Below, piece after piece: positions 1-64,000 of a stretch of DNA of 64,000 nucleotides (the stretch's first letter is position 1; each line of letters begins with the position of its first letter). This DNA comes from Paramecium tetraurelia (Eukaryota; Ciliophora; Oligohymenophorea; Peniculida; Parameciidae). A program made the translations under genes and the position numbers. Below the pieces are notes generated by a model. The model did no database searches. It saw only the letters and a program-made list of their open reading frames with translations, and was not told where the DNA came from. Location of the stretch: contig NW_001799477.1 in the NCBI RefSeq assembly GCF_000165425.1, positions 1 through 64,000 of the forward strand, in the 5' to 3' direction.

Positions 1-839
1 CTATTTATACTGCTGTCTTTAGTAATTAGAATTAATAATTGGAATTATCGAATTTAATTGCATCTTAATCAGAGCAGTCTTTTTTCCTTTTTACAAATCT
101 TTGGATAAAATTTCAAAAGTATAGAATTGGTTTCGAGGCCAGAAGGACCTTTGGGAATCTTTTTAAACAGATATGGTTGATTTATTCTCTTACGAAACAA
201 AATTTTTAAAATTTATTTTGGATTGCTTGGGCAGGTTGGGTAGCGTATCCTAAGTAATAATTAATTCTAATAACTAGAGATTATTTGAATTTAGATGAAA
301 TTATCGAGATCTCCATTACCATTTGACCCAATTACTTAATAAGTCCATGAGATATTTTCTTAATCCCTTATAGTTTTAAGACTGGCGTAAAAGGCATGTT
401 CTTTATAAGGATTCAATATGAATTTAGGTATACCATAGATGATATGGGTTTAAGGGCATTAAAGTTAATTGATAATAATGATGCTTAATTTGATTGAAAA
501 ATCTTTTAAAACCAAAATTTTTATTCTTAAAATATTAAGCGATCTTCTGGAATAATTGTTGCCATTTGTCCTAATTTTATGTGAAATATAGTGTTATCAT
601 TTTGAAGTAAATAGCATAGAAGACTTTTCCGAATTATACATTAATTTATTCACAGAAGATTTTAGGACAAATATTCTCATGAAATTATGACATAAAATAT
701 ATGTTGTTAAAGGGAAATCCAAACTTAGTCATATAGAAAGAAAATCATCAGATAATCTAGCTTGTAAAATAGTTACTTCGCAAGTTAATATATCATCAAG
801 TAAAATACTAGAACACCAAGGTGTAGCAAAGTGACACTT
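1..839. other. No supportable gene
   Basis: AT-rich stretch with TGA codons in all plus frames and TCA (minus stops) scattered throughout. I found no signal peptide, motif or open frame worth calling. It may hold the far 3' end of the decayed Cys-rich gene just to the right, but nothing here proves that. Confidence 0.4.
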
Positions 840-3400
840 TGAATGTAAAGGTTCATCATAACTCGTATATGTAGTCAACATTCTATTCCCCATACATGAT
901 AAGCCAGTCTTGCAAATTACAAGTTCTACAAAATCAAGACACTATTAGCAATATTATCGTAATACGCCCTTACACAAATGCAATTTGAAATATTCACGCG
1001 ATCTCTTTTATACTATAAACAATTAGTAGATGTGTTTGAACATGTTAAACATTTATTTTTACATTCTTAAATAATAAAACGATTATACAGAAAAAATGTA
1101 TTTATTGTGCCTCAAAGTATCCATCTTGACAAAGACATAATTCAGTTACTCTTCATTCCTTACAAGTAAGACAATAGAATGCTTTAGGAGTTAAAAATGT
1201 TACATAAAGAATCATCACAAATTGGAGCATTGTGTCTTGATTTACTTGAACAAAGTTAGCAATCTTTTGAACTAAATTAAAAAAGTTTACAAGGATAACT
1301 CCATTTTTTTCCATTCTAGGGTTAGACTATAATCATAATATCCATCTTTGCAATTGCAATTTTGAATATGGTAAATCTATTTGAAAATTAGGATATTTAG
1401 TAACTCTTGATTATCTTATGTAATTTAACAATTGTTGAATTTAAGGCTACATTTTAAATTATATTTTGCCAAATTACAATAACATATTTTATCTACATCA
1501 GAATAAAACCCAGCTATACAAGGAAACTTTTTTATGATAGAAAAGTCAATTCTAAATTGAACCAGTAAAGTTAACTTTTATTTAAGAGCATGTTAGACAA
1601 AAATTTGAAAATTCTATTTCAAATGGGTATAATTACTTTGGCATTCAAGTATACCATTATCAAAGTAGCCTATTTTACATGTGCAAGTACAGGATTAACA
1701 TATTTTACAATGTTATTCCAATATCATGTATCCTTCTTAGCATATACAATATTAAGTGTTGTTTAAGATTCTAAAATATAATGGTTCACAGGATGAACTT
1801 TGCAAAGATCCATTCACACATTTTTAACAACTCAGATCACTTACTATTTGATATATAATTTATTACTTGAACACCATTTAGAATATTTCATAGTATCCAT
1901 ATCTGCATGGACATTTTAGGTTATCTTAATTAAAATATCTAATATTATATTACATGCAGAAGGACAAAGAGTGCATTAATCTCCCCAAAATTAACAGAAT
2001 TGGCACAGGAATGATGACAGATTGCTAAAATATAAGGCTATGCAATAAGTGAACTTATGATATTGTTTAAACCCTTATCTATGTAGGCAGAGTCACATAA
2101 GCATTGATAATCTATAGTTAGATGACGATGAGAATATAATGAACAAGTTGTACAATTTGGTTATAATGGTCCTGAACAATTTTCGCATGTATAATGACAT
2201 TCTTAATAAATTTTTATTTTTGATTAGTTATCCGTATGTCTAAATCTCCCTCTACTGTATAACCTGTCTTACAAATGCATTTTATTTCATCAGACATAAT
2301 TCGATAAACAAGTTTCGCATGAGATATAGCATTCAAAATGTGTAAGATGTTCTGTTACCTTGACAGATAAGTTCATCAATTCCTGTTCTTTAGTAACCTT
2401 TTTTTAAAACTAATCAATAATTAAAAGATTTACTTAAGCAATCTGATCCGTTTGACCCAGTGCACTAATTACAAAAACTGGGACACTCTTAATAATACAA
2501 ATAAAAATCTCCAACTCCAAATGATTCTTCATTAGATGCTTCGTTGAGATTAATAGTATGCTGAATTTTAACAGAATTTGTATAATGATTTATTTCCAAT
2601 TCTGTTCTAGAAAATAAAGTTAGAGACAAATTATGAATTGTTGCAGTAAGTTTTTTTCCTAGACCAAAGTTCCATCTACTATTATTTAAGTTGCCTCATT
2701 GCCCCATGCATCTATTTTAGCCCATAGAATAAAGATGTTGATTTTGTAATGCGGGTATTAGATATCAAAAGTGTTACTTAATATCGATCCAGCTCCTAAT
2801 TTTCCGAATCCTCCTAATAAAGCAACAGCTAATATTTTCTAAACTGTATTTACGTCCAAATTTGTTCATTACTGAAAGTCCATTTACTATGTTCCATCCA
2901 TAAGTTGTTATAATATCTAATTAATTCCAACTCTTTGCAAATAAATTTCCAACTTGAACGATCATTTATCGGCACATTTCTCCTCCTCTATGCTGAAGTC
3001 CCTCATTCCCCTATATCCCTACTTTATTAAAATTTTTTACAATACAGGTTTCATCCAAATTAGATGTTACAATGCTACTGCTTTAAGACTAGAGTGTGGC
3101 AATCTCTAACTAAAGTTCGCTTAATAATTATGAGAATCTAATCCCCTTTATCCACAAACCTGTTCCATCTTGAGTGCAAAACAATTTAATCTTCCCCAAA
3201 AAGAAAAACAATCCTAAACTTTACAAATAAGTTACTACCATTTTTTCTATTTTATAGATCCTTTTCGTCCCATTTGATTAAGTATTTCACTTATAGAGGA
3301 TTTTAAAATTATATGAAGAAATGTCCTGTTTGAATTGATTAAGTTATTCGGTTGTCACTCTTTCTTGAATTTATAAACTATAAAATGAATATAAAAGAAG
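840..3400 (-). pseudogene. Decayed Cys-rich surface-protein gene
   Basis: Read on the minus strand, several frames hold clear pieces of a ciliate Cys-rich surface protein. At about 2650-2850 there is a globular domain with WAKIDAWGNE followed by VDGTLV, resembling the repeat of the intact secreted protein at 42854-45017. Next (about 2430-2600) comes SFGVGDFYLYYQECPSFCNQC, and towards 900-2000 pieces such as CNCKDGY, TCTCKIGYFD and CPCRYGYYE, typical of furin-like CxC/CxxC repeats. These pieces lie in different frames separated by stops and no GT-AG intron set joins them, so I call it a pseudogene with many breaks. Limits are approximate. Alternative: a real gene with heavy sequencing error, less likely given the number of breaks. 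Confidence 0.6.
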
Positions 3401-3481
3401 TGGATATCAAAAATTTGAATATAATTAATATTTTTCTTGACCATCCAGCATTGTTTTATTAATATGAATTAGTAAATATAA

Positions 3482-4474
3482 TCAAATGAATTCAAGTAGT
3501 GCCACATCTTTGGGTTATTCTAATCCATACCTACATAGTGGACAACGAGGATCTCTTCCCAGCCACTATTTACAACATTCAGCATGGAAATAGTGTTCCT
3601 GATGACAGGGCAACTGAATTACACTATGTGATTCATTAATTTCTTAGTAGCAAATAGGGCTAACATATTAATTTAATATACCAATCATTTTATTGCATTG
3701 AAGGGCGTTGTTCTTTTAATTTTCTAAATTTGATGTTCTATAAGGAATCATAGAATCTAATGATTAGGTTCCTGTTCTATTGATAATGCAATTCTTGCCT
3801 TATTACAATGAACCATAGCATTACAAATGGCCAGATGAAACACATAAGCACAGGGATTATCCAATAAAGAATTAAAAGTACAAGATAAAATTGAATGAGC
3901 AATGGGGTTTCGGTAGTAATAAATAGCATAGTAGTTAGAGTGTAGACCGAAATAAAGTAGTACAACAACTTAATTGTAATGCAATTAAAATAAAAGGACT
4001 TTTGCTCAATAATATCAATGACAAGTAGTCCATTGACAGGACGATAATAGCTAACGAATTCCTGAATGATTATTTAAGTTATGGATGAATTCAAAGAGAG
4101 TAAATTAAGTTATCTATTATAGTTCTATATATCAATACTACCAATGTATTAGGTTAAAATTCTAAATAATTTTTAGATATTTACCCTATTATGAGATAGT
4201 GAAGGATGTTAATAACATCGTGCAAACCCATAACTAAAATAAGTATACTAAAGAGAGGTTCTACTATTTATTGATATTGGGACAAAGTAATAAATAGTTT
4301 GATTAGATAATAGAAGCATAAAAATAAACAAAGAGCATTTCCTTCTTTAATAGCGCTGGGAAGTATGGGCAAATAATTATCTGTAATTAGGAGTCTATCA
4401 TCTAAATAGGAGCTTTCTGATCCAAAGTTGAGTGAGTGGTCCTGGTGCCAAAAGAAGTTTACTTCATTAATCAT
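3482..4474 (-). CDS. Multi-TM RING-H2 protein (putative E3 ubiquitin ligase)
   Basis: 315 codons after removing two introns (4162-4184, 23 nt; 3660-3681, 22 nt). The N-terminal three quarters is hydrophobic with about four membrane spans (LCLFLCFYYLIKLF; LFSILILVMG; LLYYFISVYTLTTMLFI; YLVLLILYWIIPVLMCFIW). The last 60 residues form a complete C3H2C3 RING at residues 257-299: CPIC, CH, H, CPLC. The second intron splits the first RING cysteine codon, and removing it restores CPICY. Such proteins usually act as membrane-anchored E3 ligases with an E2 enzyme; substrate unknown. The start codon lies 28 bp from that of the divergent gene at 4503, so a common regulatory region is likely. Confidence 0.85.
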
Positions 4475-4502
4475 GCAATATTAATAAAAAAAATTAATTA
4501 TT

Positions 4503-6664
4503 ATGGAAGAAACTGAAGCTTTGATAAAATCATCTGAGCCTTAGCATACCAAAAACGTAATTTAGGCACTCTTGAATGAATATCAAATTATGTACGCTGG
4601 TCTATAAAATCAGTACTAAATTTATTTTAAGTATAGAGAATACTTGGATTATTGCTTCGTTAAAGGAGCATCTGGACAAACAGTCCCATTAGCCCTGTTA
4701 TTACCAGTAGGGTTGTTCTTGGGAGTAGTAAATATATTGTCAAAAGCCACAACCAATATTATCGAAGGTTGATAATGATGTCAAATTTAGGTGATTATAT
4801 CTTGTCAAATTTGGTTTATGTGATTCTCTAAGTCTGTGGACTCTGCATAGTTCTATATTTATTACTTAAAGCATGTGAGGTGATACCGAAGAAAATTCAA
4901 AATCCACTTCTTTTTGGGAGAGTAACAACTTACGTTTTTATGTGTTTACTCATCGCCATGGGAATTTTAGTTGTTGAGAGGATAGTTGAAGGACAAGCAA
5001 GAACTTATCATACATCTCAATTCTGGGTGGTTTTCGCTTTGATAATCTGGTAAAAGATATTGGTCTTATTTATATATGATTATAAAGTTAGATTTGCAGC
5101 ATTTTTATTTTTATACACTTATTATGCCTTTAGAGTTTCAGGTGAAGAATTTAGATGGGCTTACAACCTCTTAAAAGCATCAGTATACATTATCCTGGAG
5201 TTGGTAATGGTAATAGACAGAGAATTGAAGGATTATGCTGACTATTAATTGGAGAATAATGTAACATTTTCTAAATCTATTTAGATACAAACCAAATAAG
5301 TACTAGATGAAGTAGTTCCTCCCATGAGGATGTTTTAACAATAATTCCTCCTTGAATCTTATCTAAAAGTGTTTCCCGTTGTAATTTTTGATCAAACAAA
5401 AGAATTACTTAATATTTCATCTGAAACTTTAAAATTGTTAGGCCAAAATGATTTGTTTTAGGCTGAAAAACAATTAAGAAAATTGGAGATAATAGAAGTT
5501 TTTAATCGAAAAGAATAAGTGTCAGCCAAAGAATTTACTGTTAAATTGACTAGATAAGCTAAATTTGGATCTACTTGCGGAGTAAACGAAAAAGGGGATT
5601 TATTGCATTCATTGATTAATGGACCAGCCTTATAGCAATTAAGAGCATAGTAATAAACTGACTAGCCAAGATTGCAAACTCAGGGGTAATTAGAATAGCT
5701 ACTCAATGAATTAATCAAAGGAGATCAAGACTATTTAAAGGGACTGCTAGTATTGAAATTAAGTAAGGAAAAGTAGTTCTACTTCTCATTTCATTTGATT
5801 AGAAACAAAAAAATTTATCTATTCTTAGATGATGTTTCTGATATTATGAAATTGCAAATGAAAAATAAGGACGAAAATTACGAGACCAAAGAAATTAAAG
5901 ATATTAATATCTTATTGTCCTAGATTCGATAGATTTCTACACTGAAAAGCTATCCTATTCCTACTAAGATACAAAATATTGAGATAAAATCTTGTTATTT
6001 GGAATAGAATTAATTGAGAATTAATTATGATAAAATTAATTTTGATCAAATGGTCATAAATTTACAAGAGTATTATAAACAAAGAATTCCCTCGATTAAA
6101 TATCAATTCAAAAATCTAATTAAATTGAATACTAGCTTCTTTACAGATGAAGAAAGACTTCGATAGATTATTGATATAATTATGGAGAATAGTATTGAGT
6201 AAACAAAGGATGGATTTATTGGGATAACTTTTGAAAACGATGCAAGGCCCAATTGTATTCAAGTATCCATCCAAGATACAGGAATTGGGATCAATCTAGA
6301 GTTAATGAAGGATGAAATGGGTTCCAAACTTTCTGGGCTCTTCATTGCCAACTATTTAACTAAAATATTGGGAGTCTCATTTTTCAACAAAAAAATTAAT
6401 GGACAAATCGCAAATAAAGGTTTGAGGATTGTGACCACATAGGAGTACGGGACTAAAATTTCATTTACACTTCGAAATATGTTATTCGATCAGAACAATG
6501 TGTTCTTTCTAATTGATGAAAATTTGGAAGAGGATGAGTAGAATCAAGATGAAATTCTAGAAAGATACTTAATTGAAGATTAAACTCAATATTTAAATAG
6601 ATTAAAGAAGTATATAAAATATCTGTATTTATAGACCTATTAAATATATTGTGATGAAGAATGA
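4503..6664 (+). CDS. Membrane protein with C-terminal HATPase_c domain (histidine-kinase-like)
   Basis: 712 aa with one intron (4768-4790, GTT...TAG), needed to skip an in-frame TGA. The N-terminus has about five to six membrane spans (for example LALLLPVGLFLGVVNIL; VYVILQVCGLCIVLYLLL; VFMCLLIAMGILVV). The C-terminal third carries the ATP-binding domain of the histidine kinase/Hsp90 superfamily: an N-box like DIIMENSIEQT (about residue 550), a G1 box DTGIGIN (about 585), then SGLFIANYLTKILG and EYGTKISFTL in the expected order. I could not find an H-box (HE.R.PL) or a receiver domain, so signalling by histidine transfer is doubtful; it may be a degenerate sensor or an ATP-binding regulator. 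It overlaps the start of the next model by a few bases. Confidence 0.75.
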
Positions 6665-7244
6665 AGAGAAAAAAGTTGTGTAACTCTTAGATGACAGATA
6701 AGTCAAAAGACCACAATTAAAAGGCATGATGAAACTATAGGAATCAGGAAGATTAAAGTCACTAACTACTCAAGTTGAATAATTATAAATTCCTTTAGAG
6801 AAATGTATCTGCGCAACTCCATTAATCATAAATAGTGATCACTACTTTTCTTCTACATTGAAAGACTTTAACTTCTAAATTGCAAATGAATTCGAAGCTT
6901 TAAAAATGATTAATATAAAACTAAAAGAGAATCCTTGTATTTAGAAAGGATGCCTTGCTTATAATAAAATTTTCATAAATTGTTCGAATCCAAAAGTGAA
7001 TTATGATGAGTAATATTAAGTTTAATTTTAGTTTGGTAAAGAAATTACTACTATTAAACAAACAATTAAATATCATAGTCCTTTCATATCTTCCATGGGG
7101 AGAATTGTAACCTAACATCGCTTATTATCAAATGCCAACTAAACTAGATACCATATTTAAGTGATTTAAATAAATTTCACTAATACCATTATAAACTTCC
7201 TTTATGTAAACTTTCTATACAACTCCAATATTGAATATTGCTGA
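6654..7244 (+). CDS. Hypothetical protein
   Basis: A 196-codon frame free of TGA, using TAA/TAG for glutamine. It starts MKNEEKKVVQLLDDRQ and is polar, with cysteines at CICATP and NPCIQKGCLAYNK. If the ATG at 6654 is used it overlaps the preceding stop by 11 bp in another frame; an ATGATG near 6724 is an alternative start that avoids the overlap. I recognise no family. The last 30 residues look less protein-like, so an unseen intron or an earlier end is possible. Confidence 0.45.
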
Positions 7245-8334
7245 TTTGTATGTTTGAACTTCATCTAATTAATTACATTGATATTTAATTCTAATCAACT
7301 CAAATTATCCAAATCGAGTTATCAATTTTATACATATATGTAATTGGATTTAAATAAGATTATGAATTTCTATAAAATATTTTTAGTAATTTACCTTAAT
7401 TAGAAAACTTTAAATATGGACACATAATTATAATGCCGAAAATATGCTTTATAAAATTATTTCACATTAAATTTAGAACCTTAATTTCATTTTTACTTTA
7501 AAGTTATTATTTCTACTAGAACTTGTTTGATTAAATCATTTTATATATTCTAATCATAAGATTTTTATTAATTCTAATATTTCTCCATCCTCTAGTGTTA
7601 TCTTTTTAATTTTTTGTTTATAATTAAATCAAAAGCCTTAAGATTTTGATTTTAAAATCATTTTATCATTCATTATTAGTCCTTCGTAATATCTTATTAT
7701 CGAATATCGATCTGATTTTTGCGTATTTAATCTCACTTTCATTAAAATCGAAATATTTATACAACTCCTCTTTAATAATTGTATAACAAAATTCTTTTAA
7801 AACTCACTGTGCTAAAATGTATCATTTTCCTTCAATAATAATAACCTTTAATTATTTGTATCACATATAAAAGTCTGTAATTAAATAAGGAATGGTTTAA
7901 TATTATAAATTAAAACAATAATAAAACGATATTTTCAAGAATAAACCCTTTTATTGAAATTTTTCAATGTATTTTAGAGATAAATTAATAACGTTCACAA
8001 TATTTATCTAACTCATTACCTTATGACTAAAAAATATAAGTGTAATCTATATAAGTTTAGTGATGCTTTTGATATTGCTAATGTTGCTAATATATTGTTA
8101 TCATATTATTTTCACTTGTTAAATTAAAATAAGATAGAGAAACAGTCTAATGATTTATCATTTTTTTCTTCTTTTGTCATGATTTCATTTGAATCATTTG
8201 GCTGTCTGTATTTTTATTTCTAATTTCTACTTTAATGAATTTTATTCTATATTGAATATATATAGAATTTAATAAAGAAAATTTGATATAAAACTATCCA
8301 AAGTTTTCAGATGCATAATTATAATTAAAATATT
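7245..8334. other. Long AT-rich spacer, possible gene remnants
   Basis: Very AT-rich. Short minus-strand stretches look protein-like (for example ITLEDGEILELIKIL around 7600 and DFNESEIKYAKIRSIF near 7720) but are broken by stops and frame changes. I see no complete gene on either strand. Confidence 0.35.
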
Positions 8335-9135
8335 ATGGGAAAATCACATTTGAAAATTTATACCATCTTAATGATAAGCAATGTATGTTCTATTGCTATA
8401 GGATAAATATTTGTGAAATTTCAGGATACATGTGCTTGCGAACAATTACTCTATGAGGAGGAATGCAAGGCTGATAGGATATGCAATTATTCTAATGATA
8501 AATGCTAAACTATATAATGCAATCTCTTGCCTGCAAAAGATTGTGGTTATAATGACAATTGTGCTTTGGTAAATAATACATGCGTTGATTTTAAATCATG
8601 TGCATCTCATAATGCTACAACAGAGGATGCTTGTGAAAGTTTAAATCACAATTGTTACTTTGATGATGATCAAAATACTTGTGAGGAACCATAAATATTC
8701 AATATGGGCACATGTTCTGAAGACTTATTTTCAATATGCTTGGTTGCTAATGAAGGCCTTTGTTTTAGGAAAAATGGAGTCTGCTAAGAAATGAAGGTTT
8801 GCGAAGATGTCATTCCTATGAGTTTATAATGTATTGCCGCCTTTCCAGCCTGCGAAAAGGGAAATGATAAATGTGTATCTCATTTTTAATGCAGTCAATC
8901 AGAATGGCTTGATTGTAGAATAGCAAAGGAGAATATCAATGGTGATAGATATAAACTTTGTATGAGAGGACCAAATGGATGTGTAAATTTTGACCCAAAT
9001 TAACAAACAAAAGAATCTTGTTGGAAGAATTCCACTGCATTCTATCATTGGGATGGCTAAGGATGTTCAAGATGTTCTTGGGCTTCAATAATGAAATCTG
9101 TATTATTTGTAGCTTTTTTAATCCTGAGCATTTGA
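8335..9135 (+). CDS. Secreted Cys-rich surface protein with GPI-like C-terminal signal
   Basis: 266 aa, no intron. It begins with a basic then hydrophobic leader (MGKSHLKIYTILMISNV...) and ends with a short hydrophobic tail (SIMKSVLFVAFLILSI) straight after a small-residue region, the layout of a GPI-anchored protein. Twenty-nine cysteines are spaced fairly regularly (blocks such as CNYSNDKCQ, CGYNDNCALVNNTC, CQEMKVCED), reminiscent of small relatives of Paramecium surface (immobilisation) antigens. No catalytic motif is visible. A cell-surface coat or adhesion role is inference. Confidence 0.75.
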
Positions 9136-9374
9136 GGATTACGTACATATTAATCATATAAATAATTTATTTGGTTCTTTTGATTTAATTTCTGATTTAA
9201 TACTGAAAGTTTCGTTTTAGGTCTTGAGTATCTTTAACAAATTATAAATTTATGAAGAACTCCATAATGAATAATTAAATAATATCATCATTATGTATAT
9301 ACCAAGTGTTGAAGTTACATAATAGTCGTGATTGAAATTGAAATTCAATTTTTATTACTAAAAGCTATGTAATT

Positions 9375-9632
9375 ATGTATATAAATAAATAAGTCACATG
9401 GTTTTCTATTACTTTCTTTATCTGGTTTATATTCTTGAATTTGTTCATTTTATCTTGTGGGGACGTTGAATTAATTACTGAATTTTTAATTGATTTCTCT
9501 TTGATAGAGGGAAATAACATTGGAGTATTTACAGTAGAATTTACTCTATTTACTCAAATACTAATATTAACTAGTATTTGCTATTGCGTAATGTATAAGA
9601 TTTGTTAAATAATGAATAAATTTAATATTTGA
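9375..9632 (+). CDS. Small two-TM hypothetical protein
   Basis: 85-codon open frame from ATG to TGA, with two hydrophobic segments (FSITFFIWFIFLNLFIL near the N-terminus and TQILILTSICYCVM near the C-terminus) separated by a short acidic loop. No family recognised. It sits alone between the Cys-rich protein and a larger membrane protein, and it could be chance in such AT-rich DNA. Confidence 0.4.
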
Positions 9633-9794
9633 ATTGATTATTTGAAATATAAACACCATTGAATTTTATATAAATTTTATCACATATTTATTCATGATTT
9701 AATTAATTACAAAGATTTATGAGGTTTTCTATGTGTCTAGTGTTTTAGATTTAATTAATTTAAATCTCATAATAATAATAATAAAAAGCAAAGC

Positions 9795-11106
9795 ATGAAT
9801 AGTGAACTCTTGATTATGGAATCAACATTATTTAGTGCTTCTGTGATTGCTTTGCTAATTTTCAAAGAGTCCCAGATTAATCAAAAGATAATTAAATTAC
9901 TGTTTTCTTTGGCAAACATTACGATATTTTTATTAGAAATAAAGCATATAGGAGATTCTATTTGTAATTATATATTTTTGAAAGGTTAGATGTTTTATTA
10001 GCTATTTCTGCCTTTCTTGTGAGTACATATTTTTATAAAGTGTTGAAGAGAGTGAAGGATGAGATTCCGCAGATTCAGGTCTTGAATACGTAGCTTTCAG
10101 AGAAACAAAATAGAGTGGAGTCGGAAATAGAATTGCCATAATAGTTGCCAGTGATTCCATCGATTCATGAAAGCAATTCCAGCATGAATCAAAATTAGAA
10201 TCCTCCCACAACTGAAAATAATAGACGACATAGCAACATTTCAGGTGATTAACAGAATGCTAGACAGGAGTAGGGAATGAATTATTTGGGGGACAACAAA
10301 AGGCCTTCATACTAGTAGAGAAACAATGGACTTGGAATTCTAATTACTCGTTAGCAGAGTGTTGCTTAGATCTAACGTAATAGACTTATTTATTTTTAAT
10401 AGCCGACCTGAATGTGATTAAGTTTCAAGATGACTTTGGAGAGATTAAATTCGGAATACTTAAAACCCTTAAGTCAGTTGCTTATGACTAATTAGGCAAG
10501 GAGGTGGAAGGGATATTTCATACGGATAGGCCCTTTACAAAATTATTATCAACAGTTGAATAAACGAATCAACCCAGAATGCAGATTTTGTATGAGAGTT
10601 AAGCGCAGAACCAATATGTTGACGACGCTTTAAGAGGAGCAATCCAATTAGGGGACATGGGATATGGTGAAAAGAAGGAAAATAAGTAGATTACATGGTA
10701 AAAAATATTAAAAGCCTTAATTTTAATAATTATTTTAAATCTAAATTTAGTTATAATAGATAACTGGAATTTGCAATAATTGATCTTATTTTTTGCCATT
10801 TTGTGGAGACAAATATTGCAATTTAAAAAATTGATGGCACACTCATTGGAAGTGAAGTGTGAGTTAAGAGAAATCCTGATTTGGTTTGCTTTGATCACTC
10901 TTCCAATTTTGATTGTGTTCGTGATCAATATGCTAGACAAGAGTATAGGGAAATAAGTGTTGTAAGTTGCAAGTTGGATTGCCTTGATAATATCTTCTAA
11001 GTACAGTAAGAGTTGCGAGGAGTATGTAAATATCAGTAATCCTAGATATCTTTATGGTTGCTTATTTTACATATTTGTATTGACAATAGTACTCTGTTTT
11101 ATTTGA
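9795..11106 (+). CDS. Polytopic membrane protein, unknown
   Basis: 419 aa from three exons; the introns are 9964-9989 and 10377-10402, both 26 nt and ending TAG, each needed to avoid a stop. Two or three membrane spans lie at the N-terminus (FSASVIALLIF; LLFSLANITIFLL; VLLAISAFLVSTYF). A polar, Gln/Asn-rich cytosolic-looking stretch of about 150 residues follows, then four spans at the C-terminus (ILKALILIIILNLNLVII; LILFFAILW; ILIWFALITLPILIVFVI; LYGCLFYIFVLTIVLCFI). No family or motif recognised. Confidence 0.7.
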
Positions 11107-11168
11107 ATATGATTTATATTACTCAAAAAATGATTATTTAAGTAATTAATATACATCTTAAATTAATC

Positions 11169-14100
11169 ATGAATTAATAGTATTTAAGGAACAAATTTAA
11201 GATCAGAAAGTCTGTTGATACTCCTCTTATTCCAAAGATAATGTCAATGAAAAACGAGCAATCATCATTAAACGAAACCAATCGAAAACGCTACATTAAA
11301 GCATTTAGTCCTCAACGTTATCATTTGCCGCAGATTGTTCACCATTAGTTGGATACCATTACACCATTACGACAAAGAGGGAAATCTGAAAGCATTAGAG
11401 AACATTCTTAGGGATTCTTGGGGCCAATTGATTTCGCTCGGTTGCTACAAACTGATCAACAATTGGGATAGGAATTTTGTTATTTAAATAATTAGGGTAA
11501 TCCATACGAGTGGAAAGTGGTCAATTATGAGAATAAAAGGTTGGAATAATATATGACGATAAGCGGAGGAGGGATTATAATTCATCATAGTAATTTTGAG
11601 GAGTTTGTGTCTATCTAATAATTTGAAAAAGATCGAAAATTATTTTATAGATTACAAAAAATTGAGTTCTTCAGAAATTATCTTAAATAAAAGACATTTG
11701 CTAGGTGGAAGAAGTTAAGCATCAAGAATAAAGCTTAATCAATTTCTAAGGATCTGACTGCATGTTTCTTGTTATTGGATCCCTCTCTCAAGTGCCCAAT
11801 TGAGGAAATTCATAAACACACTCAGAACATCAAGAGTTTAGTATTTTTTATCCCTAGTGAAATGAGTCCTGTAAACAAAATTAAATTCATCCAAAAATTG
11901 TAAAGATGTTTGACTGACTTCCAAAATGAATTAACTTAGAACATTAAATTAATACTTAACATAGTAGTTGATGCATGCCAAAAATCCTTTAATCTTTTTA
12001 GAGAGGATCAAAAATACAAGGAGAATATGGAATTGATACGCAATTCTTAAATGGAATAAAAGACTCTGATAATTGGTGTATTAATGCTCTACTTATACAT
12101 AGGACAATTCTACTCAATAAATGCCATTCACAATCGAATCAAATCTAAGATAATTTCAGTAGAAACTAATCAAATTTACAAGAATGGTCGATTACATTCA
12201 ATTTGAGAGTATGATCGCATTGATGTACAATTCCATAGTTAATTTCTTGAAGGTAATGAAGAAGGCCAATAAGCATCTTAAAGTTGGGTAATTGTTACTC
12301 CTATTCAATAGAACAACCTAGTTCAGTTGGATTGTTGTGGATATTCATTTGAAGGAGGGTACCATGGTGTTTGAACCTTCGCTCTAAGGCATGTAGGACA
12401 TCTTTGTTGAGACAGTTGAATAGGCGATCGATATCATTGAATAGAGCATTTAATCAACCCGTAAACTGTAGGAACTATAGAACTATGGAGTTGGTTCAAG
12501 CACAACAGATCTGAGATAAGATTTGAGAGAGTATGGAAGACACAATTTAAAGTCATATGATTATGTAAGGGAACTTGGGTAAGAGCTACAATTTAGTTAC
12601 AAATAAATTGAGCATTACATGGCAAATATATAGAATTTATTGGATAAATTCGCAAAGAGTGAAGATCAGTTGTTGAATGCAGATGTGCTGAAGCTTCAAT
12701 TCTAATTGATCTCAGAAATGCAATCTGAAGTAGAGGCTATAGAAACCATTGTGGATATTGGGTTTTTGAGATTGAACATCAAGCTCTTTAAATTGTAGAT
12801 GCAGGCCTATTTCAAGAATAGGATTTAGGTGATCAATGAGAAGGTGGATTTGGAACTTAGTGTGAGATGCAAAATAATTTATGAAACAATTCAAGATTGG
12901 TTGGAGAAGTTGAAATTGAAACCAATGACTTTGAAACAATATGTCACTTATTAAGAGAATTATTAGTTGATTAAATCTAATTATGAAGTCATTGATCAAT
13001 AAATAGAGGAATTACATACTTATAACAAAATTTATATTAATGAGTAATAAACGATCCCTATTAAAGAAGTTTGGGATAAGATTGTTAGTTAATATTAATA
13101 ATTTTAACATAAGTTTAATGATTTATAAAGTCATTATGGATTGGAGTAACATAAGTTCGAGAAGGAGTTCAGAAAGCTGACTCCGTTTTTTCATCAAAGG
13201 GTGTTATAATTTTGCGAGAAATTTGAGAACAGCAAAGACATCAATGATATAAACTCGATTTCATAATTGTAAGTCGAATTGATTGCTTTGGAATTGGAAT
13301 ATGAGGATTTGAGAGAGTATTCTGACTCTTTACAAATAGGATAATATTAAAATGAATAGTTACATGAGATAAAAAGCAAATATGTCTAATTTAAGTAATT
13401 GCAACTAGAAATACGTAAGATCAACAATTTGCAGTAGGAGTGGATGAGAGAACATTTTTTGGATCTGAATCTGTCTCTCATTAAGACAACTTATTAGAAT
13501 TTGTTACATTAGATTGAAGATTGTAAGATATTTGGACAGGGCTAATTAGTGCAGATAAAGAAATAATTGATGGATGAATTAAAACTATTTAATGTGATAG
13601 AAATCATTTTGTAGATCAAAGATTATGATTAGAATATCGTAACTTAAGTGTGCAAGAAGGATAAATTGTAGGATAAAAACTTATTATAATTACTATTGTA
13701 AATTTGTAATAATCCCTCACACCCATAATTCACTACTCTATTTTTGTAGCAGTTAGACATTGCTGATCAATAAGTTAATTTGTAGTAACTATTAATTATT
13801 ATTTAATATGAAAATCAAACAATGAACTCATTGATTAAATTAGAAGAGTTTTGGAAGAATCATAAATTGATCATTCAAAAGGTCAGAGGAACAAAGGATC
13901 AGTATACCATAACTAATTTAAGTTAATTGAATGATCTATTGGATGAGAACATTTTAAACATCAATACTATTCTGGGTCAACCTAATATTGATGATCTGAG
14001 AAATAGAATCGATTTACAACTTAAGTACATATATTACCTACAGGAATACATCAATTAGTTGATTCTCTTACAAGATACTCTATAGTATTTAACTAATGTG

Positions 14101-17100
14101 TTGTAGATCCAAATCAATCAAAAGAATTAGAGTAAGGAAATGAAGATGTATGCTCTCTAAGAAAAGCAGTGGAAATAATTGATACGATTTATTTAATAGC
14201 AAAAGAGTTTGGAGATATGGATTAAAGATGAGAACGAGAAGAAGTTCTTAAAAGAGATTCAATAAGATAATTACAATTGTAAAACTATCATTCAATCATT
14301 GAATGATTAATTTGATAAGAAGAAACATGTATTCCCAAGATTCAATTTTCTCACAAATTCTAAATTTACCAAAATTGTCTCTGAAGTCAAACATCCTACT
14401 GCTATATAGCAATACCTTAGCCTATTTTTTCAAAATATCCATCAATTTGATTATGACGAAAATAAGGATTGTATCAAATCTTTGTATTCTAAGGAAAATG
14501 ATTAAATCGCTGTTAAGTATTGTCCAATCAAAGGAGAGATCGAGGAATGGCTCAAAACTATTGAGGAAGGCATGACCTAAGGATTGAGACAGCTTGTAAA
14601 GAATGCTCTAAAGCAGGCTGAAAACTATAAGCATATTGTGCAATATCCCATTTAGATTATTTATATCTGTATGACGATTACATATACGATGATGTTGGAT
14701 GATATACTTTAAAATGATGATAAGGATTGGGATGAGTTTTTGGAATTTAAGCAATATGAAATCCAAGAGCAAATCAAACAATTGCATACAGTGAAATAGT
14801 CAGTTAAACAACAATTAAGGTAGATTGCAATCATTACGATATTGAATAATCAACAACATCTAATATAGGAGATTAATTTATTTAAAATCAATAGTGATAA
14901 AGATTACTTCTACGTAAAATAACTTAAATATTATTATGATGATGAAAATATAAATGTTAATTTTTTGAATAATAAAATCCATTATTAATTTGAGTTTTTT
15001 GGTGATCAATTTAATTATCATTCATGGAAATAATCTGAATAATCAATTTTGCTTATGAATCAGGCATTCGAAATTAATAGATTACCTCATTTAATTGGCG
15101 ACAATAGCAAGTATTATATTATTACTCAATTTTCACAAATGTTGGGTCGCTATTATATGCAAATGTAAATTGCAAGTCCAGATTATGATTTCTAGTATTT
15201 ATTGTAATGCATATTCGGATCTATACAATCGAATTCATTTTTCTTTATCTCAGGATACTAATATATATAATAACATGATAGATTAATCTTGTAAACAATA
15301 TTCAATCATATCTCCAGTGCCTTAAGGTAATCACTATCAATTTAGGATTTGGATGGGAGACAATTGAAATTATAGAATAAGTATTTTCTAGCTCTAGTAT
15401 CAGATGTTCATTTTCCCATCTTATCGTTTAAGAGTATACATGTCTATTAACCAGATACTATGATCTTATGGCAAGCACTTATTCAAATGGTATACAATAA
15501 AGAAATAGGTGAGATATTGTTGAAATTAATGTAAACGTTAACTAATGTCTTTGGAACTGAATTGTTTAACTTTTCTAGGTTCAATACATTCAATCAAGTA
15601 GCTAAAAAATTGAAACCCATTAAATTTAATGATCTACTGGAAGTATTGTAATATCAGATGAATGAAGAGGATAGGCTCTTATTCAATTAAATAGTGAATG
15701 AATACTTTCCAAATAGGGATGAGAAATCGATATCACATGGAACAATTGAATTCATTAATAAATGAAAACAATCTTATTTTAGTCTATGGTAATCCGAACA
15801 ATGGAAAGACCAAATTGATTTAGGAGTTATTTCAATTTAAACTTTAATCGGTAAATATTAACTAAACACAAAATCCCCTTCTATAATCGGTTAAGTAAAA
15901 CAATATTCTCTATCTTGAACTTGATGCTTATGACGATGAGGATTTGTTTATGATTTTGTAGAATTGTTAAGGGTTAAGTTTTTATCATTTCATTATCAAT
16001 TATAAACAGAAGCAGATTTATTTTCAATAGGAGAACTTTATATTTTTCAATAGCTTAATTTATTCAAATAGATCTGCAATCTTTGAAAGTAATGATCTAT
16101 CAACGTAGGATCCTGGATTTTTGGCGAAATTTACTCTATTTTATTATAATAACAGTATTTCCAATCAGCAATTTCTCGTTTATGAATTGAAGTACATGAA
16201 GAATTTAGAGTTACAAACTTAATTGGCTCGTAATTTGATTAATTAAATAGAGTAATATTAGCAATAATTATCAAACTTTCCGTATTCATTTTAATATTTA
16301 TTGCGATGTTCTGCAAAGATACTGAGTATTTACTACAACGAATAGTAGTATAGTAAGTTCACTTAGTTGGATGTAGATAATATTAGCACATATGCAATAT
16401 ATATACTATTCTGTTTAATTTTGGATCAAGAAAATAGATCTCGTGTCATAGACCAGATTTTAATGGTTATTTAAGAAAGAAAGTTGGATTAGCTTTTCAA
16501 TCAGAAGTCTTCCTATACCAACACAATTTTGCAATTCTATTTTAATCAGCAAGAATTATATGCTATCCAAGAATTGCAGAGTCATCTACTATTTTATGGT
16601 GACATATCTTGTAATAAGAGTATTTTTGCTAGGTTGAAGTCATAAAGTAGCTTGTACTTTAGTCATCAAACCAAATCAATTCAATTTTAGGAGTTCATTG
16701 ATAAGAAGTTGATGACTTATAGAAAAGATAAATAATTGTGCTTATCTCCTCCCTTTGGTTAAATCAAACACTTTATAATAGAGGATATCAATCTATCAAA
16801 TTAATGCCGCATATATATTAAGTAATTGAATGAATGCAATTACATGTTTGATAAGAAGAATAATTGTTAACTGAAATACGTTAGTAACATTTATTTGTTG
16901 GGAACTTCATAGGAAAAGGCCATTTAAAAATATAACCAATTCAAGCATTTCATCTTCATCAACACTAATAGATGTCCATTAATTTAAAGTATCTACACAG
17001 AAATAATAATGAGTAGGGCCAAATATTAACTAAAGTAGTATTTAGAGTTAGGTTATATAAATGATGGTATTTTGAAATTGTAACACAGATTCAAATAAAA

Positions 17101-20100
17101 GTGGAATAAACAATGGTGTTATTCATATTTATTTGACAACAACACCATTTGGAATAGGATTTTAAATCCTTTGGTTGTTTTAACTGATCCTCAGTAGTTC
17201 GTGAATGAATTCTATTAGAATATCATGAGAGTTGTAGGTGGGATGATGGATATTGTCGATTTGCATAATTTGGATATGTTTGTGAAGGAAATCAATTTTG
17301 GTGATTATAAGATTGAGGTTCCAGTTTCAGAGACAGAGTAGACTTATGATGAAATCAAAAAGAGGAATATTCAAAACCTATTTTTGCATGAAAGTCATCT
17401 ATAGAAGATTGTATGGATAATGAGAGGTTGGCAATACGATCAACACGTTGTAATTCAAGGTAGAATTGGTAGTGGCAGGAATTCCTTCATTAGATTAGCT
17501 TAATTTATCATGTAATATCAACAGAAATACGATGATCTGGGACTAGAAAATCTCCTATTGAATTGGGATTAGCTGAGCCATATCATTTACATCACTAATA
17601 TAAAGGAAGATGTGTATCAATTCATCAGTTATCCGATTTAATATTGTAACAACCTATATGTATTGAGAAATGAATCCATATAATAGTTGCACATTTGTAT
17701 ATTGATTGAGAATTTGATGGAATTAGATTAGTATAGGAGAGTACTCTATAAATGTTAGATTATCAGTTTGTTTGATTGGCCCAAGACCTTTCAATAAGAG
17801 GTGGCATCTTAAATTCTGAATGATGGATCCATTGATACTAAACTATTTTGTTATGTCTACGAATAATCATAAGGATACATTCAACAATTCCTTGATCAAC
17901 TCTATTTATTTCAAAAATAGTATCAGCAATCTAAATCTGAAAATTAGAGATTAATTATCATCTATTAGAAAATTCTTAATAAAATTCAAGAGGCTAACAC
18001 TGAATTCACGACTATTGCAGCATAGTACAATGCATTAAATCAGGAACATTAGATGGTCACTAATTAAATTAAAATTATAACGAATGAGATATCTTAGGAT
18101 AAGTTGGAATTGGGAAATATCAATCAATAAATTCATAAATTGAATGAGGATATCAATAAAGGAGAGCAGAGAATTCATAAACAATAATTACAATTAAACT
18201 AACAAAACCAATAATATAACAAATAGAGATTGTAGTTCTTCCACATAATTTAAGAGTTCCCTTTCTTGTAACCATTATTGATGGAATTGGTACACTTGGT
18301 TGATTTGCCTTAATTGGAACAAGATTAGATTGAATAAATTATAATGAAATATCCTTAATCTTTTTAATAAGTCTAAACTATTTATTAGATAGCAACCAAC
18401 ATTTGTAAGTATCAGCAAATCTTGATTTAATTAAAAAACAACCTCCATAATGATAAGGTAACAGTTGAGGAGATGAGAAATAAACAAGAACTGCGAATTG
18501 GGATGATACAATAATAGGAACAATAAATCATTGTCTATCAATAGAGATTACACATTTTGACAGAGGAATTAGAGAAAATCTCCAAGATTTATGAGGCGAC
18601 AAGAAATTGTCTACAGTACTTGAATTCTTATTAGGTTCAATGGCAATAGAATATTTTAAATTTATAATAGCAATAACTCCAATTAATGGAAATCAATTTT
18701 GTACAAAGTGTTAGTTAAAGTTATAATTAACAAATAAGGTAGTAACTCATAGATAATTTAAACTTTCAATATAAATTGGATTATGAAAATATGTAATTGC
18801 TTTTGAATTTGAAATTTTAGAATCAAAAAAACATTCTATTGATCATCGATCCTGAAAACCTCTCTCAAGATTATCTTCAATAATATTATCCAACAGCATA
18901 AGTGAGTACATTCAGTAGAAATAATATTAATGAAATCAAAAGAAATTTAAGAACTAATTAATGCTATATCATAAAGGATGTAATTATTGATGAGATATTA
19001 AAATGTTAACAATGGAGATCATACATTTTATAATATCAATAACAATAGGAGAATAAAATATATTTGATTACTCATTAAATAAAAAAAGAGACTCGAGCTT
19101 AATCATTACTCAGAACCATTTAGTTTAAGAAATAAGATAGGGAAATTGAGTCCTTTGTTCTACTGAATATACTTCAAATGGATAACCCTGACACATTTGA
19201 TAAACTAATATCGTAATATGATGAAGAGAATTTAACTCTGATAAATTTGGGATCCCTCTTCAATGATGATCGTCCCATAATGGACTCCCACTATGAATAG
19301 CAATTGAGTCTATTGATATCCTCTTAAGTTAATAGTCTAATTAACTTAGATATTATTGCATAGATCCAGAAATTTATTGATCAATAGGAGCAACAGAAAT
19401 AACATAATAGGTAATTCAACTTCTAAATATATCAACCCTTGATGGTGAGATTCTTATTAATTTATAAAAGTTTACAGTAGGCTTATGTGTTTGATCGTCG
19501 TTATTACATCACAATGCAGCAACTGATGAACAGGTTAATTTAAGTGATGGATTAAATCAAAGTGGATAATAATGAACGATATTGGCTAGTGAGTAATCAA
19601 TTCACATCTCAAACAATACAATTAATAGAAAATCAATTCAGAATAGAACATCATTTAATCATGAAGTTCATCTTATTTACTTAAATAGATATAGGAGATA
19701 ATGTTATCTCGGAAGAATAGTACTTGTATGTTATAGGTTAGAAATTAAAGAAGGATTTAAGTAAATACCCAAAAATCTTAACTGTTTCATTTATCAAACA
19801 AGAGTAGTTGGATGAAATCAGACATGTAATGAGTTTGTCACCATCATTTAATGATTTGCAAAACTATATCTAAAGGTGTCCTAAAGACTGGTACAAATGG
19901 ATGGATGACACAATTACTATGCCAAGTGAATACGAAGAGTAGTTATAAATATTCGAGAAACTTATCTTAATCAAAGCATTCAAACCAAAACTCCTTAGAA
20001 GATTCATCAATGAATACGTAAAGGATAGAGAGGCAAGACACTCCACATAAATTACAATGAACTTCAATCATTAGACTAGTGAAAAACAGATCATTTATGT

Positions 20101-21682
20101 ATAACAACAATTAAATAAATTCTTTGAAGACATCAACATACCCATTTACAAAGGATAGCAAGAATTAAATTAGCAGTATTTATTTATTAATCTCTACGAA
20201 TATCCTTTGGAATTGCAAGAACAAATCATACAGAGTAAATACCCTCACTGTATTATTGAAAATTACGATGAAGACAGTTTACTTGATAAGACTTTGCTGA
20301 ATTCTTAGAGGTCATTTCTACAATATAATGAATAAATACGCTAGAATATCAAATAATACGTTCCTAAATCTGATGGCAAAACAAGTGAAATGAAAAAGTT
20401 CACTTACAGTCTCTGTTTCATGCACTTTTTCATAATTCAGAGGAATCTTCTATTGAATCTACAAACTGCTACCTATACTTTGTAAGATTTAAATTTGATC
20501 TTGAAATATAATTTGCCATACTACTTTAATACCAACATTAATAGCATGTTTAGAGTTATTACTGATGGGGTATATAATGTTCCTCCTGAAGATCTATTGA
20601 CTATTGAGAGCATAATTACCAAACATTGCAACTAATAAGTGAATAATGAAAATTATTAATACTTACATTTTCAAACTCTTACAGTTGGCAATGATGCATG
20701 GTTAGATGAGATGGTTAAGCGTATTCCAGATACTAATGATCCTTATAGTATTGGATATGGATATAACAATTTTACAATTTATAATTACTAAAATTAATAG
20801 ATAATTTAGTAGTTTTCATTATTAAACAATAGTTCGGAGAATACTGCAAATAATCAAATAACCCCAGAGATTAAATTAACTGAACCTCTCGGTTTGATAA
20901 AGATGGAGTAAAAATTAACTAGAAAGTATTCATTTCAAAAGAACGATTCCAAACCTTTCTCTTAATATTATAGAAAAACAGCGCTCAATATCACAAACAA
21001 AAATAAACAAAATATCTAGTATACTGATGCAGTTGATCAGTACATTAATATTCAGATCTCAAAGTATAACGTATTGATACAAGTATTGACTGAATATCTC
21101 AATAAAAATTAAGAAAACTTAGCAATGTACTGTCCAGAAGAACTTTATTAATATTTGTGGTTCAAACCAAAAACTAAATTGATCATTCACGATTTAGTAA
21201 AAATGGTGAATTACAATATGAATCAATTAAAACTATTAAGAGATTAACAAAATCGAAGATATTTTGATTTGAGTTACCTTTTTATACCATAAGCATTAAT
21301 GGAATACTTCAAATTGCAATTTAGTCGTAAGAATGGTCTAAATCCTTAGAATCTTAATGTTTATACTGATATCTCAAAATGTACAGAAATGAGTCACATA
21401 TTTCAATTGCAATTGAATGATGGGTCTTATTTACTAGGGGGATTAGAATGCCAGAATTGTCAATGGAGTTTAGAAAAGAATAAATTAATAGAATGTGGCA
21501 ATTCACTCTCGACCTTTATTCCATTCATCCTCATTTCAACTTTGGAAGGTGAGCAACCCAAAAAATTAGAAGTTCCAGTTATGGACAATAATCTAACATT
21601 AATGACTATCGACTTGTAATCTGATCTAGATGAGGATACAATTAATATAAGATAAGCCAGAATAATAATAAAAGGCAGATGA
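11169..21682 (+). CDS. Divergent dynein heavy chain with degenerate AAA1
   Basis: About 3,495 aa, shorter than usual axonemal dynein heavy chains (about 4,000-4,500). One clear intron (12078-12102). The order fits dynein: tail/linker, AAA ring, stalk coiled coil (about 17900-18650), and a C-terminal domain (GGLECQNCQWSLEKNK). Where AAA1 should read GPAGTGKTE the sequence is HLIGDNSKYY (about 15090-15120), and where Walker B should read CFDEFNR it is FFFISGYQ (about 15220-15250), so the main motor site looks dead. AAA2 keeps a P-loop (GNPNNGKT, about 15805). AAA3 is altered (GDISCNKS, about 16595). AAA4 has GRIGSGRNS (about 17460), like other axonemal dyneins. The microtubule-binding tip seems short. 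One frame break (near 15690-15770) is not explained by a normal intron. Likely a structural or regulatory, non-motile dynein; DNHD1-like identity is only a guess. Confidence 0.85.
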
Positions 21683-21773
21683 TTTTATATCCAAGAAATG
21701 ATTTTATACACATATAAATAAATGAATTTTCAATTTGATTACATAGATTTACTTGTTGATCTTAAGTGAGGAA

Positions 21774-22160
21774 ATGAGTTATACTTTCTTAAATATTGAT
21801 TTCTTTTTATTGAGTCCTTCATCTACTTTGAATATAGCTGAAAATTATTAATATAGATGTGTGTTGGTTACCTACAAGTTGTCTGATAAAAATGCATAGA
21901 TTAGATAATACTTTCTTCTGTAATTATGTTTCTTTAATTCTAAAAATTTTATCTTCTTTCTAAAAGTCTTGTAAGAAAACACATTCAACATAAGAATTTT
22001 TATCAATGATCCTTATTCTAGGAGGTCAAATGTCATAGGCAACAACTTGGCATTTCAAATGAACAAATATTAAAATGAGTATTTCTACAATTTTTTTCTC
22101 TTTAAGAGCAAAGCATTAATAGATCTTGTTATGGGTATGGATGAAGTGTGGTATTATTGA
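21774..22160 (+). CDS. Hypothetical protein (doubtful)
   Basis: 128-codon frame from ATG to TGA in the gap between the dynein and the coiled-coil gene. It starts MSYTFLNIDFFLLSPSS and ends VMGMDEVWYY. Composition is aromatic-rich but not obviously membrane-like and no motif is seen. A frame this long can arise by chance in AT-rich DNA with one stop codon, so treat it as tentative. Confidence 0.35.
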
Positions 22161-22231
22161 GAATGCGTGCTGAGAATGTTTATTTAGAGCAAAGCTATGA
22201 GTAGTAGCAGATATTCATTTTAATTATTTTA

Positions 22232-25315
<3,084 letters not shown>

Positions 25316-25362
25316 ATTGAAATTTATATATATGAAATATTAGCTTTAATACTTTAATTAAT

Positions 25363-27191
25363 TCATGATTTAAAATATTCTGTTTCAATAATCCTAATTT
25401 GTTCATTCAAAATATTGCTATCAAAGGAAAAGAATTGTTCTTCCAAGTAATAAGGATTGTCAAAATTAGGGATATTTAAAGTTCTTTTTACCTATCTAAA
25501 TAGTATTTCCCTCTTAAGAGACAAGAAAAGGGATGAAATTCCCATGCAAATAATGATTTTCAATGCAAGTAAGGTTTGTTCCGCATCATTATTGGAACTC
25601 CTTTATTTTGAACGATAAAGGTTTTTCAAAGTCATTCTATATGGTATTTTAAAGTCATTCGATGTTTCGTTTACAATTGACTAATTAATAATTGTTTTTC
25701 AATTTACTTCTGTAATCGATGGTTTAATTTAATTAAAGAAATGCTCATCTTCTCTACTAAGTTGGTTAAATTAACACTTCTTAAAATAGGAATTTATAAT
25801 GGCGCTGTCTCCATCAAGTTACATTCCTAGATCCTTTATAAACTTTTTTGCTTATCCACTGGTTATAAAATTCTACCATTTCTCTTATTCAAAATCCAAG
25901 ATCTTAGTACTCCATTAATCAATAAATTCTTTTCTCATGAGTATGGACATTTTTAGTAAACAATAAACTGACCAAGTTTCAGCAGGATTTCCATCTTATT
26001 ATTCTTCCAATTGCTCTTTTAAAGAATTCATCAAATACCATTTGTATGATTCAAAATGTAATTCAACCCAAATATCTTTATATTAATTAAATTCCTAAAA
26101 ATATCTTATAATTTACTGTTTGATTTCTGCATTTATAAGGTAAAATGACTAAATCAGGATAATCATTTAGAGGACTGGGGTTGGAAGGGTTAGGGTATGG
26201 ATCTACTGATCGAATAGGTAGTATAGGTTAAGAGTAATAAGCCGTAATGCCTATTCTTGGATAAGGGTTCTCTTATTTTTGAAGAGGAGGGTTGCAAAGT
26301 TGAATTCTAGTTCGAAAAGGATTCAATACTTTTGGCAATTCCATTTATTTAGTAAATTCTTTAGGCTAGAATATTGAAAAAGATTGTATATACCACAGCC
26401 CATTCTATAAAATTATCGTCAATTTATTCTCTAATTTTTATCAATTAAGAGTAATTCTAAGATAAAAAAATAGTTTTGTAAAATTCTCTGACTTCCTCTT
26501 AATTGTTATTCGAAATTTCATGATGCATTGAAAAGAATGTACACCTCTAAGCTTCGATTGGATTAAGCATGTTAATTAAACGATTCTTCCAATCATTTTC
26601 AATTTGTAATGATTAAATCTAATTATAAAATGACCGATATTCTTTAATTGTCATAAAGTTATTCAAAACTTCACCAGTAAACAACTAATAAATAATACAA
26701 CCAATCAACCAAACATCAATACTCTAACCATAGTCTCTATTCTGACTTTATTCTCTCTTTTCTAAGGATTCGGGAGGAATTAGCTATAAATTAGGATAAA
26801 ATCCAAAGGCAGCCATTTAAATTGAATTATTTTGATAATAAATATTACCAATGTGAAAGCATCTTCCTAGACTGAATTTTAAATGAATTTGATATAAGGC
26901 CTGTAATAATTATTCGTAAATCTATGAGATTTGATTAGTTGATAATTTCCCATTCTATTAGATAAATTGCAACAAAGTCACACCTTCTGGAATCAGGAAT
27001 GAATATTATTTCCTGCCTATCACTTGATTTTAGCTTCTTAAGTATTAGCCAGTGATTTGACTCTCATATTCCAAAAATGCATCTAAATCATCACAGAGAG
27101 CTTCCACTAAAACTTGTTTTGAAGATCTTTAAGCCACCTTCTCTTCTAAAATGGCTTTGTTTCTATATAAACACTCAACATCTTTCATCAT
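25363..27191 (-). CDS. Pseudokinase with long C-terminal extension
   Basis: 583 aa after removing three introns (26366-26393, 26095-26116, 25681-25707). The first 200 residues follow a protein-kinase fold mainly in the C-lobe: PPES (139-142) replaces APE and is followed by DVWLIG (159-164), as in subdomain IX. The HRD catalytic loop reads SLGRCFHIGNIYY (107-119), with no catalytic Asp, and DFG reads AFG (128-130), so metal binding is lost. A Gly-rich loop and VAIK lysine are not evident; the N-lobe is short. The rest is a Pro/Ser/Asn linker and a helical tail of unknown type. Probably a scaffold or regulatory pseudokinase. There is an ATGATG at the start. Confidence 0.75.
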
Positions 27192-27361
27192 GTGTACCAA
27201 TAAGTGAAAAATAAAATAATGAATTCATATTAAAAATAAGGGTTATTCTATTTACATCATAAATGTAAATACATTAAATAATTATAAATATATTATTTTT
27301 TTTTTTACTATTTAAATAAGATGTTCAATCTATTTTTTATTTATAAGATTTATTTTTTCGA

Positions 27362-29199
27362 ATGCTTCATCATTCTAAGAATTTTTTCAATAGAATTGCC
27401 GATTCAACTATCGAGACATTCGATATTTTTGGACAAATACCGAACTTTAGAGTCCTTGAGAAAAATAAGTATACTTCTGTAGTCGGATGTTGTATGACCC
27501 TTATAATTGGAACAGCCACATTAGTTTACTTAATAACTGAAATCAGAACTCTTTTACAGAGGTCAGAACCAAAAGTTGTTTCCTCTGAGCTTCAGATATT
27601 TGACTCAACAGTAAGTATCAATCCTAATAAAAGTCATTCCCTCTTTATAATGATAATTTCACTCTTGCGGTTACTATTGCCACTAAAAACTCGGAGCCTA
27701 TTTTGGGATAGATGAAATATTACAACTTGACAATGAGTCATTGCATAAGGGAGAGAGTGCTAAATTAAACAACTGGCAAGGTCTAAGTGTCCTTAAAGTA
27801 AGTTTAAAGGTTATTTAGCTGCTCTCCATTACCTATTGCCCCTTGTGTCACAGAAGATTTCGATAATGATTTATAGAAAGAATTTTTCAAAAGTACCAGA
27901 TTAGGCGTTGTTCAATGTATCAACAGAACCAGACTTAAAAGTAATCCTCCGGTATAATTTTAACATTACTCCAAGGTGTTGCAAGGTCAAATTTCAGGTT
28001 ACAAGTACCAATACTTAGTTATCGAATTGAGTATCTGCAAAAATAGTACAGATTATTAAGGATGTGCCCCAATAGAGGAAATCAAAAAAGTGTTGTCTGC
28101 AGGCCATTATTCTGTTTATGCTAGTGATTATTTGATGCAATTAAATCATCCTGATACTCCATACTCGCAATTTATTAATTTAGACATAAATAGTTTCTCC
28201 ATTTCAACATCTAAAATGTTATAATGGACGTATAGAATATCTGAAACTCACACCGATAATGGGTTATTATTTACCACAGATAAAGTAGATTTAAATTTAA
28301 TAAAATAAGACAGAAGAGAGTATACTGAATTATATAATGATGATTATCTTGTTTACCATTATATATAATTAGATTACAAGCAAACAATCTAACAAAGATC
28401 TTACATCAAGATTCAGACAATATTAAGTAAAATTGGAGGAATTTGGCAATTGTTCATGATAATCTCCTCTTTAATTTTAAATCAATTAATTAACAATCTG
28501 ATGACAATTTCAATAGCAAATGAATTATATCGATTTCCAAAAACTGAAAAGCAAAGACATTAAAACATAGAGATTATTAATTTATAATAAAGCGATTAGG
28601 TTATTGATGTTTAAGAATAGAATAAAAAAAACAGAGAAAATAATACTGAAGAAAGACTTTCATCTGGGATTTATGAGTCTCTTCTAATCCTCTTAGGTAT
28701 TCATAAAAAGAAAAAATAAATCTTCACAGATGTTAAATAAGATATACTGTCATAAATGGATGTGGTGAAAATCATTCAAAAACTGCAAGAAATTGATCTT
28801 CTGAAATTCATTTTATTGAATGATGAATAGTTTAAACTGTTTGACCTTCTCCCTAAACCTATTTTTTAGGATGAAAAGCTTCAAATGGAAGATTTGAGTA
28901 ATGAATTTTGCTCTGAGGCTGGATATCAAAAGACCTTTAGAGCCATTAATCATAACAAAAAATTGCAATCTAAGAATCTTAAGGATTATTATTGTTCTTT
29001 CTCTTCATTACAGCAAGACAAAAGACGAAGTAGTGTTGATGACAAATTACTGTCTATGATCGATAGAAATATTGTCTAATTTTTTGAATAAATTTAATTG
29101 TCCTAATAGCGGCAAGGAAATTTAAGTCCATTAGATCCGTTGTTTAGGTCAAGAATAGATGAATCTATCATTGAACCGAAAATTTAAAGACCAAAATGA
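27362..29199 (+). CDS. Two-TM ciliate membrane protein with large lumenal/extracellular loop
   Basis: 604 aa with one 23-nt intron ending AAG near 27610-27634. Layout: short cytosolic N-terminus (FDIFGQIPNFRV), TM1 (VVGCCMTLIIGTATLVYLI), a loop of roughly 280 residues with a few cysteines and N-glycosylation-like sites (YNLT, NRT), TM2 (WQLFMIISSLILNQLI), then a polar cytosolic tail of about 220 residues with an IDEL-like KLQEIDLLKF segment. A paralogue with the same plan lies at 46701-49020. This layout is common in ciliate genomes and has no assigned function. A channel or receptor subunit would be speculation. Confidence 0.8.
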
Positions 29200-29774
29200 A
29201 GTTTTCTTTATATTTTAAATTAAACATATTCTTTAAGTTATATCCAAATGCTTTCAGCTATTTGACATTTTTAACAAGAGGTATTTAGAACAATTAACCA
29301 AAATAAATATTTTATGCTTTTTTTTTAATATTGAAATTTTTTGATTAAACCTTAAATATTTGTAATTAAAATTAGAATTTAACTCGCTTGTATAATTTTA
29401 TTTATAAATTTTGTTATTTAACATAAATTATAATCAATGTGTTTAACCAAATATGCCCTTAAACTAAAAATCTTAAAAAATGATTTTAATAAACTAAAAC
29501 AGATACTAATTAAGAAATCATTCTAATTCAAATTTATAATATACCTCTTGCATTAGTAAGTCATATAACATATTTATTTATTAAAATCTCACTAATCATT
29601 TAAGCTTTTTATAAATCTTCCCCTTATGGTTTAATTAAATAAGACCTTACAATTAAACCAATCTATAGGATCTGAAATTTAACTATACCATTCAAGGATT
29701 CGAATATATTGTAAGCAATTTTAATAATAAAAATTTATTAATTAGACATCTCAAATCTTAAAAAATTATAACTA
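29200..29774. other. AT-rich intergenic spacer between convergent genes
   Basis: Lies between the 3' ends of the two-TM gene and the minus-strand coiled-coil gene. Only short frames and poly-A/T runs are present; I see no gene. Confidence 0.6.
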
Positions 29775-30982
29775 TCATTTTCCCTTCTTAACTTTATAAT
29801 AATTTGGACAATTTTTCTTAACATATTCTTCTTCGTTGAACTCTCTACAAGATGATTCAATTTCTAGATATTACTCTTGTAGATTTTTCACATTTTGAGT
29901 CATTTAATTGTATTTTTCTTCCAATTGAATTATTTCACTCTAAGAATTAGAATAAAACTATAAAGTTTACATGCAAACTATTAATATTTAATTGATGCTC
30001 TTCTCTTATTTGTTCTAAATGTCTTAATTTAATCTAATTGGAGCATATGGATTCATCGTAGAGTTCCAAGAATTCTTTCTTACTTTTTTATTTGCCCTTC
30101 ACATTGCCCTTCTTCATATGCTATGGCAATGCACTAATTAACTAATTCAATTTTTCTCTGATTTAAATATTTTCTTAGGCGAGTACGGTGTTTTCATCCT
30201 TTAATTTTTAGTAAATGTGTTCACTCTTCTGTGATTTCTGTATTTTACCCGAGATGATATTCATATTATTTTATAACACTTGTATTCTTTATGCCTTGCA
30301 TACAATGGATAGTTTACTCTTTTTTATAGTTCTTCCCACTGTTTCTATATTATCTTTTCTAATTCATTTTGTCTCTTGTCTCCCATGGCATTGGCTTGGA
30401 GTTGATTTCTAACTTCAGCCTGAACTGCTTTAACTTTTTCGCTATCTTATAAATACTTTTCATTTTGCTTAATATTACAAAAGGCATTATACTTCCTATA
30501 ATTGTTTCTCTACTTGAAGTTTAATTTATTCAGCTCTTTGTATTTTATTTTGATAATCATCTATTTTTTGAGTTGTTTCTTCAATTCTTTACTGTAAATC
30601 CCCTTCCGATTCCTTTGACTATTCGATACTACTTTTCATTTCTATGATTTCATTTTGGATACCTTCAAGATGCATGTACTAAATTTAAATTACATAATTT
30701 TACTAATTGACTTTTCAAATTATTTTCTTCTTTCATTTGCATATCAGATTCCTTTTTCTCCTCTATTTTCTATTTCCACTTTTCCTCAATATCTTGGAAT
30801 GCAGTTTCATCATCAGAAGACTCTCCCGAATTCATTTCCAATTAATCTTATTCCTCCTAAATTAATTGCCTCAAATGCTCATTCTCATCTTAGACTGTCT
30901 CTCTCTTTTCCTACAGACTTGAAATGTTCTTAAATAATTCACTAAACTTCAGTGTCAAACTCTCTAACAGAACCTCGTCCAT
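29775..30982 (-). CDS. Coiled-coil protein
   Basis: 367 aa in five exons with four short introns (25, 25, 23 and 31 nt; two end TAG, two end AAG). All are needed to stay open, and their sum gives an exact codon count. The protein is almost wholly helical and charged (MDEVLLESLTLKFSELFKN... LQEKRETVQDENEHLRQLI), with an acidic patch SGESSDDET and a basic end KKGK. A Pro/Lys break (PQHMKKGNVKGKQKSKK) splits two coils. No family identified; cytoskeletal or ciliary use is likely but not shown. Confidence 0.75.
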
Positions 30983-31111
30983 TATTTAATTACTATATTA
31001 ATTGAATTCTCTATAATTAATATAAATGTAAAGTGTATTAACTGAATAATTATTGAATAATAAAAATTAGGTATTAAATGTCTACAAAAATAAATAAAAA
31101 GATATTATTCT

Positions 31112-32267
31112 TCAATTTTATTCTTTTTCAGATTGTTAATGTTCGCTATCATTCTCAGGTTAAATTTCATCATCCCTCGGATCGACATTTTCAGGTACGT
31201 CACTATCCTCAGTGATTATCTTGTTAAATATTTATCTTCCGTCCCTTTCATCTTCCTCCTTTCTTGACTACTTATTGTTTTTAGGAGATGTAGGCTTTAT
31301 CGTAAAGATGCTTTATAATTGAGTGACTTAGATGGTGGAGTTGTTCTAAGGAACCTAAGAAGCTTTTGGGAAGAAATTTTATTAAGGCACTTTGTTATCA
31401 GTCTTATTTGATAGGGAGCATTTAAAATCAAAGCGTTTAGAAGTGGATAACAGTTATCCATAGCCTACACTTTCATTCGTTTTTGGTAGCGATTGCTATT
31501 TCTATGACTTCGAATTCTATTTATCTCCTTGCCTCTTAATCCAATCATAGGTTGAAATACCTTTGTATCTTTACATAGATTTATGGTTTACTTAAAGAAA
31601 ATGTGCATTCCTAGTAAATAAGAAAGAACAATTAGGATTGGAGGGTCAAGAATGATGCTGACAAATGCAAGAACTTAGTAGGCATTTTTTTGTAGGAGGA
31701 GAACATCCTGAGTAATTCTCAGACACTTGAAACTTACAAGTAGGACAACTAAGATGAAAAAGTACTTGTAGTTCTTAATGCCGATGCAATTATTTAACCA
31801 TATGCAGTGATGATCAAAACCTTCAACACACCTTATTAATTTCATTATGTTACTTGCTGCAACTAAAACAATGCTTGGATGTTTCGATTACATGAGCTTG
31901 ACATATCAAACAATAGGTTTTGAGATCTGTTTTGAATTCCAATCTAAAATAGAAATAATGATACACCCTTTCGATTTAGAGTTGCGCTCCTTCAAAACTA
32001 TACTGTCAGTAGGATCAATGAGAGTAGCCCTTAAGCATGTAAAAATGATGGCAGTTATGAGAATGGTAAGTGCTATTAGCATAAACTCCTAATTCTTAAT
32101 TGGGCATTATCAACCTTGAGGCGTTCATCCATGAGGAATGAGATCAAAAATGAGGTGATCATGTCGAAAACAGTGTACATCCAACTTACTGCTTGATAGA
32201 GTTGAAGATCACTGCACCCATGACGACGGATGGGTTTCAGACGTTCTTTTTATATTTCAGCATCCAT
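31112..32267 (-). CDS. DHHC-type palmitoyltransferase
   Basis: 352 aa in five exons (introns 26, 23, 22 and 26 nt). It should transfer palmitate from palmitoyl-CoA to cysteines of target proteins at a membrane. The Cys-rich domain at residues 103-131 reads YCLICQ...[14 protein letters not shown] and then DHHC (128-131), followed by IWLNNCIG, all canonical. A 22-nt intron with an AAG acceptor sits exactly inside CSKCV and must be removed to build it. Four membrane spans flank the domain (two before: [29 protein letters not shown]; two after: [33 protein letters not shown]). The tail is acidic and Gln-rich ([15 protein letters not shown]). Confidence 0.93.
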
Positions 32268-32319
32268 AATAATGATTATAAAGTGTTTTGAGATATATAT
32301 TATATGTACATGGTCACAA

Positions 32320-32981
32320 TCATTTTTCTTTGAATACAAATTATAGCAAATTGTTGAGTTCTTTGATTTGAGTAAAGTCAACAATGTGTACAAATATTCT
32401 GTTTCCATCATAGATTGTTGATATCATTCTCTGGATTTCATTTTCCTTTCCAGATATTTTCATGTCCAATCTATCATTGCCAATCAAATGAATGGGAACC
32501 TTGCCTGTCATTTTGTTTTCATTACATAACTTTTAGACTTAAACAATTCTCTTCTTGAACAACGAGACATCAAATTATTCAAAAATTATCATGATGCAAT
32601 TAAAGGAATCATTGATTCTATTCTCCAAATCTAACAATCCTCCTTCACTTGAATCGAATTCCTTACACAATTAATCCAACAAATTACCCAAAATTGAATT
32701 TTTTATTGTTAATATAACATGCATTTAACATCTAATCCAATCGTTTGAGGTAAATTACTCACCATTGGAATTTAATTTATGAGACTACAGATGAAGGCTG
32801 TTTTTCCAACTGCTGTATTCATACCCAATACAGCTATTTTGTAGAAGGACCCTAATTTGATCGAGTCTTACGAAGAGACTGATTTACAATTGGTGAGATT
32901 TTCGTTTGTCGATTTTACGTCGAGTGATTTTTAGTAACGGAGCGAGATCCTTTTCTAAGTGATACCTTAAGTTGCACCCAT
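32320..32981 (-). CDS. Divergent Ras-like small GTPase
   Basis: 211 aa with one 26-nt intron. The P-loop GMNTAVGKT is at residues 53-61 and a switch-I-like QTIGLD follows. Where the G3 motif should be WDTAGQE it reads WEFDSSE, and the G4 motif NKxD reads NDRLD. Losing the G3 glycine and the catalytic Gln implies weak or no GTP hydrolysis. There is an N-terminal extension of about 48 residues starting MGATQG (a Gly at position 2 might be acylated) and no C-terminal prenylation cysteines. Its start codon lies only 16 bp from that of the divergent TAN1-like gene. Confidence 0.75.
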
Positions 32982-32997
32982 TTATATTTAATAATAA

Positions 32998-33879
32998 ATG
33001 TAATAACAAAAAAATAAAAAAAGGAAATTTCAGAAGCATCAAAGGTCAGGTCAACAACATGCGCAATCTGATATCCTGTATAGTGGATTCTTGTTGACTT
33101 GTGATAAGAACAGAGAGAGAGAAGCTGTAAAGGAGGCGTATCAAATCATTGAACAATATGTAGAATAAATATACCCGCAGGAATCATCAAAATATGAAAA
33201 ACTACTTGAATAAAATACTAATAACAAGGGAGTCGTCAAAATGTTGTATAATTTCGAAACCAAAGTGAAGTGTGTGATTTTCATCAGAATTAATAGCCAA
33301 GAATTTCCATCCATTGATGTTGATGAATTGAGTAGAATCATCTTGAGTGATGTGTATGAAAAGTCACAACAAGTGGCCAGATATATCTATAGAATGATTC
33401 CCATACAATATGTATTCAGAGCCACTCTAGATGAATTTAAAAAGCATGCTCAATTGCTTGTGAATAAGCATTTCTAATTAGATCGTCCACATCCTTGGTT
33501 TCTGATATTCAAAACTCGATATACGGATAAAATCAATAAGCAATAGGTCTTATCCATCTTGTAAGAATTGATTGAGCCTCTGCATTATCAAGATTGGCAA
33601 GAGCCTGATTTCGTTTTCTTTGTCGAAGTAAATGGCGCAATTATGTACATAAATATACTACCTAAATACCACGAATATAGAGAGTATTCCATTAGGAAAG
33701 GTGGATAGCCAGTATTAGACACTATGCCAGAGAGAAAAAACAATTTCACAGACAAAATAGTGAAGAAGGTTAAAGGGTAAAATGAGTAGGAAGTCTAGAA
33801 TGTGGTTAGCATGTAGGATCCGAATTCAGACTTCTAGAAAAAAGAATTTTTTGTTGAATAGGATGTAGATTTACTGTGA
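32998..33879 (+). CDS. TAN1: THUMP-domain protein, TAN1/THUMPD1 homologue
   Basis: 293 aa, no intron. TAN1/THUMPD1 binds tRNA through a THUMP domain and brings the acetyltransferase Kre33/NAT10 to make N4-acetylcytidine at position 12 of serine and leucine tRNAs. The family signature is plain: FLLTCDKNREREAVKEAY near the N-terminus; the middle YIYRMIPIQYVFRATLDEFKKHA; then WFLIFKTRYTDKIN and a last segment ending YREYSIRKGGQPVLDT. Length matches fungal TAN1 (about 290). The N-terminus is basic and Gln-rich and the last 50 residues are low complexity. It has a bidirectional promoter with the GTPase gene. Confidence 0.85.
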
Positions 33880-33929
33880 TCTGAATATGAAGGATTAGAT
33901 AATAAATAAAATTGTATAAGAAAATCCTC

Positions 33930-34591
33930 TCAATTCCTGCTTTGGTTTGTTAGTCTTCTACATTCTTAGATTTGTTTTTGAAAATCTGATGCTGATTCCT
34001 TGTCTTGGATTTGATGGCATAGCTTCTCACCTTATTGAAAATATTGTCTGAATTAATTCAATAATATTACAGTGCAGCTTGAATTTGACCATTGCTTCGA
34101 TGACACTTGCCCAATTTAAAGTAGGCCTTGATGTTGGAGGTGTCAATGTATAAAACAAATTACAGCAACTCCATAGTAGCAGGTTTCTTCAACAATTCCA
34201 AGTTGAGTTGAATGTTATGAATTAGAGGAACTCCGAATTCTCTCCACATTTTACTATCATTTAATGCCAATATTGAGAGGTAATACTCATACAAGGCCTT
34301 GTCATATTATTATTTTTAGTAATATTTAGTGCCCTATGTTCTGTGATAATCAACCCATTCTGATCTATCTTCGTAATCGAGGTCCTAAACATTTTTTGTA
34401 CTGAATTCCTTACTTCTGTTAACTTTCTTATTCTCTAATCGTGCTCAACTCTGCTTGATTCAATTTCTTGACTAAAGGAATTACTATGAATAGTTTTACA
34501 GTTTTCTTTCACTGGCGTCAAACTCCAATTGCACCAATTTCGATTTCACCAAAAGCGTGATTTCCTAAAACTTTGAACCCTCTATTTCCAT
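33930..34591 (-). CDS. TPR-repeat protein
   Basis: 193 aa in four exons (introns 28, 29 and 23 nt; the last ends CAG). After a helical N-terminus comes a tetratricopeptide set: WVDYHRTQGTKYYQKQQYDKALYEY, then an array ending with NIKAYFKLGKCHRSNGQIQAALQYFQ. Two or three TPRs fit in this length, as in co-chaperone/immunophilin-type TPR proteins, but no second domain is present. Likely a protein-protein adaptor. Convergent with TAN1 (50 bp between the stops). Confidence 0.75.
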
Positions 34592-34802
34592 TAATAAATA
34601 ATTTATTTTATAGAGTATATGCTTTAAAATAAATAAAATTCAAATTGTCTCTAGTTTCCCTCTGTTATCATTCCTCAGTATGGATATATACACCTAAAGT
34701 GAATAGATAATAGATGATGTATTTTTTTGAATGAATAACAACTATATGACAGTTTAATAATTGCAAAGAAATAATTTAAATTCAAATTTCTCTTAGTAAA
34801 AT

Positions 34803-35984
34803 ATGAAATCAATATAGTAAAGGTTGACCCCCACTAAAATCAAGATTAAAGATGATTCCAATGTCACAAGAATTAGTTGTGTCAATCATGCAAATAAGAC
34901 TGCCAAGTATTATCTATCCAAGGATAACACTGTGAATCTATGTTCCAAATGCACAGTGTAAATGATGGGAAAAGGACACAAGGTTGAAGAATTACCCGGC
35001 CTTGAAGAGGAATATAGAAGGAAACAAATAAACCAATTCATCAATTAGGTGAACAACAACATTCCTCATATTGATAAGATGATGAATGCTCTTATGACAA
35101 AGAGGGATGACATCCAAAAATACTACGAGTAGCAAAAAGAAAAGATTGAAAAGTTTCACACTCAAATTTACTAGGAATTAGAAAATGAAAAAAATAAAAA
35201 GTTATAACAATTATACACCAATTTCAAGAGTGTACAAAAATAGTATGATGAAAGCATCCAAAGTTTATAGTAATCTAAATCAGAAACTATATGTATGAAA
35301 AAGGACATAGAATATAATCTAAATTAAATTATCAAGTAGATTTAAAATGAACCCTTTAATGAAATTATGACTAGTTACAACAAGAATCTTCAGATATTCG
35401 TTGGCAAAACAGATCTAATAGCCAAAACTCCAATTGAGGTCTTGAAAGTGACTGTAAATGAATAAATCAATCTAAGTCATCTTATGTCAATATAGTAATT
35501 GAAAACATGTTTAATCAAGAAAAACCTTCAAGATTCAAATAACAAATAAGAACCTAATGATAGTGTCTATGAAAGTTTAGAGAAAAAGGAATACTTTACT
35601 TCGCCTAAGGTGGGTAGAATGGCATTATCCTCAGTGAAAACACCAAAGTAAGATTACAGCGTAAAGAATGTGGCCTCATTCGAATTAACAACTGAAGATT
35701 ACTACGAGGAAGGACATTCGTAAATGATTGAAAGAGACGACATTGAGAATTCATACTAAATGATGTTGTTGGATGCTCATTCAGATCAAGAGCCAAAGAA
35801 AGTTGATTAAGATATTTTGGGATCATTTGGACCAGCCTAAATTAGTAATACTAATCCAAGTACTAGTTTATAATAAAACAATAACAAACTGTTGGTGTCC
35901 AAAATAATTGAAAGAAACAATTAAAAAAACTCAGATAAAAATTATGTGCTTAAAGCTACAAACACATCACTAAAGCTTATATGA
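34803..35984 (+). CDS. B-box zinc finger and coiled-coil (TRIM-like) protein
   Basis: 393 aa, no intron. Residues about 30-65 read CVNHANKTAKYYLSKD then LCSKC and GHKVEEL, which fits a B-box (CxxH, CxxC, H) zinc finger. A coiled coil follows (about residues 85-200: KIEEH/QEKIEKFHTQIYQELEN style), then a polar Ser/Thr-rich tail with TSPKVGRMALSS and TPKQDYS. There is no RING in front, so it is TRIM-like rather than a full TRIM ligase. Role unknown; such proteins often bind microtubules or serve as adaptors. Confidence 0.75.
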
Positions 35985-36062
35985 TGATATGTATTATCTA
36001 CTTATTCATTTATCAATTTTAATTAAGAAATTATTAAATAATTTTTAGTATAAATTTATAAA

Positions 36063-37876
36063 TCAAACATTGTTATCAAAGTAGATGCTTGTTATTATCG
36101 TACCAAAAATACCGACAAAACTTGCTATCAATTATATGGCTAAGCTTTGGGTCATTGCAATTCCAAGCACTGTAAATGGCTTATTCTCTTCATCATAGCA
36201 CAAATCTTGATAGGCCTACTCAATAGCATTTAGAACATATTGAGAGTATAAAAAGAACCAGTTTTTGCTTCCATTCTACTATTCAATTCTATCGATTGTA
36301 AGTTTGAGTGTTCTAAACATGAAATCTTGAGGTTCCACATGGTATTCTTTCTTAATGAATGATTAGGTTGATAATTGTTGATATGTAAACATGTTTCTCT
36401 TCAACATCGTTTGATGTACCTCAGAATGTTTGTTGATACGAGCACCCTAAAACACAATCAAAATGGTTAAGAACATTATGGTCAAAACATCATATCCAAT
36501 TTAAGTAAATAGTGAGATCTTACTTGAATCATCCAAATTGAAACAACTTACCACATCAAAAATATTAAGAATCGCAAATATGATCAAAACTAGAATAATT
36601 TCTAGACAAAATGATATGATTGCATTTTCTCTTTGATAATATTGCAAACCATAATCGACCAAGATTTTCCTTAAATTTTACCAAGAAAATAGAGATTGGG
36701 CACATAGGAAGTTTAAGGTTGGGAATATCTTGGTTTCATCAAATTCCTCTACTTGTTAAGCTGAAATTAAATGAGACAGTTAATTCAGACAAAACACTTT
36801 CCTCTGCAAATCTCTAAAAGTTATCAACATTATGAAGACTACAAAAAAGTATCCTAAAGTGTTCAATGTTGTGATGGTAATGAACATCAAAATTTGACAC
36901 TAAGACCCATTCCAGAATTACGAGTAGAAGATAGTCAATAGAATCCTGAAGCAGCTAGCAACAACTGCTATCAAAATGTACAAATACAATGGAGATTGAT
37001 TGTTATAATAATCTATAATTTCGATAGCCATTTTCAACCCGTCTCCAGCATATTTGCACTCATTCTTCAAGCCTTCAAATTTATGTTATATTTTATCCTT
37101 TCTCTTCTCATTTGGCTGAACTATAAAATAGAAAACAAACAATCCAGGTTCAATATGCATTCTCTTAATAGACTGTTCCAATTCAAACTTTATTAGCTCT
37201 GGAGTCTACTTGGCCCATAGAATTGGGTTGATTTGAGCTTCAAATTTATTTAAGATTTCAGAAAGTGGAAATTTCTCTAACAGTTCCAGTTTTTAAGGGT
37301 GGTAGAAAGCCAAAATAAGATTTTACAAAATAATCTCAGATATCTCTTGGATGATGAAGTATAATAATACTAAACAAAGTATAATATATATATTTTACAT
37401 TAGAATGTCAAAGTGTCCATTGGTTCGAGTATAAAACCAAGGGTCAAGAGTAGGTCGACACAGTATCTTAGATAACTGAAGAACACCTTCCAGGTACACC
37501 CTAATAATTACCAATTATAGAGTATTTGTTTGTGATTCCACCCAAATAATAAGATATTAAGGGGCCCGAGGATTTAAATCATCAAGCCAAACAAAGTGTA
37601 TTTTATAAATGAAATAACTTAGAAATGGACTTCGTGGGGTTTGCTTTTGTATTTAGGATTATTGGGATCGAATTAAGAGATGTCTAGGTTGTCTTCCTTG
37701 AAAATGTCATTGGTTAGGGATGTTTTCAATATGACTGGATCGTTCTAAATTTTACAGCTAGATTTAATCATTTGATTTTGAAAGTTAGCTATGATAGAAC
37801 TATGAGAATAGAGGGAAGGTGCTATGCTGATCTGTTCATCGATGAGTTCTAAAGGGATTTCTTCTTCCATTAGCAT
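36063..37876 (-). CDS. Polytopic membrane protein A (chemoreceptor-like plan)
   Basis: 594 aa with one 29-nt intron near 37382-37410. An acidic N-terminus (MLMEEEIPLELIDEQ) precedes about eight hydrophobic segments; the last lies near the C-terminus: KPFTVLGIAMTQSLAIQL followed by IASFVGIFGTIITSIYF. Conserved with its neighbour B are FPTLNFLC, SWQNLRKILVDYGLQY, QGARIN, HEVHF and the terminal TVxGIAMT block. Its start lies 19 bp from the stop of gene B, so the two are tandem duplicates. The terminal segment and the SWxNLR block recall the insect gustatory-receptor/PHTF superfamily, but this is a weak resemblance. A second start at 37870 is possible. Confidence 0.75.
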
Positions 37877-37895
37877 AAATATAATTTAAATAATA

Positions 37896-39843
37896 TCAAC
37901 TAGACACTTATAAAATGAAGTTTAATCCCGAGGTTCCGATCAATCCCAACGCACTAATACATACTTATAAAAGTAGTTAATAGGTCATGGCTATTCCCAT
38001 CACAGTATATGGCTGGGATTTTTCTTGGTGACCCAAATCATCATACTAAAAAGTAGTGACTATTTAATTACCACATTTTGGATTGAACGAATGCAAAACA
38101 TGGAGTAGTTCAGAAATTAGTCATCCTGAAGTGCGCTTTACACTGAAGCAGTTTCAAGCAGCTTTTGGAATGCCTAAAATATTATAATTTATTACAGTAA
38201 AAACTGGATCTTCAGGTTTGAAGGTGTAATCCAATGACTTAAAAATTTGAAATGCCAATTATTGGATAAGGAATAGGTTTTTCCGCAATAATCCTCTATG
38301 AATACTCCAATGTGCATTGATTCTGGCTCCTTGCAATACCAGAGCAATTGATATCGATGCAATAATCACAAAATCAAAAGTCTATTAGAGTATGCTATTG
38401 ATAGTAATGGCTCCCAAATAGAAGAGGAATGTCATAACGGCCATCATGATTGCATTGAGAATCATGATAAAGGACAACATGAAGGATTGTCTCATTGTGT
38501 ATTGCAATCCATAATCGAGAATCATCTTTCTCAGATTGACCCAAGAATATAAAGAAACACAACACAATAGATTGAGAGTTGGGAACATTTTAGATTCCTA
38601 ATACACTTCAACTTTCTCCGCTGAAATTAGGTGAGATAGTTGAGTCATTGCAAAGACCTTTCTTCTTAAGTCTCGATAAGTGATCATCATCAAGCCAGTT
38701 ATCATGTAAAAGTACATAAATTAGAAAATGCACATTTACACAGCTATACCATAATCCTTCACAGATTCATTACAGAAGTTCATTATGAGGACATAGGCTG
38801 CCACTCTTACTAATGCAACAAAGATTGAGAATTTATTTATGAAATTAATGTGGCATTTCTTATTGAATTCTTCGACAATTTCTTTTGCCATTGAAATACA
38901 ACTAGCTGCCACTTCCTCATAATGCTTCAGTTTGTTATCTCGATATTCAACTTAAATTCGTTTTAATTTCTCTTGACTAGGTGCTATCATAAAATATACA
39001 AGAAAAGAAGTTGGTTCAATCTGGTTTCTTTTAATTGATTATTCGAACTCCCTATTGATTATTGATGGTAATTGCTATATCCAATGATATGGGCTTAGGC
39101 TCTATTCGCATAGGTCTCTAATAACATTGAGGTCAAATCTTTCTACGAGGCTCAATTTAGTGGGATGGAAGAAGGAAAATTTGATGGCATAGGTAACATT
39201 CTCTGTTATAAAGAGGATACCAAAGAATACAATTTCGTAATGCATCATTCTGAATCCATAGTTTCCGACATAATAAGCAAAAGAGAAGAAAAACGCATAA
39301 TTAGATACCCAACAAAAATAGTTAAAGGCTGTTGGTTTTGACCACCCATAAATTCTGAAATTGCCCATAAAGTTTATCCATCCTTTGTCAATTAATCCAT
39401 AAACCAACATTAATGGTCCAAAAATAGAAAATAATATTCTAAGTGTCAGATACTTAATGAATATTTTGATTCTGAAATGGACCTCATGGGGTTAGGTCTG
39501 AATAACGATAAATCAATATGTACTCTATATTTGATCGAAGTTGGATCGAAATCACTATTCCTAGATCTTCCTAAATCCTCCCTGAAAAATAGTGAGGAGC
39601 CATTTTTGGATTTACAGAAAGACTCTCTTTCACTCCTTCCTGGAGTTATACCTAAGTTGGTTTCGTGTTTATCTTCAAATTCAGATTGGCTCATCTAAGA
39701 TTTCAGTCAAATTGTGTTGTTACATGATTTACTGACACAATCTTATCTTATATCAAAGAAATCAGAGATATTTTTGGGAACTTCACTTTGACTTGGTTCT
39801 TTTCTAGATCATCTAATTCGTTAGCTACTTATTCGTCAGACAT
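37896..39843 (-). CDS. Polytopic membrane protein B, paralogue of A
   Basis: 614 aa in five exons (introns 29, 26, 22 and 26 nt; one CAG acceptor). The same architecture as A over the membrane region: HEVHFRIKIFIKYL, FPTLNLLCCVSLYSWVNLRK, LQGARINAHWS and TVMGIAMTYQLLLQV near the end. The N-terminal 110 residues are polar and longer than in A (SRSRN and FCKSKNGSS stretches). About eight spans; the conserved helix pair FEQSIKRNQIEP is also in A. Function unknown. A first-exon start at 39843 is chosen because a 29-nt intron then joins it in frame to the next ATG. Confidence 0.75.
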
Positions 39844-39914
39844 CTTTAATTTATTTTTATTATGGATGAATTTATTATAAATATATATATATATGTAATT
39901 CATATTTGTATAAT

Positions 39915-40668
39915 TCAAATATCCCTTTATTCTAATGCTTTGTTGAAATTCTCAAATTTACTACTATTTTCACAACCAATTATGAATTATTGGACAATCT
40001 TGGATTCCATCTAATGCGATTCCACATCCTCGATTGATTTGTATATTTTCAATGAAAATTTGTATTTATTTTTACAATCCACACACCTACAACCAGAATT
40101 ACAATATTTTCCATCTTGATGACAACTACAAAACTTGTTTTGGCACTTGGATTTTCCACAAGTGCATCCTTTTAAATATCTTGATGTTCGTTATTTGATT
40201 CTTTTCTGTTTGATCAGTTTCTTCTAAATTTTCTCCAATTTCTTATTCATTTACTTGTTCTAACAGTTTTGACAACCACAGTGCTTACCACAAGTCTTGC
40301 CTCTTGCAAAACATTCACAATAACTTTGTTGACACTACGACTTATTACATTGACATTTAATCTGAGGTTGTAAATCCTTCACTTCAATAGGATCTACTTC
40401 AGAACATCTTAAATCATCCAAATCCTCATTCGATTCTTATTTAGGACCCTTCTCGCCCATAGATGAACATTCTGTAGAAAATTAGACTGAATTTGGGGCA
40501 CTAATCTGTTCAAATTAATCATCAATCGAGTAGGCTCTAAATAATGAATAGAATGGATTACCTATTAATTTGGCTGTTTTCATCAAAGAAGCCTCTGAAT
40601 GATTGACAAATTGATTACTCATTGGCCTCGCAATCTGATTCACTAAAGTACTACATTAATGGTTTCAT
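39915..40668 (-). CDS. CXC (CRC) domain DNA-binding protein, LIN54/tesmin type
   Basis: 242 aa with one 25-nt intron. It carries the two Cys-rich CXC motifs of the LIN54/tesmin/TSO1 family, joined by a basic linker: first KCQCNKSQCQQSYCECFARG then CGKHCGCQNC; second GCTCGKSKCQNKFCSCHQDG then CNSGCRCVDC. In other eukaryotes this domain binds CHR-type promoter elements, for example in the MuvB/DREAM cell-cycle complex. The linker between motifs is about 30 residues. The N-terminus is short and acidic with no further domain. An upstream in-frame ATG at 40668 was chosen as start; 40656 is an alternative. Confidence 0.88.
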
Positions 40669-40878
40669 CTTTGTTCAATATAAATATTTCTCAAGTTTTG
40701 GTGGGAACAATATTGCTTATATACCTAGGGTCTTGGGGATTCCTTAATAAGATACTGTATTTTCGGAGCTTTTTTATTTTTTGTCGGAGGCACTAGTAAT
40801 TTATATTATATATATATATATTAATATATATCAATACAAATTCATGTGAATACATTAATTTAAACATCCTTTATTATT

Positions 40879-41858
40879 ATGTTTTTTAATGACACTACAA
40901 GCTAATAATAAATTGCACTTACTCCTGATTCAAAAATCACTGAAAGAGTGAAAATTCCTTAAACACAAACGAAACAATAGATCATTGAACATCATTAAGG
41001 CATTAACAAATTACTCGATAAAATGAATGAAACCATCGGCAGAATATTTAAAACCAAAGAGGATGAATTACGAGGCAATATCAAATAACAAATCGACGAA
41101 GCCTAAGCATAAGTAATATAACTGACTAATGAAACTACAGAAGATTAAGTGCAACGGAAATTGAAAGAGAAAAGATAAGAAATAGAAGAAGAAAGATAAA
41201 AAATATTACAATCATCCATGGAATTCTCAAACAAATGTATTGAATACAAGAACAGTCTCAGCAAAGTTATGACTACAACCAAAGATCTAATCTCAGAAAT
41301 ACAATTTCTAGACACCTAGTTAATGAGTGCCAAAATTACAAATTAGCAATTAAAGAAACAATTGGATAACATCTAAACCAATACAGTCAATCAAGATTAT
41401 TTCAGTCATGAATCAACTTTCAGATAACCAGAAATACCAGGAATGGATATCGAAGGAGTCAATGAGCAATATCAAAAGGCAGAGTAAGAGCTAATTAAAA
41501 CCAAAAAGATTTACGAGAACATTGAATAAGTCAAACAGGATTCAGCATTTGAAGAAAATTAAATTGAAAAAATATTCCTTGTAATCTATTCACATTAACT
41601 CCATAGGAATGTGTTTAAAAAGTCAAGCAGCACAAACTTAATACTGAAATTCAAAAAGTTTAGTAGCTGAGTAAAAATCCTAGACAATTACTTAAACCTA
41701 TTCAATCATTAAAACAATTTCACAAGCAAACAGAAGCATTAAACCAACAAGACTTCATATTTTCAGACATTGAATTCAATGACATTCATAAGAAAATGAT
41801 TTTCGATGAATTTTTATCAAGAAATGAAATCAAAGCCCTGATTTACAATTTGCTGTGA
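40879..41858 (+). CDS. Coiled-coil protein
   Basis: 317 aa with one 26-nt intron (GTAATC...ATAG, near 41582-41607). Strongly helical: HHQGINKLLDKMNETIGRIF, then KEKRQEIEEERQKILQSS and LTTTKDLISEIQFLD. The last part (QDFIFSDIEFNDIHKKMIFDEF) looks globular. No known domain. Transcribed divergently from the CXC gene across about 210 bp. Confidence 0.7.
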
Positions 41859-41948
41859 TATTGCGATTTGAGAACAGTCCAAATTTTTATCTACATTAAA
41901 ATAATTAATTATTAAAAACAATACATATTTGATATCATACACATAAGG

Positions 41949-42407
41949 TCATCTTTTACTCTTTTTTTATTGCTACTTTTTCATAGGCTGGTGGTTATTT
42001 TACAGTTTATTTGTCAATTCCTCTAGTTTTAATTGAACTTATCTCTCAATCTCCTTTTTTTATTCCTAACGAAGGGTTTCCTCTATTCTTTTTAAGTCTT
42101 ACAAGCGTTGCATTTCCATTCTGTGATACTCAATTTGTTATTAAGTAACACTATGCTTTTATTCAACCTGTTTAACCTTTACTTCTTCTTCCTTCTTCTC
42201 CTACACATTCTTCAATGCTTTCTCCTACTTTCTTTGTTTGCTTGACTTATTCTTCTTGGTTTTCTCATTCTCCTTCTTCCCTGAGATCTATTAATATTGC
42301 ATTTAGGTATTTTATTGATTCTGTCCTTCCTATTGTTATAACTAATTTTATTGCGGGGCTTATTCATCATCCCATTTCACAACACCAAAGCACTTCAAGA
42401 AAAGCAT
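41949..42407 (-). CDS. Small charged coiled-coil protein
   Basis: 152 aa, no intron. It starts MLFLKCFGVVKWDDE, followed by a Gln/Asn-rich stretch (QQNQLQQQEGQNQQN) and a Lys/Glu-rich helix (KKENEKTKKNKSSKQRKQEK; EMQRLQDLKRIEETLRQEQKK) to a basic end KKQQQKKSKR. A cysteine at position 6 next to hydrophobic residues might be acylated. No family known. The frame is long, free of TGA and full of Gln codons, as in true genes here. Confidence 0.6.
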
Positions 42408-42853
42408 GATAAAATAGTAGAATATTTTGAGCAATACAAAGAGCCCGAAAATAGCTTAAATAGTTTATAACATTAATTTATTTAACTATTCTCATATTAG
42501 TAATTTTTTTTATTTCTTAAAACTGAAACGAAAACACAATAAAAAAATAAATTAGCTCATCTAAAATTATATTCCTTAATAGAAAAGTCAGAGAATCTCA
42601 AAGAAATTAGTATAATTTTCTCTAAGTTTAATTCATAGTGAATCCCAAAACCTATTGCAATTCAAGACAATTATCATAGAAGATGATTTTGAATTATTAT
42701 AAAACATCGTAATTAAAGGAAATGTGTTGGTTAACAATCAATAGTCAATCAATAGATCAACTATATCAAAAACGGTTTAAAATAAAGAACAACTAATTGA
42801 TTGCACTAAAAAACTATAAAAAAATTATATTTAATTCAATTAATTATATTTTT
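42408..42853. other. Gap with possible gene remnant
   Basis: Two overlapping plus frames look partly coding (KLYSLIEKSENLKEIS around 42560, and EDDFELLQNIVIKGNVLVNN around 42690), but no start codon or consistent splice structure ties them together. Probably a decayed gene fragment or chance. Confidence 0.25.
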
Positions 42854-45017
42854 TCAACCTGTATAGATTAATCTTTCATAATAACTTAATTTAAAGTCTC
42901 TTATACCCCATGTCATACTTACCGAATTGCTGGTGGAAATTAACAAAAATACTTGAGAATTTGTGTGATCGTATATTTCTTCTATTGAGTAAAAGTAACT
43001 GTTAGTAGATGCATCGCAATACTTCATAGTTTTAGGTTGAAGATATTTTTCAAATGCTCGCTTTCCATCAATATCAAAGACTAGGATGATATTTTAATCA
43101 GTTACTGCTTTGAGTACAATTTTGAATTAAATTTTAATTTTTTCATGTTCAGGAATGTTTTTAATGATTTTTCTCAAACTTGAATTCTAATCTAATGATG
43201 AAGTGCCTCCAAAAAAGGTTTTGGAAGAACAAAGAGTTAATTAAAATGTGGTTGGTGTGTATACCCAATCCTTGTAATCATTGCTATCTAAAATGTAATC
43301 TGTAAATTCAGTTGGCATCTACCTCTTATCAATTGTTAATGCAAAGTTCCTTATTCCCCAATAACCAGTTGCTCCTGCAAGTTAATTAGTGTATATTTGT
43401 ACAATTAGTATATTTTATGAATGAGCGATTCCAGGAATATTAACAACTATTCTTTTGTCGTAATCAGCATTGCTTCCACAAAAAGGAAGTCCATCATTAA
43501 TTGTCGCTGTAATTAAGGACACTTATTTGACTTCAACATCATCTACCAATACAAACAGTTTTTCCCCTGTAAACTAATCAATCTAGTAAAAAGTAAATGA
43601 AATTGAAATCGAAGTATGAGTTTGTGTTAATTATTAGGTTTTTTGAAAGTAATTGCCCCCTTAAAAGAAAGTAGCAGCAGCAACAAGACTATCCATACAA
43701 TTTTTAATTGATAACGGGGTTGCCTTTATCATTTGCCAACCATCATAATTAGTAAAAGTTGTCTCTGTAAATACCGAATAGAATAGAAACAAATTATAAC
43801 GAACATCATCTATACAACCTTAAGGACCTGGCCCTTTGCAAGAATATATACATGAAACATCACATTTTTTGATATAAACTTCAAAATCTCGTATTCCCCA
43901 TTTTATTTTTGAATCACTAAATATGTAATTAGTGGGATAAGTGGAATAGGTTAAAAATTGTTTGGTATGACTTGCTTCAAATTTAATAGAATCATAAATT
44001 TCTCCAGATGGACCAGCATCAGAATATTCAAAAATACAAAGATGAGGTGGTGTGCTTAGAATAAAACCAAAAGATTTTGTTGTAATTATGATTCCATCAA
44101 TTTCCATCACCCAATTGTATGAATATCTAGGGAGAGTGTCGTATAATAACTAGTGATAGGAAATCTTGACTTTATAATGGAGAGGCAATTCTATGGTTTT
44201 AGTAATTTATTAATTTAATAAACCGAAACCAAAGTAGGGAGTATCAAAGCTGGTGCCTAAAATTTAATTATATTTACTATGACAGTTTTCTAGAGACATA
44301 TAAGTGTTTTTGTCCGCATTATTAAACTTAGTACTTATAAACCATCCTTCTGTGTCAAATGTTAAAATTTGTTGACCAATTAATGATCTATATTGCAGTT
44401 TCCAACTGTTACAAACCAATGCATTATCACATGATTCGCATCCACTTGGACATGTTTCAACATAAAAGTAAAAGTCTCTTAGGCCATAGTATGTTTGATT
44501 TTTTTCATCCGATCCAAATTAAACTTAAATTAAGGCTGAAGTAGCATGGTGAAACTCAGTTACATCAAAATTACTTTTTATATAAATATTTTGGTTATTA
44601 GGATCCCGATAGTACACTCTCATAAAGTTGGTCATAGAAATTTTGCCATCAACTATGATTCCTCCCATATTTTAAGCATATTCACCAGTAATTTTACTTT
44701 CATATTAGATGATAATACATCATAGTCGTCCCCTTAACTCTAATCGCATAATGAGGTGGCAATGAATAGAACATTTTAGATATTCCATCTGCGTTCAACA
44801 ATTATCCTGCGAATGCATTCAATCCAAAATAGTTTTAACCCTCATAAGCTTCAGCAGTTAAGACTACGCTTCTATTTACATATTCATTCCATCCTATTTA
44901 TCAGAATAATTATTAACCTTCATTTGTCGTAAAGCCATTTGTGGTAAACGAGGAGCCAAACACAACTTCACTACCAAGGACTTCATAAGTGAAACACAAA
45001 AAAACCATTAAATACAT
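42854..45017 (-). CDS. Secreted protein of four related ~170-residue repeats
   Basis: 705 aa with two introns (24 and 22 nt). A signal peptide (MYLMVFLCFTYEVLG) is followed by four diverged repeats, each ending in an aromatic-Gly-(Ile/Leu)-Arg motif: YYGLRDFYFYVE, WGIRDFEVYIKKC, YWGIRNFALTI and WGIRDFKLSYY (about 44490, 43890, 43360 and 42900). Each repeat carries an internal (V/I)DG or VDD turn (GGIIVDGK, VMEIDGIII, FVLVDDVEV, VFDIDGKRA), suggesting a beta-sandwich like a galactose-binding or lectin-type fold; that assignment is inference. A short CPSGCESC knob links repeats 1 and 2. There is no TM anchor. Related to the N-terminal domain of the pseudogene at 840-3400. Confidence 0.78.
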
Positions 45018-45329
45018 CACCAAAAATTTAATATAATATAAACTGTTTCTCCCCTTTATAAATTCTTAAATAAAAATCAAAACGATAACCAAGTTGCTGC
45101 TGGGAATGACACCTTCTGAACATAAAAACACTCAAAAAAAAAGAGAACCCATTCCAAGATTCTTTAATAAAAAGGTTTTTACATTTCTCATTCTAACTCT
45201 CAATTAAAGTAAAAGATATGATAATTATAAGATTTAAAAAAATAAAAGAAATTACACAAATATATAAAGCCAATCAATTTAATTACAATATTAATTAGAA
45301 ATTATTGCGATCTTTCTTAATATTAAAAT

Positions 45330-46495
45330 CCTTCAAATTATTCCTGGCTTTCTAGTATCATATGTTAATGCAATCTTATGATTTAATTGTATTCTTCATC
45401 CTCATAAATAATCTGTGATTTATCAAAATTATCTTAGCTATTAGGAATGAATGGGGCCTTTAATTACTTTTGAATTAGCAATTCAAATGAAAAATTCATA
45501 AACCATCTATGCTATCTTGGAATTATTAATCTGTTCTGTGGCTTCCTTTATAATAGAAATTTATGAAATCAATTGACTCTTTAGACCATCCTTCATTGGA
45601 TCTTTGGATAAAAACTTATTTAGCAAAGATCTATTCTCTAATTTCCCGTCTATTTCCATAATATGGCCTTCTTCCTGTCATGAATTCATAGCAAATTACT
45701 CCAAAATCAAAAAAATCGATAACTGCTCCATGATCTTATCGGAATATGACTTCAGGTGACATAAAACCAGGGGTGCCACGTGTTTTCGAAATTTTAGCCA
45801 GTTTTTTTAACAGCTAAACCAAGATCAATAATCTGAACATAAACTGAATTATCCAAAATTAAATTTTATGGTTTGATATCTCTATGTATTATATTATTCT
45901 CATGCAAATACTCCAGTCCCACTATAACACAAGCAGCGAAAAATTCTATTTTAATAATAGGAGTTTTGCAATAATTGTTTGTTATTCTGCAAATTTCCTC
46001 TATCTTCCTAAGTGATATGGTAGATCACCACCTCCCAAATAATCTAGAACCAAATAGAGATTCTAATTATCTTGAAAGGCTGCAAAAATATTGATTACGA
46101 AATTGTGTCTCAATTGAGTTAAAAATTATAATTCTCTCATTATGCAATGTACACTTTATTTCAAAAGCACTAAAGCTTTACTGATTTCTTTCATGCAAAG
46201 ACTTATTTTATAAATGACTTTCCAGACTCTTCTAATTCCACCTACCCCAATAACATATTACATGAGAACATGATATTTATTGAGAGTGATGTCCACTTCT
46301 ACAGAATTGTCCCTTGAATGTTGTCTTGTATGGGTCTATATTTTGTGGGTGCCTTTTTCTCAGAAGTTCTCCTACGATTTAACATTTAATATTTTGAAGG
46401 AGACTATTGAAGGAAACATCACACTTGACTTGGTTGTTATTTTTATAAGGTGATGAATATCTTCTAATTTTTATTTTTAACTTTGTTTCTGTCAT
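45330..46495 (-). pseudogene. Decayed Ser/Thr protein kinase (AGC/YANK-like)
   Basis: Pieces of one kinase in the right order but in changing frames: N-terminus SPSKYQMLNRRRTSEKKAP, glycine-loop remnant VIGVGGIRRVWKV, LYLVLDYLGGGDLPYHL, IIHRDIKPQNLILD, DLGLA, RGTPGFMSPEVIF, DFGVICYEFMTGRRPYYG, and the tail ELLIQKQLKAPFIPNSQDNFD. At least four frame changes cannot be made by introns (for example at a run of seven T at about 45803 and around 45960). Host gene, recently inactivated by the look of the intact motifs. The start is near 46495. A working copy elsewhere in the genome is likely. Confidence 0.7.
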
Positions 46496-46700
46496 TGGAT
46501 GACGCAAGCTAATTAATTTTAATTAATAAACAGCTATAATTATAATGTGTCAATCTATCCTCTACTATATTCAGATATGATCATTTCTTAATAAATGAAA
46601 TTATTTATACAGAATATTTCTTTATTAATCATTATAAATTTCCATCTCCCACTTTAATGTTTATTTTAATTAAAAAGTCGTCTGTATTAAATTAATTATT

Positions 46701-49020
46701 ATGCTATATAAAGTTTTAACTTGTCTTTCATATTTTGATAGATTTGGAGCTGAGGTGAAACTCAACTTCAGAAAAAAAGAGACTCATCAATCTCCCTTTG
46801 GAGGATTTTGTACAATTATACTAGTTTTTGTTTTAACTGTGATATTCACTCGAGGAGCGATTGCTCTTATATAAAAAGAAACATTCACTGTATGACATAT
46901 TGATAATCTAACAAGATCTCCTCAAACAAAGTACTTAATGTTGATCCTCCAATCACTTAACTCCAATTCAGTGATTTCATGATGGCATTCTAAGCAGATA
47001 GCCCAATCGCAAATGGAACCAAACGATTGTTTAATTTCATCCTTACTTCTTATGTGTAGATGATTGATGAAAATGGAAATATGACCAAAACATAAACATA
47101 ATCCTACAATTTAGAATAATGCACTATATCACATTTTGTTGAGTTTGATGAATCAAACACCTACAATGTAACAATTTTTAGTCACCATAGAAACTGCTAA
47201 GGGATCAATTGTCTGATTATTAATGTCTACCTCTTAATTACAGCCTTTAAATATAAGGTACCTACAATTCAAATATATTTTAATATGGTAAAATATAGGT
47301 AACAATCTGTTCGTCAGATGATTGTTATACATCCCCAGAACTTCAACAATTCGAACAACTAGGTTATTTCAATAACAGTTTTAAAATTAACACTCTTATT
47401 CTAAACAGGGTCCCAAATTTGAATATGCAGAGTAATTACATCTCTTATATTTACTCTGATTACTACGTCTAAGCTAAAATTGGATTAGAAACAAAGACTG
47501 ATGTATTTTTAGAATAACAACAATTATCCATAGAAAAGTCAGTCATTCCAGGAATAAAAGATCTAGAAGTAGATTCAGTATTTTCATTAATGGATAATAA
47601 ATTGTAAGCTTCCTCAGTTTTTACTTCGAACATTACAAAAGTTGCTTCCTTTTTTATTAGACTGTCATAATCCGAAATGCATTATTATAAACAGTATTAT
47701 CGATTTGATGAATTGTTTTCCTATGTTGGAGGAATCACTTAGTTCCTTGCTACTATTTTAGGATATTTCATATTAAAATATAATTAAGCAGGATTATAGA
47801 TCAAATTAGCCAATGCCTTATATTAGTTTGATATGCCAGAGAAGAAAAAAGGTGAGACAGTGTTCTCCTTTGAATCACTCGTCAATAAAATTTTTGAATC
47901 TCTCAAATCCATTGAAGATGTAGTATCAAAATTCAAAACTAGTGCTCATAGACTTATCACATTGACAAGATTGGCAGGAGCACTTAAATTTCCTAATTAA
48001 CATGTCTAATAAACTGATAAAGTCGACGAAGAAATTGCGAATCAAATAACACTTAGACTAGAAACTTAAAACGACAATTTACAGTCAGAAAAATTATAAT
48101 TTTCTCATGAAAGTAATTAAACTTTTTATTTGGAATAAGACAAGAAGAAATTTTTAACTCTTATCATCTAACTAATTTTGGAGAGTAGAAAAAAACTCTC
48201 CTTTGGTGTTCATTTTATTGCGAAATAAGTTTCTAGTTCTTTGAAAAAAAATTCGAAAGTTAATTATTAATCCTAATTATTCGAAAAGTCTAGAAATATG
48301 ATATTGAGAGATATGGACATTCTAGTCATTATGAGCAAGGTGTAAGAGATTGAAAAAATTAAGCATGTCATTTTTAATAAAACTTAAAGAAAAGTATTTA
48401 ACTATCTATAAAAACCTGTTGTTTGTGTTAAGGATAAAATCAACCAAGTCAAGTATGATCATAACTTAATTCAAAATGATCTCTAACATAAAAGAGATGA
48501 TGCCTTAAGATTGACAATGTCTTCTAAGTCTTAACTTGGAGTGAGATAAAAATATAATACTGAAAAGAAATTTAAGAAGCTCTATGAAGCCTATGAAAAT
48601 TTAGCACTTTCAGAGGATTAAGATGAAACTGAAAAAATAATGAATCAACGATTATTATAACTAGTGGAACCAACAATACAATACAGTTTCAATTCTCTTG
48701 TAGAAATTGAAAGATTAACTAGGTAACTGAGATATAATAAAAAAAAAAGAGTGGCGACTAACGTTTTGAAACCAAAAACATTTTAAATAGGATCATCAAA
48801 TGATATTGAAGAGGATGGAGAAAGAAATGATGATATAGACTCCTTCACTCTCAATGGCTAAAAAAAAGATAATTTACACAAGAGATCCCCATAAAGTTTG
48901 AATGTGAATAGATTCAAGAATTTTAATAATATGTAGAATTCTCCAAGATGGCTTAAAGATGTGAAATTAAATCAAGTCTAATCGAAATAGGATTTAATGG
49001 ATATTGAGATTTTATTTTGA
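46701..49020 (+). CDS. Two-TM ciliate membrane protein, paralogue of the 27362 gene
   Basis: About 750 aa. TM1 is [19 protein letters not shown] after a short N-terminus with [13 protein letters not shown] large loop carries cysteines ([11 protein letters not shown]). TM2 is [21 protein letters not shown], then a cytosolic tail of about 430 charged residues with coiled stretches. An intron at about 46892-46917 (26 nt, AAG end) is clear. A second splice around 47215-47292 is needed for frame, but its ends are ambiguous (41- or 47-nt options, both longer than typical). Same plan as 27362-29199. Function unknown. Confidence 0.7.
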
Positions 49021-49489
49021 ATATATATGTTAAATCAATCTCAGCCTCATTGCTACTTCTTGAGTAGACAAAAGTAAGGCAAATCACTTATATTTTTATT
49101 AAATGCCATTTAATAATTAAAATAATCTAAGAATATTTTCGCATTATAAATGATTGTGTATCTATTTTGAGATTTTAATAGAACATTTCAGAGTGGAGTA
49201 TATGAAATTTATTATCAAGTAAAATAATCTTATTACTCTAAAGCTTATTTATAATCTACACATATAAATACACCCTTTCTAATTTTAACTTAGAGAGAAT
49301 AAATTGATTAATTTAATATAAAAAAATAAGGAAACCTTTTCTTTTTGATGCACAAAATTAATTAAAACAAATCATATAAAGTAGTTCCTAACATTTTGAT
49401 GGCTATTGTGTTAAAAAATAGCTTCATATATCAGAAAGCTTACAATAAATTGCATACTTTTTTCTCTATAATAAAGATAAGATATTTGT
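49021..49489. other. AT-rich intergenic spacer
   Basis: Short frames only; no motif or open frame worth naming on either strand. Confidence 0.5.
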
Positions 49490-49800
49490 TTACAATGGAT
49501 CCCTCTGTCACAGATAAATCCAGATTACGTGCTTAGGAGTGAGGATTCATAAGTTTTATTAGATCTGGATAAGTCTAACTCATGAATAATGATTTTCAAT
49601 GACTATCTAATCCCAAGTTGAGGATGAAAATTTTGAACTTCAACACACAAAACCTACAGTATTCTATATGACCAAAATGGGCCACCATCCTTTATCCGTC
49701 CTTTTCCTTTTTAGATGGAACAAGCGAAGCATTCGTAGAAGTTTTTTATAAGAAAAAATAATGAAGATGTTATTGAATAATTTAAACATAATAATGTAAG
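49490..49800 (+). pseudogene. Fragment resembling a TVP23-family membrane protein
   Basis: A short frame reads VFYMTKMGHHPLSVLFLFRW after an acidic stretch (QVEDENFELQ). HP-x3-LF is the start of the first membrane span in TVP23/FAM18 Golgi proteins. It breaks off at once, with no further spans, so if real it is a remnant. Based on a very short match; treat with caution. Confidence 0.25.
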
Positions 49801-50106
49801 TCTAAGCCTACTATAAAATTGTTAATTCAAGAATAAAAAGAATTTAATATTCATGAATCAAACACATATGTCCAATTACATTTATAACAGTTTCTAAATA
49901 TTTAATTATTTTTAAAAACTGATATTTATTATGCTGATTGAATTCTCTGTAGATAATTTATACATATTTAACTTTCATTGTTCATATGGTTCTCATAGGA
50001 ATGGATTCTGAAAGGAATATTAAAAAATTATAAAAATCTCACAATTAATATATATTTATACACAGTATTAAGATATTTAATTTAAATAATATTATTACTT
50101 GGACGA
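49801..50106. other. AT-rich intergenic spacer
   Basis: No gene seen; contains poly-A/T runs and the presumed promoter of the zinc-binding membrane protein at 50107. Confidence 0.5.
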
Positions 50107-50802
50107 ATGTCTCAAATTAGACATTGCCAAATATGCAATACTGCTCATAATTTCAGTGTTAAAGGTCTTTTGTCCTATCCTAAACACTTTGATGACAAAA
50201 CTATCCACAAATACTATTAAAGATTGATGAAAAAGATCGAGGAACACAACATCTAATAAATTCCATTTTCAAACGATCACATATGTTATCAAATAGAAAA
50301 TGACATTTGTGAAAATTGCTGGTTGTTCATGCATCAAGGATTCTACTGCAATAAGTGCTAAATCTATAATCATAATAATGAAAATGAATATAAGATTTGT
50401 ATGTTGTGCAATGTATAATATTGCATAAATTGTGAAAACACTTTGGAATTATTCTCCCAAAATAAATTATGTCGAACCTGTGAATATAATAAGAATGAAT
50501 CATTAGGAACACCAAGCTTTCTAATTTCCTTTTTCATATCTTTACTTATTCCATGTTTTGCATGTAGTTTCTTTTTTAAAAAAATGATGAAGACAGTGGA
50601 AAAATTTCACTATACTACTTCCTAATACACTTTCGCTATGATCACCTTTGTAATAATATTCCCATTCATTTACTTTCTATCAATCATTGGTTTCGTGGCC
50701 CTATTGATCTTCAAAGTACTTGTATGGATTTTTCAAATTATGCAAAGCTTTAAGAAAGTTAGAATGATCTCTGATTATCTACATGTTTATAAATCAATGT
50801 GA
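50107..50802 (+). CDS. Cys-rich zinc-binding membrane protein
   Basis: 231 aa, no intron. The first 140 residues carry paired cysteines: HCQICNTAH, ICENC, GFYCNKCQ, ICMLCNVQYCINC and LCRTC, a spacing like linked zinc ribbons or a degenerate RING/IBR set. Two membrane spans follow (FLISFFISLLIPCFACSFFF; FAMITFVIIFPFIYFLSIIGF, extending into LLIFKVLVWIF). I cannot assign a standard RING with all ligands. RBR-like E3 ligase or zinc-finger membrane adaptor are both possible. Confidence 0.7.
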
Positions 50803-50882
50803 TATACTACATTTTTAATGAGTAATTCTCACACTTTCTATATAAGTGCTGTTAATTAAATTATATTATTGGTAATCCTTTT

Positions 50883-51582
50883 ATGAATAAATTTTTAAAT
50901 CTAAGAAAACCGTCAGTATATTTCATATTAGGAGGTACCTCTTACTTAGATAGTAGGACCTGGCTCAGGTAAGGGTACATAAGGTGAACTATTAAGTAAA
51001 AACCTAAAATTTGCACATTTGTCTGCCGGATAATTGCTAAGAGATGCTGTAATTATGGAAATTTAATCATGAGATAACAAGTAATTCGGAGCACAAGAGT
51101 ACAATTGAAAATTGTATAAATAATGGAGTTATTGTTCCTGTAATTATGTTATTTGATATATTTTAGAGTCATGTAACCATTAATTTATTGGATAAAGCCA
51201 TTTTTGAAAACTAAAGTTCTGAGTCTTTTCTAATAGATGGATTCCCCAGGAATTACGAGAATATGCAATGTTGGATAGATTTGATGGATCACAAAATTAC
51301 TTTTAAGAGTGTTATTCATATTCTGTGTTCAAGAGTAAAAAGGTGTATTATTTTCAGTAATCTATGATCTCAAGAATATAGGAGAGATCAAAAACAAGTG
51401 GAAGATCAGATGACAATTTATAAATTTTAGAAAAGAGATTTGTTACTTTTGAAAATGATACTTAGAAAATAATAGAACATAATAGAAATCTAAATTAGTT
51501 GATTGAAATTGATGGAGACAATTCCATAGAAAAAGTGTAAGCATAAATATTAGAGTTATTTAATAAAAGCCTGATTCATTGA
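50883..51582 (+). CDS. UMP-CMP kinase / adenylate kinase family
   Basis: 200 aa in five exons (introns 22, 25, 27 and 23 nt; the 25-nt one has an unusual GAG end). It transfers a phosphate from ATP to a nucleoside monophosphate. Motifs in order: P-loop GGPGSGKGTQ (residues 17-26), LSAGQLLRDA (NMP binding), NGVIVP, FLIDGFPRNYENMQ, the lid KTSGRSDDN (the classic UMP-CMP kinase sequence), then FVTFENDT and LIEIDGD. The first intron lies inside the P-loop. Length matches the cytosolic UMP-CMP kinases (about 195-200 aa). Confidence 0.9.
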
Positions 51583-51680
51583 AGAAATTCGACAATTATA
51601 TTTTATGAAAGAAATAAGTTGAAATTTAGAACAGACCACTAAATTGTTTTTATATTAAAAATTTATAATGTTACCATACG

Positions 51681-51956
51681 ATGGAGTTCAAAGAGCTAAT
51701 TAATGCTCCCCGAGGCTGGAGTATGATCTTAATTTTCATCGCATTCCTATCCTAGACTGATATCAATATCATCTAAGTACACATACGATGCTTGCTCTAA
51801 GATTTATTAGAATTATTCTCAATATTATTATTTATGTTTGATATGAATATTATTATGGGATTCCATATATCATATACTGTTTTCATAATCTAAGATTGCT
51901 TAATTAGGGATTAGATATAAAATTAATTCTTCGTTGGTTAAAACTATTTAAAGTGA
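51681..51956 (+). CDS. Small hydrophobic hypothetical protein
   Basis: 91-codon frame: MEFKELINAPRGWSMILIFIAFL then a second hydrophobic part FSILLFMFDMNIIMGF. No family. Could be a real small membrane protein or chance; the use of TAA/TAG codons inside supports the ciliate reading only weakly. Confidence 0.35.
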
Positions 51957-52188
51957 TTGTTTGGAAAATGACCAATATATAATGTTTTTCAAATCTATCA
52001 GCATTTTGAGTTTATATTTGATTGACTTTTTCATAGGGATTGATGAAAGATTTAATTGATTTTGATAATATTAAATGGTAAAACAGATGAACATAGAGAG
52101 TAATCTTATATTTAAGAAGAATTATGAATTGTATTTAACTCATATTTATTTCTAAAATGTTTAAAATATAAAATTAACGATTTTCAAT

Positions 52189-54280
52189 ATGGATCAATAA
52201 CATTAATAGCATTTTCAAACTATAGAATGTGTAGTTTCTGAGAGATTAACAACCAGAGGCAAATCCTAAACTAAAGACACAATTCAAGTCTTATCCCCTA
52301 AACAAAATATAGTGTATGTCAAGAGATAGCCATAACAAATCATAACAACAACACAAGCACCAATCAGAACAGAAACCTTTGTTAAACCTATTATCTAATA
52401 AGTACAAAAAGTACAGGTAGTTGATAATAGAGATGAGGTTGAATTTTATAAGAGTAAATGTCTAATCTATGAAAAACAAATCAGTGAACTCAACATTGAA
52501 GTTACTAGATTGAGGTCTCATCCTACAATCTAAGAGAAAATCACTTACGTTGAAGATTCCCATAAAGTAGCTGAATTGGAAAGATAACTAAATATCTACC
52601 AAACTGAAATTAATAAATTAACTGCCTCTTTGAAAGAAACAAACATTGAAATTGAGACTCTTAGGATAAAGAATACATAAATAACTTCATAATTGGTTTA
52701 TTATCAATAATAAAACAGCGATTTTGATAAATTAAAGAAAACTTAAATTGACAGTGAACAATATTATTAAAATGAAATCCAAAGATTAAATATTCTCGTC
52801 TAATAGAGCTAAACCTAATTACAATCCTTGCAAGCCACTTTAATAGATGCTAAGAAGTACGAATAATTGTACATCTAACTTCAATTGACCTAAACCACTT
52901 TAACTAATGAATTAGAGAGATGTACCTAAGTTTTGAAGGTAAAACAAGAGGAATTTGAAACCACTAAATTATAGCTAATTAAAGACTTGGAAATTTAATC
53001 ATTGAGGCTGAAGGATTTCGATAGAGAAAATAAAGAATTAAAACAAAGGGAATATTCAATCTAATAATAGTTAGAAAGATTGAATAAAGAGTACTAAGAA
53101 CTTAGTGATCGATACAATAGTGATATTCGATCAAAAAATGATGAAATTGCCAGACTGACTACAGTGACTCAAACATTATAATTGACATTCTAAGATACTT
53201 CAAAATTCCAAGAATATGAACATAGATCTAAATTATAAAGTGAAGAAATTTAATTACTCAACTAAAAGATTAGAATAAAATAGGACGAGATAGATAAATG
53301 TAAATTGCAATTACATTAATACAATCTCTAATTACAGGAATATTCTAAATATGTTGATTTTGAATCTAGATATAGAAGTATTTAATAAGAATACGAAAGG
53401 ATTCACAATACTTTGAGAATGAAAGTAGAAGAAAATGATAATTTAAGATCTTGTATTTCTAAATTACAATTAACAATCAGTGACAAGTATAAATCAAATG
53501 ATTATGAAAATAAAATTGCTTTGTTGAGTTAAGAAATAGAAAGATTACATCAAAGCTTAAAAGAGTAGATAGGATGAAAATGACAGATTAAGATAAGAAC
53601 TTTACTAATTTTAATCCTCACAAAATGACTAATAAATAGCTGTCCTAAATAGTGAAATTGATAGGCTCAATACTCAACTAAAAATCAAAAGTGAAGAATT
53701 AGAAAAGAATAGAACCAATTTTAATTAGTTCTAATATAATGAATCTTCAAGACTTAAAGAAATAGAGTAGAAAAATGTTGTCTATTCAAATGAAATTGAT
53801 AGATTGAGCAATTTAGTTAGAGTCAAAATTAATGAATCGGAATAATATAAGTAGGAGCTAGTAAAATTAAGAGATTAATCCACTAAATTTACTTAAATGT
53901 ACAATGATAATGAAAAATTAACTACTTTAATAAGAGCCTTACAGGATGAAATAGATTAATCTAAAAGAAAATAAAAGTTTGATGAATCAAATATAAATAA
54001 TGAAAAAGTTTAAGTTTTAATTTAAGAATTAGATTCTTGGAAGACATAATTCATCACTCAAAATAGAGAATTTCACAAAAATTAAGAATTACTTATTTTA
54101 GCATAAGCAGAATTGGATTCTTTAAAAAATAAAAGGACTTCTACCTTAAAAGTATGATATCATTATATTCATTAGACTGAATAGTATTCTGATTTAAACA
54201 ATGAAAATAAAGTAGAGTTTAAGAAGAATCATACAACACAACCTAGTTACATATTAGGAATTTTAAATACCAAAAATTGA
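52189..54280 (+). CDS. Long coiled-coil protein
   Basis: 681 aa with two introns (22 nt CAG-ended near 53566-53587; 24 nt TAG-ended near 54152-54175), each needed for frame; together they give an exact codon count. After a polar 80-residue head (MDQQHQQHFQTIECVV; QIITTTQAPIRTETF) it is continuous coiled coil (VEFYKSKCLIYEKQI; LERQLNIYQTEINKL; EIDRLNTQLKIKSEELEK) to near the end, then a short tail QPSYILGILNTKN. No globular domain. Likely structural (basal body, cilium or cortex); that role is inference. Confidence 0.75.
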
Positions 54281-55134
54281 AATAAAATGCTATATATTTA
54301 TTATAATATTTAATAATATTGTTATGAAAATTTGTTATTCTAAATGGATTTTCATTTAATCATTCTATTTGATTGATTTTTAATATCTTTAAACAAAAAA
54401 AAATAAAATTCTATTTTATTTCAAATTTTATCAATCAATATATATTTTCATTTCTATTAATAACTCTGAACATTTAATTAGTTTCAATTATATTAGAAAA
54501 ATGGCATTTAATTACTATTTTTAAAAATGCAATAACCTTGATGGATCAATAAAATTTAGTATAGATTACTATCTTTGTCAAATATAGTTTTAAGAATTCT
54601 GAATTGAAATTTTAACCATTTCTGAAGGATAAAAAATTAAAAGGAATTAACTGAATTATAATTATCATTCAAATTTTGATTTGAAAATAGAAATAAAATT
54701 CATATATAATTCAACTCTATTACTAAAATTTACTATCATAAACTTTTGCAGATTTTAGCAGAGTTAGAATTTATTTGACTGAAATAAATAAAATAGCCAA
54801 ATATCTTACGACTTCTCATATCAGCAACATCTTAAATATTAAACAGTAGGATAATTAAATATTTAGTTGATAATTCTAATAAATTATAAATAAAAGATCA
54901 AAAATCTTAAAATAAAGAAAAAATTAACCTTATTGATAAAACACAGAAAACAGAAATTCAAAATGTTTCAATTCAGATTACAAAATACAACTATGATAAT
55001 AATTAATTTTAGTTTTAAGAAATGTGTAAAACCAATTCCTTAATTCAACCTGAAAATCTTTAATAAAAATTTTTATATAATAAACTATAATCTATAGTAA
55101 AATTTTTAGATGTTCTTCAACCTGAAGAAATCAA
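54281..55134. other. AT-rich spacer between convergent genes
   Basis: Mostly poly-A/T-rich. A TGA-free plus frame starts near 54870 and runs into the antisense of the repeat gene at 55135, but has no convincing start, no motif and poor composition, so I do not call it. Confidence 0.45.
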
Positions 55135-55820
55135 TCAATAAACTAATATAATGATCATTGGTACTAGTAATTATATTCCGTAATTGTCTTAATTTGCCTT
55201 GTCTTCTTGTTCATTAACCATTTCCAATTCTAAATTTTCTCTATTCAATTAGTTTGATGTATCTGTTTCATGTGTGCCAGATTATTCATTATTAGTTTCA
55301 ATTTTAGTAGATGAATCTTTATTAGAACCTTCCTCTCTCTTTGCAGCTGTTCTTTCAGATTTTCCTTCATCAGATCCTTCCTCTCTCTTAGCAGCTTTTC
55401 TATCAGATGTTCCTTCATCAGATCCTTCTTCTCTCTTAGCAACTTTTCTATCAGATGTTCTTTCATCGGATCCTTCTTCTCTCTTAGCAACTTTTCTATC
55501 AGATGTTCCTTCATCAGATCCTACTTCTCTCTTAGCAACTTTTCTTTCAGATGTACCTTCTTCAGAAACTTCCTCTCTCTTCACAACAGTTCTTTCAGTT
55601 TTTCCTTCTTCTCTCTTGACCACTAATTTATCTTAAGCTCCATCTCTTTTGATAACTGTTGTTTCAGATGTATCCACCTTTGCTTCTCCTTCTTATAACA
55701 CTCTTCTTTCATACTTTCTATACTTATTTTCTCATTATTTCTCCCATCCGTTACTTCTATTGCCTGAGACAAAATTAATGTCATCATTAAAAAAACGAAC
55801 AATATTGATATTTTTTACAT
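55135..55820 (-). CDS. Secreted/anchored protein of 16-residue charged repeats
   Basis: 217 aa with one 32-nt intron ending AAG (near 55703-55734). A clear signal peptide: MQKISILFVFLMMTLILSQA. The core has about seven tandem copies, some diverged, of a 16-residue unit KREEGSDEGTSDRKVA (a 48-bp minisatellite, 55290-55640). The C-terminus is polar, then hydrophobic (YGIQLLVPMIIILVY), a possible GPI signal or short TM anchor. It contains no cysteine pattern and no known domain. Both plus- and minus-strand frames through the repeats are open; the minus one is chosen because only it has a signal peptide, anchor and intron. Probably an unstructured surface or secretory-granule protein. Confidence 0.72.
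55290..55640. repeat. 48-bp tandem repeat (minisatellite) in a coding region
   Basis: About seven imperfect copies of a 48-bp unit containing TCATCAGATCCTTCTTCTC on the plus strand. A multiple of three, so copy-number change keeps the reading frame. Confidence 0.85.
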
Positions 55821-57238
55821 TAAAATTAATAAATTTATTTTTTTTGAATTTTACAGTTAAAATATAATTTTAAGGAAGTTATGAATAATTTTTGAGATTT
55901 TTTATTATTTAAATTTTTATCAATCTTATTTCTAACTACCATTTAATTTCTTATGATGTTTTTTTTATCTTATCAGTATTATTTTCAATATTTTCTAAAC
56001 TTACTGTTTTCGAAATTTTCACTTATTTTTATATTATTTTTTAATTCAAAATATTCTTTATGATATTTAATGATAAAATCAACTTTAATTGTTTAGTTAA
56101 AGTAAAGCATTTAATTACATTTTATAAAACGATTGAGTTATTAGAGAAATAATTATCTTAAATTTATGGACATATGTTTAAATTCATATTATTGATAATA
56201 AATTATATTAATATAAAATAGGAATATATATGATTTTAAATAAATTATTTTTTTTTTTAAATTCCTTTTTTATGTAAAGTTGATTAGATAGGTTTTAAAT
56301 AATACTTTTACTCTTGCCAAATTATGAATATTTTCTAAAATCATTGAAATTTGTAATAGTATAATTCAATTAAGAAGAATAGTTGATTATGTTTTCAATT
56401 CATAAAAATTTTGGGGGGACTTTCGTTTTACTTTTTTCTTATGAAAGATCTCATGTAAAACTATTTTTGGAGTTTTTTTTAAAAAGTATTTTAGATATAT
56501 TTTTAAGAGAAAGAAAAGTTTAATTGGGTTTTTATAAATTAAATTGAAATCAACTCTGGTTAATTTTGCTATCTTGTTAATAAAATCTTTACTCATGCTA
56601 AGTATTTGATTTGATAAGTTTGAAATTATTAGTACATCATTTTAGGAGAATCAACAGGATTAGATGGTTTAATATTTTAATTTAAAACTAATGCATATTA
56701 AATGTAAATAATAACAAAAGCTAATAAAATATAGAAGTAATATTTCTAAAATTATTGAATGTATTACTTTTACAACGCGATTATACAATCACAATTTTCT
56801 AAGATATAGGATGTCATTTTGAAATTTCAATATTAGAATCTGTGTTTTAATAGTGCTTAGTTTATATTAAAAAAGTTTTGTTAATGTAATTAAATCCAAC
56901 AATTATTGTATTTTAATTATTTCTTTGATCAGAATAAGAATTAGATTAATCATTATATCAATTATAATAAAAAATGTTTTTTTTTCTTTAAATGTTTGAC
57001 TATCCTTTCACAAAAGACACTGGAAAGTGAGCTTTTTATTAAGCAAATAATTTCATACAAGATTAATTATGAAAATTAACTGTTATTCTGACTCTAATTT
57101 AAATTGTTAGATCTGTTAGTAAAGAATAGGATGGGAACAGAAAAACATTAGAAAAGATGTTTTCTCAATCAGATCAGAATCAATTAAATAATAAAAAATC
57201 TTATAAAATGTTAAATTTAATTTATTTCTCAAGGGGAT
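55821..57238. other. Long AT-rich intergenic region
   Basis: Extremely AT-rich with many poly-T/poly-A runs. A Lys/Phe-rich frame at 56387-56596 (minus) exists, but its composition is that of random AT-rich DNA and it has no neighbouring support. I see no gene here. Confidence 0.5.
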
Positions 57239-60200
57239 TAACGTTTATCATCATATCTAACACTTTCAAAGGTTCTTTAATCATGATCCACCGGAAATAC
57301 TTTTGCTCCATTACTTTATGGTGCTATCATATTTTCTTAATTGCTCTATTGATGAGCTGGTAAGAGATTTTATTTCTCTTGGTTTATAAATGGAATTTCT
57401 TGAATTGAGGGTGGAGGAGTAGGCAATTTATATATTCCTGGATTATTACGAACTAATTTCATAAGATACCTTCTTATCATTTAAAATCTATTTTTAACTC
57501 TTTTCTGCTGTTGTCCGCGGTTAGTCAACAGCCTTTTGAAGATCCAATTTGAATTTATAAGACGAGGGTATTTTTTATTGATCATATCTCTAACCTTATC
57601 AATATTCTCTTGTTAATCTTCAAGCTAAGCCAATACAATTTCCCAAAGAATAATTATAATGAAAACCAGGTTGAATATAATTAAAAGCATATAGAATGGC
57701 CAAACAATTTCCTAATTGTTGGACAAAGAGGATTAATAAATTGTCATTCCTATGACAATGGATGTTCCACAAATAAGAGTACTAAATTCATCAATCAAAT
57801 TTAAGAAAGGCAACTTATAAGGCCTGTAGGATCTAGTTAATACTTAATAAATAAAAACGATAATGAAGACTAAGGCTCCTTTTATAATGATCAAATCCTC
57901 ATAGAATGTTAAAAATATAATGATAAATCCTTTTTCAAGTATTTTGACAATTTCCCAAAAATAAGCTTCTGTTTAGTATTCGTTGTACAAATATCCCCAA
58001 TTTTTTCTGGTGTTTTCTTTATCTAAATGATGTCTTTGTTTATATAAACTGATGAACATGAATGCTGGAATAAAAAAGGCAAGAGTTAAAGTAGAAGGCA
58101 ATATAAAAGTTAAAATCCAGTTGAAATGGGTTTAAGTATCGTACCTATAAGCTACATTGCCTTGAATCCAGTATAGATTAGAAATTTGTCTAAAGGAAAG
58201 TAAGGATATAAATCCACCAATTAAAGTAGGCTATAAATAGGTGAACAAATATATTGCTGTCGTTGTTATTGCAGATTTGTTTGGTTTAGCTAACCGTATT
58301 AATATCACAACGGCATAAATTATAAGGAATGTAAAAATGTACAACATGGGCATAAATAGAGCCCATATCATTCTGAAATATATGATATTGATATCAACAA
58401 GGTTAACTAGAAAGCAATCAAGGGAAAAACTCATGGCCTCTGTTGGATTACCAACTGATCTCACTGATGATTAAAGGGCACTTGGGAGTTTAAGTTAAAA
58501 AGTTGAGACAGCTCCAATAATTTACAAATAGTTTGTCAACACCTTTATCAACACACTTCCATATCCTGCTTTTGGATCTTTACGAAAGATTTTGAGGTGA
58601 TGCATCTTAGATTACGTAATCATTTTATCTACAGTTTCTACAGTTCCCTTAACTGATAAAAAAATAGAGATCATTGTCCAAATGCTCACTAGAATAACTT
58701 TAAGTGTATTATCACCGATGTTATTGCAACTTCCGCATTTATAAGAAGTACTAACCGAATGCGCTCCTTGACCTCTAATATTATAAATATCACATTATTC
58801 ACATAATGCTCCTACGTGTGCCTATGAACATAAATCATTTCCAGGATTCCATCCTCCCACACAGTTTTCAGGTAAATTCAGACAATATTCTATTTTATCG
58901 CTGCTTTCAAAGGGTCTCCAATATTCTGGTCTTAACATGACTCTGGCTGAAGAGACTTACTACATTTTGATAGGGTCTTTGATTTAACATTAATCACCAG
59001 CTTTAACATTATACTAATCAGCATTAGAATCACATAATTTACATGTTCCAAGTCTAGTTTTATATTCTCCTCTTTGACAAGGGAAAGTTTAGAGATTGAC
59101 TCTCAATCTATAATTCGTGAAATAATCCTACAATAAATAAGGAGGTTTTTCTTCAAAGATTGGAATTTTAATTGAATTGCATGTTATTTCAAGTTATAAA
59201 TATCCTATTGAAGAATAATCAGGATCGAATGTAATTTCCATTTAATCAAGATTGTAATCCTGACTGGTTGAATTGAATAAAACTTCTGTGATGCTAGTGA
59301 AATTAGTTAAGAATTCTCCTTCTTACTTATCAATAATTTACCTCCCCCTTATAAAACATTTACTACCTTCCAAAGACTTAATCTGACTATTCTCGTCATT
59401 CAGAGGTAATATTCTAAAAGTAAAATTATATGGAATGTAAGATTAGGTTATTTCATCAAAAATTTAGTATCCCCCAATAGGCTATCCACTGGGTAACATT
59501 ATGTTATCATATTCTAAGCTTCCCATTTTATATTGCTTTACATCTATAATTTCTGTTTTATTGGTTGAATTTTTCTCAAGTATTTTTTTCTGCATGATCT
59601 TTGATCCTATCTATAAGGTCAATTAAGTTGGTTAGTTTGCTAAGTTATCACCAAAATAAGATGCTTGGTTTCCTTGGAATACGTTATTCATTTTTGATGG
59701 TGATTACATTTAAAAATCACTTAAATATAATGCGCCACCTACTTTTGCTTAATTATTTGCAAAAACTGAATCGTACACAATCAATTATGTGTCCAATTCA
59801 TAATCGAAATACAATGCTCCCGCTACAGAAGATGCTATGTTATTTGTAAATTAACAATTTGAAATTACAGAACTCAAAGCTGATATCAAAATGGCCCCAC
59901 CAAATGTAGCCTGGTTATTATCAAATAAACTTTTCTCTAGTTTAATAGTAGATATTTATTTATCAAATTCGGCTTTTTCTTAACCTAGAATTCTATTTGA
60001 TTTGAACTTTGAGAATAATTGGATTTCATTTGTTGATTTAGCTGCAATTACAAAACAACTAAAAATTCCACATTAATTATCTTTTAAAATAAAACCATTT
60101 ATATAAATTAGATTTTGATTTTATTCCTCATCAATATTTGTAAACTTCAAAACACCCTTTTAACAATTAGCACAGTTAATCTTTTAAATGTTCATATTAT

Positions 60201-63200
60201 CTAATAAAATGTAGTGATTTGCTGAAACAGAATCGATTTCAAAAATGAAATTTGGATTTGTCTTATTCTTTATAATTGCATAGAAATTGTTTAAACTAAT
60301 GATATAACGCTATTCCTAATCATAGAGGGCTTATAATGATGTTGGTTAATTAGAAGTCAGATCGCATTTATAAAATGATTCTGGAACTGTAGAAATTGGT
60401 GTATTTGGCAATGACACATCTCCTATTACTTCAGAGATATCCTTCAATTTTACGTTGATCAGCTAAACCTATGTCAGATATTCTAATAATTATCAAATCA
60501 AATATATACTTTTATTCAATTAAAGGCTAAGAATACTCCCACTGATTATTGTAATATTTTGGATCAAAACGGTATCTAATTTAATCTAGCTTGCCTCCAA
60601 AACTTCTAAAGCTCCATAATCAAAAATGTCAAAAATATTACAACTCCTTAATGTAAGATTGCCACGCTTTATTGATATTAAGTAGTTTTAAGTCTAAAGA
60701 GATATTTCTGAACTACTTAAATTTTAGATTTTCCCCAAATATTCTAGATATCCAATGTATGTATTTTTAATTGATAAATCAAACACTGTAAACTGCAAAA
60801 TCAAAGATTTGCTACTGAAAGTTACAGGGAGTTTGAGGAATGCATTCTGGAATGAAAATACATTCTATACTGTATTGTAATATATTATAATGGAATTATT
60901 GTTCCTTGAAGGTTCAATAAAAATTGTCCCCCCCTCATTTCTACTATAACTATTAGAAAAGCTATTGTTCAGTATAGATAGATGTAAATCTGACTGAGAA
61001 GCATCAATAAATAGAGTTCCTCCTTATGACTTTTCTTTCATTTATAGATTTGCTTAACTGAAATTAAAGACGCAATTCTATATCGCAATTGACCCACTTG
61101 ATTAAGTTCCAAAGTAAAATGCTCCTCCTTATAAAGCCAATGAATTATTGCTTGAGATATTTTACAAATTGATTTAATTTGCTGATAAATATCCATTCCC
61201 TCCTTTTGTCTTAATAGAAAACAGGGAATATAAGTTCTCAAAATAAACTACATCACCCTTATTGTATCCCCAAATTAATCGATCTCTCAAATATTTAAAT
61301 TGCAAATCATTCTAGTTCTAAAAAATACAATTACTCACTTTAAGAGTGTTACTAATCAAGACTAAATTAGATCCTTAATTATTAGTCAAAACATTATTAG
61401 AGAAGGTCGATTCAGCTAGAACGATGTTTGAATTCGGATTTTGTATGAGAATTGTTGATGACTATTTGAAAAGTAAATCTTCTTAGTAATTGTGATGATG
61501 GTTATTAAAGCAGATCATTTTATTCAGAGTTATTTCTTACTGTTATTCTGATATTATGCTTAGAATTGTAGGCTATTCTGCAAGTTTAGTAAGTATCATT
61601 GTATTATTTGAGAATTACACCTATTATATCATTATGGTTTCTTTTTATCGATAATTTGATCCATCTAATGACTTAATTGTGATGATAGGCAAATTAAGAA
61701 CAATCAATCCTAAAACTTGGAGTTTATCAATTTCAATAGTTTTAGTATTGAATATTTAGAGCATACTACCATATCCAATTTCAAGGCTCTACTAAATGCA
61801 AGAGAGCTGTTGATGAATTAACTAGATCTTAAATCCACTGTTTAAAGTGGCTTTTATATTCTTTAGAACTAGTTTATCTACATTATTAATTGATATTTCT
61901 GGTAGAGTGAAGGCTCGAACAATATTTAAATTCAAGATTGTCATCTAATTTACATCAAAGTATATGGAAGAATTCGAGGATGTCATTAGACTTGAGTATT
62001 GTTATAGAGTGAATTAATTTGATTCTAATGACAAGTCATCAATCTATATTCTTAGATCTTTAAAATTCTAACTCTAAATCAATTCAATGAAGACTTTGCT
62101 GCCTTGGTAAAAATTGTTTTTGAATGCAATTGTGTTTAAAGTGAGAGAGCTGATCGATATACTATCTTGATATAAAGCATCAACAACATTAGTGATTACT
62201 CTATTATCAGCACTTTCAAATGTGTTACCTTCAATAAGCATATTATTAATTGTGAATAATGGTAATTTGAATAATTTGACTTCTGCGAAGAAATCTCCGT
62301 TTTAGACAGTAATATCAGTTAGAATGACACTAAGTGCTCCATGTAATATAAATAGGGACGATTAAGTGAGTTGTTCTTGATCAGATAAAAATTATTGGAT
62401 TGTGAATTCAGATTCTCTTAGTTGGTTGGGGAATTCAGTATATAAAACAATAGAGTTTGTGTATTTGTTATTATAGGATTTAAAATTATTAGCAATAAAT
62501 TTTTGATTTCCTTAATCTGTGCCCAGGATTTGAACGAATAAGTTGGAGTTAAGGATTTAACAATTCTATATTAGGATTGTATCTATAGAATAAATTAATG
62601 TATTTTTTATTGGCTGAGTGAAATAGTATCTAATAATACCATCAATATTATTTAATTTTGAATCTGAAATTTCAAAATTCTTAATTGAAATTGAATTAGG
62701 GTTTTATAATTTGATTTGAAATTGAAGATCAACTGCATTCTTGATAGAAAATTGATCAATAAGGAAAGAGACTCCAAATACACTATTCACATTTAAGGAT
62801 AAATATTTGCTTGTAGGGATGATTTAGACGTTCTTCAGTGTAACAGTTGAAAATTCTAAAAATGATACATCACCTTCCATATGAATAGGGATGTCATTTT
62901 AAGATTAAATTATTAATTCAATGTATTTCACTGTAAATACATTCTATCTAATTTGAGACTAAATAAAAGTGTTCTTATTGATTATGCAATCTCCACTATT
63001 TGGTAATATGTTTACAATGTATCTAATTAATTTGACACTTTTAGAATTTAATTCAGTGAATAAGTAATCTGTTTCTATGTAGAAGTGACTGGAATTTGAA
63101 GAAGAAAACAAATTTTGTAAGGGTAGGTTATATTTCATAAAATATTGTCTTGCATCTTCATCAGTCTCTTAATTAAGCCTCTGTTGAAATTATGTTGTTC

Positions 63201-64000
63201 CACAATGGACTTGTTATTGGAGTTCAACAAAAAAGTAGCAATCTTTTTGGTCAGCGTTTTTGCAATTAAGTTCTTGGCCTAAACTAGGATCATTATATAA
63301 AATTCCTTAAGGAGGATCCTAAATATCTCTCTTTAAACATTATTTTGCATATCCCTTGTAAGCAGGGTTTTATTAATTGAAATAAGGATTAATTTGACTG
63401 ATTTCCTGGGGAGTAAATTCTCTACACAATTCACAAAATTGAGGGCATTGAGTGCACTTATCATTAATGACTGTTTTTATTGAATTTTAACAAGTGACAC
63501 ATTTAACTTATTCATTTTCGATGATACAACTTTCACAGGGACACTTAGGATAGCATTTTCCATTCTGTTACATTAGACCCTCAGCACATTTTAAACAAGT
63601 AACTTCATATTCGTCAATAGTAGTAGAAAGCACAAAGAGGTTAAAGTGATGCCATTCTTGTTTGGTTCTTAATTGATAACCAGGCAACAAGTCTGATTTC
63701 CATCCATCCTTGTAGAATTTATTACCATGTTCGCATTCGACACAGCCAGGCGGACATATGATGCAGTTTCCTTGCAATTTGTGTGCATAGTAAGGTTTAA
63801 AGCATTTAACACAATATTCTTGGGAGTAAACATAGTTTTGAATGCAGTATAAGCAGTATTAATCCCGGCATACTTGTTGACCTATCTCTTTTTATTCCAA
63901 TACAATAGGATTGTATGATATATTGTTATCAACAACAGAATCTCCAAACAATATGTAATAATTTTCCATAGTATCCTTTAGCTATTTTTCATGATACCCT
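57239..64000 (-). CDS. Giant surface protein: Cys-rich, beta-helix, multi-TM (5' end outside window)
   Basis: More than 2,200 residues in the window; the start lies beyond 64000. N-terminal part (about 63150-64000) is Cys-rich: CRDQYCLYCIQNYV, CIICPPGCVECEHG, CPCESC and CTQCPQFCELC. The middle (about 59100-63100) is a long series of parallel beta-helix-like repeats with GGAFYFGTQSSG, GGTLFIDASQ and Asn/Ser/Ile-rich rungs, like polymorphic-membrane-protein repeats. Next (about 58700-59090) comes another Cys cluster, then six or seven membrane spans (57600-58500: FMPMLYIFTFLIIYAVVILI; ILTFILPSTLTLAFFIPAFM; FYMLLIIFNLVFIIIILW) and a cytosolic tail with PTPPPSIQEIPF. Frame checked in several places only. 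Probable cell-surface adhesion or sensing protein of a large ciliate family. Confidence 0.8.

Follow-up and report, generated by a model that had tools for sequence, protein, structure and literature searches.

A duplicated dynein heavy chain-like gene of Paramecium tetraurelia with erased AAA1 motifs, a candidate pseudo-motor on the DNAH6 side

Axonemal dynein heavy chains are regarded as motors; DNHD1 is their known odd relative. A heavy chain-like gene of Paramecium tetraurelia, in which the catalytic motifs of AAA1 are erased, raises the question of whether such a chain is kept for something other than movement or is simply decaying. The gene lies on the plus strand at positions 11169..21682 of the window, the 64,000-nucleotide stretch of DNA analysed here (contig NW_001799477.1, positions 1 to 64,000). 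It is read with the table 6 code, in which TAA and TAG stand for glutamine and TGA is the sole stop, giving long open frames, and it totals about 3,500 codons. Exon 1 (11169..12077, plus strand, 303 codons) holds the start of the tail; its start codon was picked by conservation with a duplicate of the gene, G000:C179. A predicted intron of 25 nt (12078..12102, plus strand, GTATTAATG...ACATAG), present in C179 too, separates it from the second coding stretch (12103..15765, plus strand), which carries tail, DHC_N2, linker and AAA1 and ends at its own TGA. A downstream open frame (15698..21682, plus strand) runs from AAA2 to the C-terminal domain. Directly downstream of the dynein gene lies a glutamine-rich open frame (22163-24997; 21% Q, 13% E, 10% K) with no Pfam match at E 0.001. 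Elsewhere in the window, a HATPase_c protein (4775-6664; Pfam E 2e-8) is possibly a histidine kinase, and a weak match to the Chlamydia polymorphic membrane protein repeat on the minus strand (57229-60195; E 4.5e-6) is probably a short repeat resemblance.

The duplicate, at about 429333-439857 on the minus strand of C179, is 77-80% identical to the window gene and is the one close homologue that was found for it. Similarity between the two loci extends upstream of the dynein gene (window 10243-11168), so the duplication covers more than the dynein gene. Over some 10.5 kb the two copies are separated by three coding indels, one of 9 bases, one of 3 bases and one extra base near 15724 in the window gene (15720..15730, plus strand), of which the last alone has a length not divisible by three. 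It breaks the frame: the first frame is closed by the TGA at 15763-15765, and in-frame similarity to C179 begins in the downstream frame past the break. C179 spans the matching stretch in one open frame of 3,215 codons with no frame break. One-base run-length differences are a frequent assembly error, and the extra base is either such an error or a recent lesion. The preliminary description had called the gene full-length and otherwise open, which does not hold for the window copy, where the frame breaks near 15724. An intron at the frame change was rejected because every candidate would cut out sequence conserved in C179. The gene finder needed two introns there (15643-15674 and 15694-15716), and the single GT..AG introns that join the frames, 15648-15723 (76 nt) and 15694-15808 (115 nt), both remove conserved sequence. 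Of all single GT..AG stretches of 15-120 nt enumerated, these last two alone united both frames without a stop, and none in the range of 15-75 nt did so.

The protein is a relative of dynein heavy chains, as first proposed: DHC_N2, in the linker region (13360..14607, plus strand), is matched with a Pfam E of 1.1e-47, and nothing else in the window protein rises above the Pfam cut-off. A degenerate AAA1 module (15001..15717, plus strand) was recognised by its place between the linker and AAA2 and by alignment, with no AAA_6 match. In that alignment the Walker A position (15082..15117, plus strand) reads LPHLIGDNSKYY instead of APxGPAGTGKTE, the Walker B position (15238..15261, plus strand) reads FFFISGYQ instead of WxCFDEFN, and the sensor 1 position (15385..15420, plus strand) reads FLALVSDVHFPI instead of VFITMNPGYAGR. 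The live paralogs carry GPAGTGKT (mostly GPAGTGKTE) and FDEFNR or near variants at the Walker A and Walker B columns. The preliminary description had reported the replacement of both Walker motifs, and this is borne out; the loss of the sensor 1 MNPGYAGR goes beyond what it had claimed, and the ELPDNLKALF stretch after sensor 1 is shortened. A search for an intact P-loop elsewhere in the open frames found a sole GxxxxGK[S/T] in the window protein, that of AAA2. Judged by its sequence, ATP hydrolysis by the window AAA1 is not plausible. The question of local decay was put to the close homologue in the same genome, and C179 has an equally dead AAA1, with LPHLIGHYSKYY at Walker A and LFIITGYQ at Walker B.

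The AAA1 alignment has 17 rows, namely 14 paralogs with Walker A, a further chain with a dead AAA1 (C174), the window gene and C179. Of the 14 paralogs, C131 is partial and C180 is wrongly predicted past its Walker A by the gene finder; a decayed copy, C166:272k, was excluded. Against the profile of the 14 paralogs, C179 took a place among shuffled sequences, at E 1.4, and the window gene was absent among the matches listed. With C174 added to the profile, the window gene reached E 1.3e-4, above every shuffle in a set of 200, and C179 came out at only 0.095, the best shuffle at 0.12; this gain is slightly circular, since a single alignment in which the window gene and C179 were already present was the source of these profiles. 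A structure of AAA1 predicted from the window sequence alone had a mean pLDDT of 36.7 and was set aside.

The genome searched comprises 69.07 Mb in 231 contigs, and its 51 DHC_N2 match rows were grouped by us into 45 heavy-chain genes; match counts from the genome scan are lower bounds. AAA_6, the AAA1 family, matches at least 43 of the 45 genes, the two without a match being the window gene and C179. The AAA1 Walker A is present in 42 genes (the exceptions are the window gene, C179 and C174) and Walker B in 41, being missing from the same three and from C166:272k, where a 193-base deletion has removed the Walker B region. This last locus (G000:C166:269400-281900; L025, L026) is a decaying heavy chain near C219, in which the deletion runs through AAA1 and more frame-breaking indels are seen against C219.

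Beyond AAA1, the P-loop of AAA2 is intact (VYGNPNNGKT, 15782..15811, plus strand), that of AAA3 is altered (FYGDISCNKS, 16592..16621, plus strand) and that of AAA4 reads QGRIGSGRNS (17456..17485, plus strand); the kept GNPNNGKT and the altered GDISCNKS had been read in the same way at the outset. The Arg in AAA4 was considered as an extra loss and ruled out, the axonemal PDB chain 8glv_Me having Arg there too. The C-terminal domain (21248..21502, plus strand) was placed by coordinates transferred from the Dynein_C match of C179 (E 1.3e-5, 29.3 bits, cut-off 25.7) in the whole-genome scan, in which Dynein_C of the window copy was absent among the matches listed. No head domain in the window protein was recognised by Pfam. 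By full-length profile comparison (hhalign), colinearity with C128, C219 and C166:272k extends along 3,333 columns, at 21% identity (E 2.3e-60). In single-domain comparisons AAA3 was found in place (E 1.5e-4), a weaker signal at the right place came from AAA4 (0.023) and from the C-terminal part (0.069), and AAA1, AAA2, stalk, AAA5 and AAA6 were not clearly above shuffles (five each). Since profiles did not set these five apart, they are identified by position and motifs, and AAA1 also by the bridge through C174. Because most head parts are weak when taken singly, the long hhalign score probably comes mainly from tail and linker. One PDB match late in the window head had an E of 6.6e-5.

The stalk hairpin (17936..18832, plus strand) is shortened, with a reduced tip at about 18257-18355; a single-sequence model of moderate confidence (mean pLDDT 66) does no more than hint at a helical hairpin. 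From the 'WP' of AAA4 to the 'W' of CC2 there are 288 residues in the window gene and in C179, against 353 in C174, 365 in the decayed C166:272k, 368 in C219 and 374 in C128, which makes the stalk of the pair 65-86 residues shorter than those of the four paralogs and agrees with the short stalk noted initially. The Pfam MT domain has no match in the window gene or C179 and is matched in 41 of the 45 heavy-chain genes; the missing match is weak evidence, because C180 and C225:111k are without a listed match too.

Over 3,493 shared codons the dN/dS of the window gene and C179 is 0.083. It ranges from 0.068 to 0.119 in the nine regions with computable dS, AAA1 standing at 0.097; in AAA2 and AAA3 dS was saturated and gave no dN/dS. 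The pN of AAA1 is unexceptional, being matched or exceeded by 93 of 300 blocks of equal length. The dS of the pair (1.43) is about three times that of four other paralog pairs (0.38-0.47), for which reason the ratios of the pair are rough; either the pair is older than the others or its silent sites are less bound. The other pairs have dN/dS values of 0.032, 0.036, 0.067 and 0.048, the last being that of C219 with the decayed C166:272k, and constraint on the window gene and C179 is by this comparison somewhat weaker. Between C219 and C166:272k all 14 of 14 internal indels are not multiples of three, some of them possibly intronic or alignment noise. In the window gene and C179 the signs of a pseudogene, a loss of purifying selection and a piling up of frame breaks, are not seen: dN/dS is low, one break lies in the window copy and none in C179. 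The equal losses in C179, taken with the low dN/dS, indicate a dead AAA1 that is shared and maintained and not a local decay. The losses are beyond chance, since they are repeated in C179 while 42 of the 45 heavy-chain genes keep the AAA1 Walker A.

As far as sequence can tell, the pair most likely descends from chains of the DNAH6 type (inner arm dynein g). Over about 230 aa, exon 1 together with the opening codons of exon 2 is 29% identical in the window gene, and 31% in C179, to C219 and C166:272k. For exon 1 of the window gene the identities are 29% to C219, 29% to C166:272k and 25% to C128 (E about 1e-28 to 1e-22); the tail is of the DNAH6-type at its N terminus, with E 4.6e-28 to C219. 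The exon 1 frame matches nine PDB chains, three of them named DNAH6, a fourth being 8glv_Fm, and five others including the best, 9e5c_6d. C128 is DNAH6-type by PDB comparison (8glv_Fm best, then three DNAH6 chains), and so is C1. Past C179, the best genome matches of the main piece of the window gene are C219 and C166:272k (206 and 200 bits), the next scoring 103. The DHC_N2/linker part points elsewhere, matching DNAH7 and DNAH12 best in the PDB and not DNAH6, which speaks against this descent. A tree built from 18 of the 45 heavy-chain genes, the decayed C166:272k included, joins the window gene and C179 with C128, C219 and C166:272k (support 99/97), and an eight-row set that adds C131, C1 and C186:421k has support 95/97. 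After removal of four long-branch rows the five-row group was retained at 96/96. The branch of the window gene and C179 is very long (3.2 changes per column), and its letter composition deviates. One scan of prokaryote genome contigs and one of viral contigs found no relatives of the window gene.

A second heavy chain with erased AAA1 motifs was observed at G000:C174:273919-284123 (L027, L028). It is a single-copy gene, its next best match having only 22% identity, and its AAA1 reads GNSGKIET and FFALTKC. The likeness to the window gene and C179 lies in an AAA1 without Walker A, Walker B and sensor 1. Unlike them, C174 is single copy, retains the P-loops of AAA2 to AAA4 and a recognisable MT domain, has a partial AAA_6 (Pfam sees the first 87 of 327 positions) and stands on the DNAH1 side. 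In the PDB it matches DNAH1 and DHC2 best, its best paralog in the genome is the DNAH1-type C109:315k, and on these comparisons it goes nearest with DNAH1 (dynein d) chains. The tree keeps the two lineages apart, and a constraint joining them was not rejected (p-AU 0.129); in a BLASTP search with the AAA1 of C179, C174 was the only match listed (24% over 169 columns, E 0.005). Published accounts equate dynein g with DNAH6 and dynein d with DNAH1 (PMC10266980; also PMC10774353). The tails of d and g are described as merging at radial spoke 3, where dynein g docks, and the N-DRC protein DRC3 as being in contact with the linker of dynein g (PMC10266980); a further account likewise connects spoke 3 and dynein g with the N-DRC (PMC7987202). 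Since the dead chains sit on the DNAH6 (g) and DNAH1 (d) sides, whose tails merge at that spoke, it might be conjectured, with considerable reserve, that ciliates built a motor-less d/g-like pair at spoke 3 on some doublets, segments or types of cilia, switching off or stiffening the site.

The window gene and C179 are best explained as a pseudo-motor from the DNAH6 (dynein g) family that is kept as a structural or regulatory part, a reading to which we give a probability of roughly 0.6. A structural or regulatory dynein had also been suggested in the preliminary description, and that suggestion fits best: C179 shares the losses, and dN/dS is low both overall and in AAA1. The duplicate having been preserved in the dead-AAA1 state, the protein is probably such a part and not a motor. 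Of what a functional motor would be expected to carry, neither copy has the Walker A and Walker B of AAA1, and an MT-binding domain at the stalk tip was matched in neither. With AAA1 lost there would be no ATP-driven stroke, and a short stalk with no recognised MT domain would make no normal walking contact with the neighbouring microtubule. Tail and linker could still dock like an inner arm dynein or bind regulators, and the head may be kept as a passive folded body serving as spacer, brace or regulatory platform, in which AAA2 possibly holds ATP or another nucleotide structurally, for folding. The protein would act in some cilia or in part of a cilium. Very low-expression heavy chains of Tetrahymena, taken as minor or stage-specific components (PMC12399478), leave room for a minor non-motor role of this kind.

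Against the pseudo-motor reading it may be said that the window copy might yield only a tail-linker-AAA1 product. It is possible that the full protein comes from C179 alone and that the window copy, whose first frame stops at 15765 after a break that is present in the sequence, gives a headless product of 1,523 residues, or no product. Both this and the pseudo-motor explanation can be true, and the possibility has to be set against the 1,984 aligned downstream codons, which are open and 77% identical with few amino-acid relative to silent changes, and against the frequency of one-base run-length errors in assemblies; with those codons still open, any genuine break must be recent. The same frame break, together with the very long branch and a dN/dS (0.08) above those of the four other pairs, could also be taken as the mark of a decaying 'ghost gene', its motor lost and the remainder drifting to a pseudogene in both copies. 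Such a course is unlikely in view of the low ratio overall and across the nine computable regions and of the unbroken 3,215 codons of C179, and the truly decayed dynein of this genome, C166:272k, looks very unlike the pair.

That the protein is an unusual working motor, hydrolysing at AAA2, AAA3 or AAA4 and not at AAA1, is very improbable: AAA2 has a full P-loop and AAA4 has GSGR-S as in an axonemal PDB chain, but AAA2 is a non-hydrolysing site of dynein, AAA3 has an altered P-loop, and no MT domain is matched on a stalk that is 65-86 residues short. A non-ciliary heavy chain, for instance a cytoplasmic or stage-specific structural protein, is doubtful; a tail sequence is by itself no proof of axonemal docking, but tail and linker group with the axonemal inner-arm family. 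Least to be expected is a ciliate counterpart of vertebrate DNHD1. That gene too is a heavy chain relative of a non-standard kind, which the account consulted (PMC8754002) calls an orphan and a 'ghost gene', possibly a pseudogene in the making, but exon 1 and the tree place the window gene nearest to DNAH6-type chains, and a DNHD1 variant is put in a 'hydrolytic ATP binding site' (PMC9916431), a domain unrecognised in the window protein, the comparison being indirect.

Among the open-access papers listed in the literature searches, no title or abstract opening mentions a motor-dead ciliate heavy chain, which is not proof of absence. Two copies of a chain with a dead AAA1, kept by purifying selection, suggest that the giant dynein scaffold can serve a purpose even with its engine gone. 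Paramecium is easily silenced and tagged, so that a non-motor role, or a dummy filling an axonemal dynein site, can be asked about directly. Among known systems, DNAH6 or inner arm dynein g, a single-headed axonemal chain, shares with the window gene the N-terminal tail, the linker and, it appears, the order of domains, and the nearest live relatives in the genome are C219 and the DNAH6-type C128. Unlike DNAH6, the window gene has no AAA1 ATPase motifs, an altered AAA3, a short stalk and no recognisable MT domain, and it is shorter, with about 3,500 residues against 4,144-4,158 in the DNAH6 chains among the PDB matches listed. DNHD1, set beside it by published description, resembles it in being related to heavy chains yet falling into none of the standard motor classes (PMC8754002). 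That description sees DNHD1 as possibly on the way to a pseudogene; the window gene and C179, by contrast, are under purifying selection.
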